Assembly: GCA_022510425.1 (NCBI GenBank)
Contig: JAFLTO010000004.1
Location: 62,001 to 126,000, forward strand
Direction: 5' to 3'
Length of the DNA stretch: 64,000 nt
DNA from: Muribaculaceae bacterium
Lineage (GTDB): Bacteria > Bacteroidota > Bacteroidia > Bacteroidales > Muribaculaceae
The number at the start of each line of letters is the position of its first letter. Within the stretch, counting starts at the first letter, position 1. Below the pieces are notes generated by a model. The model did not search any database. It was not told where the DNA came from and saw nothing but the letters and a program-made list of their open reading frames with translations. The translations under genes and the position numbers were made by a program. Below, piece by piece: positions 1-64,000 of this stretch.

Positions 1-1
1 C

Positions 2-1174
2 ACCGATGCAGTGTATTTTGGAATCGAGGGATTGAACATGAGAAGCAGATCAAGTTCGAATTTCAATCTTGATGATCTTCGTGAAATTGTAAAGGAATGT
101 TTTTCAAGAGGAGTAAAAACCTACCTCACAGTCAACACCATTATTTATGACGGTGATATAGAATATATGCATTCCATAATAAAGGTGGCAAAGGAAGCCG
201 GTGTTACGGCAGTTATAGCCACCGATATATCTACAATTTTGTATGCTCGGAGCATCGGTATGGAAGTGCATATTTCCACACAGGTAAATATATCCAACAT
301 TGAAGCTTTGGAATTTTATGCAGCCTATGCAGATGTTGTGGTGCTTGCAAGAGAATTGAATCTGGATCAAGTGAAGTCAATACATGATGCTATAGTTTCA
401 AAAAATATAAAGGGACCGAAGGGTGAACTGATCAGACTGGAAATGTTTTGTCATGGAGCTTTGTGTATGGCTGTGAGTGGAAAATGCTATATGAGTCTAC
501 ACGAAATGAACTCCAGCGCCAACAGGGGAGCTTGTAATCAGATTTGCAGGCGCTCTTATCGTGTCTCAGATATGGAAACTAATGAGGAACTCGTGGTTGA
601 CAATAAGTATATCATGTCGCCAAAAGATCTCAAGACCCTTAGTTTTCTTGACAAGATGGTGGAAGCGGGAGTTTCCGTTTTTAAAATTGAGGGAAGGGCC
701 AGAGGTCCGGAGTATGTGTTTGAGACAGTGAAAGCCTATTCAGAGGCTTTGGAAACAATTTGTGATGGAACTTTTAGTGATGATAAAATAAAAAGTTGGG
801 AAGAGAGATTAACCAAAGTTTTTAACCGAGGTTTCTGGAATGGCTATTATTTAGGACAGCGGCTTGGGGAATGGAGCAAGAAATACGGTTCTTCGGCCAC
901 AAGGGTTAAACTTTATGTAGCAAAAGCCATTAGATATTTTTCCAAACTGGGAGTAGGGGAGTTTCGTATGGAATCCGGTGAATTGCATACCGGTGATGAA
1001 GTAATAATTACGGGTCCTACCACGGGAGCGTTGATATTCAAGGTTGAGGAACTTCGTCTTGATTTATCGCCGGTGGAATCAGTGAAAAAAGGAGACCTCT
1101 TTTCCATGCCGGTGCCTGAAAAAGTTAGGCCTTCTGACCGTTTATATCTATGGAAACCCACTGATGTAGACTAA
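2..1174 (+). CDS. U32 family peptidase-like protein (5' end outside window)
   Basis: The reading frame is open from base 2, so the gene starts upstream; the GTG at 11 is internal. The U32 signature is visible: EMFCHGALC followed by GKCYMS, with conserved cysteines, and further cysteines follow in the RGACNQICRR segment. U32 proteins such as TrhP (YegQ) and RlhA act with iron-sulfur or prephenate chemistry in RNA hydroxylation, although the family was first described as collagenase-like. The N-terminal part resembles the TIM-barrel region and the end is a small beta domain. Probably about 20 residues are missing. Which U32 subgroup this is cannot be settled here. Confidence 0.85.
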   Translation, partial: TDAVYFGIEGLNMRSRSSSNFNLDDLREIVKECFSRGVKTYLTVNTIIYDGDIEYMHSIIKVAKEAGVTAVIATDISTILYARSIGMEVHISTQVNISNIEALEFYAAYADVVVLARELNLDQVKSIHDAIVSKNIKGPKGELIRLEMFCHGALCMAVSGKCYMSLHEMNSSANRGACNQICRRSYRVSDMETNEELVVDNKYIMSPKDLKTLSFLDKMVEAGVSVFKIEGRARGPEYVFETVKAYSEALETICDGTFSDDKIKSWEERLTKVFNRGFWNGYYLGQRLGEWSKKYGSSATRVKLYVAKAIRYFSKLGVGEFRMESGELHTGDEVIITGPTTGALIFKVEELRLDLSPVESVKKGDLFSMPVPEKVRPSDRLYLWKPTDVD

Positions 1175-1216
1175 AAAATTTTTTTATTTAAGATTTAACT
1201 AATAGAAAATATAAAA

Positions 1217-1246
1217 CAAGAGCCGAATCTTTAGATTCGGCTCTTG
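1217..1246. terminator. Bidirectional intrinsic terminator
   Basis: There is a perfect 14-bp inverted repeat (1217-1230 with 1233-1246) between two convergent genes. On the minus strand the stem is followed by a T-rich stretch (TTTTATATTTT), so it should end the TPR lipoprotein transcript. The plus-strand tail is less T-rich, but the U32 gene probably uses it too. Confidence 0.8.
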
Positions 1247-1269
1247 AGTTCTAATATGTTTGTCAGGGA

Positions 1270-2952
1270 TTAGATAGCGCTTAGATTGTAGTTTGCGAAT
1301 TCAAGGTCAGTACGAGCTTTTGTAGCCATTGAAGGATCAAGAGCTGCTGCTTTCTTAAGGTTGCTAACTACTGCAGTTTCATTGTTAGTGCGTGCACCCA
1401 CGATAGCTTCGAGATAGTAGGTGGTTGCGTCGGGATTTGGAACTGCTGATAGGATAGCCTGAGCGGCTGAATAATCTTTTGAAAGAATCTTGGCAAGCGC
1501 AGCATTGTTGGTCTTGGCATTACCGAAAGCTGTGTTAGCTTTGGAAACTTCACCTTGAGTCAAGTAATATACACCGAGAGCATCATTGGCTTCAGGAACA
1601 CCTGCAGCGCTTCCGATAAATTCGTTGGCTTTGCTGTAATTGCCATCTATGAGTTCGATAAGACCCATATTCATGTCAACTTCTTTAGAAGAAGGATCAA
1701 GTTTCTTGGCTTTGTCGAAATCAGACTTAGCGGCAGCATAGTTACCTTCAATATATTCAGTCATACCGAGGTTGTTGTAAGCTCTGTAGCTGTTGGGGAA
1801 AAGTTCTGTGGCTTTCTTATAGATAGCCATCTTTTGTGCATTATTGTTGGTGAGAGTAGCAGCATAAAGAAGTTCGTCTTCTGTGAGAGCCTTAGGATTG
1901 TTGGCTGCAAGATTTGAGATTTCTTCGTCGCTCTTGCCGATGATGTTGATAGAAGCCTGGATCTTTGAATATCTCAACTTAGGAAGAATTTCCTTTGCGA
2001 GCTCATCAAACACGCTTGACATGTTTTTGATTTCCTGTTCTCTCTGATTCGGGTCTTTATACATTTGAAGCACAGCAAGGATGAGATCTTTATCCTGGAT
2101 ATTGCTCTTCTCTACGAGTTCTTTGAAACCTTCCCAGTCTTCCGGAGTGAAAGAAGATGTGATTTCACCGAAATTGGTGATATTGTCTTTCTTAAGCTGA
2201 TTTTCCATAAAAGTGGTAGTCACTTCTTCACGACGTTCTGCAAGTTTGGTGTTGAAAGCCAAAGTACCGTCAGGTGAAGCTGTAGACTGGATGTTGACCC
2301 CTACGATTTCTTGGTTAGGAGCATTGTTAGCTTCAATGAGACGTTTGTTAAGATCTACATAATCAGGAGCATCAACCTGGTTTTTACGGATAATGGCCTG
2401 ATTGATGAGGAACATGATCTCAGCATTGTATTTCTCATTGATGATTCTCTGGAAGTTGTCGGCTGTAATTGCAGGGTGAATGGTTTCAGCTGATGCTAAA
2501 GTAGAAGTAGCTATGATACCGTATCCTACCTTCACTCTTGGCAGCCCATAGATTTTGCCGTTTTGATCCACCTCAAAGTCAAGGCAAAGATTTGATTCAG
2601 CCATTTCAGGATTGTACTTTGTGTTGAAAGGTACTTGAACAGTACCGCCATTTGTGTAGCTGACCACTTGACCATTGGCACGCACATTTTCACCTTGAAT
2701 CACCACGGGAGCACCCTTAGTTTCACCGTCAGCATATGTGAGGACCGGAGTAACTGTAACTTTTGCATTCTTCTGCATGAACTTTGCAGGAATATTACCT
2801 GTCACTGTTGCGGGCACATTTTCACCTACTGTTTCTATTGGGGTAGGATTTGTGGAGAAATAAGAACTTTGGAATTCACCAACTTTCTTTGAACATCCTG
2901 TGAAGCCAATCAAGGCTGCACCTAAAGACAAAATAAGAATGTTTTTCTTCAT
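1270..2952 (-). CDS. OmpA-like/TPR outer-membrane lipoprotein
   Basis: The 560-residue protein begins with a lipoprotein signal peptide with lipobox GFTGC (Cys20), so it is probably anchored in the outer membrane. The middle carries a segment like an OmpA C-terminal domain (VNIQSTASPDG followed by LAERREE), the region that contacts peptidoglycan in OmpA proteins. Residues about 370-545 form several TPR units (for example SYRAYNNLGMTEYIEGNY). The likely role is an envelope scaffold or organiser; the substrate is unknown. It is a single gene with its own upstream -7 element and the strong terminator at 1217-1246. Confidence 0.75.
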   Translation of the reverse strand: MKKNILILSLGAALIGFTGCSKKVGEFQSSYFSTNPTPIETVGENVPATVTGNIPAKFMQKNAKVTVTPVLTYADGETKGAPVVIQGENVRANGQVVSYTNGGTVQVPFNTKYNPEMAESNLCLDFEVDQNGKIYGLPRVKVGYGIIATSTLASAETIHPAITADNFQRIINEKYNAEIMFLINQAIIRKNQVDAPDYVDLNKRLIEANNAPNQEIVGVNIQSTASPDGTLAFNTKLAERREEVTTTFMENQLKKDNITNFGEITSSFTPEDWEGFKELVEKSNIQDKDLILAVLQMYKDPNQREQEIKNMSSVFDELAKEILPKLRYSKIQASINIIGKSDEEISNLAANNPKALTEDELLYAATLTNNNAQKMAIYKKATELFPNSYRAYNNLGMTEYIEGNYAAAKSDFDKAKKLDPSSKEVDMNMGLIELIDGNYSKANEFIGSAAGVPEANDALGVYYLTQGEVSKANTAFGNAKTNNAALAKILSKDYSAAQAILSAVPNPDATTYYLEAIVGARTNNETAVVSNLKKAAALDPSMATKARTDLEFANYNLSAI

Positions 2953-3104
2953 GATTATTTATTAGAGGGTTATATTTTTCCTTTAACCAAAGCGAAACCT
3001 TGTAATCTTAGCGATACAGTCTCTAAATTTATAACATTAGAACACTTTTTAAGTTCACTCCTGCATTTGATTCCTTTGATGAAATCGCGGAAACCATATT
3101 TCTG

Positions 3105-3112
3105 CAAAGGTA
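3105..3112 (-). promoter_or_regulatory. Bacteroidota -7 promoter element for the TPR lipoprotein
   Basis: On the minus strand this reads TACCTTTG, matching TAnnTTTG. No exact TTTG lies 19-21 bases upstream, so only the -7 half is well supported. It would give a long leader of about 145 bases before the start codon at 2952. Confidence 0.45.
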
Positions 3113-3120
3113 ATTAAAAA

Positions 3121-4089
3121 TCAGTTATTTTCTAATGGTTTCATGGCAACTTCAGTCAGCAAGGTTTCAATTTCCATTGCTGTCTTTGCATTTTCTTTTA
3201 TAAAGTTGTAAAGTTCTTCAACAGCTTTCAGGTTAGGATCAAGAGTTGAGTCATCTTCCGGTTTCCAATTCCTAATTTTATCAGCCAGTTGCATTTCAAC
3301 GTTTGAACTTATTTCGGAACTGTCTGAAAGTACAATTTTATCCGGATTTCTAAACATGAAATCGGTATTCGAGAACATTTGGAAATTGGCAACAAAAGAG
3401 AAGCAATCTTCCAGGAGTTGAGGCCACAAAGTGAGATCAATTCTTTGTTGCAGAGAATCCAGAGCAAGACTTGTCTGGGCAGAACAATGCATCAGCCTTT
3501 CCACAGCAGGAAGGCTGGTTCGGTCAAATGGCAGACCGGAAGGTTGAAACATGTCTTGGAGGTCGCTGAATAAAAAATCAGGATCATATTTCACATCATT
3601 TTTCTCACGTTTGTCCACAGGTGTGGTCACGGCATAAGAATACGCAAGGAAAATATTGAGAGAGTTCAATACCATTGGAATCGATTTCTGGAGTTTTTCC
3701 GTCTCCATGGCCTTGTGAAGAGCCTTTTGTTTCTCAATTTCCGATTCCACATCAATCTCCGATTTCATCGAACCTACGGCATTCAGGAAAAGCCCCATAA
3801 CTACAAGCCCTATTCCTACTTCAATAGCGGTTACTGCCTGTGCTCCCGGAAGAGCAGGAGTATAGTCTCCGAATCCCAGGGTGGTGAGAGTGACGATACT
3901 GTAGTAAATCCAAGAACCATAATTGGTGGCTCCTCCTTCTGGAATCCTGAACTGATTGTCGGGCAAAGCCCAATAGATAAAAGCGAATATTGGTATGAAA
4001 CAAATATAAAGCCCAATCCAAACCACGGGCCTTATATTTGAAACCACATGGAAGAAATGGGCTAAGCGCTGTGAGAAGCTATACTTCAT
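3121..4089 (-). CDS. Two-TM potassium channel family protein
   Basis: The 322-residue protein has a membrane segment at about 21-41, a pore loop with the selectivity filter TLGFGD at about 70-75, and a second membrane segment at about 85-105. This is the minimal two-TM K+ channel layout. The roughly 215-residue cytosolic C-terminus is acidic and helical and shows no recognisable RCK (TrkA-N) nucleotide-binding motif, so gating is not predictable. It lies 4 bases after the upstream lipoprotein gene, so the two are likely co-transcribed. Confidence 0.85.
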   Translation of the reverse strand: MKYSFSQRLAHFFHVVSNIRPVVWIGLYICFIPIFAFIYWALPDNQFRIPEGGATNYGSWIYYSIVTLTTLGFGDYTPALPGAQAVTAIEVGIGLVVMGLFLNAVGSMKSEIDVESEIEKQKALHKAMETEKLQKSIPMVLNSLNIFLAYSYAVTTPVDKREKNDVKYDPDFLFSDLQDMFQPSGLPFDRTSLPAVERLMHCSAQTSLALDSLQQRIDLTLWPQLLEDCFSFVANFQMFSNTDFMFRNPDKIVLSDSSEISSNVEMQLADKIRNWKPEDDSTLDPNLKAVEELYNFIKENAKTAMEIETLLTEVAMKPLENN

Positions 4090-4093
4090 CTAT

Positions 4094-4633
4094 TTATTTC
4101 TTACTTTTCCTTTCATTCATTTTTTCAAGAATCTCAAGAGCAGAACCGATATGACGAGGTTTAGGATTGAAACCTATCTTTACAGTATCGTTGAAATGAA
4201 TGAAGCAAAGTTCATAGGTAGCACTGTCTGTATTTACCGTGACAGGCTGGCCTTTCATATTTAGAGTGCTGAAAATGCCGTCTGCACCTTTTTCAAACGG
4301 TTTTTCAAGACCTACTACATAATCTATCTTAGTTCGGTTGCCGTTTTCAAAAACATTAATACCTGAAGTTTTTGGACTTAAGGAAAAATAGACTCTGCCA
4401 TCGAATTTACCTCTTCTTGCATTAGGTCCGGTGATATCATAATAATCAGCATCATAAAGACCGCTGTGCACAGGTTGGGTAGCATAAAAGGCATCATCAT
4501 CAACCTCAGCGGCCGATTCCTCGCTCTTAGCTGCGTTGCCACCGCAAGAATTGAATGTCATTAAGCAGAATACCATAAGCAGACTTAATGAGCCTATGAA
4601 ATAACGAAGTCTTGATTCCGATTTCTTTACCAT
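4094..4633 (-). CDS. Hypothetical lipoprotein
   Basis: I do not recognise the family. Starting at the ATG at 4633 gives a short basic N-terminus, a hydrophobic stretch and the lipobox FNSC, so it should be a lipoprotein of about 179 residues. The frame extends upstream to 4684 and 4639, but those starts would make an unusually long signal peptide. The mature part begins with an acidic linker (EESAAEVDDD) and then a compact beta-rich domain. The K+ channel gene follows 4 bases downstream, which suggests co-expression. Confidence 0.6.
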   Translation of the reverse strand: MVKKSESRLRYFIGSLSLLMVFCLMTFNSCGGNAAKSEESAAEVDDDAFYATQPVHSGLYDADYYDITGPNARRGKFDGRVYFSLSPKTSGINVFENGNRTKIDYVVGLEKPFEKGADGIFSTLNMKGQPVTVNTDSATYELCFIHFNDTVKIGFNPKPRHIGSALEILEKMNERKSKK

Positions 4634-4718
4634 AATCATTAGAAGTTTTTTATTAAGATTATTTTTGTTCAAAATTTTTAACAAAAATAGCCAAAAATAC
4701 TGAGTTCACCAATTATTT

Positions 4719-5471
4719 TTAAGGTGCCTGATAATTTACACGCACCTGTCCTATTGGTAGATTCCCTATTATCAGCAGAGGGATATGTGGTTCTTTAGTA
4801 GAGATCCAGCAGTTGATGTCATCGCTTGATTTAGTGCCCCCTTTCTGAGTGAATTTAAAAAGGATATGCCATGCTTCATGTTCGCTTTTATCCCTCAGTT
4901 GAACCATTTCTTTGCCTTCGCATCTCACAGTAAGGAATTCCTCTTTAGAGCCGGAAAAAATAGTGGCTTTCACCGTTTCGCCGGGTTTTAGATTAGCATA
5001 ATCGATGTCTCTCAGAAAGAAATATACACTCAACATATCATAGACCGGTGTGGTTCCTTCCAATACTTGGCTTGAGTGTTCTATTTCACCTTTTTTGTTG
5101 TCTTTGTATTTTTCTGATTTACCTTTCACAGCGTTGCCGAGGTAGGTGAAAGAGATATCATCTTTTCTATATTTATTCTTTTCGTGGGCTATATAAGTAT
5201 AATGCAAGGGCCGGTAATGTTCCTTTTCAGTGACTGACACGAGAGTGTCTCTCAATTTATAGATTTTATCAGCCCAAGGTTTAGTTTTAGCCACAAGTCT
5301 TAGTTCATAACCGTTGCCTTTTGGCTTTTTTGTTATTTCCACATCACCGGCATCCTTCTGTATCAACCCCCATTTATAGGTCACGACATAATTAAGTTTT
5401 TCGTTTTCCGATGCGAAACTTATGGTAGCAAACAGAAAGATTGCCGAAAGGATAAAAAATATCTTTTTCAT
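4719..5471 (-). CDS. DUF3108-like periplasmic/exported protein
   Basis: The start is placed at the ATG at 5471 because a normal signal peptide follows (MKKIFFILSAIFLFATISFA); the frame continues 35 codons upstream without a better start. The mature protein of about 230 residues has features of DUF3108 proteins: an early YVVTYKWGLIQKDAGDVEI strand pair, alternating beta strands, and a late LLIIGNLPIGQVRV segment. DUF3108 proteins are thought to be exported beta-rich binding proteins; the ligand is unknown. It lies upstream of, and in the same direction as, the lipoprotein and K+ channel genes. Confidence 0.65.
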   Translation of the reverse strand: MKKIFFILSAIFLFATISFASENEKLNYVVTYKWGLIQKDAGDVEITKKPKGNGYELRLVAKTKPWADKIYKLRDTLVSVTEKEHYRPLHYTYIAHEKNKYRKDDISFTYLGNAVKGKSEKYKDNKKGEIEHSSQVLEGTTPVYDMLSVYFFLRDIDYANLKPGETVKATIFSGSKEEFLTVRCEGKEMVQLRDKSEHEAWHILFKFTQKGGTKSSDDINCWISTKEPHIPLLIIGNLPIGQVRVNYQAP

Positions 5472-5620
5472 ATCATAGATAAAACGAAAAAAAAATAGAA
5501 ATATTGAAACGCTCAAAGCCCTTGACAAAGGATACCAAATGAATTTGGTTTTTGTTGTTTGGGCTAAAGCCAACAACCATTGAGAAATCTTAGTAGTGAC
5601 TCGTGCTTCTTTATATAGAT

Positions 5621-5648
5621 TAAAAAAAGCCGGGTCTTAGACTCGGCT
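5621..5648 (-). terminator. Intrinsic terminator of the sigma factor gene
   Basis: The stem is 5628-5637 with 5639-5648 (10 pairs, one G-U), with a tight loop. On the minus strand it is followed directly by seven T residues. It sits about 28 bases past the sigma factor stop codon. Confidence 0.85.
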
Positions 5649-5675
5649 TATAAGATATCTTTTAATGTCAAGTGA

Positions 5676-6182
5676 TCACTGATAATCCTTGAGGATTTCG
5701 CGAAGTCTTTTTCGAGTAAAGAAAATGCGACTTTTCACAGTACCAAGGGGCATTGAAAGACGTTCTGCAATCTCTTCATACTTATAGCCTGCGACATGCA
5801 TGTTGAAAGGCTCACTAAAATCTTTAGGGAACTTAGCGAGTATTGAAGAAATTTCACTGACTGCAAAGGCTCCTTCGGGCGTTTCGATCCCGGAGTCTTG
5901 CTTGAGGTTTAGGTGATAAAGGTCGGTTGTTGAATCCACCATTGTGTTTTCACGCACAGTCTTGCGATAGTTGTTGATAAAGATATTGCGCATGATTGTG
6001 AGCATCCACCCCTTAAGGTTTGTGTTGTCAACGAATTTGTCTTCGTTGTTAAGGGCCTTAAGAGTAGTGTCTTGCACCAGGTCATGAGCTTCATCTTTAT
6101 CGGAGGTAAGCTTCAATGCAAACGACCTAAGATTAGCCTGCATCCCAAGAACAGAATTAATAAAGGGGGATTGTTGGCTCAT
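5676..6182 (-). CDS. ECF-type RNA polymerase sigma factor
   Basis: The 168-residue protein has sigma region 2 (DEAHDLVQDTTLKAL, then the GWMLTIMRNIFINNYRK promoter-melting part) and region 4 (YEEIAERLSMPLGTVKSR helix-turn-helix). It lacks regions 1 and 3, as expected of ECF sigma factors. No anti-sigma gene is adjacent: the next gene downstream is the DUF3108 protein and the divergent side holds only its promoter. It therefore belongs with orphan ECF factors, which are common in Bacteroidales. A consensus promoter upstream and a strong terminator make it a one-gene unit. Confidence 0.92.
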   Translation of the reverse strand: MSQQSPFINSVLGMQANLRSFALKLTSDKDEAHDLVQDTTLKALNNEDKFVDNTNLKGWMLTIMRNIFINNYRKTVRENTMVDSTTDLYHLNLKQDSGIETPEGAFAVSEISSILAKFPKDFSEPFNMHVAGYKYEEIAERLSMPLGTVKSRIFFTRKRLREILKDYQ

Positions 6183-6210
6183 ATTTGTTGTTTAGATGTG
6201 TTTGTTAAGG

Positions 6211-6241
6211 CAAAAGTAAAGAAATTTTTTATATCAGCAAA
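6211..6241 (-). promoter_or_regulatory. Consensus Bacteroidota promoter of the sigma factor gene
   Basis: On the minus strand, TTTG (6241-6238), 19 bases, then TACTTTTG (6218-6211). This fits the Bacteroidota consensus TTTG-N19-21-TAnnTTTG exactly. Transcription would start near 6205, about 20 bases before the ATG at 6182. Confidence 0.8.
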
Positions 6242-6259
6242 TATTTGTCAAGAATTTTG

Positions 6260-7522
6260 TTAAATTTTTTCAATCTTGACTAACTCAATTCTTGCTGCCG
6301 ACATTTTGATAACGGTGAACCTATATCCATTGGTATCAAAAGAATAGCCTTCCTGAGGCAATTCTCCGGAATTTTGTAGCACGAAACCGCTAATTGTCTC
6401 ATAGTCTTCATCTTCATCGAGGCCAAGGTCGAATTTTTCATTTAGGTTTTCAATTTCAGCCCTTCCGCTCACTTCATATACTCCCTGTGAAATTTCCTTC
6501 ATTAAAATTTTATTGCGGTCGTGTTCGTCTTCGATTTCACCGAAAATTTCTTCCACCAGATCTTCTAAAGTGACAAGGCCGGCGGTTCCCCCGTATTCAT
6601 CCACAATAATAGCCATAGACTTCTTTTCTGCCAGCATCCTACGCATCATTTTGTTGGCAAGCATGGTTTCAGGAGTGAAGATCACCGGCTTGAGTTTTCT
6701 TTTCAAGTCAGCCTTTATGTTGAAAAGTTCCGATATGTGAATATAGCCCAAAATATCATCAATATCATCCTTATATACCACGATTTTGGAAAGTCCTGTT
6801 GCTATGAATTGTTTGATGAGTTCTTCCCGATTCATCTCTTTCATAGCCACTCCTACGATTTCATTTCTTGGAATCATACATTCTGAAATCTGGGTATCTT
6901 TGAAATCAATGGCGTTGCTGAATATTTTTACCTCGTTTTCAATTTCGCCCTTATCCGGCAAGCTCTCGATTTGGTCTTGAAGAAAAGTGTCAAGTTCTTC
7001 AATAGTCAATCCTTCTTTCTTGTCATGGTCTTCACCTATACCGAAAATTTTCATCAGACCTTTAGAGATGCCTGACACCAACATAGAGATAGGATACAGT
7101 ATCCAATAAACCAAATACAAAGGGAGGGCGAACAACCGGATCATGAAATTCGGGTTTATCCTGAAGATTGTCTTAGGCATAAATTCACCCACAATAAGCA
7201 CAACTCCGGTAGATACTATGGTATTGACAATAAGAACTAAAGCTTCGTTATGAAACCATTTACTAAAAATTGGAGTAAGGATTATGCCGAAGGTGATACC
7301 ATAAATTACAAGCACAATATTATTACCCACTAGCATGGTTGAGATAAACACTTCCTCATGGTGAGTAAACCTTCGTAGAATCCGGTCGATAACACCTTTT
7401 CCAGCGGCATCAATTTCCATTCTTACCTTGTCGCTCTGCACAAAAGCAATCTCAGAACCCGAAAAGAGGGCCGATAGAACAATTGCCAGGATAGTGAGAA
7501 CTATTGCAGTTGCGAGGGTCAT
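6260..7522 (-). CDS. CNNM/CorC (hemolysin-type) membrane protein with CBS domains
   Basis: This 420-residue protein has a DUF21/CNNM membrane domain (about residues 1-180, beginning ATAIVLTILAIVLSALFSGS and containing the conserved SGSEIA and GNNIV motifs). A CBS pair follows (about 200-330, with MIPRNEIV and VDEYGGTAGLVTLEDLVEE), then a CorC_HlyC domain at the end. Family members are linked to Mg2+/Co2+ export or resistance; gliding protein GldE is a relative. It is the last gene of a six-gene minus-strand operon, 20 bases after lptC. Confidence 0.88.
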   Translation of the reverse strand: MTLATAIVLTILAIVLSALFSGSEIAFVQSDKVRMEIDAAGKGVIDRILRRFTHHEEVFISTMLVGNNIVLVIYGITFGIILTPIFSKWFHNEALVLIVNTIVSTGVVLIVGEFMPKTIFRINPNFMIRLFALPLYLVYWILYPISMLVSGISKGLMKIFGIGEDHDKKEGLTIEELDTFLQDQIESLPDKGEIENEVKIFSNAIDFKDTQISECMIPRNEIVGVAMKEMNREELIKQFIATGLSKIVVYKDDIDDILGYIHISELFNIKADLKRKLKPVIFTPETMLANKMMRRMLAEKKSMAIIVDEYGGTAGLVTLEDLVEEIFGEIEDEHDRNKILMKEISQGVYEVSGRAEIENLNEKFDLGLDEDEDYETISGFVLQNSGELPQEGYSFDTNGYRFTVIKMSAARIELVKIEKI

Positions 7523-7542
7523 AGGTTTTGGGGATTTAGAGG

Positions 7543-8103
7543 TTAAATGGAATCTCTATTAATCGGGAAAATACCGTTTGGATGAAGGATACGATAATTG
7601 TTGAGTGATTCATCCGAAACAAACCCGGTGCCTTCTATCACATGAGTGGAATTTTCTATATGGATGAAAGTATCGGAATAAAGCTGTTGCTTACGTTGAT
7701 CCCAGAATACCCTTGGAGAGAGAAAGAGCTCGTCGGGTACTTTAGTCATTTCCACTTCTCCTTCGAGTCGCCAAAGACGTTCGTTTTTGAAAAACTTGGC
7801 GGAGTCAGCGGCCACAGTGGCTATCACATTATAATCATGATCATATTTCTGTAGATATAAACCTTCGGGGAACGACCAGTAGGGAGTCTCCACTTCATCA
7901 TAAATATTCCAAAGGGGAGAAATAATCTTATATTGTGTGATACCGGAATCCGAAATCAAAGTTGCGATATTTCTTGTAGACATTGAAGGCATCTTTGAGG
8001 CATCAAGACTGTGGGATATGTCTACTTTCTGCTCCTCCCTGCAACTCCAGAAGAAGGAGAGCAAACCTAAGGTGATAATAAATATAAAAGGAAATTTCTT
8101 CAT
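7543..8103 (-). CDS. lptC: LPS export periplasmic protein LptC
   Basis: The 186-residue protein has an N-terminal hydrophobic segment with a possible lipobox (FFWSC) and an LptC-type beta-jellyroll: SPLWNIYDEVETPYWSFPEG, then YLQKYDHDYNVIATVAADSA and a repeated strand pattern to VIEGTGFVSDE. LptC bridges the LptB2FG transporter in the inner membrane and LptA when lipopolysaccharide is moved to the cell surface. The other lpt genes are not in this window. It sits 29 bases after the barrel gene and 20 bases before the CorC-type gene. Confidence 0.85.
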   Translation of the reverse strand: MKKFPFIFIITLGLLSFFWSCREEQKVDISHSLDASKMPSMSTRNIATLISDSGITQYKIISPLWNIYDEVETPYWSFPEGLYLQKYDHDYNVIATVAADSAKFFKNERLWRLEGEVEMTKVPDELFLSPRVFWDQRKQQLYSDTFIHIENSTHVIEGTGFVSDESLNNYRILHPNGIFPINRDSI

Positions 8104-8132
8104 TATCGGAGCCTACATTAACTGATTCTCCG

Positions 8133-9392
8133 TTATCTGATCCTGCGTTGCCAGAACCAGAGTTCGTTGAAATTAACACCTAAAGTGATGTTAAAGAAAT
8201 TTTCAGTAATCAACGGATTTGGAGTGGCCCGGCGATTTTTCCATTCGAACCCGAGGTTGATCATGGTCTTCCCTTCTGGTGTGTTGAATCCCACCCCTGC
8301 AGTAATTCCAAATTCCTTCAACCGGTTACCTTGGATATTTAGATAGTCATTGTTGTAATAAGCTCCTGCCCTATACACCATTCTTTGGAAATAGTTACCC
8401 CTTAACTTGGGAGTGAATTCACCACCTACGGCAAAACGTGTGCGGTCTTTGAATTCCATGCCTTGAAAAACGAGATTCCCGGGGTCGGCAATTGAATAGA
8501 GTGGAGAATATTTAGCTTTTGACCATTGTTGATAAGTGAAATCCACTTCCACCATCCATCTTGAAATCCTTTCATGCACGAAACCTATGCCGGCACCAAA
8601 ACTCATAGGTGTATAGTAGTTGCCCTTCATGTTCATATATGCTATAGTGTCGGCCTCGCTTTCGCGGGTGGTTTCTTGAAGTGTAGCCCAGGTTTGGCCT
8701 CGTATAGTCTTCTTGGGTGAAAAAGTGAGACCTAAGTTCAATCTTTCGCTTCGGGTGAGTTTTGCTGTATATTGTGCTCCAAATACAATACCCCAGTCTC
8801 GAATCTGCATCACGTGCTCGAATAGAGTCTGACCGGAATTGTCGGGCGTGGAAAATACATCATTAATGATGTTTCCGAAATCATAAGAAACGTTCAAACC
8901 AAGTGAAAATCCACCATAGGTTCCTGCCAGACCGAAATAGGCCTGATTGATGCCACCTTCTCCTTGATTGGACATGGCACCGTGTTCTATGTCGGTTCCA
9001 AAGGCATATCCTACATAAGAATAAGGCACCAAACCAATAGAAGCCCCGATATATTTCCAAATCGGGAATTGCATTGTGATATAGTCAAGACCGCCGCCAA
9101 AGGACCGCTCCTTGACATCCTCTTGTTTTTGCCACAATATGGTCATATCCGCTCCTATATCAAAGAGGAAAGTCAGAGAGTCTATTGAGGCGTAAGAGGC
9201 CGGGTTCATAACGTTGATCTGTCGCCCGGAATGCATGGCGTAGCCTATTGACCCCATCTGCCTCTGCATGGAGGTGGCTCTGTCGCTGAGCAAGCCATAC
9301 CCATACATTGAGTATTGCCTGTTGTTCTGGGCTTCCACACCGATGGATACACCCAAAAGCAAAAGAAGCAATATAGCGAATTTTTTTATCAT
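8133..9392 (-). CDS. Outer-membrane beta-barrel protein
   Basis: The 419-residue protein has a cleavable signal peptide (FAILLLLLLGVSIGVEAQ) and alternating aromatic/glycine strands through to the end, as in FadL/OmpP1-like barrels. The N-terminal motif QYSMYGYGLLSDRATSMQR looks like a plug or hatch segment. Substrate unknown. Its ATG overlaps the coaX stop as ATGA, so translation is probably coupled. Its place between coaX and lptC points to housekeeping rather than to a polysaccharide locus. Confidence 0.7.
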   Translation of the reverse strand: MIKKFAILLLLLLGVSIGVEAQNNRQYSMYGYGLLSDRATSMQRQMGSIGYAMHSGRQINVMNPASYASIDSLTFLFDIGADMTILWQKQEDVKERSFGGGLDYITMQFPIWKYIGASIGLVPYSYVGYAFGTDIEHGAMSNQGEGGINQAYFGLAGTYGGFSLGLNVSYDFGNIINDVFSTPDNSGQTLFEHVMQIRDWGIVFGAQYTAKLTRSERLNLGLTFSPKKTIRGQTWATLQETTRESEADTIAYMNMKGNYYTPMSFGAGIGFVHERISRWMVEVDFTYQQWSKAKYSPLYSIADPGNLVFQGMEFKDRTRFAVGGEFTPKLRGNYFQRMVYRAGAYYNNDYLNIQGNRLKEFGITAGVGFNTPEGKTMINLGFEWKNRRATPNPLITENFFNITLGVNFNELWFWQRRIR

Positions 9393-10165
9393 ATCGATTG
9401 TTGAAAATTTGTGTGTTGAAAGGCCTCGGGAAAGTAAAATTTTCTGAGGTGATAATTCAAGCCTCTTCCCACTAAAAAATCATCATAGAGTGATTTTTCC
9501 CATTTGTTGCTTAAAGATTGAAAGAAACGTTTTGAATCTCCTCCGGTCATTACCACCCATTCAATTTGATATTCCTGTCTGGCTAAATCCAATGTATAAA
9601 GCATTTCCCCGGTGACACCATTCCTTGCACCGTCTTGAATGGCTGAGAGAGTGTCGCTCCCAAAAAAAGAAGAACATTCAAATTTTTCCACTTTAGGCAA
9701 AAGGCTCGTGGCTTGGGCAAGTGCATTCAGGCGTGTCCGAAAGCCTAAAGAAATGTTGCCGCCGCAATAATTCCCATCCTTATCTTCAATGTCGAGAGTG
9801 ATGGCAGTGCCTGCATCAATAATAAGTTTAGGTCCGGATTTCAGAGCTTTGGCACCAAGGAAAGCTGCGATTCTGTCGGCTCCCACCATTCCATTATATC
9901 TGATTTTTTTAGAATGTCTTTCGATTTCCCGGCTATCGAAGTCAACGATTATACAATTGCAATTATCTTTCAAATTGAGAAATATGTCCTCATAGTTTTT
10001 TCTTACAGAAGAGAGGATTATTCCCTTTATGTCGTAACTTTCCACCTTCCTTTTTACATCCTCCAAAGATAAGGTCTCTTCTACCGAGTGGGTAATGATA
10101 CCCTCATCAGCCCAATAATCAAGCTTGATTTTGTTGTTGCCGATATCGATGGTAAGAGTATTCAT
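9389..10165 (-). CDS. coaX: Type III pantothenate kinase
   Basis: CoaX phosphorylates pantothenate in the first committed step of coenzyme A synthesis. Visible motifs are the N-terminal phosphate-binding TIDIGNNKIK, the GADRIAAFLGAKA motif with its catalytic aspartate, and DAGTAITLD. The start is placed at the ATG at 10165 because the family begins a few residues before TIDIGN; the six upstream codons are unlikely to be translated. The length of 258 residues is normal. It overlaps the downstream barrel gene by four bases. Confidence 0.93.
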   Translation of the reverse strand: MNTLTIDIGNNKIKLDYWADEGIITHSVEETLSLEDVKRKVESYDIKGIILSSVRKNYEDIFLNLKDNCNCIIVDFDSREIERHSKKIRYNGMVGADRIAAFLGAKALKSGPKLIIDAGTAITLDIEDKDGNYCGGNISLGFRTRLNALAQATSLLPKVEKFECSSFFGSDTLSAIQDGARNGVTGEMLYTLDLARQEYQIEWVVMTGGDSKRFFQSLSNKWEKSLYDDFLVGRGLNYHLRKFYFPEAFQHTNFQQSI

Positions 10166-10186
10166 TTTCCCCGGTTCTCTCAAAAA

Positions 10187-10645
10187 TTATTGCTTGTCTC
10201 CTCTGTTTTTGATTTCTTTTTTAGTCTGGGAATAAATAAGCCAAGAAGCCACTATTTGAATAAGAGCCCCGATAAGAGTGAACATTATGGTGTTCCAAAG
10301 CACAGCCAATGCACCAATGTAGGGATCGTTGTGATATTTATGTTGACCGATAAACCAGAAAGCCGTGGCGAGACCAAAAGAAATTCCGGCCCAGAATTCC
10401 ATTCTTCTGAGACGCTTCAATCGAGGAGAATCCATGGGGTCGGAAATGTCCACGAGACGAGCAATAAGATAGATCAAAGCACCGGATCCATAAATCCATC
10501 TGAAAACGTTGAGATATTCAATATCCGCAGGTCTTGTGAAAGGTGCCACAAGAGCCACGCATATAAGAATCAATCCAAAAGTGGCTGTGCTCTCAACTTG
10601 TTTACGTCTTTTTTCGAGTTCCTGTCCGGTTAGTTTAGTGCTCAT
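10187..10645 (-). CDS. Hypothetical four-TM membrane protein
   Basis: The 152-residue protein starts with a charged stretch (LEKRRKQVES) and then shows about four hydrophobic segments (around 23-35, 49-63, 88-102 and 110-140). I do not recognise a named family. It lies between the divIC/ftsB-like gene (16 bases upstream) and coaX (21 bases downstream) on the same strand, so it is part of that operon. The position suggests an envelope role, but nothing more specific is supported. Confidence 0.65.
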   Translation of the reverse strand: MSTKLTGQELEKRRKQVESTATFGLILICVALVAPFTRPADIEYLNVFRWIYGSGALIYLIARLVDISDPMDSPRLKRLRRMEFWAGISFGLATAFWFIGQHKYHNDPYIGALAVLWNTIMFTLIGALIQIVASWLIYSQTKKEIKNRGDKQ

Positions 10646-10661
10646 CTCTGGTTAGATTTAT

Positions 10662-10967
10662 TTATTTCAAAATATACACATCTTCCGTGGGACGCTGCAT
10701 ATGGAATCTTTCACGCGCCAAATGCTCAAGGTCTTCCGATTGATGAAGAATGGCTTCACGTTGAGCTCTATAATAGGCTGCCGAATCCTTGCAATCTTTA
10801 ATTTCGAGACTAAGGCGATTTATTTCCTTTTCATATTTCATGTTAAGAGCCAAAGAAGTCTCATCATTGAAGAAAAGGAGCATCACCACAAGAGATCCTA
10901 TCACTATTAGAGGGAGATGGGATTTCCTGCGAAACCAAAAACTGAATTTTTTTGCTTTTCTGCCCAA
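10662..10967 (-). CDS. Septum formation initiator family protein (DivIC/FtsB-like)
   Basis: The 101-residue protein has a short basic cytosolic N-terminus (MGRKAKKFSFWFRRK), one membrane helix (about 18-34), a coiled coil (YEKEINRLSLEIKDCKDSAAY) and the conserved end AREREFHM-like sequence (LARERFHMQRPTEDVYIL). This is the layout of FtsB/DivIC, which links FtsL and FtsQ in the divisome. It is the first gene of the operon that runs to the CorC-type gene. Confidence 0.88.
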   Translation of the reverse strand: MGRKAKKFSFWFRRKSHLPLIVIGSLVVMLLFFNDETSLALNMKYEKEINRLSLEIKDCKDSAAYYRAQREAILHQSEDLEHLARERFHMQRPTEDVYILK

Positions 10968-10983
10968 GGTGTATTTGATAAGT

Positions 10984-11014
10984 TTAGACTATTAGTCTAA
11001 TTTCCGCAAAATTA
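10984..11014 (-). promoter_or_regulatory. Likely operon promoter and palindrome in the 5' leader
   Basis: The minus-strand -7 element TAATTTTG lies at 11014-11007; no exact TTTG is found at the right distance. Just downstream is a perfect 7-bp inverted repeat with a 3-base loop (10984-10990 with 10994-11000), placed at the predicted transcription start about 20 bases before the first gene. It could be an operator or a 5' stabilising stem. Confidence 0.45.
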
Positions 11015-11096
11015 ATTATAATCCATCAATCATAAAAGTTAAAAAGGATTACAATATTCCATTATTTTCCCCAAAGCCCAATTGTAGGGAGATCGC

Positions 11097-11309
11097 ATGA
11101 GAAGAAAAGAGGGATTTGCTTGATAATATCATTGACAAAATCAATCTGATGTATCAAGGTAATTTTACCGAAGCCGACAGAGTGATCGTGGAAACTATCT
11201 TCGACAAAGCCAAACAAGAGGAAAAGAAACTGAAGACCAATCATTTTACGAGAAGGTAGCTCAAGAAATGGGGAAAGCCATGTATTATGGATTGAAAAAC
11301 GAGAAATAA
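11097..11309 (+). pseudogene. Decayed short coding sequence with frameshifts
   Basis: This lies in a roughly 700-base gap between the divIC-like gene and the small membrane protein. An ATG at 11097 opens a frame that stops after eight codons. From 11101 a second frame reads EEKRDLLDNIIDKINLMYQG and continues to about ...KQEEKKL. Around 11231 the coding sense moves to a third frame (EDQSFYEKVAQEMGKAM, ending in YYGLKNEK and TAA at 11307). Together these make about 70 codons of normal-looking helical, charged protein broken by two frameshifts. The parent family is not recognised. From here to 11609 I see no other gene. Confidence 0.5.
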
Positions 11310-11609
11310 ATTATTTTTGACTGGGCAAAGATAATGGAGATATTTATAACTCGCAATAAATCAGAACATATAATCTCTATAAAACGAAAAGATTAGGTGT
11401 CATCCCGACAACTAATCCTCTAACCTTAAATCTAATACCATGAAAAACACGAGGCAAAGTTAATCATTATTTTGGAAATAAAAAATAAAAAAGGCGAAAA
11501 ATATGATTTCTTGACACAAAATTTGCAAAATTTTGTGATTTTTGGATGAAATTGTCATAAAAATATATCAAAATGATTCCATGAATGATGCATTGAAAGT
11601 GACAAAAGA

Positions 11610-11639
11610 AAACCGTCGGAAAAACAATTCCGACGGTTT
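11610..11639 (-). terminator. Intrinsic terminator after the small membrane protein gene
   Basis: An 11-bp perfect stem (11610-11620 with 11629-11639) is followed on the minus strand by TTCTTTTG. It lies about 40 bases past the stop of the gene at 11677-12057. Confidence 0.7.
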
Positions 11640-11676
11640 ATAAGGTATAATGTCTTAAAAATTAAACGAGGTGATA

Positions 11677-12057
11677 TTATTTTTCCTTTGCCACCAATAA
11701 ATTTCCGGCAACAATGAAAATAGCAAGGAACAGGCAGAACCAAATTCCATACCAACCGAAAGCGTAGTTGGAATTGCCATGGTCGAAAGCGATACCAACT
11801 GCAAAAGCTAATGAGAAAGCATAAGGGAAGAAAAGTCCATGCACAATGTGGTCGAGGGTTGGTTTACGTTTTGGTTCTTTGCTAAACAAAACAGCAATTC
11901 TAATGAAGAAGGCCAATAAGAAAGCGCCTCCTGTGCAACCTGCGGCTATAGTTAGAGCGGGATGCCCCAAAAATCCCATAGTGACGTATGGAAAACAAGC
12001 TGCAACTCCCTTCATGAAGGCTTCTGTCCATGAGTCAGAGAAAAAGGTATTGATCAT
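11677..12057 (-). CDS. Hypothetical membrane protein, about three TM segments
   Basis: The 126-residue protein is glycine/alanine/phenylalanine rich with hydrophobic stretches near 17-31, 38-57 and 77-120, separated by a basic loop (SKEPKRKPTLDH). I do not recognise the family. It follows the coiled-coil gene by 23 bases and shares its promoter; the two form a small operon ended by the hairpin at 11610-11639. Confidence 0.6.
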   Translation of the reverse strand: MINTFFSDSWTEAFMKGVAACFPYVTMGFLGHPALTIAAGCTGGAFLLAFFIRIAVLFSKEPKRKPTLDHIVHGLFFPYAFSLAFAVGIAFDHGNSNYAFGWYGIWFCLFLAIFIVAGNLLVAKEK

Positions 12058-12080
12058 AATATAAGGTTTTGAAATATTTA

Positions 12081-12509
12081 TTATTGGAGTTGATTTTGAA
12101 GATCCCGGATTTGATTGTCGAGGATCTCATTTTGTTTAGCCAATTTCTCTTTTTCAGATTTTAAGACCTCAATAAGCTGCTGTTTTTTTATTCTATCAAA
12201 ATCATTGACGGCACCTTTTACTTTGTCGAGGAGCTCTTGAATTTTTTGAGCTTCCTTGGGCGAAAGAGTCTCCAGTTTCACGAGTTTCTTATGGGCATCT
12301 TTAAGGTATCCCATAACAGTTGAGGCTGTGACTTTAGCCAACCCTTTAGTGGCAACACCAAGATTTTTCGCACTTTTCAGCCAGTGATTTATTGCAGCAT
12401 ATTGCTGTGATTCGCTTTTTTGATAGAATTTGTTCTTGTAGTCGTCAGATTTTTCTGCGAGGAACTCATTGATATTTTCAGCAATTGTTTCGCTTTTTGA
12501 TTTTCTCAT
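12081..12509 (-). CDS. Hypothetical coiled-coil protein
   Basis: The 142-residue protein is soluble, lysine-rich and mostly helical. The C-terminal 45 residues form a clear heptad coiled coil (LIEVLKSEKEKLAKQNEILD and onward). No signal peptide or known domain is visible. A consensus promoter lies 45 bases upstream. It is the first gene of a two-gene operon with the small membrane protein, so it may work at the membrane with that partner; this is inference only. Confidence 0.65.
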   Translation of the reverse strand: MRKSKSETIAENINEFLAEKSDDYKNKFYQKSESQQYAAINHWLKSAKNLGVATKGLAKVTASTVMGYLKDAHKKLVKLETLSPKEAQKIQELLDKVKGAVNDFDRIKKQQLIEVLKSEKEKLAKQNEILDNQIRDLQNQLQ

Positions 12510-12553
12510 ATCCTTTAATAATTAGAGATAAAAGGTCTTAAATGATTTAATCG

Positions 12554-12585
12554 CAAATTTATAAATAAATAAACTCAGAAACAAA
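12554..12585 (-). promoter_or_regulatory. Consensus promoter of the coiled-coil gene
   Basis: On the minus strand, TTTG (12585-12582), 20 bases, then TAAATTTG (12561-12554). This matches the Bacteroidota consensus in both halves. It is divergent from the queF promoter, with about 65 bases between the two -33 elements. Confidence 0.75.
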
Positions 12586-12649
12586 AATAGATTGAAAATT
12601 GTGAGGATTAACTTAAAAATATTTGAAAAAATCTATATCAAAGTGCAAT

Positions 12650-12680
12650 TTTGATTTAAATCTTAAAATGATTAATTTTG
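12650..12680 (+). promoter_or_regulatory. Consensus promoter of the queuosine operon
   Basis: TTTG (12650-12653), 19 bases, TAATTTTG (12673-12680). Transcription would start near 12687. This excludes the in-frame TTG at 12678 and supports the ATG at 12705 as the queF start. No preQ1 riboswitch pattern is seen in the remaining leader of about 18 bases. Confidence 0.8.
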
Positions 12681-12704
12681 TATGTAATAAAGAGAAATTC
12701 TTGT

Positions 12705-13184
12705 ATGAGAAGTGAAAAAGAATTAGAAGGGGTCAGTCACCTTGGAAGTAACCATACCAAATATCCACAAGATTATGATCCGGATTTGCTTGAAACCTTT
12801 GAGAATAAGCATCCTGAAAATGAATATGTAGTTACTTTGGATTGCCCTGAATTCACCACCCTTTGTCCTAAGACCGGTCAGCCGGATTTCGGCCATATCG
12901 TGATTTCTTATATACCGGGGCAAAGAATGGTGGAAAGCAAAAGTTTGAAACTATATCTGTTCAGTTTCCGTAATCATGGCGATTTCCATGAAGACGTGGT
13001 GAATATCATCATGAAGGATCTGCAACGTTTAATGATCCCCAAATATATAGAAGTGAAGGGATATTTCATGCCAAGAGGGGGAATTTCCATTCATCCTTTT
13101 GCCAACTCCGGAGATGAAGATCATCAAGAGCTGTGTGAGAAGAGAAGGTTATCGGCATTAGACACCATCACAAAAAATGGATAA
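12705..13184 (+). CDS. queF: NADPH-dependent preQ0 reductase QueF
   Basis: QueF reduces the nitrile of preQ0 to preQ1 for queuosine in tRNA. The 159-residue length is that of the short (YkvM-type) form. The catalytic cysteine is in [12 protein letters not shown], followed by the active-site aspartate, and the NADPH-binding QueF motif [20 protein letters not shown] is intact. The start at 12705 is set by the promoter position. It is the first gene of queF-queC-queD-queE and overlaps queC by 8 bases. Confidence 0.95.
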
Positions 13185-13833
13185 AGATTCAGTAATAATA
13201 TTAAGTGGAGGAATGGACAGCACAACGCTGCTCCATTATAAGAAAGACAGGATAGCCCTTGCCGTGAGTTTTGATTATGGTTCAAATCATAATGCAAGGG
13301 AAATAGAATGTGCCGGATGGCAATGTAATCAACTTGGCATCGAACATCTTGTAATACCTTTGGGATTTATGGGAGAATATTTTAAAAGTTCACTTTTGAG
13401 CGGGGCCGACTCTATACCCAAGGGAGATTATGATGCTGAGAACATGAAATCCACAGTGGTTCCTTTCAGAAACGGAATAATGTTGGCTGTGGCTTGTGGT
13501 CTGGCAGAATCCCGAGGTTTGAAACATGTGATGATGGCCAACCATGGAGGAGATCATGCCATTTACCCCGATTGCCGACCGGAATTCGCTAAAGCCATGA
13601 GTGAGGCAATGAGAACCGGCACTTATGAGGGTGTGACATTGATTGATCCATTCACCCAAATCTCCAAGGGTGATATTGCAGTTTTAGGTAATAAATTGGG
13701 AGTGGACTATTCCCACACATATTCATGCTATTGTGGCGGTGAGAAACATTGCGGATCATGCGGAACTTGCCGTGAGAGGCAACATGCCTTTGAAGAGTCA
13801 GGCGTGAAGGATCCGACAGAGTATGAGGGATAA
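13177..13833 (+). CDS. queC: 7-cyano-7-deazaguanine synthase QueC
   Basis: QueC converts 7-carboxy-7-deazaguanine and ammonia to preQ0 using ATP. The PP-loop SGGMDSTT is near the N-terminus and the zinc-binding cysteines are in [15 protein letters not shown] near the end. The 218-residue length is normal. Its ATG lies inside the 3' end of queF, so the two are likely translated together. Confidence 0.95.
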
Positions 13834-13845
13834 AGGATTGAAATT

Positions 13846-14178
13846 ATGTATTTTGTAAAAAAGAGATTTGAAATTAGCGCCGCACATAAATTAGACTTGT
13901 GTTATGAAAGCAAGTGCACTAATGTGCATGGTCATAATTGGATCATCACAGTGGAGTGTAAATCCCGTGATTTGAATAAAGACGGCATGGTGACCGACTT
14001 CACCCATATAAAACAAATGGTGATGGAGAAACTTGACCATGCCTATATCAACGATGTTTTGAATGTGAATCCTACGGCAGAAAATATCGCCAAATGGATA
14101 GTGGACCATGTCCCTAACTGTTGGAGGTGCGAAGTGCAGGAAAGTGAGGGAAATTCAGCTGCTTATGAGAAAGATTAA
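13846..14178 (+). CDS. queD: 6-carboxytetrahydropterin synthase QueD
   Basis: QueD makes 6-carboxy-5,6,7,8-tetrahydropterin from 7,8-dihydroneopterin triphosphate. The zinc histidines are in SAAHKL and in NVHGHNW, the catalytic cysteine precedes the latter (SKCTNVHGH), and the late PTAENIAKW segment is typical. At 110 residues it is a compact member. It starts 12 bases after queC and its end overlaps the queE start by 14 bases. Confidence 0.93.
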   Translation: MYFVKKRFEISAAHKLDLCYESKCTNVHGHNWIITVECKSRDLNKDGMVTDFTHIKQMVMEKLDHAYINDVLNVNPTAENIAKWIVDHVPNCWRCEVQESEGNSAAYEKD

Positions 14179-14764
14179 TGAGATTTTTCATTCTATACAG
14201 GGAGAGGGATGCCGTGCAGGTGTCCCTTCGGTTTTTATCCGATTCAGCGGTTGCAATCTAAAATGTGGGTTTTGTGACACTCGCCATGAAGAGGGAAAAT
14301 TAATGAATGACGAAGAGATAATTAATGAAATAAAAAAATATCCGGCATCACAAATAGTGCTAACCGGAGGTGAGCCATCTCTATTTATAGATGAAGATTT
14401 TGTCAGTAAAATAAAAAATTCCACAGGCTTGCCGATTACTATCGAAACAAATGGTACCACTGTTTTACCCAAAGGAATCGACTGGGTTACAGTTTCTCCA
14501 AAATCAGGAATGCAAGAGAGGGGAGATGCATGTGTAAAAGTGGAACATGCTAATGAATTAAAGGTTGTGGATGTGGGGCAAGATCTTGAACCTTATTTTC
14601 AACTTAAATGTGTTGGGAATGATACAGTGATGCTGCTTCAGCCATGCTATGTGGAGGATCAGACAGAAAGAGAAAAAAATACCCGCCGTACGATAAGGCG
14701 GGTAATGAGTGATCCACGTTGGCGTCTGTCTTTACAGACCCACAGATTCCTTAATATAAAATAG
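14165..14764 (+). CDS. queE: 7-carboxy-7-deazaguanine synthase QueE (radical SAM)
   Basis: QueE makes 7-carboxy-7-deazaguanine by a radical SAM ring contraction. The N-terminal EIFHSIQGEG substrate motif, the cluster motif CNLKCGFC (C-x3-C-x2-C) and the SAM-binding LTGGEPSLF are all present, and the end WRLSLQTHRFLNI is typical. The ATG at 14165 is chosen because the family begins directly before INEIFHSIQGEG; upstream in-frame codons lie inside queD. The last 90 bases also contain an antisense terminator for the opposite operon. Confidence 0.95.
   Translation: MRKINEIFHSIQGEGCRAGVPSVFIRFSGCNLKCGFCDTRHEEGKLMNDEEIINEIKKYPASQIVLTGGEPSLFIDEDFVSKIKNSTGLPITIETNGTTVLPKGIDWVTVSPKSGMQERGDACVKVEHANELKVVDVGQDLEPYFQLKCVGNDTVMLLQPCYVEDQTEREKNTRRTIRRVMSDPRWRLSLQTHRFLNIK
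14673..14704 (-). terminator. Intrinsic terminator for the aspS operon, embedded in queE
   Basis: A perfect 8-bp stem (14680-14687 with 14697-14704) is followed on the minus strand by seven T residues (14679-14673). It lies about 98 bases past the stop of the zinc ribbon gene, inside the queE coding region. The plus-strand side has no T-run, so it should act only on the minus-strand transcript. Confidence 0.75.
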
Positions 14765-14801
14765 ATACACCCACATAGGGGCTCTACTCAGTGGGATGGG
14801 T

Positions 14802-15653
14802 TTAAGCTTCGGAAGTTGCTTCTTCGGTTGGGGTTGCAGCCGCTTTTGTAGTCTTCCTCCGAGTGGTCTTGGGAGCGGGTTCTTTCACGGGTTCCGGGGC
14901 TAATCCAACTAAAGCTCCATCCACCATAATTCTTCCGCAGTATTCACACACAATTACTTTGCGGTGCATTTTGATTTCAAGTTGTCGTTGTGGTGGAATT
15001 CGGTTGAAGCATCCGCCACATGCATCACGTTGCACAGTGACGATAGCCAAACCATTCCGAGCATTCTTTCTAATTCTTTTGAAAGCAGCAAGAGTATAAT
15101 CGTCGATTTTTTGCTCCAGGTCTTTCACTTTGGCACGAATGTTTTCTTCTTCCAAACGGGTTTCTGACACAATAGCTTCAAGTTCTTTCTTCTTGTCTTC
15201 AAGAATGTGCTGATTATCAGTAAGACCTTCCTGAGCACGTTCCACCTCCTGATCTTTAACTTCAAGCTTCTCGTTGGCTTCCTTTATATTCTTTTCTGCG
15301 AGTTCGATTTCGAGCCCTTGGTATTCCTTTTCTTTTTCAAGGAAAGCGTATTCACGATTGTTTCTCACATTGTTGATCTGCTCTTCATATTGAGCGATCA
15401 TAGCCTTATGATCAGCGATTTCGCCATTTTTCTTAGCAATAAACTGTTTAAGGGCCTTTATTTCATCCTGATATTTCTGGAGACGGGTTTGATATCGAAT
15501 GATTTCGTCTTCAAGGTCTTTCACTTCATTTGGAAGTTCCCCTCGCAATGTTTTGATACGGTCGATTTCAGAAAGATAGCTTTGCAGTTGATAAAGGTTC
15601 TGAAGCCTCTCTTCCACGGAGCGTTCAATGTCGTTCTTCTTTTCAGTTGCCAT
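14802..15653 (-). CDS. Coiled-coil C4 zinc ribbon protein (CT398 family)
   Basis: The 283-residue protein has a long helical coiled coil (about 5-180) followed by a zinc ribbon with two CxxC pairs: CGGC in QRDACGGCFN and CEYC in VIVCEYCGR. This is the arrangement of the CT398/DUF164 family, whose members are nucleic-acid-associated proteins of unclear function. The tail is an Ala/Thr/Pro-rich linker with basic TTRRKTTK. It starts 18 bases after nif3 and is the last gene of the aspS operon. Confidence 0.85.
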   Translation of the reverse strand: MATEKKNDIERSVEERLQNLYQLQSYLSEIDRIKTLRGELPNEVKDLEDEIIRYQTRLQKYQDEIKALKQFIAKKNGEIADHKAMIAQYEEQINNVRNNREYAFLEKEKEYQGLEIELAEKNIKEANEKLEVKDQEVERAQEGLTDNQHILEDKKKELEAIVSETRLEEENIRAKVKDLEQKIDDYTLAAFKRIRKNARNGLAIVTVQRDACGGCFNRIPPQRQLEIKMHRKVIVCEYCGRIMVDGALVGLAPEPVKEPAPKTTRRKTTKAAATPTEEATSEA

Positions 15654-15671
15654 AGGCTCGAAAATATATGG

Positions 15672-16457
15672 TTATAAAATTTTAATCGGATTTGATTCAG
15701 AATTAGAAAAATAAGAAGGGAGGTCGGGAAAGTTTTCTCTAATCACCCTTAAAAGAATATCACGTGAACAAAGTTCACTTTCATAATGCCCTATATCAGC
15801 AATTATCAATTCATCTCCATAGGTTGTAAAGTCATGATACTTCACGTCACCGGTGACCAAAATATCAGCTTTAGCCTTGATGGAGGAAGATATCAACGAG
15901 GCTCCTGCACCCCCACAAACGGCTACTCTTCTCACCACCAAAGTAGGACTTTGAGAAGAATATCTCAATGCAGCCACATTGAAAGTTTCTTTGATCTTTC
16001 TTAGAAATTCAATCTTAGGTAAGGGTTTAATATTCCCCACCACACCAAGACCGGCCTTTGGATTCTGAGGCTGAGGTTCCAAAACTTCGAGCTCTTTCAC
16101 AGAAAGTTTCCGGGCTATCTCATGGCTGACACCATCCCACACTGAATCAAGATTAGTATGGGCAGAATACACCGCTATATTGTTTTTGAGAGCCTCCATT
16201 ACAAGTCTTTGAGTAGAGTCGGAACCTGTGAGTTGCTTTAGGCCTCTAAAAATCAACGGATGGTGAGACACAATCAAATTGCATTCCCTTTCCTTTGCCT
16301 CCTTAAGCACATCGTCGGTGACATCCAGACAAAGCAAGGCTGCAGCAACTCCCATTTCGGGATCTCCCACTTGCAATCCTGCATTGTCGTAAGATTCTTG
16401 AAGACTTTTGGGAGCAAAGGATTCTATGACTTCGGCTATATCCTTTACTTTAACCAT
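15672..16457 (-). CDS. Nif3-like dinuclear metal-centre protein
   Basis: This is a 261-residue member of the Nif3/DUF34 family (also annotated as GTP cyclohydrolase 1 type 2). Metal ligands are visible in NLIVSHHPLIF and in the C-terminal DIGHYESE. It lacks the PII-like middle insertion of longer homologues. The function of the family is still debated. Its ATG overlaps the aspS stop by one base (TAATG), so translation is likely coupled. Confidence 0.88.
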   Translation of the reverse strand: MVKVKDIAEVIESFAPKSLQESYDNAGLQVGDPEMGVAAALLCLDVTDDVLKEAKERECNLIVSHHPLIFRGLKQLTGSDSTQRLVMEALKNNIAVYSAHTNLDSVWDGVSHEIARKLSVKELEVLEPQPQNPKAGLGVVGNIKPLPKIEFLRKIKETFNVAALRYSSQSPTLVVRRVAVCGGAGASLISSSIKAKADILVTGDVKYHDFTTYGDELIIADIGHYESELCSRDILLRVIRENFPDLPSYFSNSESNPIKIL

Positions 16458-18220
16458 TATTTATCCTTAGAAGGGGTCTTAATTTCCAGGTTCAGTTCCA
16501 CAAGTTGTTCCGGATCTAATGGAGAAGGGGATTCGTTCATCACGTCACGGCCTGAATTGTTTTTCGGGAAAGCTATCACGTCTCTGATGGAATCCAGCCC
16601 GGCAAGGATTGAAACAAAACGGTCGAAACCAAGAGCGAGCCCACCGTGAGGAGGTGCTCCGTAACGGAATGCATCCATAAGGAAGCCGAATTGTTCTTTA
16701 GCTTTTTCGGGAGTGAAACCGAGAAGAGAGAACATCTCGTTTTGAAGTTCCGGGTCATGTATTCTTATTGATCCGCCCCCAAGTTCATTGCCGTTCACCA
16801 CAATGTCGTATGCAGTGGCTCTTACATTGCCGGTGTCGGTGCGAAGTTTGGGAATATCATCCGGATTTGGTGATGTGAATGGATGGTGCATGGCATAATA
16901 TCTTTGGGTCTCCTCATCCCATTCGAAAAGAGGGAAGTCGATCACCCAGAGGGGAGCGAATACATTTTTGTCGCGAAGACCGAGACGATTGCCCATTTCA
17001 AGGCGAAGCTCATTGAGTTGCTTGCGGGTTTTCATAGCTTCACCGGTCATAATCAGCATCATATCACCCGGTTTAGCTCCCATTTTATGGGCCCATTCTT
17101 TAAGTTGATCCTCAGTGTAGAATTTACCTACCGAACTTTTAACAGAACCGTCGGCCTCTATCTTCACCCATATAAGACCTTTGGCACCTACTTGAGGGCG
17201 TTTTACAAATTCCGTCAGTTCATCGATTTGTTTACGGGTGTAATTTGCAGCTCCGGGCACAGTGATCCCCACAACAATTTCAGCATCGTCCACAACAGAG
17301 AATCCTTTGCCTTTTGCTAGATCGGTGATTTCCACGAATTCCATTCCGAAACGGATATCGGGTTTATCACTACCATATTTTTCCATTGCCTCTTTCCAAG
17401 TGAGACGCGGGAACGGTTCTGTGAAATCAATGTTTTTTACATATTTGAAGATATGTTTCACCAGGCCTTCAAACATGTCGATCACATCTTCCTGTTGCAC
17501 AAAACTCATCTCACAGTCTATCTGTGTGAATTCCGGTTGACGGTCGGCCCGAAGATCCTCATCGCGGAAACATTTAGCTATTTGGAAGTAACGGTCAAAA
17601 CCACTCACCATCAGCAATTGTTTGAAAAGTTGCGGACTCTGAGGTAAGGCATAGAATTCACCGGGATTCATTCTTGAAGGAACCACAAAGTCACGTGCAC
17701 CTTCAGGCGTGGATTTTACCAATATCGGAGTTTCGATTTCCAAAAATCCTTTAGAGTCGAGATACCGACGAATCTCAAAAGCCATTTTATGACGCAACTC
17801 AAGGTTTTTCCTTACGCCGGGCCTGCGAAGGTCGAGATAACGATATTTCATCCTAAGGTCGTCGCCACCATCTGAATTGTCTTCGATAGTGAAAGGAGGA
17901 ACCTCGCTCTTATTAAGTATTTTAAGAGAATCAGCAATGATTTCGATGTCACCGGTGGGTATGTTCTTATTTTTGTTCTCTCGTTCTTCCACCTTCCCGG
18001 ATATTTGCATCACGTATTCTCTCCCTAAAGAGTTGGCATCATGGAAAAGATCAGGATTTTCAGAAGAGTTGAATACTACTTGAGTGACACCATATCTATC
18101 ACGGAGGTCAAGAAAATTCATACCTCCCATTTTACGGTTCTTCTGCACCCATCCGGCAATTGTCACTTCTTTGCCTTTGTCTTCAAGTCGCAGCTCACCG
18201 CATGTTTTGTTTCTATACAT
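16457..18220 (-). CDS. aspS: Aspartyl-tRNA synthetase
   Basis: This class II synthetase is 587 residues long, the bacterial AspRS type with a GAD insertion. It shows an N-terminal OB-fold anticodon domain ([20 protein letters not shown]), motif 2 around [18 protein letters not shown], and motif 3 [10 protein letters not shown]. It charges tRNA-Asp in the cytosol. It is the first gene of the aspS-nif3-zinc ribbon operon. I cannot tell whether it is Asn-discriminating from sequence alone. Confidence 0.97.
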
Positions 18221-18397
18221 ACTTCAGGTTCGTTAGCCATTCTTTTCGTGTGGATTGACAATCCCTACTCAAATTATGCAGGTTTTAATAATCCACACTG
18301 CCCATTAATTTGCAAATTTAATGATAAATGAGCGATTAAGCCCATTTTTTTTACTTAATTTACTTAAAATACTATAATCTTCTAATCCTTTTACTGC

Positions 18398-18428
18398 TTT
18401 GTTTGTTTTAACTATAAAAATAATTTCT
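18398..18428 (+). promoter_or_regulatory. Promoter of the 78-residue protein gene
   Basis: TTTG (18398-18401), 19 bases, then TAATTTCT (18421-18428), which matches TAnnTTTG at six of eight positions. Transcription would start near 18435, about 22 bases before the ATG at 18457. Confidence 0.6.
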
Positions 18429-18456
18429 ATTATTAACACTCTAAAAATTCAGAATT

Positions 18457-18693
18457 ATGAACGACGTATTAGATACCGAAGAGAGAAGAGACCTTCCTGA
18501 TAGCGTGTTTGGACTTCCCGAAAGAAGAGAATATCCTATGCCTGACGCAGCGCATGTAAGGGCAGCTGAGGCATATTTCAGATATTGTCCTGAAGACTTG
18601 AAACCGAAACTTGCAAGAGCAATCCTAAGGTTTGCAAGGGAATATGGTGTAGATGTTGAAAGTCCTACTATTCTCTCTTATGCTCAGGAATGA
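18457..18693 (+). CDS. Small protein resembling the DUF6582 tail domain
   Basis: The 78-residue protein is charged and soluble. Its middle (FGLPERREYPMPDAAHVRAA) and the helical part after it, with an REYGVDV-type end, resemble the small domain often found at the end of phage head or prohead protease proteins and also alone (DUF6582-like). Here it stands alone with its own promoter. The resemblance is by eye, and function is unknown. Its neighbours are divergent aspS and the convergent S41 protease, with no phage genes nearby. Confidence 0.6.
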   Translation: MNDVLDTEERRDLPDSVFGLPERREYPMPDAAHVRAAEAYFRYCPEDLKPKLARAILRFAREYGVDVESPTILSYAQE

Positions 18694-18735
18694 TTTTCTT
18701 GAGTGTGTAAGATTAGTTATAAAAAATCGTAGAAT

Positions 18736-19803
18736 TTAATTGTTTTGCTCTCCTTCTTCAGGATCTTCATCCGGGAAGGGGAGCGGATTGTCTTTAAGAA
18801 GGTCAATGGCAAAGTCGAGTATGGCGTCCTTACCTTCAGCCAGTTCCTCTTCCGAGGCATGAACTTCACAACCCGGCGAGGGATCAATACCATTTTCAAT
18901 CACATTACCTTCAGCATCTAAAATAGGGCAAGCAGAAAACCTGACACTCCATCCCACTGGCAGTTCTGATGTGAAAGGCATACCTCCTCCACCACCTGTT
19001 TTTGCACCGACAATCCTTACATTCGGGAGGCCTTTCATTACGGAAACGAAATTATTAGCTGCCGAAAAACAAGAACGATTTGTCAAGACTATGATATCAC
19101 CGTCCCATTTAATTCTTCCTTCCTGAGCCGGTTTGTATTCCATAGGATATGGTTCGGAGAAATCATTATGACCGGGTCCGGTCTTATGCATTAAATAACC
19201 CCCGATATACGGTTGGTCAATAAACCTTCCCACCAAAGTGTTGATATTAGTCAAGGCTCCACCGCCATTATCTCTTATATCGATTATCAGGCCACGACTA
19301 TTGTACATCAAAGCCAAAACATAATCCAAGGAAGTTTCGCTTATAGTATTGGAAAATGAGGGATAGTAGATATATGCAATTTCATTTTGAATCTGACGAT
19401 ACATCATGCCGCTTGTGGTGAGCCAATTGAAATTGAGATAATATTGTTCGAGAGTGCGAAGATTGAAATCCTGAGGATAATCGCTCCACCAGTTTCTATA
19501 GTAGCTTGAAGAAAAGCGGGAGGAGAGATTCACATGCCCGTCTTCAAGTTCGTTGAGCATTTGAGCACAGATAAAGAAAAGATCAATTTCAGTGGTTTCG
19601 GGTTCAATATATGCCCTGTAGTTTTCCACCACTTCATTCCAGTTGATATCTTTATCGGCAAAGAAACAATAATGGCGGTCGATAATGTCGGCCAGGGCAT
19701 CAAAATTACCCATCAAAGTATTGTCATAATCAGGATCGTCATGACAGGAACTGATTGTCAGGGTAAAAATTGAAAGTAAAATTGTGAGATATAGATTCTT
19801 CAT
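18736..19803 (-). CDS. S41 family peptidase, lipoprotein
   Basis: The 355-residue protein starts at the ATG at 19803, which gives a signal peptide with lipobox ISSC; the TTG three codons upstream is an unlikely start. The tail-specific protease (S41/CtpA-like) core is visible: LIIDIRDNGGG, nucleophile region TNRSCFSAANNF and the lysine region VGAKTGGGGG. No PDZ domain is evident before the catalytic part. It should act in the periplasm or at the cell surface. It follows the barrel gene by 5 bases. Confidence 0.85.
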   Translation of the reverse strand: MKNLYLTILLSIFTLTISSCHDDPDYDNTLMGNFDALADIIDRHYCFFADKDINWNEVVENYRAYIEPETTEIDLFFICAQMLNELEDGHVNLSSRFSSSYYRNWWSDYPQDFNLRTLEQYYLNFNWLTTSGMMYRQIQNEIAYIYYPSFSNTISETSLDYVLALMYNSRGLIIDIRDNGGGALTNINTLVGRFIDQPYIGGYLMHKTGPGHNDFSEPYPMEYKPAQEGRIKWDGDIIVLTNRSCFSAANNFVSVMKGLPNVRIVGAKTGGGGGMPFTSELPVGWSVRFSACPILDAEGNVIENGIDPSPGCEVHASEEELAEGKDAILDFAIDLLKDNPLPFPDEDPEEGEQNN

Positions 19804-19808
19804 TTGTG

Positions 19809-20663
19809 TCAATAAATGGAATAGATAGCGGACTCAGGTGCGGATCTGTGTTTCTTGAGACCGATTCCTCCGGGAATAACCCCGATAACAAAAGAATTGG
19901 TAATAATTTTTGTATTGAGATTGTTAGCCCATTGAGTATAGACATTCAATCTGTAGCCCAACATCATGGCAGTCTTGCCAAAATCAAGAGTAAAGGAGAG
20001 AAGATTGTCGATCCTGAAGTTATTTCCCCACCATCCTGCATGAGCCAATCCCTTGTGATTTCCCAAATAAATTTCATAATATGTTTCACCGTATCCGGGA
20101 CAGAAGAACACACCCAATGATGGGAGTTTCACTCTATCAGAGACCAAGACGGGGAGCCTTCCGATTTTAAAATGTTTTGATACGGAAGCTGCCAAAGTGA
20201 TCGACAAATTTGCCATGGCCTGGACAGGATTGTTGCTATTTCTTATGAGATAGTAAGCGCCACCGGAGAGATCTATTCCGCCACCCGCAGTGAACTGAAA
20301 GTTGTGAGCAACCCTTTTTCTCCAAGACATGGTCCAGGCGAATTCTCCGTTGAGACCTACCATTCTGGCAGTTTGAGCCGGGTTAAGAAGATTGGAGAAA
20401 TCAGCATTAACGTCAAACTGCATCACGGCTTGTTCCGGATTAAAGGGCATGGCTTTGCTCCAGCTTCCTGACAAGGAATATTGGGTGCCTTTATACCTGA
20501 GAGGAGAAAGATAAGAGGCTTTTACCGTAGTGCCTCCTATTTCAAGGTTATAAAACCCTGTCACCGGTCTGGATGATTCTTTTGCCTCTTGCGAATGGGT
20601 TTTTACCAAAGGAATTAGAATAAGCAAAAACGCAAGTAGAATTTTAACTTTCCCCAGTTTCAT
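19809..20663 (-). CDS. Outer-membrane barrel-like protein (DUF3316-like)
   Basis: The start is placed at the ATG at 20663, just before a signal peptide (VKILLAFLLILIPLVKTHSQ); the frame runs further upstream inside parC. The mature part of about 260 residues alternates strands and turns like a small beta barrel and ends with a basic GGIGLKKHRSAP segment. It resembles Bacteroidales DUF3316 proteins, but that assignment is tentative. It overlaps the 3' end of parC by 20 bases and lies 5 bases before the S41 gene. Confidence 0.6.
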   Translation of the reverse strand: MKLGKVKILLAFLLILIPLVKTHSQEAKESSRPVTGFYNLEIGGTTVKASYLSPLRYKGTQYSLSGSWSKAMPFNPEQAVMQFDVNADFSNLLNPAQTARMVGLNGEFAWTMSWRKRVAHNFQFTAGGGIDLSGGAYYLIRNSNNPVQAMANLSITLAASVSKHFKIGRLPVLVSDRVKLPSLGVFFCPGYGETYYEIYLGNHKGLAHAGWWGNNFRIDNLLSFTLDFGKTAMMLGYRLNVYTQWANNLNTKIITNSFVIGVIPGGIGLKKHRSAPESAIYSIY

Positions 20664-23379
20664 TATCATTCCCTTTGTCTTCTTCATTGAAATTAAACAG
20701 ATCACCTTGCACAACCTTAGGTTTGTGGGGATCTTCCTCTTCGTCATCCTCTTCCGTTGCAATAGCCACCGTTTCTACGACTGGAGGCTCCGGGAAACGG
20801 GTTGGTTCAAGTTCCACAAAAGATTCAATATTATAGTTGGAGATCCTCTTTCCCTTTGCCTTAAAACCTTTTACAGCAATAAACTCCTCAGCATCGATGA
20901 TTACGGGAGGTCTCACAGAGTCGGCCCCGCCGAAATTCACTTCAATTCTCGGGTATGGAGTATCGGTTAGTAACAAGATTTTTGATTCCGGTTCGTTTCC
21001 TACAAATCTTTGAGGTTTCACTGAAGGTTCAAAAGTAAACCTTTTAAGATAAGGATAATGAAGTGAGGCATCATATAGAGCCAAAGTCCAAACTTTATGT
21101 GGGTCAAATTTCTCTATTTTTAGAATGTTGTCATCATAATGGTTAGTGTCTGAGAATGACGAGGTGTAGAATTCACCATCCTTGGTGATTACCAAAACCA
21201 AGTCTTCGCCTTGGAACACCCCGAGCTTATCTCCACGTCCGTCATAATTAAGCCGCAAAACATCGGGGTCGAACCACACTTCTCGTCCCCCCAGAGTGCT
21301 TGTGCCTTTTTCAAGAAGTTTTACATTAGCCACCTGGTATTTTGTGACAAGATTGCCCAAAGAGTCCTTCCCCTTGATATCAAGTTCAGAAAAATCTACC
21401 ACGACATCTTTCACACGAGGGCGACGTCCCGTTTCGTTAGGTTCATCCTTAAGATCAACCTTCACCACCTCAGCTTCGCCATTAGGATTGCAAGAGAGAT
21501 ACTCCACTCGGGAGTCGGGTGCACCCTTTGTGAGATTATAGTCCTTATCGCGGGTAAGGCCTGTTATGAAGAAACGCTTTTTATAAGAATATCCGAGCCA
21601 TTTGTTGTCTTCATCTTTAATGCCGGGCTTGCCGTGACGATAAATCACATTGTAGATAGTGCGTTTGTCTCCTTTCTTGAATAACCCTATATGTATGATT
21701 TTCTTGCCGACATACAATTTCTCTTGTACTTTAACGATCTTGTATGTGCCGTCTTTATATATGATGAGAATATCATCAATATCGGAACATGAGAAAAGGA
21801 ATTCATTGTCTTTAAGGCCCGTGCCTATAAATCCGCCGTTTTTGTCGAAATAAAGACGTTTGTTAGCCTCAGCCACTTTAGCCGCCTGAATTGAATCGAA
21901 CCCACGGATCACAGTTCTACGGGGGTAGTTATCCCCATATTTTTCCTTGAGATGCTTAAACCAATTTATCGTATAGTCGACGATGTGATCAATGTTATCC
22001 TTGAGATTTTCAATTTCAACTTGAAGTTCAGATATTCGTTTATCGGCCTTTTCAGAGTTGAATTTCAGGATCCTGCCCATCTTTATTTCCCAAAGATGAA
22101 GCAAATCATCGTTTGTGATGGGCCGGTAGAAAGAAGGCTTATAAGGGTCGAAGCGTTTATCAAGATGGCTGATAGCTTCTTCCATCGATTCTGCATTCTC
22201 CACTTCCTGATCTTTATACATCCTTTCAGTGATAAAGATTTTTTCCAACGAAAGATTGAGCTGTGATTCCTTAGTTTCATTGAGTTTTATCTCAAGTTCC
22301 TTCTGAAGGAGCTGTAAAGTGCGGTCAACCGAATATTTCAAAAGTTGACTCACCGAAAGGAACTGCGGCTTTTTGTCGACTATCACACAGCAATTTGGAG
22401 AGATACTGACCTCACAGTCAGTAAAAGCATAGAGGGCATCAATAGCTTTGTCGGAAGAGGTGCCGGGAAGGAGATGAACCAAAATCTGTGCCTTGGCTGA
22501 AGTATTGTCATCAACTTTTCTAATCTTAATTTTGCCTTTCTCCATTGCTGAGAGAATAGAACTTATCAAGGTGGAAGTGGTTTTCCCGTAAGGTATTTCA
22601 GTAATTGCGAGAGTTTTGTTATCAATCTTTTCAATTTTAGCTCTCACCTTAATATTCCCCCCTCTTGATCCGTCGTTATATCTTGAAGCATCCATTAGGC
22701 CGCCTGTTTGGAAATCAGGATACAAAGAGAACTCTTCACCTTGTAGATAAGCCATAGCGGCATCCGCTATTTCATTGAAATTATGGGGAAGAATCTTTGA
22801 CGACAGACCTACCGCTATACCTTCCACACCTTGCGACAACAGCAAAGGGAATTTAACCGGCAAAGTCACCGGTTCACGTTTCCTTCCGTCGTAAGACAGT
22901 GTCCATTCTGTGATTTTAGGGTTAAACACCGTTTCAAGGGCGAACTCTGAAAGACGGGCTTCTATGTAACGGGGGGCAGCTGCCGAGTCGCCCGTCAGGA
23001 TATTTCCCCAATTCCCTTGAGTTTCGATAAGAAGATCCTTTTGACCGAGTTGCACCAGAGCATCACCGATTGATGCATCACCGTGGGGGTGGTATTGCAT
23101 AGTGTTGCCCACTATGTTGGCCACCTTATTGAAACGGCCGTCGTCAAGAGTTTGCATCGAATGGAGAATACGACGTTGCACCGGTTTAAGTCCATCCTCA
23201 ATATGAGGGACGGCTCTTTCAAGAATTACATAACTGGCATATTCAAGATACCAATCACGAAACATACCTGTCAAGGCTGTTTTTTTACCACCATTGTCAG
23301 GATTATATCCGTTGGAAAGATGTTCGTTAGTGGGATTATCTTGAGTATTGTCTGCAATGTTGTCTTTATCTTCTGCCAT
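20644..23379 (-). CDS. parC: DNA topoisomerase IV subunit A
   Basis: The 911-residue type IIA topoisomerase A subunit has the catalytic tyrosine in APRYIEARLS (about residue 138) and the winged-helix and QRR quinolone region at the N-terminus (DGLKPVQRRILHSMQ, YHPHGDASIGDALV). The C-terminal beta-pinwheel region is followed by an acidic tail (EEDDEEEDPHKP). The lack of an obvious GyrA-box (QxxGG[RK]GxxG) favours ParC over GyrA. parE is not in view. Two small envelope genes follow in the same direction. Confidence 0.88.
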   Translation of the reverse strand: MAEDKDNIADNTQDNPTNEHLSNGYNPDNGGKKTALTGMFRDWYLEYASYVILERAVPHIEDGLKPVQRRILHSMQTLDDGRFNKVANIVGNTMQYHPHGDASIGDALVQLGQKDLLIETQGNWGNILTGDSAAAPRYIEARLSEFALETVFNPKITEWTLSYDGRKREPVTLPVKFPLLLSQGVEGIAVGLSSKILPHNFNEIADAAMAYLQGEEFSLYPDFQTGGLMDASRYNDGSRGGNIKVRAKIEKIDNKTLAITEIPYGKTTSTLISSILSAMEKGKIKIRKVDDNTSAKAQILVHLLPGTSSDKAIDALYAFTDCEVSISPNCCVIVDKKPQFLSVSQLLKYSVDRTLQLLQKELEIKLNETKESQLNLSLEKIFITERMYKDQEVENAESMEEAISHLDKRFDPYKPSFYRPITNDDLLHLWEIKMGRILKFNSEKADKRISELQVEIENLKDNIDHIVDYTINWFKHLKEKYGDNYPRRTVIRGFDSIQAAKVAEANKRLYFDKNGGFIGTGLKDNEFLFSCSDIDDILIIYKDGTYKIVKVQEKLYVGKKIIHIGLFKKGDKRTIYNVIYRHGKPGIKDEDNKWLGYSYKKRFFITGLTRDKDYNLTKGAPDSRVEYLSCNPNGEAEVVKVDLKDEPNETGRRPRVKDVVVDFSELDIKGKDSLGNLVTKYQVANVKLLEKGTSTLGGREVWFDPDVLRLNYDGRGDKLGVFQGEDLVLVITKDGEFYTSSFSDTNHYDDNILKIEKFDPHKVWTLALYDASLHYPYLKRFTFEPSVKPQRFVGNEPESKILLLTDTPYPRIEVNFGGADSVRPPVIIDAEEFIAVKGFKAKGKRISNYNIESFVELEPTRFPEPPVVETVAIATEEDDEEEDPHKPKVVQGDLFNFNEEDKGNDNETGES

Positions 23380-23457
23380 TCGGTTTTTCTTGATATTTAA
23401 TATGTAAAGTTAATCAAAAAAATCAAAACTGCTGATTCTTCGAGCTGTAGGTTGAAT

Positions 23458-24426
23458 CTATTTCGCAAACTTAGGGTTAAGACAACCTTTTATATCATGA
23501 TATGGAATGACCACAAGAGGGCATCCATCTGAACCCGGTGCCATTGAATACATTTGGTAAATGAAAGCCAATCCATTTTCAAGCACACCCGGATTTGGCA
23601 AAGGAAAATTAGAAATAGTTATTTTAGCATCGTTTCCCGAGGCTTCGTCTCCGGAGAAATTACCAAGCCATACATTCAATGAGTCGATATATTCATTCAC
23701 AGTCTCGATGTTTTCATAAATGGGATATGAATAAGCCATATGCGCAGCCACTTCTTCATGTAATTCAGGAAGTCCCTCGGGTTTTATTATGTCATCTATT
23801 GTAACTTCTTTTCCTGTTTGGAGATCAAAAGTTTTTAGAAAGGATGCAGTGATGCCATGGGCACCTCCGGTGTAACTATAGGAGTATTGTCTGTAAGTTA
23901 CATAGTTATTATCCAGGTAAACGGGATAAATTTGAAAATATATATTAAATGGAGAATTGTAGACAGAGATACTATCGTATTGGGCTTCAAACCCTTTGTT
24001 GAAAACATCAAGAAGCTGTGCAGAGGCTTCTGCATATGTTGAACCCGAGGTTTGAAGAAGTTCAAACGCATTGGGTTCGAGGGATAAAGAATCGCTTATG
24101 AACCCTCCTTCGCTCAGCTGCCGGTGTATAAATTCAAAGATATTTTGATTTATATCTGAATTTACATCAAGAATGGTGAGATTTTGAAAATACAAGAATA
24201 TTTCAGAATTCTCGGAAGTGAAATCATGGTCGAATATAAATCCCGGAATTTTGTCTTTGCCAAATGTCAAGTTTTCGGGAGAGCTTTCGTCATTGGGTTC
24301 TATGGCTTTGAAAACTTGTTCGGCATCCACTTCATAAGGCACAATTTGACGTTGATTGCCGTTGCATGCGATTAAAAACAGGAGGATTAGAGAAAATAAA
24401 GGAGTGAAAATACTTGAAAATTTCAT
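23458..24426 (-). CDS. DUF4163/DUF3298 (RsiV-like) lipoprotein
   Basis: The 322-residue protein has a lipobox (FLIAC, Cys21). The fold is that of RsiV-type lysozyme-binding domains: DUF4163-like N-terminal half, then the hallmark SYTGGAHG and the DUF3298 half (TGKEVTIDDIIKPEG). In RsiV proteins this part senses lysozyme and controls a sigma factor. Here there is no cytosolic anti-sigma part and no sigma gene adjacent, so it is more likely a stand-alone exported binding protein. Confidence 0.8.
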   Translation of the reverse strand: MKFSSIFTPLFSLILLFLIACNGNQRQIVPYEVDAEQVFKAIEPNDESSPENLTFGKDKIPGFIFDHDFTSENSEIFLYFQNLTILDVNSDINQNIFEFIHRQLSEGGFISDSLSLEPNAFELLQTSGSTYAEASAQLLDVFNKGFEAQYDSISVYNSPFNIYFQIYPVYLDNNYVTYRQYSYSYTGGAHGITASFLKTFDLQTGKEVTIDDIIKPEGLPELHEEVAAHMAYSYPIYENIETVNEYIDSLNVWLGNFSGDEASGNDAKITISNFPLPNPGVLENGLAFIYQMYSMAPGSDGCPLVVIPYHDIKGCLNPKFAK

Positions 24427-24537
24427 AGGTTAAATAATCATAAAAACTTCTTTCAGAATGCAAATTTAAATTTAATTTGGTGATGATAGAAAAAGAAAAG
24501 CAAAAAGGATGTCTTTTTTTTCGGTAAATTTGCTTTT

Positions 24538-25263
24538 ATGCAACTCGAATCAGCTTTATATATGATACCGGTGCCTATCAGCGATGGTAAACTAAGTGAT
24601 TTTCTACCTTCGGGTAATTCAGAAATAATCTCCGGTATCCGTCATTTTATAGTAGAGAATGTCAGAACCGCAAGGCGGTTTCTCAAAAAGATGGACCCCT
24701 CGACCGATATTTCCCAACTCACTTTTTATGAGTTGAACGGCCACACCCCTGAAGATGACATATCGGGGTATCTGACTCCGTTGAGGGAAGGGAACCCGAT
24801 GGGAGTTATGAGCGAGGCAGGTTGTCCCGGCGTAGCTGATCCGGGTGCGAAAGTGGTTCTTGCAGCACAAAACGAGGGTTTAAGGATAATCCCTTTGGTT
24901 GGTCCATCAAGTATTTTACTCTCATTAATGGCATCCGGACTGAATGGCCAGAAGTTTGCTTTCCAAGGATATCTTCCGGTTGATACTAAAGAAAGAGATA
25001 AAACTATCCGTGATCTTGAATCACAGAGCCGGCGTTTGGATATGACACAGATATTCATAGAAACCCCGTATAGGAATGAGAAGATGCTCGATAGCCTTCT
25101 TAAAAATCTTGGTGGTGAGACATTGTTGTGTGTCGCTTCCGATGTGACAAACCCACAGGAAAAAATAATAACAAAGCCTGTGAAACGTTGGAAAGAAGAC
25201 AGGTTAAAAATAGAAAAAGTGCCAACGATATTTTTATTTTATTGTCGTGACGGCAAGAAATGA
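24538..25263 (+). CDS. RsmI-like SAM-dependent methyltransferase (tetrapyrrole methylase fold)
   Basis: The 241-residue protein has motifs of the tetrapyrrole methylase superfamily closest to RsmI: SEAGCPGVADPGA and the following PLVGPSSILLSLMASGLNGQ. RsmI 2'-O-methylates C1402 of 16S rRNA. The N-terminus here is VPISDGKLSDF rather than the usual TPIGNLxD pattern, so substrate is less certain than for classic RsmI. It begins ten bases after a TTTG-like element and is followed 10 bases later by the WalJ-like gene. Confidence 0.82.
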   Translation: MQLESALYMIPVPISDGKLSDFLPSGNSEIISGIRHFIVENVRTARRFLKKMDPSTDISQLTFYELNGHTPEDDISGYLTPLREGNPMGVMSEAGCPGVADPGAKVVLAAQNEGLRIIPLVGPSSILLSLMASGLNGQKFAFQGYLPVDTKERDKTIRDLESQSRRLDMTQIFIETPYRNEKMLDSLLKNLGGETLLCVASDVTNPQEKIITKPVKRWKEDRLKIEKVPTIFLFYCRDGKK

Positions 25264-25273
25264 GGTAGAATAA

Positions 25274-26257
25274 ATGGGAAGAAAAAGAATTTCATTTGAG
25301 GGATTAGGTTGTTTGCCTTTTGAAGAATGGGAGACTGAAGAAGTGACTACTCCTAAAAGGAGTGTCTATGATAATATCCGAATCCCGGAAAAAGAGCAAA
25401 ATCATGTTTCTTCCGATGGACTTTTATACTACATATCTTTTGGTTCGGGATCAAGCGGCAACAGTTGTTATGTCGGAACCAGTCAAGGAGGAGTCATTAT
25501 AGATGCAGGAATTAGAGCCGATGAGATTCAGGATAAAATCAAAGCCAACGGAATTGACATAAGAAAAGTGCATGGAATTCTTTTGACCCACGATCATTCC
25601 GATCATGTAAGGTATGCCTATACATTGTTAAGAAACAACAGGCATATGAAGGTGTATTGCACCAACAGAGTATTGAACGCAATACTTCGTAGACATGATA
25701 TTTCAAAAAGAATCAAGGATTATCATATCCCCATTTTTAAAGAAATACCATTTAAAGCAGGCGAATTTGAGATCACGGCTTTCGAAGTGCCTCACGATGG
25801 GAATGACAACATGGGGTTTTCCATAGGATTTCAACAACGGAATTTCGTATTGGCAACAGATATGGGCCAGGTGATGCCAAGGGCACGTTATTATATCAGC
25901 AATGCAGACTACCTGGTTATTGAATCAAATTATGATTTGAAAATGTTGCTTAACGGCAGATATCCGGAATTTCTGAAGGCAAGGATACAGACACCTGTGG
26001 GCCATATGGATAATGACGCTACAGCAGCCTTTTTAAAAGAAATCTATACCCCAAGGATTAAAAATATTTTCCTGTGTCATCTATCAAAAGATAACAACAC
26101 GCCCGAAAAGGCAATAGAAAAAGTTCGCACCGCCCTGGAAGAGGCCGGTGCGAAAGTAGGTTTCGGTATGGAAACTATTGAAGACAGGCAAGCTGATGTG
26201 CAGTTAGTGGCCTTGCCACGATATGATTCAACTCGGCTCTTCGTTTTCCGCCCTTAA
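25274..26257 (+). CDS. Metallo-beta-lactamase fold hydrolase (WalJ/YycJ type)
   Basis: The 327-residue protein has a non-conserved N-terminal extension of about 50 residues and then an MBL fold: FGSGSSGNSCYV, metal motif THDHSDH, VPHDGNDNMGF and the late HLSKDNNT. This set fits YycJ/WalJ proteins, which are 5'-3' exonucleases or act with cell-wall regulation in other bacteria. It follows the RsmI-like gene by 10 bases. Its stop overlaps the convergent acyl-CoA ligase stop by four bases. Confidence 0.85.
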   Translation: MGRKRISFEGLGCLPFEEWETEEVTTPKRSVYDNIRIPEKEQNHVSSDGLLYYISFGSGSSGNSCYVGTSQGGVIIDAGIRADEIQDKIKANGIDIRKVHGILLTHDHSDHVRYAYTLLRNNRHMKVYCTNRVLNAILRRHDISKRIKDYHIPIFKEIPFKAGEFEITAFEVPHDGNDNMGFSIGFQQRNFVLATDMGQVMPRARYYISNADYLVIESNYDLKMLLNGRYPEFLKARIQTPVGHMDNDATAAFLKEIYTPRIKNIFLCHLSKDNNTPEKAIEKVRTALEEAGAKVGFGMETIEDRQADVQLVALPRYDSTRLFVFRP

Positions 26258-27924
26258 TGTGTATATAGGAAACGTTTGATACTCTTTTTCGGAGTCTTTT
26301 CAAACTCGTGTTGCATCAAAATTATTTTTGAAATCTGTTCGTATGGAGCCACAATTTTGTTGAGCTCTTTTCTCACATTTTCCATGATGTCGTCAAGATC
26401 GGCTATTCCATATCCTAATTTATCCACAGCTTCATAGTCTGGATAAACCAGTGCTGCGAGTTTCCCGTCACGTTCCACAACGAGACTCTCGGCCACATAA
26501 GGCATATTATTGAGTTTAGCCTCTATTTCTTCAGGGTAAATATTTTGACCTGAGGCTGAAAGAATCATTGTTTTGTTTCTTCCACGAAGGAACAGCACTC
26601 CATCTTTTGAACGAGTTCCCACATCTCCGGTGTGTAGCCAGCCGTATTTGTCTATGACAGCATCGGTTGCTTCTTTATTTTTATAATACCCTTTCATGCG
26701 GTTGGTCCCTCTCACGCAAATCTCTCCTGGAATGTTTTCTGGATCGTCGGAAATCACTTTTGATTCCATATCAGGGATGGTTTTACCACATGATCCAGGA
26801 ATAAATTCACGCCAGGGAGAATATGAAATCAAGGGTCCACATTCCGTCATGCCATAACCCACTGTGAATGGGAATTTTATTTTATGCAAGAATTCTTCAA
26901 CTTCATGATTGAGGGCTGCGCCTCCCACAATCACTTGTTCGAATTCACCGCCGAAAGCTTCCACTAATTTCTTTCTTATCTTGGAATATATGAGAGAGTC
27001 TAAGAATGGCACGGCCAAAGTCCATCTCATTGTTCCTTTGGATATCAGTGGCAAGATCTGGTTCTTATAGATTTTCTCGAGAATGAGAGGCACACAGATC
27101 ACCAAGTTTGGCTTTACGTCACTCAAGGCCTTTAAAAGCACTCGAGGTGAAGGTATTTTTCCCAAGATGAAGACGTGCACTCCTTGAGCTAAAGGAGTGA
27201 GCATATCGAAAGCACATCCATAGGCATGGGCAAGGGGCAGAAAGGAGAGAGTACGGTTTCCTTGCTCAAAAAGTTTGGCATATATGCCGAAGCAAACGTT
27301 GCCTGATAGGTTTTCTCCCGTGAGCATCACGCCCTTAGAGAATCCGGTGGTGCCTGATGTATAATTGATTTCAGCCACTTCGGAGTTGTCTCTATCGGCA
27401 TATTTGACGTGTTGAGGCTTATAACCGTCGGGATATTTTTTCTTAAAGCGACGTTTTAGAAGCCTGAGGTTGCGGGATAATTCTATGTTGTCTTTCTCAT
27501 ACAATGGTTTTTTCTGTTCGATGCTAATCACACCTTTCACAATCAGGAGCTTTTCAGGCTCGATATGTTCCCAGATTGAATCGGAAATAAAGAGCAGATG
27601 AGCTTCAGAATGATTCACGATATGAGTTATATCCACAGGATTGAAATCAGACAATATGGGCACAATGATAGCCCCATAAGTCACTGTGGCCATGAAAATC
27701 TTCACCCAATTTGCAGAATCTTTTCCACAAAGCGCGATTTTATCACCGGGATTAATGCCTATAGAACTAAACAAAAGATGCACTTTTGCAATTTCTTCGG
27801 CCATTTCGCCATAAGTCTGGGGGGCCGATCCATAGTTTGAAAGAGCCGGCAAATCCCAATACTGAGCAAAACTCTTTTCGTAGAGTTTAATGAAGTTATC
27901 TATTGGAAAGGGTATATTGTTCAT
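26254..27924 (-). CDS. AMP-binding acyl-CoA synthetase (long-chain fatty acid-CoA ligase type)
   Basis: The 556-residue ANL superfamily enzyme has the P-loop YTSGTTGFSKGVML, the GYGMTECGP motif, the hinge LHTGDVG and a C-terminal lysine in the KTPKKSIKRF end. It should activate a fatty acid as acyl-AMP and transfer it to CoA; chain length is not predictable. It follows the POT transporter by 3 bases, so the two are co-transcribed. The 3' end overlaps the opposite MBL gene by four bases. Confidence 0.9.
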   Translation of the reverse strand: MNNIPFPIDNFIKLYEKSFAQYWDLPALSNYGSAPQTYGEMAEEIAKVHLLFSSIGINPGDKIALCGKDSANWVKIFMATVTYGAIIVPILSDFNPVDITHIVNHSEAHLLFISDSIWEHIEPEKLLIVKGVISIEQKKPLYEKDNIELSRNLRLLKRRFKKKYPDGYKPQHVKYADRDNSEVAEINYTSGTTGFSKGVMLTGENLSGNVCFGIYAKLFEQGNRTLSFLPLAHAYGCAFDMLTPLAQGVHVFILGKIPSPRVLLKALSDVKPNLVICVPLILEKIYKNQILPLISKGTMRWTLAVPFLDSLIYSKIRKKLVEAFGGEFEQVIVGGAALNHEVEEFLHKIKFPFTVGYGMTECGPLISYSPWREFIPGSCGKTIPDMESKVISDDPENIPGEICVRGTNRMKGYYKNKEATDAVIDKYGWLHTGDVGTRSKDGVLFLRGRNKTMILSASGQNIYPEEIEAKLNNMPYVAESLVVERDGKLAALVYPDYEAVDKLGYGIADLDDIMENVRKELNKIVAPYEQISKIILMQHEFEKTPKKSIKRFLYTH

Positions 27925-27927
27925 GAT

Positions 27928-29496
27928 TTAGGCATTAGGTGTTTCAGGTTGAGGATCAGGCAAAGGTTGCTTTTCGTCGGTGACTCTTTCCAACCATTTA
28001 AGCATGGCGAACATTGCGCCCATTGATATGAGACACACAACCATGAAAACAAGCCAGGCCACCCATATCGGACTATTATTGTAAATCAACGGACCCACCC
28101 AAAGCAATAGATTGCCAACGGCAGTAGCGCCTAACCATAAGCCTTGGCATAGACCTTGCATGTGAGTAGGGGCCACTTTGGATACGAAAGACAATCCAAG
28201 AGGGGAAATGAACAGTTCAGCCACGGTCATGAAGAAGTAGTATAAAATGAGCACCCAAGGATCAGAAAGCAACGGAGCTTTCACAGCTTCAGCAAGCGCC
28301 CTGAATTCGGAACCTGAAGGATATCCCTTTACAAACGACCAAATCATCATAAACAAGTAGGCTATAGCTGCCAAACCCATACCGATTGCAATTTTCTTGG
28401 GTGTGGAAATCTCTTTGCCTGCTTTCGACATCGAAGAAAAAAGAATTATGATCAGCGGTGTGAGCAGAATCACGAAGAAGGGATTCATGGCCTGCCAGAT
28501 TTCAGGCGCTATTGATGATGTGTCCATAAAGTCGCGTGCGAAGAGCGACATTGAAGTGCCGTTCTGGTGGAAAGAGAACCAGAAGAAAACGGCGATACCC
28601 AATACTGCAAAGAGAGCACCCATTCGCTGACGTATCTCGGTTGCCATTTCTTTCTTTTGTTCCGGAGTGAATTTTTTCTCTTCACGAGCTTCTTTCTTGG
28701 ATGGGTTGGGTAGGCGTTTCATGGTAAAGAAGAAGATAGCCAAAGAAACCAGCATCGCCGCGATAGAAGCGAGGAAAGAATAATGGATACCCGTGTTGAA
28801 AACATCAAGATATTTGGTGCAGAATTCAGATATATCCACTTGAGCCGTATGTCCCACTTGGCTTGCGAGTGCATAGAAGTTTTCCAAGGTTTCTTCCGTC
28901 ATAGTGTCTGCCTTTCCGAGATATTGGTGACAGAGAGCCGGGAAACTTGCATTATAGCTCATATTGTTAACATCAAGCCACCAGCTTCTGAGCATTGGGG
29001 CAATGAAAGGAGCTGCAACACCTCCGATGTTTATGAATACATAGAAAATCTGGAATCCTGAATCACGTTGAGAGGCATATTTAGGATTGTCGTACAATTG
29101 GCCTACAATAGCTTGCAGATTGCCCTTAAATAAACCGTTACCGAAAGCGATAAAGAACAGAGCTATGCAAGTGAGAGTTAAAAGCCATGTTGTATTCTCG
29201 TCGGTGGCCAGAATTGGGATTGAGAGGATAACATAACCCATGGTCATCACCAAGAGACCGCTAATGATTGTGGCCTTGTAGTTCATGGTTCTGTCGGCGA
29301 TTGTACCCCCCACAAGAGACAGGATATAAATTCCGGCATAGAAAACGGAATAAACTATGGTACTCGTTTCTTCAGCCAAACCGAATTTGGAACATAGGAA
29401 AAGCACCAAAACGGCATTCATGATGTAATAACCGAAACGTTCCCCCATGTTGCTGAGGGCTGCCGGTATCAATCCTTTTGGTTGAGATTTAAACAT
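27928..29496 (-). CDS. POT family peptide MFS transporter
   Basis: The 522-residue protein has about 12-14 membrane segments. The POT-type proton-coupling start is GERFGYYIMNAVLVLFL, and the loop 2-3 motif is GGTIADRTMNYK. It carries di- or tripeptides into the cell with protons. It contains a cytosolic charged loop (KEAREEKKFTPEQKKEMATE). It is the first gene of a two-gene unit with the acyl-CoA ligase. Confidence 0.9.
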   Translation of the reverse strand: MFKSQPKGLIPAALSNMGERFGYYIMNAVLVLFLCSKFGLAEETSTIVYSVFYAGIYILSLVGGTIADRTMNYKATIISGLLVMTMGYVILSIPILATDENTTWLLTLTCIALFFIAFGNGLFKGNLQAIVGQLYDNPKYASQRDSGFQIFYVFINIGGVAAPFIAPMLRSWWLDVNNMSYNASFPALCHQYLGKADTMTEETLENFYALASQVGHTAQVDISEFCTKYLDVFNTGIHYSFLASIAAMLVSLAIFFFTMKRLPNPSKKEAREEKKFTPEQKKEMATEIRQRMGALFAVLGIAVFFWFSFHQNGTSMSLFARDFMDTSSIAPEIWQAMNPFFVILLTPLIIILFSSMSKAGKEISTPKKIAIGMGLAAIAYLFMMIWSFVKGYPSGSEFRALAEAVKAPLLSDPWVLILYYFFMTVAELFISPLGLSFVSKVAPTHMQGLCQGLWLGATAVGNLLLWVGPLIYNNSPIWVAWLVFMVVCLISMGAMFAMLKWLERVTDEKQPLPDPQPETPNA

Positions 29497-29542
29497 GATG
29501 TATATTAGGTTTTAAAGTTATTGCTGTTATTATTGAAGGTGA

Positions 29543-29971
29543 CTATTGTTGTTGGAGAAGTTTGAACGCCCGTGCATAGTTGTGGATTTGTTTCACCATA
29601 GCCAGCAGACCATTGCTTCTGGTGGGGGAGAGGTGTTCCTTTAAACCAATTTTTTCTATAAAATAAAGATTTGCATCGAGGATTTCATCAGGAGTCCTGT
29701 CATTCAGCACTTTCAAGAGCAATGCGATGATTCCTTTCACAATGAGCGCGTCTGAATCGGCCTCGAAATGAATTGTTTTGTCATCGTTTGGTTTGGCTGA
29801 AATCCAAACACGGCTCTGGCATCCTTCTATAATATTTGCCGGTATTTTTTCACTTTCCGGATAAGGTGGCAGAGTGTTTCCAAGATCTATGATGTAAGCA
29901 TACCGATCCATCCAATCGGTCAGGTCGAGGAATTCCGCAATTATCTCATCTTGTGTTTCGTTGATTGTCAT
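29543..29971 (-). CDS. sufE: SufE family sulfur acceptor
   Basis: SufE accepts sulfane sulfur from the cysteine desulfurase SufS for Fe-S cluster building. The active cysteine is in IEGCQSRVW, and the fold pattern is typical. The start is placed at the ATG at 29971 (142 residues): it fits the family start MTINETQ, and the predicted transcription start near 30008 leaves no leader for the ATG at 30010. The other suf genes are not in the window. Confidence 0.9.
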   Translation of the reverse strand: MTINETQDEIIAEFLDLTDWMDRYAYIIDLGNTLPPYPESEKIPANIIEGCQSRVWISAKPNDDKTIHFEADSDALIVKGIIALLLKVLNDRTPDEILDANLYFIEKIGLKEHLSPTRSNGLLAMVKQIHNYARAFKLLQQQ

Positions 29972-30013
29972 AGTGTCAGGTAGTTCAAAGCTTTTGTGCT
30001 TATATACCATTTA

Positions 30014-30044
30014 CAAAATTAATCAAAAACCCCAAAACAACAAA
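30014..30044 (-). promoter_or_regulatory. Consensus promoter of sufE
   Basis: On the minus strand, TTTG (30044-30041), 19 bases, TAATTTTG (30021-30014). Both halves match the Bacteroidota consensus. It fixes the choice of start codon for sufE. Confidence 0.78.
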
Positions 30045-30164
30045 TTTTGTCTTTCACCGTATGAGGAGACCATGTGACTTCAAAATCATTACTAATTGAT
30101 TGCAACTAAACAATATAAATAATTTGATTGTTATGTATCTATAATATTATTAAAATAAAAGAAA

Positions 30165-30671
30165 ATGTTGCAGAAAAAGATTGAAGAAGCTCTTAACGAG
30201 CAAATTAATGCTGAATTTTGGTCGGCATATCTTTATCTATCCATGTCACTTCATTTTGAAAACGAAGGACGCAAAGGTATGGCAAATTGGTTTAGAATCC
30301 AATTCCAGGAAGAACAAGCTCATGCCCTCGCTCTTATCGAATATGTGAATGCAAGAGATGGTAAAGTGATTTTGAAACCCATAGCTGAAGTGCCTTCGAA
30401 TTGGGATTCTCCAAAGGCTGCCTTTGAAGCAACTCTTGAGCATGAGAAAAAAGTGACTGCCTCCATCAATAACCTCTATGCAATGGCTGAGGAGGCAATG
30501 GACTTCGCTACTCGTCAAAAGCTGAATACTTTCATTGCAGAGCAAGTGGAAGAAGAAGAATCAGTGCGTCAAATCATTGATGACCTTACACTTATAGGGA
30601 ACGACGGCACAGGTTTATTACAGATTGACCGAGAACTTGGAAGCCGCACTTATACAGCTCCACAATTATGA
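30165..30671 (+). CDS. Non-heme ferritin
   Basis: The 168-residue ferritin has the ferroxidase ligands in the expected helices: E17-type NAEFWSAYLYLS, FQEEQAHALAL and the late EQVEEEES. It stores iron as a 24-subunit cage in the cytosol. The upstream 90 bases are AT-rich with no exact consensus promoter that I can support. A strong terminator follows, so it is a single-gene unit. Confidence 0.95.
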   Translation: MLQKKIEEALNEQINAEFWSAYLYLSMSLHFENEGRKGMANWFRIQFQEEQAHALALIEYVNARDGKVILKPIAEVPSNWDSPKAAFEATLEHEKKVTASINNLYAMAEEAMDFATRQKLNTFIAEQVEEEESVRQIIDDLTLIGNDGTGLLQIDRELGSRTYTAPQL

Positions 30672-30692
30672 TTCTATAAATTTCTGTTTTCT

Positions 30693-30724
30693 TCCCCGGC
30701 TCCTTAAGAACCGGGGATTTTTTT
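30693..30724 (+). terminator. Intrinsic terminator of the ferritin gene
   Basis: A perfect 7-bp GC-rich stem (30693-30699 with 30711-30717) is followed by seven T residues. It lies 22 bases past the ferritin stop. Confidence 0.9.
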
Positions 30725-30831
30725 ATCTGAACACGTAAAAATTTCACGGGTTTTAAGATTTCGGCATAGTTTGTAAAAATTCATTAACTTTGCAATTAGG
30801 AGAGAATTGCTTGCTTCCTTAAAATATCAAG

Positions 30832-32205
30832 ATGAAAGATTTCAGCGACACCGACATCGAACAAATCGAGCAACTCGTGGAAGAAGGCAACAGCGAGGCC
30901 GCCGGCAAGGAAGTCAGTGAGCTTCATGCGGCTGATATTGCCGAACTGTTCCGTAAACTGAATCTTCGCGAGGCTGAATGGCTCTTCGATCTCATCGACG
31001 ACAATGAGAAGAAGGCCGATGTGCTCATGGAGCTTGATGAAGACGACCGAAAGAAACTTCTCGAGGGTATGGAACCCGAGCAAATCGGTCACTTCATCGA
31101 TCTTCTTGACACCGACGATGCTGTAGACCTTATTCAGGAGCTCGACGAAGAAGACCGAGAAGAGGTTATTCAGCATATCGATGATATGGAGCAAGCCGGC
31201 GATATTGTCGACCTCCTTCAATATGACGAGGACACCGCGGGTGGTTTGATGGGTACCGAGATGATAGTGGTAAACGAAAATCTCTCCATGCCCGATTGTC
31301 TTAAGGAAATGAGGCGACAGGCCGAAGACCTTGACGATATCTACAATGTCTACGTAGTTGATGACGACAATCGTCTCGAAGGTGTTCTCCCTCTCCAAAA
31401 AATGATAACCCATCCATCAGTTTCAAAAATAAAACATGTGATGGACTCCGATCCCCACGCAGTGAGAACAGACATGCCTATAGATGAAGTAGCTCTTGAA
31501 TTTGAGAAATACGACCTCGTGGCAATACCTGTTATAGACTCTATCGGTCGACTCGTGGGTCAGATCACTGTTGATGATGTGATGGATGAAATCCGTGAGC
31601 AAAGTGAACGTGACTTCCAGTTGGCGTCGGGTATCGCATCTGATGTAGACGTATCCGACTCTGTTTTCGCTCAAACGAGAGCAAGAATCCCCTGGTTGCT
31701 TATTGGTATCGTGGGGGGTATCATCAACTCCTTAATATTGGGAGGATTCGAAGCTCAGATAGCCGCGATAACGGCGTTGGCAATTTTTATTCCTTTGATT
31801 GGAGGAACCGGCGGCAATGTGGGTGTGCAGGCCTCTGCTATTGTTGTGCAAGGTTTGGCAAATGGGCGTCTCGACCTTAAAAACTCTATGAACCAGATTG
31901 GTAGGGAATGCCTTGTTGCTTTAATGAATGCCGTTATAATTTCCGGAGTGGTATTTTTATATATATTCTTTACTCAACCTCCCGGAGTAAAATATACGGT
32001 TTCGTTGGCAGTGGCTGCCTCATTGTTTGCAGTGGTGATTTTTGCTACCGTTTTCGGAACACTGGTGCCTCTCACTCTTGAAAGACTAAAAATAAATCCT
32101 GCTCTTGCTACCGGGCCTTTCATTCAGATCACCAACGATGTGGTGGGTCTTCTGATTTATGTGGGCACCTCAACCTGGACCATGAGTAGCTTCGGTCTTG
32201 GTTAA
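30832..32205 (+). CDS. mgtE: Magnesium transporter MgtE
   Basis: The 457-residue protein has the MgtE order: a superhelical N-domain (about 1-130, rich in Asp/Glu), two CBS domains (about 135-255), a connecting helix and a five-TM channel part (PLIGGTGGNVGVQASAIVVQ). It is a Mg2+-gated channel in the inner membrane; the N-domain acidic residues sense Mg2+. The first third visibly uses more C- and G-ending codons than the membrane half. mutS follows after 39 bases on the same strand. Confidence 0.93.
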   Translation: MKDFSDTDIEQIEQLVEEGNSEAAGKEVSELHAADIAELFRKLNLREAEWLFDLIDDNEKKADVLMELDEDDRKKLLEGMEPEQIGHFIDLLDTDDAVDLIQELDEEDREEVIQHIDDMEQAGDIVDLLQYDEDTAGGLMGTEMIVVNENLSMPDCLKEMRRQAEDLDDIYNVYVVDDDNRLEGVLPLQKMITHPSVSKIKHVMDSDPHAVRTDMPIDEVALEFEKYDLVAIPVIDSIGRLVGQITVDDVMDEIREQSERDFQLASGIASDVDVSDSVFAQTRARIPWLLIGIVGGIINSLILGGFEAQIAAITALAIFIPLIGGTGGNVGVQASAIVVQGLANGRLDLKNSMNQIGRECLVALMNAVIISGVVFLYIFFTQPPGVKYTVSLAVAASLFAVVIFATVFGTLVPLTLERLKINPALATGPFIQITNDVVGLLIYVGTSTWTMSSFGLG

Positions 32206-32244
32206 CTCAACCCTCATATCCCTCTAACCCTTATCCCTTAAAAC

Positions 32245-34887
32245 ATGGCCAAAATCGCTGAAACGCCCCTTATGCTCCAATATATGGAGATGAAAAGAAA
32301 ACATCCGGATGCCATCCTTTTGTTCAGAGTGGGTGATTTTTATGAAACATTTTCAGATGATGCCATTGCAGCAAGTGAAATTTTGGGTATCACTCTTACA
32401 CGTCGTGCCAATGGAAAATCCCAAAGTGTAGAATTAGCCGGATTTCCTCACCATGCTTTAGACTCATATCTGCCCAAATTGGTAAGAGCAGGTAGAAGGG
32501 TTGCCATTTGTGAGCAATTAGAAGATCCAAAACTCACAAAAAAACTCGTGAAGCGAGGTATAACAGAGATGGTTACACCGGGAGTAAATACTTCACCGGG
32601 GGCATTGCAAAGCAAAGAGAACAATTTTTTAGGTGCTGTTTATTGTGAAAAAAATAAAGCCGGTGTAGCATTCCTCGATATTTCTACAGGCGAATTCCTT
32701 TGTGCAGAAGGTTCTATTGAAGCTATCGACCGTTTCATTGGAAAAATCGGGCCTAAGGAAGTCTTAAGATTAAGGGGAACGCGTGATCATTTCAATGAAA
32801 ATTTTTCATATAAGGGTAGTATTTATGAACTTGATGATTGGGTGTATACACGCCAGGCCGGGGAGGAAAGACTTTTAAAACAATTCTCCACTTCCACGCT
32901 AAAGGGGTTCGGAATTTCCGGGATGCATTTGGCCATTATAGCGGCCGGAAGTATTTTGCATTACCTTGACTTGACGGGGCATACAGGTATATCCCATATA
33001 ACTTCTTTGAGCAGAATCGACAACAGTCGCTTCCTGCATATGGATCCATTCACAATAAGGAATTTAGAAATTGTATCGCCTTTGAGCCCGGAAGGTAAAA
33101 GTTTGTTGAGTGTAATCGATAAAACACTCTCTCCAATGGGTTCTCGAAGGCTTAAAAACTGGCTCCTATTTCCGTTGCTTGATCCCAAGGAAATAAATTG
33201 GCGTCTTGATATAGTGGAAGATTTTGTGAATGATCCAAGGGCAAGAGAATCTGCAAGACGGGCAGTGAAACGAACGGGAGATATGGAGCGTCTCACAGGC
33301 AGAGTGGCTAACGGTAAGATTCTTCCTCGCGAAATGCTTCAATTGTCAGAAAGTGTGAAAGGCGCTTCTGAATTGAAGAAAATTCTCAACAATAATCCCG
33401 GTGATACTAAATCAGAAATCACACTTAGGATGCCTGATATAACAGATATCGCTAACTGGATTGACACTATAATCAATCCTGACACCGGTAACAGTTTCGG
33501 AAAATTATCTGTGATACAACAGGGAGTGGATGCTGAATTAGATGAACTCAGAAATCTTCGAGACCATAGTAAAGATGCTTTGATGTCTATCCAGGCCAGG
33601 GAAATTGAAACCACAGGTATAACTTCTTTGAAAGTAAGCTATAACAATGTTTTCGGATATTATCTTGAGGTTAGAAATACCCATAAGGAGAAAGTGCCCG
33701 ATCATTGGGTTCGGAAACAGACATTGGTAAATGCCGAACGTTATATCACTCCTGAATTAAAGGAACTTGAGGAAAGAATATTAGGAGCAGATGAAAAAAT
33801 AGCACAAATAGAAGACAGGATATATCGTGAATTGATTTCAAAGATAGTAACAAGATTTGCCGATCTGAATTCCAATTCCATGAGTGTGGCTGTGGCTGAT
33901 TGTCTTTTAGGTTTTGCAGAAACGGCTGCCGATAATAATTATGTTCGTCCGGTTGTGGATGAATCTACGGTGTTGGATATAACGGAGGGGCGCCATCCTG
34001 TGATAGAAAAAACTTTACCTCCCGGTGAATCCTATATTTCAAATTCATTGGTGCTCGACTCATCAACCGATGAAGACCGACAAGGTTGTCAGGTAATGAT
34101 GATTACCGGCCCAAATATGAGCGGTAAGTCTGCCTTGCTTCGTCAGACTGCACTCATAACATTGCTCGCACAAGTGGGAAGTTTTGTTCCGGCTGAAGAG
34201 GCTCATATCGGTATCGTTGACAAAATTTTCACTCGTGTTGGGGCAAGTGATAGCATTTCTTCGGGAGAATCAACTTTCATGGTGGAAATGAACGAAGCTG
34301 CTTCTATTCTCAATAACATGGGAAACAGGTCTCTTATCCTTTTTGATGAGTTAGGAAGGGGCACCTCCACCTATGATGGTATATCGATAGCTTGGTCGAT
34401 TGTAGAACATATCCACGATAACGGGCGTGTTAACCCTAAAACGCTTTTTGCCACCCACTACCATGAGCTGAACGATATGGAGGCTAAGTTTCCAAGGGTT
34501 CGTAATTATAACGTTTCCGTTAAAGAAATTGATGGAAAAGTAGTGTTCATGCGGAAATTGGAAAAAGGTGGCTCGGAACATAGTTTCGGTATTCATGTTG
34601 CCAAACTTGCGGGAATGCCTCGTTCCATAGTTAAAAGAGCAGAGCAAGTGCTTCATCAACTTGAAGAGGGGGCTCAAGGGGTGGGTGAAAAAAAGGAAGT
34701 GACCTGTAAGGATATTTCACATATAAAAACCGGAGCGGACGCCATGCAGATGAGTTTTTTCCAACTTGATGACCCTCTCCTGTCACAAATTCGCGACCGT
34801 CTTTTAGACATTGATGTGGAGCGATTAACTCCCATCCAGGCTCTCAATATGCTCAATGATCTCCAGGGCTTACTCACCGGTAAATAA
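32245..34887 (+). CDS. mutS: DNA mismatch repair protein MutS
   Basis: The 880-residue protein has the N-terminal mismatch-recognition part (LFRVGDFYETF, with the Phe-x-Glu that stacks on the mismatch), connector, lever and clamp regions, and the ATPase: Walker A TGPNMSGKSALLRQ near residue 621, Walker B LILFDELGRGTSTYDG and the TLFATHYHEL motif. It binds mismatches and recruits MutL. The domain order and length are those of MutS1. Confidence 0.97.
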   Translation: MAKIAETPLMLQYMEMKRKHPDAILLFRVGDFYETFSDDAIAASEILGITLTRRANGKSQSVELAGFPHHALDSYLPKLVRAGRRVAICEQLEDPKLTKKLVKRGITEMVTPGVNTSPGALQSKENNFLGAVYCEKNKAGVAFLDISTGEFLCAEGSIEAIDRFIGKIGPKEVLRLRGTRDHFNENFSYKGSIYELDDWVYTRQAGEERLLKQFSTSTLKGFGISGMHLAIIAAGSILHYLDLTGHTGISHITSLSRIDNSRFLHMDPFTIRNLEIVSPLSPEGKSLLSVIDKTLSPMGSRRLKNWLLFPLLDPKEINWRLDIVEDFVNDPRARESARRAVKRTGDMERLTGRVANGKILPREMLQLSESVKGASELKKILNNNPGDTKSEITLRMPDITDIANWIDTIINPDTGNSFGKLSVIQQGVDAELDELRNLRDHSKDALMSIQAREIETTGITSLKVSYNNVFGYYLEVRNTHKEKVPDHWVRKQTLVNAERYITPELKELEERILGADEKIAQIEDRIYRELISKIVTRFADLNSNSMSVAVADCLLGFAETAADNNYVRPVVDESTVLDITEGRHPVIEKTLPPGESYISNSLVLDSSTDEDRQGCQVMMITGPNMSGKSALLRQTALITLLAQVGSFVPAEEAHIGIVDKIFTRVGASDSISSGESTFMVEMNEAASILNNMGNRSLILFDELGRGTSTYDGISIAWSIVEHIHDNGRVNPKTLFATHYHELNDMEAKFPRVRNYNVSVKEIDGKVVFMRKLEKGGSEHSFGIHVAKLAGMPRSIVKRAEQVLHQLEEGAQGVGEKKEVTCKDISHIKTGADAMQMSFFQLDDPLLSQIRDRLLDIDVERLTPIQALNMLNDLQGLLTGK

Positions 34888-34889
34888 AA

Positions 34890-34921
34890 TCGGAGCATCT
34901 GCAGAATTGCTGACACTCCGA
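34890..34921. terminator. Possible shared terminator between convergent genes
   Basis: A 6-bp stem (34890-34895 with 34916-34921) holds a smaller CAG/CTG pair inside. On the minus strand the tail is ATTTTATTT. The stem is short, so support is modest. Confidence 0.4.
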
Positions 34922-34943
34922 CTTTGTGGTTAAAAAAATATTC

Positions 34944-35156
34944 TTATTTAATTTGCTTTTTATCTTTGAAGGAGATCGACAAAGGTATGTTGAGCATAGC
35001 CCAAATAGCACAAAGCATTATGACTCCTATAATAACATAGCTTTGCCAAGACATATCATGGTAGAGGGCCATAGTTAAAATTCCTGCTACAACAATAGCG
35101 ATCCCGATAATTAAAATCAATATAGCGAACGGGGTGTTTTTGAATGTCATTTTCAT
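34944..35156 (-). CDS. Small two-TM membrane protein
   Basis: The 70-residue protein has two hydrophobic segments (about 9-28 and 38-59) and a basic C-terminus (SFKDKKQIK). I do not recognise the family. It is a single gene between the mutS terminator and the hairpin at 35285-35319. Confidence 0.6.
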   Translation of the reverse strand: MKMTFKNTPFAILILIIGIAIVVAGILTMALYHDMSWQSYVIIGVIMLCAIWAMLNIPLSISFKDKKQIK

Positions 35157-35284
35157 AATCTTGATTTTTTAAGGGTTGATAAATTTCTTTGTTTTAAATT
35201 TCCTTTTGTTAATATAATGTTATAAACCCCTAAAAAGTTCAAATGCACCTTTCCTATCATGACATTCAAGAATAGTCAGTTTAA

Positions 35285-35319
35285 AAAAATAATCCTGCCG
35301 AAGAGACAGGATTATTTTT
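35285..35319. terminator. Intrinsic terminator of the lipoprotein gene
   Basis: A stem of about 13 bp (35285-35297 with 35307-35319) is flanked by A-runs on the left and T-runs on the right, so it can work on either strand. It ends the minus-strand lipoprotein gene, whose stop is at 35358. Confidence 0.8.
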
Positions 35320-35357
35320 TGAAGAAGGTTTTAGATAATTGACTCTTCAATTTCTTA

Positions 35358-35828
35358 TCAATTATTGTCTGTGAGACGAATAGTCTGAGAATAGGAACCA
35401 ATTTCGGGTGCATCAGTAGGTAAACTCTCTTCATTTTCCACAATTGTCAAGGGATATGACACCGCAAAGATCTTGATGGAAGAATCCACTTGAATTAAGT
35501 TACCGCTAATTTCCAAGGAATATGTTCCAGCAGCCAAGTTTTCTGTTGGTATGGTGGCTACAAAAGGATTCCCGGGAACCCCGTTTAAAGGAACCCCATT
35601 TAATGTGAACAACACATTTGTCACAGCACTGTTCTTTCCGTCGATAGATTTCACCGAAAGATTTTCAATAGAAACCTTTTCTCCAGCAATAGTGTAAAAA
35701 TTATCGTTTACTAAAGTCACTCCATCAAGCGTCAAAGTCATGTCAACAGGTGAAAAGTCTTTGTCGTCACTGCAAGAGAATAAAAGTGAAAATGGTAACA
35801 ATAATAAAAGATAGTACAATTTTTTCAT
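35358..35828 (-). CDS. Hypothetical lipoprotein with an Ig-like beta domain
   Basis: The 156-residue protein has a lipobox (LLFSC) and then a single beta-sandwich-like region (LTLDGVTLVNDNFYTIAGE; LNGVPLNGVPGNPF; LAAGTYSLEISGNLI). It looks like a small exported lipoprotein of the kind common in Bacteroidales. No enzyme motif is seen. It has its own terminator downstream and the YqhA terminator upstream, so it is a separate unit. Confidence 0.6.
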   Translation of the reverse strand: MKKLYYLLLLLPFSLLFSCSDDKDFSPVDMTLTLDGVTLVNDNFYTIAGEKVSIENLSVKSIDGKNSAVTNVLFTLNGVPLNGVPGNPFVATIPTENLAAGTYSLEISGNLIQVDSSIKIFAVSYPLTIVENEESLPTDAPEIGSYSQTIRLTDNN

Positions 35829-35930
35829 AATCTTTAAATTTTAGTTAGTTTATAATTATTCTTTCATACAATAAACGCTCAAGAGGGTTTATTAGTTTAT
35901 AAAATCAGGATTCTTTTAATAATATTCTCA

Positions 35931-35957
35931 TAAAAAAAGAGGCTTATAAAGCCTCTT
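35931..35957 (-). terminator. Intrinsic terminator overlapping a stop codon
   Basis: A perfect 8-bp stem (35937-35944 with 35950-35957) with a 5-base loop is followed on the minus strand by seven T residues. The upstream arm encodes the last residues of the YqhA-like protein and the stop codon lies in the loop. Confidence 0.8.
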
Positions 35958-36891
35958 CCAAAGTTTCTTTAATCGCTTCCTTGGCTATATCTTTCGATTG
36001 CCCTTTTGATTCGGATCCTTCACTTGATTTATGCGTCAAATAAAGAGCACCGGCTATCAATAATATTCCTATGGCGAGATAGAGCAGTGAAATAGGTGTC
36101 CAATGCTCACTGTCAATTTCAAGCACATGCTTGAAGAATGAAACTATGAGCACCATAAGAATCACTTTCCCCAGAGATGATTTGAGGTCGTCGACACTAC
36201 TGATCTTAAGCCATGTAGGCCTCATTTCGGCTGGTTTGTCTTCGGGATCAACATTTGCGATAAATAATTCATATACGCCCACACCGAAAATGATAAGCAC
36301 CAAAGCAAACAAGAACACATCCACTGAAGAAACAAGTTGCTCGAATAGTAATTCATATTTGGCATAAGGATCTCTGAAGAAACCTATCAAACCCTTAATG
36401 ATAAGTCCGAATCCTTGGATAAACAAAATGAATGAAGATAAAACAGCTCCTACTACTGCTATTATAGCAAAATAACGGGTGTAATAAAGAAGGTCTTCAA
36501 ATTTGGCAATGATATAATTGTTTTTCTTTAGATAATTGGGCAACTTCCTGTCGATATTCCCCAATCTGTTTTCCAATTCATCCAAGAGTGCCTTGTCGTA
36601 TTCATCCCGATGGATAATCCTGCCACGCAACCACTTTCCTTCTTCTTCATCTATCTCGTCAGGACTTTGTCCGTAGCCTAAAAGGAAAGAAGCAATCTTA
36701 TCTACAAAGAAATCTTTGTATTTCTCTGTAAGCTCTATGTGATTCAATTGCTTTATGCGGAAAAGAACATCGGCCTTGTCAAAATCTATTTGCGTAAGGT
36801 CGGCATATATATCTTCCAAATCTTTTAACAGTTCAGGAGTGACTTTCCTTGTTTTTAATATCTCCTGTCTTACATCCTGTAAATTTCTCAT
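35944..36891 (-). CDS. YqhA/UPF0114-like membrane protein with a long N-terminal extension
   Basis: Residues from about 135 match the YqhA/UPF0114 pattern: a membrane helix, SSVDVFLFALVLIIFGVGVY, then RPTWLKISSVDDLKSSLGKV and two further helices. YqhA proteins are usually about 165-180 residues. The first 130 residues are a charged helical extension (DLEDIYADLTQIDFDKADVL) not expected in the family. The cellular role is unknown. The gene follows secDF on the same strand after 70 bases; a short GC hairpin at 36927-36939 lies between them. Confidence 0.75.
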   Translation of the reverse strand: MRNLQDVRQEILKTRKVTPELLKDLEDIYADLTQIDFDKADVLFRIKQLNHIELTEKYKDFFVDKIASFLLGYGQSPDEIDEEEGKWLRGRIIHRDEYDKALLDELENRLGNIDRKLPNYLKKNNYIIAKFEDLLYYTRYFAIIAVVGAVLSSFILFIQGFGLIIKGLIGFFRDPYAKYELLFEQLVSSVDVFLFALVLIIFGVGVYELFIANVDPEDKPAEMRPTWLKISSVDDLKSSLGKVILMVLIVSFFKHVLEIDSEHWTPISLLYLAIGILLIAGALYLTHKSSEGSESKGQSKDIAKEAIKETLEEAL

Positions 36892-36961
36892 AATAAACTA
36901 AAGAGGGGATGCAGCAGGGATTGCCACACCCCCTCGGGGTATTAAGGGTTAAGGGGTTTTA

Positions 36962-39940
36962 TTATTGGAAACGACGGTTGCCTTCAAGACGAGGCTTACC
37001 ATTGTTTTCTTCTTTTCTACGCTTACGGTCAAGATTGAATCTTACGATATGGTAAGCTATCGGAGCCGCGCAATAGAGTGAACAGAAAGTACCCACTATC
37101 ACACCGAAGATCATAGCAAATGTGAAACTGCGGATGGTGTCACCACCGAGGAAGAAGATACATCCAAGCACCAGCAATGTGGAGAAGGAGGTCATGATCG
37201 TACGGGTAAGTGTAGTGTTAAGACTCTTGTTGAATGTAAGGAATCTGTTTTCCTTAGGATATACTTTCATCATTTCACGCACACGGTCGAATACCACCAC
37301 GGTATCGTTAATCTGATAACCGATAATAGTAAGCACAGCCGCTATAAACGATTGGTCTATCTCCATTGAGAATGGAAGGAAGCCCCAGCATATTGAATAG
37401 AAACCAACGATAAGGAACGCTGTGAGAGCCACTGCACAAACCGCACCCACGGAGAATGCGATATTGTGGAAACGTAAGAGAATGTAAAGGAACATACATA
37501 CTACAGCTATACTTACTGCCCAGTAAGCATCCCTTCTCATATCGTCAGCCACTGAAGGACCAACCTTCTGGATAGAGATAATACCATTGTTCTCGTCTGC
37601 CATTGAGAATGTGTTATAGTCCATCACATTGCCATTCTCATCTGTTAGTTCAGGAGCAAGTTTGGTGTAGAGCAATCTTGTTACATCATTATCCACATTC
37701 TTGCTGTCATCTTTGATGCGATAGTTGGTTGAGATACGAACTTTTGTCGGATCATCAATTGTTATAACGCTCACACTCACTGTAGGATCATTTGCCTCTG
37801 TCTGAAGATCCTGGCTCAAACGTTGCTGAAGTTCGGCAGGATTTACCGGGTGGCTGAACTGCACCACATAGTTACGTCCACCTGAGAAATCAATACCTTG
37901 ATTCATGCCACGGATTGAAAGCGATGCTATTGAAACCACGATGAGAGCTACCCATACGCTTGCAGATATTCTCCAGTTGCCGATGAAATTGATCTTGGTC
38001 TTTGAGAATAGGTTACGGCTGATCTTAGTGTCGAAGGACATATTTGCACAACGACCGTTCTTTGTGATGAGGACAAACGCAAGACGTGTCAAGAATACTG
38101 CAGTGAAGAACGAGCATACAAGACCGATGATCAAAGTGGTTGCAAAACCCTTGATCGGACCGGATCCGAAGAGAAGAAGGATAACACCTGTGATTACAGA
38201 AGTGATATTTGAGTCGAAGATTGCTGAGAAGGCATTGTTGTAGCCTTCAGAGATGGCTTGGCGAAGCTTCTTGCCAAGTTTGAGCTCTTCTTTTGTGCGT
38301 TCGAATATAAGCACATTGGCGTCGACTGCCATACCAAGTGCCAGCACGATACCTGCAATACCAGAAAGCGTAAGGACTGCCTGGAATGATGCGAGAATAC
38401 CAAGTGTGAAATAGAGGTTGAGAATCAAACCTACATTAGCAACAAGACCCGGAATAATTCCGTACATAAGGATCATGAATACCATCAGGAGCGCGATAGC
38501 AACGATGAATGAAAGGAATCCTTGTGTCACAGCTTCGGCACCAAGGCTCGGACCGATAACATTGTTGCTGACCACTTCTACCTGTGCACTCATCTTACCT
38601 GACTTAAGCACATTGGCAAGGTCGTTGGCTTCTTCAGGTGTGAAGTTACCTGTGATTTCTGAACTACCCCCTGTGATTTCATTATTCACATTAGGATAAG
38701 AGTAAACATTATTGTCGAGAACAATTGCAATAGGACGCCCGATGTTATTGCGGGTCAATGTGGCCCAAGCTTGAGCACCGGCATCATTCATACGCATGTT
38801 GACTGTGTTGCCACGAAGATTGTCATATTCACTTGAAGCAGAAGTGACAGCATCACCTTCAAGAGCAGCATCACCTTTCAGTGCTATAAGTTGATAATAG
38901 GGAGTGGTGCGGTCTTCACCATTTGCTTTCTTTAGCACATTACCGTTTTCATCATAAACGGGATAATTCACCGCCTTAACTTCCCATACTGCTGAGAAGT
39001 CGCTTGGTAATTTCTGTTTTGCAAGTGGAGAGTTTAGAATACTGTCAACCAAAGCTCTGTTCTGAGGAGCTACTATACCGATCACCGGGCTTCCAGAACG
39101 CATTGGTCCTCCTAAAAGTTGAATAAGGTTGGTGTGGTTAACAGTGTCTTGCTGCATCCATACCTGTGCAAAATTATTGAGATCATTAGCTATCTCATTA
39201 TAATTGTATACTTCGAAGAATTCAAGATTTGCTGAACTCTTGAGAAGTTCTGTGACACGTTCAGGTTCTTTCACACCGGGAAGCTCAAGAAGTATCTGGC
39301 CGGATTTATCCTGAAGTTTCTGGATATTTGGAGCCACAACACCGAACTGGTCAATACGAGTGCGGAAGATATTGAATGCAGCATCAACCTGGCTGTCAAC
39401 CTGGCTTTGCAAAGCTGCGGTTACATCAGCATTTGAAGAGTTGCTTCTGATTTTACCTAAATATTCACCTTCTCTCTGGAAGAGACCGGCCATTGTGCCG
39501 GGTTGGAAATAAGATGCAAATTTGGCTATGAAATCTTTGTCGCTGCTCTTGGCACCTGATGCTTGAGCGGCTGCTATTGCCTCATTGATTTGTTCCAACT
39601 GGCGAGGACCTGCTGCATATTGACGAAGAATGTCGGGCACTGAAATTTCAAGTACCACGTTCATACCTCCCTTGAGGTCAAGTCCCATACCTACTTCAAG
39701 CTTACGCACCTGATTGTAGGTGTAACCCAAATAAACTTTCTCTTTGTCGATTGAGTCATTAAACTGCTTTAGGTGTAATTTGTAAGCATCGTTAGTGACA
39801 TCGTCAGTGCCTGCCATCTCGGTGGCATACTTCTTGGCCTTTTCCTCAAAGTGGTGTGTCACCACAGAAAAGGAAATGTAGAATCCGCTGATTAAGACCA
39901 AAAGGATGGCAATCGTGCTGATAAACCCTTTGTTCTGCAT
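36962..39940 (-). CDS. secDF: Fused protein translocase subunit SecDF
   Basis: The 992-residue protein joins SecD and SecF. The SecD part shows GLDLKGGMNVVLE and the D4-type TM region (GIAGIVLALGMAVDANVLIF); the SecF part shows GIDFSGGRNYVVQF and IGYQINDTVVVFDRVRE. About 12 membrane segments and two large periplasmic loops are present. It uses the proton gradient to help pull proteins across the membrane after SecA/SecYEG. The fused form is usual in Bacteroidota. Confidence 0.95.
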   Translation of the reverse strand: MQNKGFISTIAILLVLISGFYISFSVVTHHFEEKAKKYATEMAGTDDVTNDAYKLHLKQFNDSIDKEKVYLGYTYNQVRKLEVGMGLDLKGGMNVVLEISVPDILRQYAAGPRQLEQINEAIAAAQASGAKSSDKDFIAKFASYFQPGTMAGLFQREGEYLGKIRSNSSNADVTAALQSQVDSQVDAAFNIFRTRIDQFGVVAPNIQKLQDKSGQILLELPGVKEPERVTELLKSSANLEFFEVYNYNEIANDLNNFAQVWMQQDTVNHTNLIQLLGGPMRSGSPVIGIVAPQNRALVDSILNSPLAKQKLPSDFSAVWEVKAVNYPVYDENGNVLKKANGEDRTTPYYQLIALKGDAALEGDAVTSASSEYDNLRGNTVNMRMNDAGAQAWATLTRNNIGRPIAIVLDNNVYSYPNVNNEITGGSSEITGNFTPEEANDLANVLKSGKMSAQVEVVSNNVIGPSLGAEAVTQGFLSFIVAIALLMVFMILMYGIIPGLVANVGLILNLYFTLGILASFQAVLTLSGIAGIVLALGMAVDANVLIFERTKEELKLGKKLRQAISEGYNNAFSAIFDSNITSVITGVILLLFGSGPIKGFATTLIIGLVCSFFTAVFLTRLAFVLITKNGRCANMSFDTKISRNLFSKTKINFIGNWRISASVWVALIVVSIASLSIRGMNQGIDFSGGRNYVVQFSHPVNPAELQQRLSQDLQTEANDPTVSVSVITIDDPTKVRISTNYRIKDDSKNVDNDVTRLLYTKLAPELTDENGNVMDYNTFSMADENNGIISIQKVGPSVADDMRRDAYWAVSIAVVCMFLYILLRFHNIAFSVGAVCAVALTAFLIVGFYSICWGFLPFSMEIDQSFIAAVLTIIGYQINDTVVVFDRVREMMKVYPKENRFLTFNKSLNTTLTRTIMTSFSTLLVLGCIFFLGGDTIRSFTFAMIFGVIVGTFCSLYCAAPIAYHIVRFNLDRKRRKEENNGKPRLEGNRRFQ

Positions 39941-40019
39941 TGTTTTTGAAATGTATTTTTATAATTAATTGTTCGGTTAGTCGGGCGGTTGGTGGAACCA
40001 TCCGCTGATTTTCAACTTG

Positions 40020-40065
40020 CAAATATACTTTAAATTTTTCAACTGAAAAAAAATACTTACCTTTG
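40020..40065. promoter_or_regulatory. Divergent -7 elements for secDF and the Ig-like lipoprotein gene
   Basis: The minus strand carries TATATTTG at 40027-40020 toward secDF. The plus strand carries TACCTTTG at 40058-40065 toward the gene at 40099. Neither has an exact TTTG at 19-21 bases upstream, so only the -7 halves are supported. Confidence 0.5.
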
Positions 40066-40098
40066 GACTAATAATAACTATCATTTACGGGTGTCAAA

Positions 40099-42180
40099 AT
40101 GAAGAAAAAGGGCATTTATAACCCATTTATAAAGCGTAGATTAATTCCTTTCGGGGTGATTTCTGCCGTTTTTTTTGCGGCTGCTTCTTGTGCTTCTATA
40201 GGAAACCCAACCGGTGGACCCCGTGATGAAGATCCTCCGATTTTTGTGAGAGCTAATCCGGCCCCCAACTCCGTAAATGTAAATCGAAACAGAATTGATA
40301 TAGATTTCAATGAGATAGTGAACGTGAAGGATGCTTTCACCAACGTGGTGATATCTCCTCCTTCTAAACAAGTGCCACGTGTCTCTTCAAATGGTCGCAG
40401 AGTTACTGTCACATTTCAAGACACTCTTCTTGAAAACACTACTTACACCATTGATTTCGGAAATTCTATTGAAGATAATAACGAGGGAAACAAACTTCCC
40501 TCCTTCGCTTATTCTTTCTCCACCGGTCCTGAAATAGATACTCTCCAAATATCTGGAATGGTGTTGGGGGCTCAAGATCTGGAACCTCAGCAGGGAATAC
40601 TAGTAGGGGTGTATTCCAATTTATCTGACACAGCATTCTCTACTTTGCCTTTTGAAAGAATGGCTAAAACGGATGATAGGGGAAGATTCTCTATTTTAGG
40701 CCTTGCTCCGGGTGAATACAGAATTTTTGCTTTGGCAGATCTTGACAATGACTACCACAGGGCTAATCCCGAGGAAGCTATGGCTTTTTATGACTTCACA
40801 CTTTCACCTTCAACCGACAGGACCACTACCACCGATACTTTATATAATCTTCGAACAGGTGAGGTGGACACAATCTATTCAAGAGAAAGAACTGTGTTTC
40901 TTCCAAACGATATTTTGTTGAGAAGTTTTGAAAGCGATGTGAAATCACAATATCTCCAAAAATATGAACGACAAGACTCCACCCGTTTGAATTTTGTTTT
41001 CAATACCAAGGCCGATTCAATACCTAAAATACAGGCAGTAGGTTTTGACGATCTGCAAGATTGGTATGTGGTGGAGAAATCAGCTAAAAATGATTCAGTG
41101 ACGTTCTGGATCACGGAACCCTCTATTCTGAGTCTGGACTCCTTGAGAATAGCTGCCACATATCTTCGCACCGACTCCACTAAAAATCTTTCTGAAATCA
41201 CTGATACTCTTCGCTTCTTTTATTCGCGCGACCTGAAAAACGCAATTGCCAATGCTGCTAAGGAAAAGGAAAAAGCATTGAAAGAAAAAGAAAAGGAACG
41301 TGAGAAAGCTATAGAAAAAGCTTTGAAAAACGGTGAAGAATTCGTAGATACATTAGAAGTGGAAGATATTGTGACCCTACCTCCATTGGGATTTAAAGTT
41401 CTTTCTTCATCCACACAAGAGGTGTATCTTCCTCTCTTTTTGGAATTTGACACCCCTCTGACAAAACTTGACACTAATGCATTCCATTTGGAAATGCAGA
41501 TTGACACTATTTGGAAAGAGGTGCCTTTACCTTATCGTGCAGTTCCTGTAGACGATAATAATCCCAGAAAACTTATGATAGAATATCCCTGGGGTTTTGG
41601 AATGCAGTATAAACTGACTGTTGACTCTTTAGCTGCTACCGGTATTTATGGTTTGGAAACCAATAAGCTGGAACATTCTTTCAAGACCAAACCTGAGGAA
41701 GAATATTCTTCCATTATATTCAACATTTCAAATTTTACTGACACTATACCGGCTTTTATAGAATTACTTAACACTTCAGATGCTCCGGTGAGAAGAGAAA
41801 AGGTTACTAATAATCGTGCGGAATTCAAATATGTGACTCCGGGTAAATATTATGCACGCATTTTTGAGGATCATAATGGAAACGGTCTGTTTGATACCGG
41901 CAATTTGGATTCAATACGTCAGCCGGATGTTTCTTATTATTATCCCAAATTGATAAATATTAAAAAGAACTGGGATAAAGAGGAGACTTGGGATGTTTTC
42001 GCTACAGCTGTGGATATGATGAAGCCTTATGCCATCCTGAAGAATAAACCGGAATCTGATAAAAAGAACAAGAACCGGAATAAAAACACTAATCAGGAAG
42101 AGGAAGACGAAGAAGAATATTTCGATCCCAAACGCAATCCGTTTGATCCCAACGATCGGGGAAACGGCATGAGGTATTAG
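40099..42180 (+). CDS. Ig-like (Big_5) domain lipoprotein
   Basis: The 693-residue protein has a lipobox (AAASC) and, straight after it, the typical IGNPTGGPRDEDPPIF linker. A Big_5-type Ig-like domain follows (about 45-145, with SVNVNRNRIDIDFNEIV), then a beta domain like a carboxypeptidase-regulatory fold (DDRGRFSILGLAPGEYRIF). Near 380-405 there is a basic/acidic helix run (KEKEKALKEKEKEREKA). The C-terminus is Lys/Asp/Glu-rich. These proteins are conserved in Bacteroidales and probably lie on the outer membrane; the role is not known. Confidence 0.75.
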   Translation: MKKKGIYNPFIKRRLIPFGVISAVFFAAASCASIGNPTGGPRDEDPPIFVRANPAPNSVNVNRNRIDIDFNEIVNVKDAFTNVVISPPSKQVPRVSSNGRRVTVTFQDTLLENTTYTIDFGNSIEDNNEGNKLPSFAYSFSTGPEIDTLQISGMVLGAQDLEPQQGILVGVYSNLSDTAFSTLPFERMAKTDDRGRFSILGLAPGEYRIFALADLDNDYHRANPEEAMAFYDFTLSPSTDRTTTTDTLYNLRTGEVDTIYSRERTVFLPNDILLRSFESDVKSQYLQKYERQDSTRLNFVFNTKADSIPKIQAVGFDDLQDWYVVEKSAKNDSVTFWITEPSILSLDSLRIAATYLRTDSTKNLSEITDTLRFFYSRDLKNAIANAAKEKEKALKEKEKEREKAIEKALKNGEEFVDTLEVEDIVTLPPLGFKVLSSSTQEVYLPLFLEFDTPLTKLDTNAFHLEMQIDTIWKEVPLPYRAVPVDDNNPRKLMIEYPWGFGMQYKLTVDSLAATGIYGLETNKLEHSFKTKPEEEYSSIIFNISNFTDTIPAFIELLNTSDAPVRREKVTNNRAEFKYVTPGKYYARIFEDHNGNGLFDTGNLDSIRQPDVSYYYPKLINIKKNWDKEETWDVFATAVDMMKPYAILKNKPESDKKNKNRNKNTNQEEEDEEEYFDPKRNPFDPNDRGNGMRY

Positions 42181-42208
42181 CAATATAAGAAGGTCCAAGG
42201 AGAGAAAG

Positions 42209-43120
42209 TCAAAGCTTAAGGCTTCTTCTTCTGAAAAGAGATTTGTCGGCCAAATATTGGTTATAGATAATACCTCCTATTATTAACGCAAGGCCTATAT
42301 ATGTGGAGAAGACTATCGGCTCTTCCAAAATAATGGATATAAAGAATAAGGAAAGGAATGGAGCCAAATAACACATCTGATTGATGAGTGCAGGATTATT
42401 GGTCTCCCTGATAGCAATGCCGAAACATATATAAGGTATCCCCATTTCAAATGCTCCTATATACATTCCTGCTAATACTGATTGGGATTCTAAATGTTCT
42501 ATGGGTTCGAAGAAGTTCCCAACAAACAAATAAGCCATCCCAAACAAAAATGTGAGGAAAAGAGCTGTGATTTCACTCACTTTATGTTTAAGCGAATCAT
42601 TTATCATCCAATAAATACCCCACAGACATGCGCTAACTATGGCCAGAAGAATACCTACTACCGATATTGTGCCGGATATTGCTGTGCCTCCAAGAGATAT
42701 GAAAACTACACCCCCCAAAGACACCGCCATGCCTAAGTATTTAGATTTAGGTATGGGTTTGCGTTCCACCATCGCTATAAGGATAGCCAATAGAATAGGC
42801 CAGATATAATTGATTGGTTGGGCTATCTGAGCCGGCAATAAATCATAGGCCTTGAAGAGCATCAAATAGTAGACCACGGGAGCTATTAAGCCTAAAACAG
42901 CAAAACGCATCCACAAAGAAGGGGATAATAATCTCAGCTCATGCCAGGCTCCTGTTATCAACATCCATATGGTGAAGATTATCAAAGCTGTGGCACAAGC
43001 TATGAAAAGCATTTCAAAGGTACTCATGGTCTGTAAGGCAATCTTGAAGGAGCTCGCTACAGTAGACCAACTCAGTACCGCGGCCGATGCAAGAATTATC
43101 GGCCTACCTGAGTGTTTCAT
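42209..43120 (-). CDS. EamA/DMT family transporter
   Basis: The 303-residue protein has ten hydrophobic segments arranged as two EamA repeats, as in drug/metabolite transporters (first repeat ILASAAVLSWSTVASSFKIA, second repeat IVSACLWGIYWMINDSLKH). The substrate cannot be predicted. It starts 12 bases after the carbonic anhydrase gene and is likely co-transcribed with it. Confidence 0.85.
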   Translation of the reverse strand: MKHSGRPIILASAAVLSWSTVASSFKIALQTMSTFEMLFIACATALIIFTIWMLITGAWHELRLLSPSLWMRFAVLGLIAPVVYYLMLFKAYDLLPAQIAQPINYIWPILLAILIAMVERKPIPKSKYLGMAVSLGGVVFISLGGTAISGTISVVGILLAIVSACLWGIYWMINDSLKHKVSEITALFLTFLFGMAYLFVGNFFEPIEHLESQSVLAGMYIGAFEMGIPYICFGIAIRETNNPALINQMCYLAPFLSLFFISIILEEPIVFSTYIGLALIIGGIIYNQYLADKSLFRRRSLKL

Positions 43121-43132
43121 ATGAATGAAGAA

Positions 43133-43672
43133 TCAGAGAGTAGTGAGTTTTCCGGTCACTGAATCCATTATATAACCCGACACCTCCACATCAGTTGGGA
43201 GCAAAGGATGATTTTTAACCAATTCTACTGAATCTTTCACTGCTTGCTCGGTGTTTTCAAATCCCGTCAGCCATTTATCAAGATCGATACCACATCTTTT
43301 TATAAGGGAAATTGTGGATGAAGATACACCTCTTTTCTCCATCAGATGTAACATTTCATCTGCTGACATGCCTTGAACTCCACACTCTGTATGCCCAATT
43401 ATCATAATTTGATTCACTCCCAGTTCATAGACGCCTACAAGGAGCGATCTCATTGTGGAATCCCATGGATCAGTTATCACACCCCCGGCATTTTTTATCA
43501 TTTTTACATCGCCGTTTTTGATGCCCAGAGCATTGGGTAGCAATTCCACAAGCCGGGTATCCATACAAGTCACTATCGCTATCTTTTTATCAGGATATTT
43601 TGAGGTGATATAAGGTTTATAACCTTCTTTGGCTACAAATTCTTCATTAAATTTAAGGAGTTCGTTAATCAT
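43133..43672 (-). CDS. Beta-class carbonic anhydrase
   Basis: The 179-residue protein has the zinc and active-site residues CMDTR in IAIVTCMDTRLVE and the later HTECGVQ. The length and the KNAGGVITD motif fit the short YvdA-type beta clade. It interconverts CO2 and bicarbonate in the cytosol. It is the first gene of a two-gene unit with the EamA transporter. A -7 element TAAATTTG lies at 43716-43709 on the minus strand. Confidence 0.92.
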   Translation of the reverse strand: MINELLKFNEEFVAKEGYKPYITSKYPDKKIAIVTCMDTRLVELLPNALGIKNGDVKMIKNAGGVITDPWDSTMRSLLVGVYELGVNQIMIIGHTECGVQGMSADEMLHLMEKRGVSSSTISLIKRCGIDLDKWLTGFENTEQAVKDSVELVKNHPLLPTDVEVSGYIMDSVTGKLTTL

Positions 43673-43741
43673 GGCTGGTTATATCATGTTCGATTAGGTT
43701 ATCTTTTGCAAATTTAGCAATAAAATTGATATGGTAAAATT

Positions 43742-43775
43742 GCAACAAGGTTGCGATATGGGTTTTATAATTTTG
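43742..43775 (+). promoter_or_regulatory. -7 element and palindrome upstream of the metal efflux operon
   Basis: TAATTTTG lies at 43768-43775, 24 bases before the start codon. A palindrome GCAAC-AAG-GTTGC at 43742-43754, extended by partly matching bases on each side, sits where the -33 region would be. It could be a repressor or activator site. No regulator gene is adjacent. Confidence 0.45.
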
Positions 43776-43798
43776 CTTTTAATTAAGCTTCACTGACT

Positions 43799-44914
43799 AT
43801 GCGTCATATCAACTGTCTTTTTTATATAATTTTCCTGTTAAGTGCCTTTTCTTGTACATCCCATAAGGAGGAAGAGGAGCATGATGAAGAGCATCATAAT
43901 CACACCGGCATTGTTTTTGAGCCGGACAAAGCAAAAGAATTCGGAATAGAATGGAAAATTATAGTTCCAGGTGTATTTCATGATGTTATAAAGACATCCG
44001 GAAGCATAGAGACATCAAATTCCGATATTCATACAATCACTGCGAAAAAAAGTGGTGTTATAACCTTGAATTCAGGGATTAGCGAAGGGGTTTATATATC
44101 CTCGGGTGAAAAAATTGCTACAATTTCAACCGAAGGTCTGCAAGGGGGAGATCTAAATCAAGCCGCCATAGCAAATTTAAATGCAGCAAAGGCAGAATAC
44201 GAAAGACTCAAACCTTTACATGAGGAAGGATTGGTGACTACTTCAACTTTTCGAGAAGCAGAACGTGCCTACAAGGAAGCACAGGCTCTGGCGGGAAAAA
44301 ATAATTCAGGAGGAACTTCCCTCATTTCATCAAATGCGTCCGGTACTATACAGAATCTTTATGTTAAAACCGGAGAATATGTGGATTTAGGGAGTCCTAT
44401 CGCCACAGTGGTTAAAAACAGCGAGCTTATGCTCAAGGCTGATCTTCCGGCAAGGGAATCAAAACATTTGGGAGAACTGGAGTCAGCAAATTTCATACCT
44501 GAAGGAAGCACTGAAGTGGTTAAACTTTCTGATCTGAACGGTAAAAAAATCACAACAAACATTGCTGCCGCATCCAACGGATATATTCCGGTATATTTCA
44601 CCTTCACGGGCAATCCTCTTGCTTTTCCCGGTGGTTACGTCGAAGTATTTTTGATTTGTGGAGAAAGAAAGGGGGTGATTTCTGTACCAAGAGATGCACT
44701 TCTGGAAATTCAAGGTAACAAATATGTTTATATTGTTGAGGATGACCATGAATATGAAAAAAAACCGGTCAAGACCGGTGCTTCTGATGGAGAAAGAATA
44801 GAAATAATTGAAGGTATTAAGGAGGGAGACAAAATCGTAACAAGGGGTTCCTCTATAATCCGAATGGCTGAGGTTTCATCTATTGCACCTCCTGCCCATA
44901 CGCATAACCACTAA
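43799..44914 (+). CDS. RND efflux periplasmic adaptor (CusB/CzcB type), lipoprotein
   Basis: The 371-residue membrane fusion protein has a lipobox (SAFSC) and a His/Glu-rich segment right after it (EEEEHDEEHHNHTG), which suggests metal binding. The barrel-sandwich halves (KSGVITLNSGISEGVYISSG and SGTIQNLYVKTGEYVDLGSP) and the alpha-hairpin are visible. The last residues are also His-rich (PAHTHNH). It links the RND pump to the outer-membrane channel. The pump gene follows after 23 bases. Confidence 0.88.
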   Translation: MRHINCLFYIIFLLSAFSCTSHKEEEEHDEEHHNHTGIVFEPDKAKEFGIEWKIIVPGVFHDVIKTSGSIETSNSDIHTITAKKSGVITLNSGISEGVYISSGEKIATISTEGLQGGDLNQAAIANLNAAKAEYERLKPLHEEGLVTTSTFREAERAYKEAQALAGKNNSGGTSLISSNASGTIQNLYVKTGEYVDLGSPIATVVKNSELMLKADLPARESKHLGELESANFIPEGSTEVVKLSDLNGKKITTNIAAASNGYIPVYFTFTGNPLAFPGGYVEVFLICGERKGVISVPRDALLEIQGNKYVYIVEDDHEYEKKPVKTGASDGERIEIIEGIKEGDKIVTRGSSIIRMAEVSSIAPPAHTHNH

Positions 44915-44937
44915 TCCAAATCTATTCTTTAATACCT

Positions 44938-47900
44938 ATGCTTGACAGAATTATCCGATTTTCCCTCGACAACAGGTTTCTGGTGCTCTTTATGAGTTTC
45001 CTTATTCTGGCTGCGGGTATGATAGCTTTGTTTAAGACAGAGGTTGACATATTCCCCGATCTGAATGCGCCAACAGTGGTTGTAATGACCGAAGCCGGAG
45101 GAATGGCGCCGGAAGAAGTGGAGCAGTTGGTGACTTTCCCCGTAGAAACGGCTTTAAATGGTATTTCAGGAGTAAGAAGAGTGAGAAGCAGTTCATCAAC
45201 AGGTTTTTCTGTTGTATGGGTAGAGTTTGATTGGACCACCGGTATCAAGGATGCAAGGCAACTTGTGGCGGAAAGGCTGCCATCTATTAGTTCTGAACTG
45301 CCCATAGAGGCCGGATCACCTACAATGGGCCCGTCATCATCAATATTGGGAGAAATCTTAATTGTCGGATTAACATCAGATTCTATTTCCCAAGGTGAAT
45401 TACGTTCTATTGCAGATAGGGTAATCAGGCCTCGACTGTTGGCTCAGGGAGGGGTTTCTTCAGTATCAGTGATCGGTGGAGAAGTGCAGGAATATGCCAT
45501 AAATTTGATCCCGGGGAAAATGAAAAATTTAGGGGTTACCTTAAATAATGTGGAGGAATCTTTGGCAGGGTTCAACTCTAACGCATCGGGAGGAGTGATT
45601 AATGATTATGACAATGAATATCTTATTAAAGCCAGGTTATCCTCCTCTGATCTTGAAGAATTAGGGAAGACTCCGGTTGCCACAGAATCAGGTGGAATTA
45701 TAACCCTCGCAGATATTGCTGAAATCAAACTGATGGCAAAGACACCGGAAATTGGAAAAGCTTCGTTGAATTCGCAATCTGCGGTTTTGATAACTGTGAC
45801 AAAACAACCCGGAATTGGTTCAATTTCTCTCACCGATAGACTTATAGACGAGTTAGAATCCATAATTCCTTCCTTACCACAGGGAATAAATGTAAACACT
45901 GACATATTCCGTCAGGCATCCTTCATTGGCAATTCAGTTTCAAATCTTCAGGTTTCGCTTTTCGAGGGTGCTTTATTTGTGATTATAGTGCTTTTCGTTT
46001 TTTTGATGAATATCCGCACCACTCTTATTTCGGCTGTGGCTATTCCCATGTCTGTTATAATCACTCTTCTTATTATTGATGCGTTGGGTTTTTCTATCAA
46101 TACTATGACTCTTGGAGGTATCGCCATAGCAATCGGATCGCTTGTGGATGATGCTATAGTTGATGTGGAGAATGTCTATCGCCATCTGCGTCGGAATCGA
46201 GAACTTTCCCCGGAACTTCGAAAGGATTCCACTGAGGTAGTGTTCCAAGCTTCAAGAGAAGTACGAATGCCCATACTTAATTCTTCTTTAATCATTATAG
46301 CCAGTTTTCTTCCATTGTTTTTTCTCTCAGGTATGGAAGGAAGACTTTTAATTCCTCTTGGAATATCTTTTATCATTGCTTTGTTGGCATCTACAATCGT
46401 GGCTCTTACTTTGACTCCTGTGCTTTGTGTGTTCTTGCTGGGGAGTGGTAAAAATGAGAAGAAATTGGAAAAAGAGCCTTGGCTTACAAAAAGACTGGCG
46501 ATTTTTTATAAGGGCTTGCTGATGAGAGTGCTCAAAAAACCATCTCCGGTTTTTATCCTAACGGGTGCATTCTTGATTTTTGCCGGGATAGTGTTTCCAT
46601 TTCTTGGAAGAAGTTTCCTTCCTTCGTTTAATGAAGGATCTTTTACGGTTAACGTGAGTGCTCTGCCCGGGATTTCTTTGCCTCTTAGCGACAGTATAGG
46701 AAGAATAGCTGAGAGATTGATTAGAGAAGTGCCCGAAGTGAAATTAACTGCAAGGAAAACCGGCAGGGCAGAACTTGATGAGCATTCCTTGGGTTCAAAT
46801 GTATCGGAGATTGAGGTGCCTTACTCTCTGGAAAGCGGCAGGAAAAGGGAAGAGGTGGCTGCTGATATCCGCAAAAAATTACAGACTATACCGGGTGTGA
46901 ATATAGAAATTGGTCAGCCTATAAGCCACCGTATTGACGCAATGCTATCAGGCAGCGAGGCTCAGATTGCAGTGAAAATTTTCGGTGACAATCTTGACAG
47001 GCTTTTCTCTTTGGGTAAAGAAATTGCCGCAGCTATGGGTGAGGTGTCAGGAATTGTAGATGTTAACGTGGAGCAACAGATCCCACGGCCTGAAATTGAG
47101 ATAAAACCAAAACGTGAATTGCTTGCCAAATATGGGATAACTTTGCCTGAATTCAGCCGATTCATAGACATCGCGTTAATGGGTATACCTGTTTCAAGGG
47201 TATATGCAGGAGCTGCTCCTTACGACATCACTTTAAAAGTGTCGCCCGACTCACGTTCCACATTGGAGTCTTTAAGGGATCTTACAGTTGATACAAAACA
47301 AGGAACTGTCCCTCTCTCTTCTATATCGGAAATCGTTTCAACTTCAGGACCGAGTACTGTAAATAGAGAGAATGTGTCAAGAAGGATAGTGGTTTCTGCA
47401 AATGTCTCCGGTAGAGATCTGAGGGGAGCAGTTAATGATATAAAGAAGAATATAGATAAAGATGTAGATCTCCCAAAAGGTTATTTTATCACCTATGGAG
47501 GACAGTTCGAAAGTGAAGAAAATGCATCAAGGACTTTACTTTTCACATCTTTGGGTGCAATTCTTCTAATTTTCTTCCTTCTTTATGCAGAATTCAAGGA
47601 TGTGAAGGAATCTTTGGTTATTCTCCTGAATATGCCTTTGGCCATTATAGGTGGTGTATTGATTTTATGGATTACAAGAAGTGACCTTAATATACCCGCA
47701 ATCATTGGATTCATATCTCTCTTAGGTATTTCCACCCGAAACGGCATGTTGCTTATTTCTCACTATAACCAATTGCTGCATGAAGGAATACCATTGGATA
47801 CAAGGGTAGTAGTTGGTTCGGTTGACCGACTCAATCCTATACTGATGACTGGTCTTTCATCAGCCTTGGCATTAATACCGTTGGCCTTAAGATACGATAG

Positions 47901-48090
47901 TCCCGGAAATGAGATTCAAGCTCCTATGGCCATTGTGATTCTCGGGGGATTGATATCGTGCACAATTCTAAATATTTTTATAGTGCCGGCTATCTATTAT
48001 TTGTTGGGCAAAAATGGGAAATTAAACGATGAATGTAATTGTAAGGAATGTAAAAGTAAAGGTTTTAAAAGATTATCACTTAAAAAATAA
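44938..48090 (+). CDS. Heavy-metal efflux RND permease (CusA/CzcA family)
   Basis: The 1050-residue protein has 12 membrane segments and two large periplasmic domains. The N-terminus (FRFSLDNRFLV-like start, FPDLNAPTVVV) is of the CusA/CzcA family. TM4 carries GSLVDDAIVDVENVYRHLRR, with two neighbouring aspartates as the likely proton relay instead of the CzcA pattern VDGAVVIVEN. The end DECNCKECKSKGFKRL adds three cysteines in the cytosol. It should export a metal ion such as Cu, Zn or Co; which one is not clear. It forms an operon with the adaptor and the TolC-type gene. Confidence 0.88.
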   Translation: MLDRIIRFSLDNRFLVLFMSFLILAAGMIALFKTEVDIFPDLNAPTVVVMTEAGGMAPEEVEQLVTFPVETALNGISGVRRVRSSSSTGFSVVWVEFDWTTGIKDARQLVAERLPSISSELPIEAGSPTMGPSSSILGEILIVGLTSDSISQGELRSIADRVIRPRLLAQGGVSSVSVIGGEVQEYAINLIPGKMKNLGVTLNNVEESLAGFNSNASGGVINDYDNEYLIKARLSSSDLEELGKTPVATESGGIITLADIAEIKLMAKTPEIGKASLNSQSAVLITVTKQPGIGSISLTDRLIDELESIIPSLPQGINVNTDIFRQASFIGNSVSNLQVSLFEGALFVIIVLFVFLMNIRTTLISAVAIPMSVIITLLIIDALGFSINTMTLGGIAIAIGSLVDDAIVDVENVYRHLRRNRELSPELRKDSTEVVFQASREVRMPILNSSLIIIASFLPLFFLSGMEGRLLIPLGISFIIALLASTIVALTLTPVLCVFLLGSGKNEKKLEKEPWLTKRLAIFYKGLLMRVLKKPSPVFILTGAFLIFAGIVFPFLGRSFLPSFNEGSFTVNVSALPGISLPLSDSIGRIAERLIREVPEVKLTARKTGRAELDEHSLGSNVSEIEVPYSLESGRKREEVAADIRKKLQTIPGVNIEIGQPISHRIDAMLSGSEAQIAVKIFGDNLDRLFSLGKEIAAAMGEVSGIVDVNVEQQIPRPEIEIKPKRELLAKYGITLPEFSRFIDIALMGIPVSRVYAGAAPYDITLKVSPDSRSTLESLRDLTVDTKQGTVPLSSISEIVSTSGPSTVNRENVSRRIVVSANVSGRDLRGAVNDIKKNIDKDVDLPKGYFITYGGQFESEENASRTLLFTSLGAILLIFFLLYAEFKDVKESLVILLNMPLAIIGGVLILWITRSDLNIPAIIGFISLLGISTRNGMLLISHYNQLLHEGIPLDTRVVVGSVDRLNPILMTGLSSALALIPLALRYDSPGNEIQAPMAIVILGGLISCTILNIFIVPAIYYLLGKNGKLNDECNCKECKSKGFKRLSLKK

Positions 48091-48162
48091 CTGATATTTA
48101 TTGTAAAAGTGGAAATTATAAGTAATTTTGCTTTATCGATTACAGAATTTTAATTTATAATT

Positions 48163-49347
48163 ATGATATCGCGGCTTTTGTATTCCACTTTATTATTGCT
48201 TTTTATTGCTTCAGGAAATGAAATAAGAGCTCTTTCTTTGGATGAAACAGCTTTTGAAATACTCATTAACAGTCCCCAGTATAAATCGGAGAATTATGCT
48301 TTGGAAAGCACGATTCGTAATTTAAAAACTGAATCCAATCTTCCTGATCCGGAAGCAAGCGGAGAATATTTAGTGCTCCCTAAAGATGTTGACAATCGTT
48401 GGACCGCTCAATTGGAATGGGGCGTGGAATGGCCCGGCGTATATGGTGCTCGCGGTAAGGCTGCCAACGCAAAAATGAGTGCAGCAGAAAAACAACTGAC
48501 CGCTCAACGTGCTGAAAAATTGGCTGAAATTAAGGATTTGCTTTTGGATTATATAAGGTCACACCAGAAATTGCTGCTTCTGGAGGAACTCTCACAAAAC
48601 AATGACACAATCTATCGTCTGGCTGAAGAAGCGGCAAGAGGGGGGGAGATGACTGTACTTGATCTTAATAAGGTGAGGTTGGAATATGCAAATATAAGGG
48701 TGGCAAAGGCCACGCTTTTGGATGAACAGGCGGATGTAGTTTCCAATCTTTCCCAAATTTATGGTAATGATTGCAGGCAACTTCTGGAGAGAATGGAAAA
48801 TAACTTCCCACCAATCAGAATTCCAACTGAAGAGGAGATAGCGTTGATAAAAGAAAATGCTCCTGCCGTGCAAGCTGCTCTGGCTGATATACAAACTGCC
48901 GAGATGGGTAAGAAAGTGGCTAAAATGGAAGCTTTGCCGAATCTATCTTTGGGTTATAAGCACTCTTTCGAAGACGGAATGCATTTCAACGGTGCTGTAT
49001 TCGGAGTCTCCATACCTATTTTTTCCTCCAGAGGTAAACAAAAAGCCGCCCATGCTGATATCTTGGATGCAGAGGTTAGGGCTGAAACCGTTGCCCTTGA
49101 AATAGACACTGAAGCCACGGCTACTTTAAAACGGTTGGAATCAATAATGGAGCAAATAAATGAGATAGCCCCCATTATAGAAAATGCAGACTATAACTCT
49201 ACGCTTCTGAAGGCTTATAAAAGCGGTGTGATCACACTAATAGAATATATTTCGGACCGTAATTATTTTACCACCGCTGCCATTGAATTGGTATCGCTAC
49301 GTCATAACGCTGCAAAAGCTTTGGCTTTGCTCCAGCGCTACCTCTAA
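48163..49347 (+). CDS. TolC family outer-membrane efflux protein (CusC/CzcC type)
   Basis: The 394-residue protein has a signal peptide and two TolC-like helical hairpins (KSENYALESTIRNLKTESNL near the start, ISDRNYFTTAAIELVSLRHN near the end) with a GVEWPGVYGARG strand segment. It is the outer-membrane channel of the preceding pump. The 72 bases before it hold no clear terminator, so it is probably part of the same operon. It is convergent with lysA, 27 bases apart. Confidence 0.87.
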   Translation: MISRLLYSTLLLLFIASGNEIRALSLDETAFEILINSPQYKSENYALESTIRNLKTESNLPDPEASGEYLVLPKDVDNRWTAQLEWGVEWPGVYGARGKAANAKMSAAEKQLTAQRAEKLAEIKDLLLDYIRSHQKLLLLEELSQNNDTIYRLAEEAARGGEMTVLDLNKVRLEYANIRVAKATLLDEQADVVSNLSQIYGNDCRQLLERMENNFPPIRIPTEEEIALIKENAPAVQAALADIQTAEMGKKVAKMEALPNLSLGYKHSFEDGMHFNGAVFGVSIPIFSSRGKQKAAHADILDAEVRAETVALEIDTEATATLKRLESIMEQINEIAPIIENADYNSTLLKAYKSGVITLIEYISDRNYFTTAAIELVSLRHNAAKALALLQRYL

Positions 49348-49374
49348 GCATTTTATCCCTTATCTTTATATACC

Positions 49375-50520
49375 TTACACTAACACACTTTCAGGGAGGG
49401 TGCGGATATTGTAGGTGCTGGCCATGCTCTCTCCATAAGCTCCGGCGCTGCGTAATGCTATCAGATCACCTCGCTTTGTGACAGGCAATCTTTCTTCTTT
49501 CCCGAATATATCAGAAGATTCACATATAGGACCAACCACGTCATAAATGTCGACCTTGACATCTTTAGGGGCTGTCAGATTCTCAATCTTATGATGGGCT
49601 CCGTATAATGCGGGACGAATAAGGTCGTTCATCCCGGCATCAAGGATAATAAACTTACGGTTAAGACCTTTCTTTACATATGTTACTTTGGATATAAGTG
49701 AACCGCACTGTGCCACTATAGAGCGTCCCAATTCGCAATGAAGTTCTTGACCTGGTTTTAATTTTAGATTTTGAAGAAGTGTGTCGAAATACCCTTTGAA
49801 ATCAGGAATCGGGTTCTTATCTGGATCATCGTAATCTATTCCTAAGCCACCCCCCACATTTATTATTTTGAACTCTATACCTTTGGCCGAATATTCATCC
49901 TGCAAGTTATTGATTTTTTCACATAGCAACTTAAAAGGCTCGGTATTAGTGATTTGAGACCCTATATGAAAATGTAGTCCAACCAGGTTTAGATAATGTG
50001 AATTTTGTGCGAATTCTACAGCCTTTTGAAGCATCGACTGGTGAATCCCAAATTTGTTTTCTTCAAGGCCGGTGGTGATATAATGATGGGTATGGGCGTC
50101 GATATCCGGATTTACTCGAAGACAAACATTAGGTTTATAGCCATATTCTTCCGCCAGTTGTGAGATAATTTCGAGTTCCTCTTGGCTTTCTACATTGAAA
50201 TATGCAATGCCGGCTTTCATCCCTCCGATTAATTCCCGGTCGGTTTTCCCCACACCGGCATAACAGATGCTTTGGGCAGGGAATCCTGCTTTAATAGCAG
50301 TGGTGACTTCTCGTCCGCTCACACAGTCGGCTCCTAACCCGGCGTCGGCTATAACCTTCAAAATCTTTGGATTGCAATTAGCCTTCACTGCATAATGCAC
50401 CTTTATGGGTGTACCGTTTATACATCTGTTGACTTCTTGAAGTGTGGATTCAAGAAGGGAGCGATCATAATAATAAAGTGGAGTCTTTAATCCCTCGGCA
50501 AGTGTGAGATCAATTTTCAT
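49375..50520 (-). CDS. lysA: Diaminopimelate decarboxylase
   Basis: LysA makes L-lysine from meso-diaminopimelate with pyridoxal phosphate. The PLP lysine is in HYAVKANCNP, followed by GADCVSGREV and the HFHIGSQI motif; the substrate side is in NVGGGLGIDY and PICESSDIFG. The 381-residue length is on the short side of normal. The start codon overlaps the upstream amidotransferase-like gene as ATGA, so they are translated together. An aspartokinase is not adjacent. Confidence 0.93.
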   Translation of the reverse strand: MKIDLTLAEGLKTPLYYYDRSLLESTLQEVNRCINGTPIKVHYAVKANCNPKILKVIADAGLGADCVSGREVTTAIKAGFPAQSICYAGVGKTDRELIGGMKAGIAYFNVESQEELEIISQLAEEYGYKPNVCLRVNPDIDAHTHHYITTGLEENKFGIHQSMLQKAVEFAQNSHYLNLVGLHFHIGSQITNTEPFKLLCEKINNLQDEYSAKGIEFKIINVGGGLGIDYDDPDKNPIPDFKGYFDTLLQNLKLKPGQELHCELGRSIVAQCGSLISKVTYVKKGLNRKFIILDAGMNDLIRPALYGAHHKIENLTAPKDVKVDIYDVVGPICESSDIFGKEERLPVTKRGDLIALRSAGAYGESMASTYNIRTLPESVLV

Positions 50521-51971
50521 TGGGATGGGTTTTCTTTTTTACAATTTTTACATGGATGGAAACGACTTGACCCATCGAAGCAATGAGTGCAAATTTTCTC
50601 CTTCGGCAACCCGATTGATTCCACGAGTGTCTCAATAGGATTGAATTTTAGTGATGTAAGTCCGAATATATCTTTAATTTTATCCACCATCCTATTGTAA
50701 TGTTCAGAACCGGTGGTGGAATATTTGGAAAGATTTTCCGTAGTGTCGCCGTCGAATTCTTTTATGATTCTGCGAGTAATCAACTCCATATCACTCTTAG
50801 AGGATGTAAACCCGATGTAAGGACACCCATAAATCAATGGAGGACAAGCAATCCTAATATGCACTTCTTTAGCTCCCAAATCATAAAGGTCTTTAACATT
50901 GTCCTTCAACTGGGTGCCTCGCACTATTGAATCATCGCAAAAAAGCACTCTTTTTCCCTTGAGCATTTTTTCATTGGGCACAAGTTTCATTTTTGCCACG
51001 AGATTTCTTCTTTCCTGTTCTGACGGTGTAAAACTTCTTGGCCAGGTGGGAGTGTACTTGGCGATACATCTCATATAAGGCACTCCTTTACCGGCTGCGT
51101 AGCCTAATGCCATACCAACTCCGGAATCAGGAATACCTGAGGCACAATCCACCTCTGAATCGTCTGTCTTTCCCATTTCATATCCGGATTTAAAACGCAT
51201 TTCCTCCACATTGGTGTCTTCGTAAGTAGAGGTTGGAAATCCGTAATAAACCCAAAGGAAAGAACAAATCTGCATTTCCTCACCCGGTGGGATAATAGTC
51301 TTTACTTCCTCCGGAGTGATTTCCACCATTTCTCCCGGACCCAAATCTTTCAGATGTTTGTAACCAAGATTAGGAAAAGCAGTTGACTCTGACGAAACGG
51401 CAAAACCTGAACCGTCTTCTTTCTCTCCAATAATCACCGGAGTTCTCCCTAATTGGTCTCTTACAGCTATGACGGATTTCTCAGTAAGGATAAGAAGAGA
51501 ACAAGATCCCTCAATTCTTTTGAAAAGATTGACAATACCTTCTTCGAAAGTTTTCCCTTCATTGATAAGTAAAGCCACAAGTTCTGTTGGATTGGTCTTC
51601 CCGGAACTTAACTCACCGAAATGGGCTCCCCTTTCTAAAAGCTCTTTTTCCAATTGATGGATATTATTTATCCGGGCCACCGTCACGATAGCGAATTTGC
51701 CAAGATGGGAATTAATTACTATAGGCTGAGGATCATAGTCACTTATTACCCCTATACCCAAATCCCCCTTGAACTTATGAAGCTCATCTTCAAATTTAGT
51801 ACGGAAATAAGTGTTTTCGATTGAGTGGATACTTCGGCAAAAACGGTCATCTTTAGCATCATAAGTCACCATGCCTGCCCTTCGCGTCCCCAAATGTGAA
51901 TTATAATCCACCCCATAAAACAAGTCGTTGCAACAACTCTTTTTTAACGCAGCTCCAAAAAAACCACCCAT
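50517..51971 (-). CDS. Amidophosphoribosyltransferase-like protein lacking the N-terminal cysteine
   Basis: The 484-residue protein has the two PurF parts: an Ntn glutaminase-type domain (GTRRAGMVTYDA, TNPTELVALL) and a PRTase domain with the PRPP loop VLFCDDSIVRGTQ. PurF normally starts with Met-Cys, the cysteine being the glutaminase nucleophile. Here the start reads MGGFFGAALKKSCC, so Cys is replaced by Gly. The start is placed at the ATG at 51971 because it aligns with the family N-terminus; 24 further in-frame codons lie upstream. The C-terminus is cysteine-rich (CTHCFDG, CKNC). It may be a paralogue that uses ammonia or has a different job. Confidence 0.85.
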   Translation of the reverse strand: MGGFFGAALKKSCCNDLFYGVDYNSHLGTRRAGMVTYDAKDDRFCRSIHSIENTYFRTKFEDELHKFKGDLGIGVISDYDPQPIVINSHLGKFAIVTVARINNIHQLEKELLERGAHFGELSSGKTNPTELVALLINEGKTFEEGIVNLFKRIEGSCSLLILTEKSVIAVRDQLGRTPVIIGEKEDGSGFAVSSESTAFPNLGYKHLKDLGPGEMVEITPEEVKTIIPPGEEMQICSFLWVYYGFPTSTYEDTNVEEMRFKSGYEMGKTDDSEVDCASGIPDSGVGMALGYAAGKGVPYMRCIAKYTPTWPRSFTPSEQERRNLVAKMKLVPNEKMLKGKRVLFCDDSIVRGTQLKDNVKDLYDLGAKEVHIRIACPPLIYGCPYIGFTSSKSDMELITRRIIKEFDGDTTENLSKYSTTGSEHYNRMVDKIKDIFGLTSLKFNPIETLVESIGLPKEKICTHCFDGSSRFHPCKNCKKENPSQ

Positions 51972-52051
51972 AAGACACTTATTTAGAATACTACGCAAAA
52001 TTAACAAATTTTGCTCCTTTCCCCAAAAACTCATTAACTCCACTTCTGATT

Positions 52052-52083
52052 TTTGCTCCTTTACTCAAAATTAATTATCTTTG
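52052..52083 (+). promoter_or_regulatory. Consensus promoter of tRNA-Leu
   Basis: TTTG (52052-52055), 20 bases, TATCTTTG (52076-52083). Both halves match the Bacteroidota consensus. The predicted start is about 4 bases before the tRNA 5' end. Confidence 0.8.
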
Positions 52084-52093
52084 CCCTTGCTAT

Positions 52094-52174
52094 TGCCCAG
52101 GTGGCGGAATGGTAGACGCGCTCGTTTCAGGTGCGAGTGCTGCGAGGCGTGCAGGTTCGAGTCCTGTTCTGGGC
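52094..52174 (+). tRNA. tRNA-Leu (anticodon CAG)
   Basis: The acceptor arms GCCCAGG and TCTGGGC pair over seven positions (one G-U). The anticodon stem CTCGT/GCGAG holds the loop TTCAGGT, giving anticodon CAG. A long variable arm (TGCTGCGAGGCGTG) is diagnostic of class II tRNA-Leu, and the T-arm CAGGTTCGAGTCCTG is intact. The encoded 3' end is ACC without the final A. It lies at the edge of the accessory island, a frequent integration target. Confidence 0.95.
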
Positions 52175-52181
52175 ACCTTGA

Positions 52182-52213
52182 TAACCCTTTAACTCATTGA
52201 AAGTTAGAGGGTT
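52182..52213 (+). terminator. Intrinsic terminator of tRNA-Leu
   Basis: A 12-bp stem with one G-U pair (52182-52193 with 52202-52213) and an 8-base loop is followed by TCTTATTT. It begins 8 bases after the tRNA. Confidence 0.75.
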
Positions 52214-52225
52214 TCTTATTTCCAA

Positions 52226-52244
52226 TAAGCAACCAGTAAGCAAC
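52226..52244 (+). repeat. Short direct repeat downstream of tRNA-Leu (possible integrase site)
   Basis: TAAGCAAC occurs twice (52226-52233 and 52237-52244), spaced 11 bases, about one helix turn. It lies 50 bases past a tRNA at the start of an AT-rich island. Integrase arm sites look like this, but no integrase gene is in view. The rest of 52177-52423 is AT-rich, with a -7-like TAATTTTG at 52386-52393 ahead of the AIPR gene. Confidence 0.35.
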
Positions 52245-52423
52245 TTTCAACCCATTATAAGAAAAGGTATCTAACAAACACATCTTTTAAAGATGTATAA
52301 GAATTGAATAATTTAATAAGTTAGGTTAAATTAAAAAGATTCTAATATTATTCTTTATTAAATCATTTCAAATTATAAAAATTTGTAATTTTGTAAAATG
52401 TTGATCTTATAAATTAATCATTA

Positions 52424-54121
52424 ATGGTGATGACAAATAATCAAATACTTATAAGGGAAATAATCTCGCAGGAATATAATAATAATCAGCAATTTAGCTC
52501 TCAAGACACTTTCTATGAATTTTTTTCAGCTTCTTTAGTATTAAAAGATTATGATTTCAGTTCTGAAGAAATTGAGAATGGATTAATTGGTGGGCCTAAT
52601 GACGGGGGTTGTGATGCTGCATATGTTATCCTAAATAATGAAATCATTACTCCAGATCAAGTTAATACTTTAGACTGTGTAAAAGGATCAACTTTAGAAT
52701 TTGTTATCATTCAATCCAAAAATGTTACTGGATTTGGCGAAGATGCAATAATGAAGTGGAAGACAATCTCTGAGAATCTTTTTGATATGTCTAATGATGT
52801 AACCCTGTTTAAAGATCGTTATTGTGAAGGGGTAAGGGATGCTTTTATGCTATTCAGGGATGTTATAACCAAATTGATAACTAAACAGTTAAAAATTTAT
52901 ATCAAATATTATTATGTGACAGTTGCGGTAGATTTGCACCAAAATACTATAGCTCAAGGTGAGGAACTAAAAAAAATTGTAGCTAAAAATTATCCTAGCG
53001 CAAATATATCCGTTAATTTTATTGGAGCCGATAAACTAATGGATTTATATAATACAGAAGCGGATGTTAATATAAACGTCAAGCTGGCTGATCAGGCAAT
53101 TTCACTTGGGAAAGAGAATGAATATGTTACACTGATAAACCTATCAGAATATTACAATTTTATAACTGACGCTGAAGGTAATCTCTTGAAGGGAATTTTT
53201 GAATCGAATGTTAGGGACTATCAAGGTAATAATTCTGTAAATTCTTGTATTGCAGAAACACTTCGTAGTAGTAAATTAGAGGACTTTTGGTGGTTAAATA
53301 ACGGCATTACCATTTTATCAGATCGAATTATTCCTATTACTAATAGGCAATTGTCTATCTTAAATCCTGAAGTTGTAAATGGACTACAAACTTCAACTGA
53401 AATTTTTAATTTCTTTTCTGAAAATAAAGATAGCCTTAAGAATGAAGAGCGTTGCGTTTTGGTACGATTTATTGTTCCTCCATCTGAAAAAGTACGCGAT
53501 AATATAATCTTTGCAACAAACAATCAAACTAATATTCCTAAATCCTCATTGCGTGTAACTGATTCAATACATCTTCAAATAGAAATGTATTGTAAGTCGA
53601 GAGGATTGTATTACGATAGAAGAAAAAATTATTATAAGAATCAAAAAAAGAAAGCTAATGATATTATAAGTGTATCTTTTCTGGCTCAATGTCTAATAAC
53701 ATTATTACTGAGAAAACCCGATTTTGCTCGTGCTAGGCCTTCTACTTTATTAACTGATGATAAGATTTACCATACATTATATTCTGATAAAAATAATTTA
53801 TCGACATATTACATTATTGGAAAACTAGGAAAAATAATTCAAGATAATATTCGAAAAACCCCAGATTGGTCATCTTCTGAAAAAAATGACATTTTATTTT
53901 ATGTACTATATTGTGTTGCGGTTACATTATTAGGAAAAACCACTATAAAAAGTTCTGATATTATTGATTTTGATCTCTCTCAGGTTCAAGATGAATTAAT
54001 TAATTCTATTAAATATAAAATTTATGAAAAATACAAAGAATTAGGAGGAAATGGGAGTGTAGCAAAAAATTCACAATTTATTGAAAGGATTGATGAATTA
54101 ATGGAATTTACGGGGAAGTAG
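52424..54121 (+). CDS. AIPR family abortive infection/phage resistance protein
   Basis: The 565-residue protein carries the AIPR hallmarks at about 263-330: RDYQGNNSVN, then FWWLNNGITIL and NPEVVNGLQTS, followed later by ATNNQTNIPKSSL. AIPR proteins sit beside restriction or methylation genes and were named for a phage-resistance phenotype; their activity is not settled. An N-terminal EFVIIQSKN segment resembles the end of a restriction-type nuclease core but lacks a convincing full motif. The gene is visibly AT-rich. It is convergent with the SLOG-methyltransferase-helicase operon across a 111-base AT-rich gap. ATG codons at 52424 and 52430 are both possible starts. Confidence 0.8.
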   Translation: MVMTNNQILIREIISQEYNNNQQFSSQDTFYEFFSASLVLKDYDFSSEEIENGLIGGPNDGGCDAAYVILNNEIITPDQVNTLDCVKGSTLEFVIIQSKNVTGFGEDAIMKWKTISENLFDMSNDVTLFKDRYCEGVRDAFMLFRDVITKLITKQLKIYIKYYYVTVAVDLHQNTIAQGEELKKIVAKNYPSANISVNFIGADKLMDLYNTEADVNINVKLADQAISLGKENEYVTLINLSEYYNFITDAEGNLLKGIFESNVRDYQGNNSVNSCIAETLRSSKLEDFWWLNNGITILSDRIIPITNRQLSILNPEVVNGLQTSTEIFNFFSENKDSLKNEERCVLVRFIVPPSEKVRDNIIFATNNQTNIPKSSLRVTDSIHLQIEMYCKSRGLYYDRRKNYYKNQKKKANDIISVSFLAQCLITLLLRKPDFARARPSTLLTDDKIYHTLYSDKNNLSTYYIIGKLGKIIQDNIRKTPDWSSSEKNDILFYVLYCVAVTLLGKTTIKSSDIIDFDLSQVQDELINSIKYKIYEKYKELGGNGSVAKNSQFIERIDELMEFTGK

Positions 54122-54232
54122 CTAAATCTGAATTCTATATAATTGAATAAAAAAGGAATAAAATTCTAATTTATATCAGGTTTTAAATCTCAAAGGATTA
54201 TTTTTTAAATGACAATTCAAAATATTACTTAA

Positions 54233-54691
54233 CTATAATAATTGTTTTGATTTAGTACTCGTTATATAGGATGAGAATAAAGAACTACGAGGGTTTAGGG
54301 ATGAGAAGACTATTTCATCGGCAATGGAGGCGAGATGGAGATTTCGCTTTTCTGCGTTAGCTTTACTGGGCATGATTATATTATCATTTTGTAGGGATAT
54401 GAATAAAATTCTTCCGGAATTATAAGCATCAAGGAATTTTTGAGGAGTCTTTTTATAGATGCCTCGGTTAAGGCCAATGATAATTCCACACTTACCTTTC
54501 AATAAATATGGCAAGATTTCCATTTCTAAGGGAGATTGAAAACCGGAACAAACAGCCACATCTTCTCTTTTGGCAATCTCTGTAGCCCAATCAAGAGTAG
54601 GCAGGACACTATTGCTCTTAGTCTTGCTCGAAGCAAAGAAAGCAATCTTATGCCATTTCAGCAGTTCTTGATTTCCCAGATAAGTGATCAT
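54233..54691 (-). CDS. Small DprA/SMF-like SLOG-domain protein
   Basis: The 152-residue protein looks like the Rossmann core of DprA/SLOG proteins without the extra DprA domains: IAFFASSKT (first strand and phosphate-like loop), REDVAVCSGFQSPLEMEIL and KCGIIIGLNRGIY, then the late ASIADEIVFSS. SLOG proteins bind nucleotide-type ligands, and some work as sensors or nucleosidases in phage defence; DprA itself loads RecA on single-stranded DNA. The start is the ATG at 54691, which overlaps the methyltransferase stop as TGATG. This coupling argues that it is part of the same system. Confidence 0.7.
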   Translation of the reverse strand: MITYLGNQELLKWHKIAFFASSKTKSNSVLPTLDWATEIAKREDVAVCSGFQSPLEMEILPYLLKGKCGIIIGLNRGIYKKTPQKFLDAYNSGRILFISLQNDNIIMPSKANAEKRNLHLASIADEIVFSSLNPRSSLFSSYITSTKSKQLL

Positions 54692-57600
54692 CAATCCTCT
54701 GAATTTAGCTCATCGCCCATGCGATATTTGATATCATAATTTATAATGAAATCCAGTTCAGGCTCTGTAAAATTATATAAGCTGGCGAGCCTCCTGTCTA
54801 TTTCATCCAGAATAGATTTAGATAGTTTAGGATAATATTCCCAATATATTACATTTCTTCCTGTACTTTGATAATAAGTGTCTTTCTTATTACTTTTTGA
54901 TTCGTATTCTTTGAAAAGTTCCTTACCAATATTTGTAAGAACAATATCGGAACCTATTTCCTTAGGACAAGGAAAATTGTCAATAACTGTTTTTGTTAAA
55001 TTCCTACAATCGGTGTAAGCAATATAACTCCAATAGAAAAATGAAGAAGATAGGAGAGCTCCTATGGAATTATTTGAATAGTTTAAAGAAATTGATATAG
55101 CTTTTTCTGCCTTTACTTCTTCTAAAACTCCGTTTATGTATGTTTCACTTTTAATTGTTTTAATTAGAAGAAAGTATCCTCCCCCAGCAGCACGGTAATA
55201 TATGTTATTAGAATTACTTGTATTACTATAAAATTCTGCAGTACAAGCTTTTGAACACATCCTATTTCTATTTATGTCACACTCTATAGCATATGAAAAT
55301 TTTGGAATTACGTAGGAGTCAACAAATTCGGAGACGTTTACAAACTTTATTATGGTAAAAAGAATTGGTCTGTTTTGAGTGTACCATCTATTATATTTTG
55401 TAGAATAAATAGTTGGTGTACTAATACCACTAGAACGGCATGAAATAAAAATTGTAGCACGCAAATGTTGAAGCATTTCAAATAATTTACCGGGTCTATC
55501 ATCAAAATTCGCATATACTAATAAGTCCGAATTTTCTTTCATTATATCAATAACCGTAGACATTCTTTTAGAACAAGTTATTGCGACTGGAATAATAAAA
55601 GAAAATTTACCATTTTTGTTTCCTATTTGATATCCTCTTTCAATACAACAACCATAAAGATTACCACAATTTGCAGACTTAAGATTATTAAAAGAATAAT
55701 TTACATAGTTACTTGGGAACTCAATATACGGAGGATTTCCTATGATTACATCAAAGCCTCCGTTACCTTGCATTATTTGATAGAATTCGGCTAACCAATT
55801 GAAAGGTTGATGAGATGATAGCCATGCTTCATATGGAAGAGGTGAACCACTCGCTAAATATAGTCTATGATTGAGACTGTCATTTAATTCTGAAAGACGA
55901 GATTTTAATTCGTATTTAGAATGTTTGAATGCCTCAATATTATCATCTTCTTCCATTTGTATTTTCTTGAACAAACGGTCAGCAGCTGCAACCTTAATTA
56001 GCTCCTCATCAATTTTTTCTTTAAATTCCTGATTAGCCAATTCTTCCATGATATCTTTGGCAACTGCCAAATCATTATCCAATTGCTTTTGATTGGCATA
56101 ACCTACCAAAGTATTACCACACCGGATATTGAAATCTATATCAGGAAGGGGGTCAAGCCCGAGGTTATCAGCTTTACGGTCAACATCAACCACTGCCACC
56201 ATCTTTAAGAAAAGTCGAAGTTTAGCTATTTCAGTAGCCTCAACCATAATATCAACTCCGTAAAGATTCCGAAGAATTATGGATTTGAAAATGAAATATT
56301 GGATGTTCGAGCGATATTTACCGTTTATTTCCTCAAGTTCTTTTTTGAAAAGATTTTGATTCTCCTTATGGAATTCTTGCATTCTGAAAATACAAGCCTC
56401 ATAAAGAGGTTCAAGGATATTCATCGCTGCAAAGAGGAATGCTCCCGAACCACAAGTCGGATCGAGAATACTTACACCCTGCAATGCTTCATAAAAATGC
56501 TTGATAAATTTTGAATCGCCGGTATTTAAAAGATCTAGGGCAAAATTTCTGATATCAAGATTATAAGTTATGAAATCATTAATTGAAGTTATCTCTCCAT
56601 TTCTAATCTTGTTAATAATATCATCACATCTTTGCAACCTTTCAATTGTTTCTCTCCAAATTTCAGTTGGCAAAGCCCAAGGTTCGGGAGTGGATTTATT
56701 CCAATCTTTACGAAGTTCAGATAAAGGAATATGATTTTCAGGCAATTCCCCGATTGGTGTTTCCGAATATTCCTTTCTCATTTCCGAAGTTATTATACCC
56801 CTTTTTATTTCTTCAGGAATATTATTAAATTGCTGATATCCTTTCTTTACAGCATCAAATATGTATTTATCTCCACTGTTTTTAAGAGTCAGCCAAACAA
56901 ATCCATCCGGTTCAAAATCTTTGTAAGAATCTTGGGTGCTATCTTTCACCTTGTCAAATAGGAATGGAAGGATACAGTTACGACTTATATATTCCGTGAT
57001 ATCCTCTTTCGTGTAATAGGCACCCATACTTGCCCGGTCGTTGATGTATTGTTCGAAGATATAACCCAAAACATCCGGATTGATATCCTTGCCCGATGCA
57101 GTAATTCTTGTATCAAGATGCCATCGCCAAGTATCGAAGAAATCAAATAACCTGATAAAAGCTTCGTCGGGAATATTGATCTCAGGATATTCTTTTTCAA
57201 TCTGATGTTCTTCAAACATTCCACCATTCAGATAAGGAATTCTTCCGAAAGTATTTATAAAATTCTGATCCCTTTGTGGTGAATTTAATCCGTCATGGAA
57301 GAGTCTTCTTAGGAAACTTTTATAGAAATTATAAAATTTATTATTCCCTTCATTTTCCCTGACCCAATTAAGTTTATTCCGAAGATAGGAAGTGTCAAAA
57401 GCCAAAAATCCTTTTTTCTGAATAAAATAACAGAACATCATCCGGTTGAGCATAACGGATGTGTACCATTGCTTGTTCTTGTTGTCTTTGGTAAGGATAT
57501 GGTCGTCAATGCCGGTAATGAAATCTGCAAAAGCCTTATGTTCTTTCTTGAATCCTGCGTAAAAGTCTTTGGTTATCTTTTCTGAATTTACAGCGAAAGC

Positions 57601-58059
57601 CCCTTGCACTTGTGAGCGTAGGTCAACTATATTTGTTTCTTCATCGAAATCAAATGCAAATCCCTCTAACTTTGAAAAAAGAAAATCAACTTTCCCTTCC
57701 TCATAATCAACCAATACCAATTCTCGTTTTTCATTGGTTCTAACCGGCACAACCCACAAATCTTTGGAACTTCCTTTTTCGGAGAAGATACAGATGTAAT
57801 CGGCAGCCTGATTTCGCAGTTTTGAGTCAATCTTTTTAGCCAGACTTTGAGTCGGCAATTCATTCACCTCACAAGTAAGAATCTGGAAACCGCTTCTTTC
57901 AGCTATCGCTTCTATGTTGTATTCCTGGTCGTCAACAATTATAGCAGGAAGATTAGAATGTCCTTTATACCGATTCCATCCTAATTCCGATATGAATAAA
58001 TCACGGAATTCTCTATTCTTTATTAGCCTTTGAAAATCAGTTTTCTTTATTTGAGCCAT
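54691..58059 (-). CDS. Eco57I-like class I SAM-dependent DNA methyltransferase
   Basis: The 1122-residue protein has a unique N-terminal region (1-330), GAYYTKED (about 346-353), the SAM-binding motif DPTCGSGA (533-540) and the adenine/cytosine amino-methylase motif NPPY (775-778). That is the Eco57I/type IIG order. I see no convincing PD-(D/E)xK nuclease motif in the N-terminus. The C-terminal third, the likely target recognition region, is clearly richer in A+T and Asn/Ser/Tyr than the rest. It follows the helicase by 25 bases and is coupled to the SLOG gene. It probably marks self DNA. Confidence 0.87.
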   Translation of the reverse strand: MAQIKKTDFQRLIKNREFRDLFISELGWNRYKGHSNLPAIIVDDQEYNIEAIAERSGFQILTCEVNELPTQSLAKKIDSKLRNQAADYICIFSEKGSSKDLWVVPVRTNEKRELVLVDYEEGKVDFLFSKLEGFAFDFDEETNIVDLRSQVQGAFAVNSEKITKDFYAGFKKEHKAFADFITGIDDHILTKDNKNKQWYTSVMLNRMMFCYFIQKKGFLAFDTSYLRNKLNWVRENEGNNKFYNFYKSFLRRLFHDGLNSPQRDQNFINTFGRIPYLNGGMFEEHQIEKEYPEINIPDEAFIRLFDFFDTWRWHLDTRITASGKDINPDVLGYIFEQYINDRASMGAYYTKEDITEYISRNCILPFLFDKVKDSTQDSYKDFEPDGFVWLTLKNSGDKYIFDAVKKGYQQFNNIPEEIKRGIITSEMRKEYSETPIGELPENHIPLSELRKDWNKSTPEPWALPTEIWRETIERLQRCDDIINKIRNGEITSINDFITYNLDIRNFALDLLNTGDSKFIKHFYEALQGVSILDPTCGSGAFLFAAMNILEPLYEACIFRMQEFHKENQNLFKKELEEINGKYRSNIQYFIFKSIILRNLYGVDIMVEATEIAKLRLFLKMVAVVDVDRKADNLGLDPLPDIDFNIRCGNTLVGYANQKQLDNDLAVAKDIMEELANQEFKEKIDEELIKVAAADRLFKKIQMEEDDNIEAFKHSKYELKSRLSELNDSLNHRLYLASGSPLPYEAWLSSHQPFNWLAEFYQIMQGNGGFDVIIGNPPYIEFPSNYVNYSFNNLKSANCGNLYGCCIERGYQIGNKNGKFSFIIPVAITCSKRMSTVIDIMKENSDLLVYANFDDRPGKLFEMLQHLRATIFISCRSSGISTPTIYSTKYNRWYTQNRPILFTIIKFVNVSEFVDSYVIPKFSYAIECDINRNRMCSKACTAEFYSNTSNSNNIYYRAAGGGYFLLIKTIKSETYINGVLEEVKAEKAISISLNYSNNSIGALLSSSFFYWSYIAYTDCRNLTKTVIDNFPCPKEIGSDIVLTNIGKELFKEYESKSNKKDTYYQSTGRNVIYWEYYPKLSKSILDEIDRRLASLYNFTEPELDFIINYDIKYRMGDELNSED

Positions 58060-58084
58060 GGTTGTTGAATTTAAGGAGAAAAGT

Positions 58085-61000
58085 TTAAGGATTATACCGA
58101 AGACCCATTGAACATACTATAACAGGTTCTTTATTTGAATTTTCCTCTACAGGAAGTCGGCATAAAGCTCCGTTCTTGCGGAGATCAAGGACATACTGCA
58201 CAATCTCGTCATTGTTCTGATTTCTTCTTAACATCTGCCCGATAGAGAGTTTTGCGGTATCAAGCAAAGGATAATTATAGATATCATCAATAGCTAATTT
58301 CAGACTTTCCTTATCTTCATCTGTAAAGAAAAGGTTACTGTCCTGTCGATAATAATGATCAAGCAATTCCACAATCCGGTATCTTGTTGAGAATCTGTTT
58401 CCAAGAATTCCGGCTGTAGTCGGATCGGCCGTCTCAGTCTTTACCTCCTCTATAGCCTGACTTACCAATTCATGATGATTTTCCAATGGTTCTACTGCGG
58501 GTGTATTGGCATTGCAAGCCATTGTTTGCAAAATCTTTTTCTGAGAATGGCTTACAACCGAGCCATCGGGAGCAATCCAAGACAAAACATCAAAATCATT
58601 GTGAGTTCTGGCATATGTTATCACTCCGGAACTTCCTGGATTTTCAGCCGCTTTTGTGGAATATATCATATTCTGCAACTGAGGAATAATCTGTTTAAGT
58701 TTTGGATTGGCATCAGTCGCGTTTTTCCAAATCTGATAAGCTTGAGAAGAAAGGTCAACATCGGTGTCGTCTTCATCGTCAAGTACTCCTGCTTTTTCGT
58801 TAAACATATCCCGGAGATTCTGCTCGTTGCCTTCAAAGAAAATCTCATCCGAACCGATTACATGGGCATTCGCATTGATTCGGTTGTTAAGCCTTTCCCT
58901 TAACTTTATAATCTTCTCCACACCCTCTGCCGGGAAGAATGAATAGCAAAGAATCTGAGATGCTTTCTGTCCGATACGGTCCACACGTCCCGCTCTCTGA
59001 ATAAGACGAATTATGGCCCAAGGCAGGTCAAAATTCAGAATGATATGACTGTCCTGCAGGTTCTGGCCTTCGGAAAGCACATCAGTGGCTATCATTACTC
59101 TATGCTGTTCATCCTTTTCAATATCCTGACGCTCATTACTTTCGGGAGAGAATTTCTCCACCTCGGCAGTTGGATTCTTGCAATCACCGGTCACAACTGC
59201 AACTTTATTCAATCCTCTTTTCTTCAATTGTCTGCCGATATAGTTTGCTGTGTCGGAATATTGTGTAAAAACGACTACTTTCTCATCTCCATGCTGCTGA
59301 GTAAGCATATCATAAAGAAGATTAAGTTTCTGGTCGTTGTGTGGTTCCCATTCTCCACACAGCTTTATCATATCGATAAGGATTTCACAATCCTTCTTCA
59401 GCTGTTGTTTGAGCGTTTTCTTGAAATATTTCGAATCTATGAAGGAGACATTGTTCTTAGTGTGAATCTGATTGTAATATTTCTCTGCCCTCATCATATA
59501 TTCTTCCATATCGGTTGAAATTTTGGGGAGTTCACCATTTTTAAGTGCTTCCTGTGAAAATTCCTCACCAAGTATGTTGGCATTTACATCCTCATCGTCT
59601 ATGAAATCATCCGGCAGTTGGTTTTCATCACCGATAGGCAAACGCAACTTGTTTTCCATAGCATAGATGAAAACGGCATTGCGCAGGATATGTCGGGAGA
59701 GTGTTAGAAGGAATGAAAAACCCGAACTGTCTATTCGTTTGAAAAAAGTTGATTTGCAGAATCCCATCTGTTGGGTACCGGCACGGGATAAATTCTCTAT
59801 TATTTGTTTTTCTAGAGTTGAGGCTTCCTTTGCTTTCTCTTCATTAATGAATTTAGTCAGTCCATAGCGAGGCAGGTTCAACGACTCCATCATGTCAATC
59901 ATAGCATCGGAATAGAGACGTGAGTATTGATCTCCGGGAACTGTTTCAAATTTTATAGCCTTCGGCAATCTTTCAGGAAAATAAGATTTTCTTCCATCAG
60001 GGAATTGCAAGTATTTCCTTCCGTCTGAAGGATCCGTCTTGGCATAATTCTCTTTTATGAAAGTCCTTGTCCTCCTCACAAGGAAAAGTTTCATCAGCTC
60101 GTTCCAATCCTCAATATGACAACTCTTTTCAAAAGCTGATATCGACCGGATGAATGTCTCGCTATGTGTCTGCAAAAATTGTCTTTCTCCACCCAATTCT
60201 CTTATATATTCTTCAGGACGCATCCCCAAATCCTGGTCGTCGGAGATGAAAAGCCTCAATTGGTTGGAAAGATCAGAGAAGTCTTTATTATATGGAGTAG
60301 CTGTCAGTAGCAAAACATTACTGTCCTGGCGGTCAATCAGTGCTTTGATATTCCTGTATCGGCTACCTTTGGCCCCGTTTCTGAGGTTATGACTCTCATC
60401 AATTATTATCAGACGATAGTAGCGGGAATTGTCTATATCAATCGGTTTAGCCATCGACATTATATCAACCTTCAAATCATATTTACGTGCATATTTCTTC
60501 CACATCTCCTGAAGGTTTGCCGGACAGATTATAAGGGTACTGCTAGCGTATGTAGTTTCATAAATCTTGGCGATGGCACATGCTGTGATGGTTTTTCCCA
60601 AACCAACCACATCCCCGATCATTGCACCGCCTCTTTTGTCATTTCTGAGATGTCTTGCCGCTATCTTTACTGCCGTCTGTTGGAAATCGAATAACTCCCT
60701 TCTAAATTCCGGTGACAAAGCGAATTCCTTTATTCCGTTCCGTGCCTCCTCGCTAAGATGATATGCCGTTTTAAGATAAATGTAATATGGAGGGATTATC
60801 CTTTCTGCAGCCCAAGAATTATCTATCACCTCTATCAGTTCTTTGGTGATATCAATACAGAACTTATCGTCCCATCGGTCGTTAAACCAGTTTGAGAGTT
60901 TTCTTGACTGGTCGCTGTCGGCAAATTCAGCATTTAATTCCCCGTTGCCTCTTAATCCCGACCAAGTGAGATTGCTGCTTCCCATAAGTGCCATGATAGG

Positions 61001-61492
61001 ATTGAAATTATCCTCCGGTCTATGGGCTAAATATAATTTTGCATGAAGGGGCTCTCTTAGATAGAGTTTGACAGTTACCTTCCCGTCTTTCAATTGTTGC
61101 GACAGGCGTCTTAAGGTAATTTCGTCTCTCTTGTCAGGAAGTCCGATTTGAAGTTGCCTACGAAATTCTTTGGCTATTTTGACTTTCTGGGTGCGGATAT
61201 ATTCAGCATCGGGAATGAATTTCTCTTTCCCATAGAGCCATCGGGTTAATTCTTCAGGAGGCTGATGCATCCCGATTAACAACCGGCATATTCTATGAAT
61301 CGGGTCTCTTAAAGATTCCTCTTCTATAAATTCTCCGGGAAGGGTGTCTATTTGGTCTATTATTAGGTCCCAGCCCCTAAGATTGAAATAACCTACACAA
61401 AAATCAACTCGTTTTACTCCCTTGTCAGGTACTATTATATCTTGAAGACCTTGAGTGAACTTTAGGTCGATGTTGTCAAATATTCGAGCCAT
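58085..61492 (-). CDS. PLD-SNF2 fusion: phospholipase D-like nuclease domain plus helicase
   Basis: The 1135-residue protein joins two parts. Residues about 1-210 form a PLD-like domain with one HxK motif (HAKLYLAHRPED, His150/Lys152) and GSSN (171-174), as in PLD-type nucleases that act as dimers. Residues about 265-900 form a SNF2-type ATPase: Walker A GDVVGLGKT (293-301), DESH (365-368), TAT (397-399) and QRAGRVDRIGQ (832-842). A C-terminal region of about 250 residues is unassigned. Together these suggest DNA translocation with cleavage. It heads the helicase-methyltransferase-SLOG operon; its start codon is in a stem-loop. Confidence 0.88.
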   Translation of the reverse strand: MARIFDNIDLKFTQGLQDIIVPDKGVKRVDFCVGYFNLRGWDLIIDQIDTLPGEFIEEESLRDPIHRICRLLIGMHQPPEELTRWLYGKEKFIPDAEYIRTQKVKIAKEFRRQLQIGLPDKRDEITLRRLSQQLKDGKVTVKLYLREPLHAKLYLAHRPEDNFNPIMALMGSSNLTWSGLRGNGELNAEFADSDQSRKLSNWFNDRWDDKFCIDITKELIEVIDNSWAAERIIPPYYIYLKTAYHLSEEARNGIKEFALSPEFRRELFDFQQTAVKIAARHLRNDKRGGAMIGDVVGLGKTITACAIAKIYETTYASSTLIICPANLQEMWKKYARKYDLKVDIMSMAKPIDIDNSRYYRLIIIDESHNLRNGAKGSRYRNIKALIDRQDSNVLLLTATPYNKDFSDLSNQLRLFISDDQDLGMRPEEYIRELGGERQFLQTHSETFIRSISAFEKSCHIEDWNELMKLFLVRRTRTFIKENYAKTDPSDGRKYLQFPDGRKSYFPERLPKAIKFETVPGDQYSRLYSDAMIDMMESLNLPRYGLTKFINEEKAKEASTLEKQIIENLSRAGTQQMGFCKSTFFKRIDSSGFSFLLTLSRHILRNAVFIYAMENKLRLPIGDENQLPDDFIDDEDVNANILGEEFSQEALKNGELPKISTDMEEYMMRAEKYYNQIHTKNNVSFIDSKYFKKTLKQQLKKDCEILIDMIKLCGEWEPHNDQKLNLLYDMLTQQHGDEKVVVFTQYSDTANYIGRQLKKRGLNKVAVVTGDCKNPTAEVEKFSPESNERQDIEKDEQHRVMIATDVLSEGQNLQDSHIILNFDLPWAIIRLIQRAGRVDRIGQKASQILCYSFFPAEGVEKIIKLRERLNNRINANAHVIGSDEIFFEGNEQNLRDMFNEKAGVLDDEDDTDVDLSSQAYQIWKNATDANPKLKQIIPQLQNMIYSTKAAENPGSSGVITYARTHNDFDVLSWIAPDGSVVSHSQKKILQTMACNANTPAVEPLENHHELVSQAIEEVKTETADPTTAGILGNRFSTRYRIVELLDHYYRQDSNLFFTDEDKESLKLAIDDIYNYPLLDTAKLSIGQMLRRNQNNDEIVQYVLDLRKNGALCRLPVEENSNKEPVIVCSMGLRYNP

Positions 61493-61517
61493 CGGACTGA
61501 TGTTGCGCCTATGGCTC
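61486..61517 (-). promoter_or_regulatory. Stem-loop covering the helicase start codon
   Basis: In the minus-strand transcript GAGCCAT (61517-61511) can pair perfectly with ATGGCTC (61492-61486), which contains the helicase ATG. The loop is 18 bases. Pairing would hide the start codon, so this may be a translational control element. Confidence 0.5.
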
Positions 61518-61544
61518 TTTCGGCAAATAGATTAATTTGAATAT

Positions 61545-61870
61545 AAAAGAAAAGCGAGGAGCCACACCAGCTCATTCCGCTTTCAGGGTCGTAGGAAGTA
61601 CCATAGCTGTGGAACGAGCAATGGTAGAATCACCCCGCAAAGTATGTATATGCAACAACACCGTCCGAACCGAAGCTCGGAAGGCGAATACATAAACGTA
61701 CCCATGGGGCGCTAACATTGCCTAATTCCTTGACAGCTAATTCAAAATTTCCTACGTTTTGAAAGCCAAGAAATAAAGCGAGTTATCGCCTTTCATTATG
61801 GAATGAACCACCCAACACCCGACTTAATTCTCCTCCGAGAAGTCACGCATTGCGGGATTCAATCGCAAAT
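61545..61870 (-). other. Gene-free structured stretch, possible RNA or leader of the helicase operon
   Basis: This is most of the 552-base gap between the helicase and the next gene. It is GC-richer than its surroundings and holds several inverted repeats: TTCAAAA/TTTTGAA (61741-61747 with 61757-61763), GCGA/TCGC (61778-61789), TCCGA/TCGGA (61664-61668 with 61677-61681) and GAGC/GCTC (61559-61562 with 61570-61573). On the minus strand the last is followed by a pyrimidine-rich tail (CTCGCTTTTCTTTT), like a transcript end. The only minus-strand frame of note, 61572-61718 (48 codons), has no supporting signals. It may be a non-coding RNA or an attenuating leader; the family is not recognised. 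Confidence 0.45.
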
Positions 61871-62044
61871 TTAACAATAATTTAAGATTTGGCAATCATG
61901 AGAGTTAGGATTAATGAGGTATATATTAATTCTTAGTCTAATTGTAAGCATATTATTTATACATGAATGTTTGTATTTATTCTTTTTAAAACCAAAGCAT
62001 TGAAAATAAAATTGAGTAATTTTGTAATTATAGTATTGAAATTT

Positions 62045-62908
62045 ATGATTTTTGAAACGATAAAGGAATTTGAAGATTATATTTTCTCCATAGAAACAGA
62101 GGAACAGCTTCAAAATGCAAAATATGGTGAAGCTGATGTTTTGGCTTATTATGAAAGTTTGGGGGATAGGGCACGAGCTCAAATTTATAAAGATTTATCT
62201 ATGAAATCCGGAAAGGAAAGTGTCTTGAACAATAAATATGATTTTCAAGATATGGCTAAAGGGTTCATGGAGAATTTAGATGATTTAGGATCTTTCTTTG
62301 CTTCCATAGGAGAAAAATACATGCCGAAGATTCATCGGAACCAATTGGAAAGATATCCCTTAGTCAGAACCATATTATCCAATTATCAGAATTTGGATGA
62401 TGCTAGTAATGCAGTGCTTTCAATCTTCAATGATATGGGGACACGTATTGAAGCCATGCCAGAAATTCCGGATGAGAAGTTTGAGGATTTGTTCGATGAA
62501 CTAGAAAAGGATCCGCAAACCAAGGAAATAATGCAAAAAATTAACGATGTATTTAATGGATTTGAAATAGATGATGAAAATGAGGAAGAACCAGGATCAG
62601 ATAAAGACATTGAAGAACAAGATCCAATTAAGGACTCAATTGTAAATTCAAAAGGGTTCAAAAAGGCAATCGAGGTAAACTTGATAGAAGAAGCTACCGG
62701 TAATTACAAATGGCTTGGAACTAAAGGAGAATTAGCATTATTTGCTGAGTTATTGAGTGAACAATTAAATATAAAATATAAGTGGCAACCATTTGAAGAA
62801 TTATTTGGATATAAGAATCTGGCTAATGCCAAATGGAAGACAAAAGAAATCAGGGGGTATGCAGGTAGCAGAGAAGCTGAAATACTAAGTATTTTCAATA
62901 AGAAATAA
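62045..62908 (+). CDS. Hypothetical acidic protein on the island
   Basis: The 287-residue protein is strongly acidic in the middle (DDENEEEPGSDKDIEEQD) with helical regions on each side, and a basic, folded-looking end (WLGTKGELALFAELLSEQLN). I do not recognise it. The ATG at 62045 is chosen because it follows a -7-like TAATTTTG at 62017-62024 by about 20 bases; the frame also opens at 61967, but the sequence there is AT-rich and promoter-like. It has its own strong terminator, and lies between the defence operon and the excisionase-type gene. Confidence 0.6.
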   Translation: MIFETIKEFEDYIFSIETEEQLQNAKYGEADVLAYYESLGDRARAQIYKDLSMKSGKESVLNNKYDFQDMAKGFMENLDDLGSFFASIGEKYMPKIHRNQLERYPLVRTILSNYQNLDDASNAVLSIFNDMGTRIEAMPEIPDEKFEDLFDELEKDPQTKEIMQKINDVFNGFEIDDENEEEPGSDKDIEEQDPIKDSIVNSKGFKKAIEVNLIEEATGNYKWLGTKGELALFAELLSEQLNIKYKWQPFEELFGYKNLANAKWKTKEIRGYAGSREAEILSIFNKK

Positions 62909-62930
62909 TTAGTTTATTATCAACCCTTTA

Positions 62931-62975
62931 AGGGGTGATATGTCCGGGTGTATACCCGACATACACCCCTTTTTC
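62931..62975 (+). terminator. Strong intrinsic terminator after the acidic protein gene
   Basis: The hairpin 62931-62970 pairs AGGGGTG with CACCCCT, then TATGT with ACATA, then CGGGT with ACCCG, with one-base bulges, and five T residues follow. It is one of the strongest terminators in the window. Confidence 0.88.
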
Positions 62976-62990
62976 TATTCCTATACACCA

Positions 62991-63016
62991 TAATTTTGCC
63001 AATGTTATCCGATAAC
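62991..63016 (+). promoter_or_regulatory. Promoter -7 element and operator-like palindrome of the HTH gene
   Basis: TAATTTTG at 62991-62998 is followed at 63004-63016 by the perfect palindrome GTTATC-C-GATAAC, which would cover the transcription start. A further GGATAA half-site lies at 63028-63033. This fits an autoregulated excisionase/AlpA-type gene. Confidence 0.5.
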
Positions 63017-63089
63017 ACCAGCTAACAGGATAATGGTTTGCAGACGTGCATGTCCGGCATCCTAATTTTCAACTAAAAAAATTTCCTGT

Positions 63090-63365
63090 ATGGAAGAAAA
63101 TAAAATTTTGGAAGCATTGGCAGACCGCCTTGCATATTGCACGAAAGAGGTTTTAACGGCAGATGAAGTGAGCCGTTATACCGGAATAAGCAAAAGTTAC
63201 CTTTACAAACTCACGATGAACCGGGAGATTCCCCACTATAAACCTACCGGCAAGCTTGTATTCTTCAATCGACGTGAGGTCGAGCAGTGGCTACAGAACA
63301 ATCGTATAAAGACCGAATCCGAGTTAAATCAGGAAGCTCAGTCATATTGCCGTAAAAACAAGTAA
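63090..63365 (+). CDS. Helix-turn-helix protein, excisionase (AlpA/Xis) type
   Basis: The 91-residue protein has the MerR-like HTH_17 pattern: VLTADEVSRYTGISKSYLYK, then LTMNREIPHYKPTGKLVFFN and REVEQWL. Small proteins of this type control excision of Bacteroides integrative elements or activate neighbouring genes. It is followed 3 bases later by the RepA-like gene, forming a typical element core. Its palindromic upstream site suggests self-control. Confidence 0.88.
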   Translation: MEENKILEALADRLAYCTKEVLTADEVSRYTGISKSYLYKLTMNREIPHYKPTGKLVFFNRREVEQWLQNNRIKTESELNQEAQSYCRKNK

Positions 63366-63368
63366 GGT

Positions 63369-64000
63369 ATGGAAACAGGAATACAAGAAAACAACAGCCT
63401 TCCTATACTGACATCGGAAGTGGTAAGACATCGGGTATTTGATCTCAAGAGTGAGGAAACTGAAAATTATGAAAAGATCCTTGAGGAATGTATTATCGAT
63501 CCGAATAATCCCATTCCTGACCCGGAAGTGATTCTCTCCTATAACAGTGTACCTGTTTTATGGCGTGGCGGTAAATCCTTCATCTGTGCTGTCGCTAAAG
63601 CCAGGAAGACAACAGCCCTGACTTTATTTTCAGCCATTCTTCTTGGCAAGGATGAAACGGTAAATGGTTTCAAGGCTTTGCCAGCCTGTCGTGTCCTGTT
63701 TGTCGATACCGAACAGGCCAAATATGATTCACAGAAAATTCTTAATCGGGTTTCAAGATTATGCGGCAAGGATCCAAAGGAAATGACCGAACTGATGGTT
63801 TTGTCTCTTAACCGTCACGGCTATGAGGATATCAAGATTCTGATTGAAACTGCAATCAGGAACTTCAAACCGGATGTATTGATGTTGGATAATTGGACTG
63901 ACTGTGTTTCATCTGTTTTGGATGAAAAGGATTGTACCAAATTCAGCAAAGATTTGAGAGCCTTGGCTGAATTATATGAGTTGGCAGTATTCAGTGTAAT
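63369..64000 (+). CDS. RepA-like AAA family ATPase (3' end outside window)
   Basis: The frame is open from the ATG at 63369 to the window edge (about 210 residues seen). The N-terminal 90 residues precede a variant P-loop, GGKSFICAVAKARKTTAL, where KARKTT stands in place of the classic GxxxxGKT; a strand VLFVDTEQAKYDS follows and a Walker B-like PDVLMLDNWTDCV. This matches the RecA-like RepA/AAA proteins of Bacteroidota mobile elements, which act in replication or mobilization. It starts 3 bases after the HTH gene. Confidence 0.75.
   Translation, partial: METGIQENNSLPILTSEVVRHRVFDLKSEETENYEKILEECIIDPNNPIPDPEVILSYNSVPVLWRGGKSFICAVAKARKTTALTLFSAILLGKDETVNGFKALPACRVLFVDTEQAKYDSQKILNRVSRLCGKDPKEMTELMVLSLNRHGYEDIKILIETAIRNFKPDVLMLDNWTDCVSSVLDEKDCTKFSKDLRALAELYELAVFSV

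What the first reader, a model, noticed from the sequence alone, without database searches (positions are those of the whole stretch)
54233..61492. Three-gene operon: PLD-SNF2 helicase, Eco57I-like methyltransferase, small SLOG/DprA-like protein
All three genes run in the same direction. The gap between helicase and methyltransferase is 25 bases, and the methyltransferase and SLOG genes share TGATG. The helicase carries a PLD domain (H150, K152, GSSN) that could be the nuclease, while the methyltransferase shows no nuclease motif. DISARM uses separate SNF2, methylase and PLD genes; here PLD and SNF2 are fused and drmA/drmB are absent, and a SLOG protein is added. This may be a reduced or distinct methylation-guided defence system.
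Basis: partly seen in the sequence, partly recalled or inferred. Interest (0 to 1): 0.75.

Follow-up and report, generated by a model that had tools for sequence, protein, structure and literature searches.

The report
Restriction system with antitoxin-like third gene
These three genes look like a bacterial immune system in which a methyltransferase marks the cell's own DNA, a motor-nuclease cuts unmarked DNA, and a small protein related to known antitoxins travels with them, probably to keep the cutter in check.

Summary
The operon is real and recurs. Helicase (58085-61492), methyltransferase (54691-58059) and DprA-like protein (54233-54691) are intact minus-strand frames. In 395 phylum genomes 13 carry the helicase, 18 the small protein, 9 both (Fisher p=5e-11). 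Of the 80 closest helicase loci fetched, 74 have the methyltransferase next; with a close methyltransferase and 5 kb of room, 33 of 38 carry the small gene. It is not DISARM or BR: MZB/DUF1998 and DUF499 are absent from the genome. The PLD active site is invariant in 75 of 75 helicases; the methyltransferase is MmeI-like without a conserved nuclease motif. Best reading: ATP-dependent restriction-modification with Type III-like division of labour and a PLD-SNF2 restriction subunit. The small protein has the DprA fold, nearest the antitoxin ShosA; 37 of 44 relatives match PsyrA. I propose that it restrains the cutter (inferred). Many relatives carry exchangeable toxin or defence genes between methyltransferase and small gene; the window has none. 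The core is already catalogued in pieces; the third gene and slot were not found in the papers searched.

The parts
58085..61492 (-). PLD-SNF2 helicase (1135 aa), proposed restriction subunit; first gene of the operon
   Evidence: Pfam PLDc_2 39 bits, SNF2-rel_dom, Helicase_C; partial PADLOC match C3a139 HKD+Snf2 168 bits; 75-sequence conservation
60938..61045 (-). PLD active-site stretch, residues 150-185: H150, K152, GSSN 171-174, E185
   Evidence: invariant in 75 of 75 aligned helicases
58970..60685 (-). SNF2-type motor, residues 270-841 (Walker K300, D365-E366-S367-H368)
   Evidence: Pfam; these residues invariant in 75 of 75
54691..58059 (-). MmeI/Eco57I-like N6-adenine DNA methyltransferase (1122 aa)
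   Evidence: Pfam Eco57I 85 bits; PADLOC PDLC03628 848 bits over residues 4-1119
57580..58059 (-). methyltransferase residues 1-160, in the place of MmeI's nuclease domain; no conserved catalytic motif
   Evidence: 52-sequence alignment; fold undecided, weak matches only
56443..56463 (-). methyltransferase motif I DPTCGSG (residues 533-539)
   Evidence: conserved in 90-100% of 52 sequences at each position
55726..55737 (-). methyltransferase motif IV NPPY (residues 775-778)
   Evidence: N, P, P invariant and Y in 90% of 52 sequences
54820..55662 (-). variable region, residues 800-1080, proposed target-recognition domain
   Evidence: lowest conservation in the 52-sequence alignment; G+C 30% in residues 780-1122 against 36% in 1-779
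54233..54691 (-). DprA-fold (SLOG, PsyrA/ShosA-like) protein, 152 aa; third gene, ATG overlaps the methyltransferase stop (TGATG)
52163..52179 (+). left attachment repeat of the element that carries the operon (3' end of tRNA-Leu, 52095-52177)
   Evidence: 17-bp exact repeat at 72615-72631 in window coordinates, past the window's end, beside a tyrosine integrase gene

Best explanation
An ATP-dependent restriction-modification system with Type III-like division of labour and a fixed antitoxin-like third gene. (1) The methyltransferase recognises a short site with its variable C-terminal region and puts m6A on it (inferred from its family). (2) The PLD-SNF2 protein is the restriction subunit: activated at unmethylated sites, it moves along DNA by ATP hydrolysis and cuts with a PLD dimer, as SauUSI does (inferred). 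The methyltransferase's N-terminal region sits where MmeI has its nuclease but keeps no catalytic motif, so cutting is done in trans (supported by conservation). (3) The DprA-fold protein is a dedicated partner (supported by conserved linkage) that most likely restrains the cutter on self DNA, as its relative RqlI restrains the toxic helicase RqlH (inferred). My odds for the steps: restriction-modification core 0.85; PLD domain is the cutter 0.8; small protein restrains the helicase-nuclease 0.4.
Against: No activity has been shown for any of the three proteins. The small gene is missing from 5 of 38 loci with a close methyltransferase and 5 of 5 with a distant one, from G090, from 4 of 13 helicase genomes of the phylum sample, and from the 3 plasmid loci fetched, two cyanobacterial and one Pelobacter, so the core must work without it. 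It also occurs without the pair (6 loci with adequate flank; L030, L032 and L034). The distance correlation may partly reflect host ancestry. The 80 loci are the best of 499, biased to close relatives. The window's small protein itself has no PsyrA match and lacks the arginine that 22 of 44 relatives have at position 22. PsyrA, ShosA and RqlI act on RecQ- or PRTase-type toxins, not on PLD-SNF2 proteins.
Confidence: 0.6

Rival explanations
1. The small protein controls the exchangeable toxins that many relatives carry between methyltransferase and small gene, not the helicase: a guard that licenses a backup toxin when restriction is inhibited.
For: Among 44 intervening ORFs scanned: DUF1016/YhcG, RhuM, Schlafen-AlbA, DarT and Macro, Fic, TIR, NYN and others. 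Outside the pair the small gene stands beside a Schlafen-type gene (L032) or a DUF1016 nuclease (L034). PsyrA, ShosA and RqlI are antitoxins (PMC9122126, passage).
Against: In the window and in 9 of 40 loci there is no room for cargo between the two genes, yet the small gene is kept. The cargo is too diverse for one simple antitoxin, and some brings its own likely antitoxin (DarT with Macro).
Confidence: 0.25
2. The small protein is a passenger: a defence-island gene that hitchhikes at a recombination hotspot behind a two-gene restriction-modification system.
For: It also occurs alone, in L143 and L144 away from any helicase or methyltransferase of this kind. Copies of gene ends near the junction show that the place recombines. 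The G+C of the window operon is mosaic. The pair exists without it.
Against: 33 of 38 retention and a distance correlation equal to that of the obligate partner; TGATG overlap in the window; order changed but linkage kept in L098; invariant residues in 44 of 44.
Confidence: 0.2
3. The small protein acts as DprA does, on single-stranded DNA: it captures cut or unwound ends and hands them to RecA for repair or degradation.
Against: The residue aligned with the GSR-loop arginine of DprA (alignment by eye, role recalled) is R in only 22 of 44 relatives and S in the window, while a pocket-like set (S21, S53, E56) is invariant; the closest solved match is an antitoxin, not DprA.
Confidence: 0.15
4. 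The methyltransferase is a complete Type IIG enzyme that cuts by its own N-terminal domain; the helicase is an independent or accessory factor.
Against: No conserved D/ExK motif in residues 1-160 of 52 sequences, while the PLD site is invariant in 75 of 75 helicases; the two genes are almost always adjacent.
Confidence: 0.1
5. A reduced DISARM, BREX or BREX-related (BR) system.
For: Partial scores to DrmD, DrmMI, PglX and BrxH profiles; BR Type-2 helicases also have HKD fused to Snf2 (PMC12839542, section 30).
Against: MZB (DUF1998) and DUF499 are absent from the genome; the one PglZ-domain gene lies about 22 kb beyond the element; relatives in several phyla have the same two-gene core, so nothing looks lost.
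Confidence: 0.03

Closest known systems
Pin17FIII system of Prevotella intermedia 17F (PMC5608340; section 14 part 2 and passages read)
   Same: Long m6A methyltransferase (3354 bp) with a SNF2/RAD54-family helicase upstream, on a mobile locus; labelled Type IIG; modifies GGYGAB when expressed alone in E. coli.
   Different: Whether its helicase carries a PLD domain, whether a DprA-like gene is present, and sequence identity to ours could not be checked; it has an inverted partial methyltransferase gene beside it, the window has none.
PADLOC REase_MTase_IIG (PDLC03628) and C3a139 HKD+Snf2 profiles
   Same: Methyltransferase 848 bits over its full length; helicase 168 bits.
   Different: Separate single-gene labels; neither describes the pair or the third gene.
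Type III restriction-modification (EcoP15I; PMC4490356, abstract and outline)
   Same: Separate modification subunit with recognition, and helicase-type restriction subunit; methylation of one strand of the site.
   Different: Res has a PD-(D/E)XK nuclease (recalled); here a PLD nuclease at the N-terminus, an MmeI-like methyltransferase and a third gene.
SauUSI (PMC7913695, passages)
   Same: N-terminal PLD nuclease fused to an SF2 helicase-like ATPase; dimer through the nuclease; cuts after translocation.
   Different: Single-chain Type IV enzyme that recognises 5mC with an SRA domain; no methyltransferase partner.
BREX-related Type-2 systems (PMC12839542, sections 29, 30 and 35 part 1)
   Same: HKD nuclease at the N-terminus of a Snf2 helicase beside an N6-methyltransferase; backup effectors in the locus.
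   Different: Built on a DUF499 ATPase, DUF3780 and a DUF1156 methyltransferase; DUF499 is absent here.
DISARM class 1 and ARMADA (PMC12458937, passages)
   Same: SNF2/RapA-type helicase paired with a PglX-like methyltransferase.
   Different: Both include a YprA-family helicase; here PLD is fused to the SNF2 motor and MZB/DUF1998 is absent from the genome.
PsyrTA, ShosTA, RqlHI (PMC9122126 and PMC4670107, passages)
   Same: DprA-fold antitoxin; ShosA is the best solved match of the small protein and 37 of 44 relatives match PsyrA.
   Different: Their partners are PRTase or RecQ-PRTase proteins; here the partners are a PLD-SNF2 helicase and a methyltransferase, and the small protein is the bare DprA-like core.

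Membership tests
DISARM | drmB-type gene (DUF1998/MZB) | tested here: not met
   PF09369 (MZB; that this is the former DUF1998 is recalled) has no match in the whole genome; the control rings in 8 of 14 genomes
DISARM | PLD nuclease encoded by a gene of its own (drmC) | tested here: not met
   PLD domain is the N-terminus of the SNF2 protein here and in the other 74 aligned relatives
BREX-related (BR) Type-2 | DUF499 ATPase | tested here: not met
   PF04465 has no match in the genome; control rings in 1 of 14
BREX-related (BR) Type-2 | HKD nuclease fused to Snf2 helicase | tested here: met
   PLDc_2 plus SNF2-rel_dom
BREX | PglZ beside a PglX methyltransferase | tested here: not met
   only PglZ-domain frame in the genome (541 aa) is at C34:156267, about 22 kb beyond the element; other BREX genes were not searched
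Type IIG/IIL (MmeI, Eco57I) | gamma-class N6-methyltransferase with MmeI-like helical spacer and C-terminal recognition domain | tested here: met
Type IIG/IIL (MmeI, Eco57I) | active nuclease domain in the same chain | tested here: inconclusive
   no D/ExK conserved in residues 1-160 of 52 sequences; fold of this part undecided
Type III restriction-modification | separate modification subunit and helicase-nuclease subunit | tested here: met
   two genes, adjacent in 74 of 80 loci
Type III restriction-modification | PD-(D/E)XK nuclease in the helicase subunit (recalled) | tested here: inconclusive
   Pfam reports PLDc_2 and no PD-(D/E)XK domain in the helicase; its C-terminal part was not folded
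Type III restriction-modification | modification of one strand; cutting needs two sites | not testable with these tools
   needs methylome and cleavage assays
PsyrTA / ShosTA / RqlHI | DprA-fold antitoxin | tested here: met
PsyrTA / ShosTA / RqlHI | PRTase or RecQ-PRTase toxin beside it | tested here: not met
   neighbours are the methyltransferase and an AIPR gene; a RecQ-PRTase plus DprA pair is seen in L151 for comparison

The most novel reading that the evidence does not exclude
A restriction-modification family whose cutter is licensed by a DprA-type antitoxin. The small protein senses a nucleotide or DNA signal with a conserved pocket (S21, S53, E56, R116, N117) and holds the PLD-SNF2 motor silent; infection or loss of methylation releases it. 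Its gene also closes a slot behind the methyltransferase into which toxin cassettes are exchanged as backup weapons, so that one locus joins restriction and abortive infection through one sensor.
Probability: 0.25. Interest if true: 0.8.

Novelty: new variant of a known kind. Interest (0 to 1): 0.6.

Why it matters
The two-gene core is spread over several phyla and is filed today under 'type IIG', which hides both its separate PLD motor-nuclease and its third gene. If the DprA-like protein restrains the cutter, this would be a restriction system with a dedicated antitoxin-type brake, and would join two lines of work: DprA-family antitoxins and ATP-dependent restriction. The exchangeable slot in relatives is a place to look for new abortive-infection genes. 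The window operon has no cargo, so it is a clean minimal version in which to ask whether the small protein acts on the core itself.

Tried and rejected

Limits of the counts. The 600-bit line between close and distant methyltransferases was set after seeing the data. The two phylum searches each report 395 genomes drawn in the same way; I took them as the same set because handles coincide. Of 53 intervening ORFs 47 have 100 aa or more and 44 were scanned; I left out L047:17022-17393, L072:18771-19127 and L090:12625-13011. One of the 44 matches Eco57I and is probably the second half of a methyltransferase split into two frames in L067, not cargo. The family tally shows 25 of 38 families, so I cannot say how many ORFs had no match. 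In L069 the first small-gene call is a weak hit, so its distance is unsure. In the tree, L049 was filed as 'solo' because its helicase frame was not extracted; it is a system locus. The tree itself does not separate system from solo rows (6 changes, shuffled mean 7.6). The Synechocystis methylome paper is not held, so a motif that I recall for that species is not used.
Full report
OBSERVATION. The order of transcription is helicase, methyltransferase, small gene. The next genes on either side, AIPR (52424-54121) and a protein without any family match (61967-62908), are on the other strand, so the operon has three genes.

DO THE GENES BELONG TOGETHER? Order sample, 247 genomes: small protein in 15 at E 0.001 (9 at E 1e-8 or better), methyltransferase in 5 and helicase in 5 at E 1e-60. 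Four of the 5 helicase genomes have all three in one locus (window, G101, G112, G156; in the last three other genes lie between methyltransferase and small gene); the fifth, G090, has a more distant methyltransferase and no small gene. Phylum sample, 395 genomes: helicase in 13 at E 1e-150, small protein in 18 at E 1e-8, both in 9; Fisher p 5.4e-11, or 8.3e-10 without the window's own genome. In 7 of the 9 both are on one contig; in G301 and G406 they are on different contigs. From the small gene's side, 17 loci besides the window's were fetched: 7 have the methyltransferase upstream (L135-L140, L146; in L135 it is short and no helicase was found in that genome), 10 do not, and 4 of these 10 are cut off by a contig end on that side (L141, L142, L145, L148).

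In genome contigs the best 80 of 499 confirmed helicase stretches were kept. The methyltransferase follows in 74 of 80, within 100 nt in 61; five of the other six loci end within 830 bases of the helicase match, and in L098 methyltransferase and small gene lie before the helicase. Where at least 5 kb follow the methyltransferase, 33 of 43 loci carry the small gene: 33 of 38 when the methyltransferase scores 600 bits or more against our set, 0 of 5 when it scores less. Records with all three are labelled mostly Bacteroidota, and also KSB1, Deltaproteobacteria, Desulfatirhabdium, Kiritimatiellae and Clostridiales (titles); most are metagenome bins, so labels are not certain. Pairwise distances of helicase and small protein correlate (r 0.69, 44 loci) as strongly as those of helicase and methyltransferase (r 0.63, 51 loci), with no permutation as high; shared host ancestry may contribute. 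Against universality: the pair stands without the small gene in the three plasmid loci fetched, from Synechocystis 6803 pSYSX, Picosynechococcus and Pelobacter pPRO1.

A CARGO SLOT IN RELATIVES. In 9 of 40 loci, as in the window, small gene and methyltransferase are within 62 nt; in the others the distance runs up to 4.6 kb. The 44 intervening ORFs scanned match DUF1016_N (5), RhuM (4), YhcG_C (4), HATPase_c_4 (3), KAP (2), Schlafen-AlbA (2), and singly DarT, Macro, Fic, FRG, TIR_2, NYN, DUF3644 and others. The order-sample loci have DUF3644 (L026), OLD-TOPRIM plus UvrD (L027) and a ParA-like gene (L028) there. In 5 of 49 loci examined there are extra copies of gene ends: of the methyltransferase 3' end shortly before the small gene in L046 (54 bp, 98%) and L096, before a second small gene in L047 and L065, and of the small gene's 5' end at the methyltransferase stop in L136. 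In G159 a fragment like our methyltransferase's C-terminus stands before a Schlafen-type gene and the small gene, although the main methyltransferase there is of another family and the helicase again has SNF2 and a sub-threshold PLD match. This suggests exchange of cassettes at a once direct junction. The window operon is itself a mosaic in G+C: 41% helicase, 36% methyltransferase residues 1-779, 30% residues 780-1122, 37% small gene.

MOBILE SETTING. A 17-bp exact repeat of the tRNA-Leu 3' end (52163-52179) recurs at 72615-72631 in window coordinates, past the window's end. Beside it is a tyrosine integrase gene; relaxase, NikA-like, DnaG-like and DUF1016 genes lie between. The operon is therefore cargo of a likely integrative mobilizable element of about 20.5 kb; mobility was not tested.

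MECHANISM. Supported here: intact, conserved catalytic sites; conserved linkage; DprA/ShosA-type fold. Known for a look-alike: the Pin17FIII methyltransferase, cloned without its upstream SNF2 helicase, makes m6A at GGYGAB in E. coli (PMC5608340). Such a non-palindromic site is marked on one strand only, which in Type III systems goes with an ATP-dependent partner (general knowledge; EcoP15I abstract). Inferred: the PLD-SNF2 chain cuts unmethylated DNA as a PLD dimer after ATP-driven movement, as SauUSI does (PMC7913695, passages), and the DprA-like protein keeps it off self DNA. That the small gene is kept without cargo speaks for control of the core; its place beside toxin-like genes in other loci speaks for control of cargo. 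This is the main open question.

KNOWN OR NEW. I found no paper describing the PLD-SNF2, MmeI-like methyltransferase and DprA-like trio, or the slot, in the searches; these cover open-licence PubMed Central only, and most hits were seen as listings. Toxins and backup effectors embedded in restriction and BREX loci are a known theme (PMC3710099, passages; PMC12839542, section 35 part 1). I therefore rate it a new variant of a known kind, ATP-dependent restriction-modification, with a bolder reading in the section on the most novel reading.

Noticed in passing
window 52424-54121 (+): AIPR/AbiU-family gene, convergent with the operon (PADLOC AbiU 601 bits, Pfam AIPR 130 bits); no relative in the 112 other loci searched.
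   Followed up: partly
window 52163 to 72631 (past the window's end, L166): Likely integrative mobilizable element of about 20.5 kb at tRNA-Leu with 17-bp end repeats, integrase, relaxase, NikA-like and DnaG-like genes.
   Followed up: partly
L166:7914-9098 (window coordinates 69914-71098): A DUF1016/YhcG nuclease gene in the same element; the same family is the most frequent cargo in the slot of relatives.
   Followed up: no
window 61967-62908 (+): Protein of 313 aa with a very acidic stretch and no match in Pfam, NCBIfam or PADLOC, divergent from the helicase.
   Followed up: no
window 63090-63365 (+): Small HTH_17/excisionase-type protein with a weak match to MADS MAD1, below its cut-off (31.5 against 80 bits).
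   Followed up: no
L166:10780-14858 (window coordinates 72780-76858): MrcB_N gene and DUF2357/PD-(D/E)XK gene just beyond the right end repeat, possibly a second defence system.
   Followed up: no
L172:12790-15411 (pSYSX, Synechocystis 6803): The helicase-methyltransferase pair here has a VapC-family toxin gene between its two genes and lies near E2, ThiF-type E1 and multiubiquitin-domain genes.
   Followed up: no
L151:7540-10494 (G355): RecQ-like helicase with a C-terminal phosphoribosyltransferase domain followed by a full DprA-type gene: a PsyrTA/RqlHI-like pair found through the small protein.
   Followed up: no
L171:3604-7912 and L033 (G159): A sister system: SNF2 helicase with weak PLD match, KilA-N gene, methyltransferase of another family with TaqI_C, RhuM, methyltransferase-tail fragment, Schlafen-type gene, DprA-like gene.
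   Followed up: partly
L029:1155-2975 (G090): Pair without the small gene is followed by AAA_21/AAA_15 ATPase and DUF4276 genes, an arrangement that recalls PARIS (recalled).
   Followed up: no
L143:9717-10385 and L144:9714-10301: The DprA-like gene stands alone, away from any helicase or methyltransferase of this kind, in two genomes of one genus.
   Followed up: no
L114:10013-10051: Exact 39-bp copy of the methyltransferase 3' end about 0.9 kb downstream, at the contig's very end; may be another junction copy or an assembly edge.
   Followed up: no
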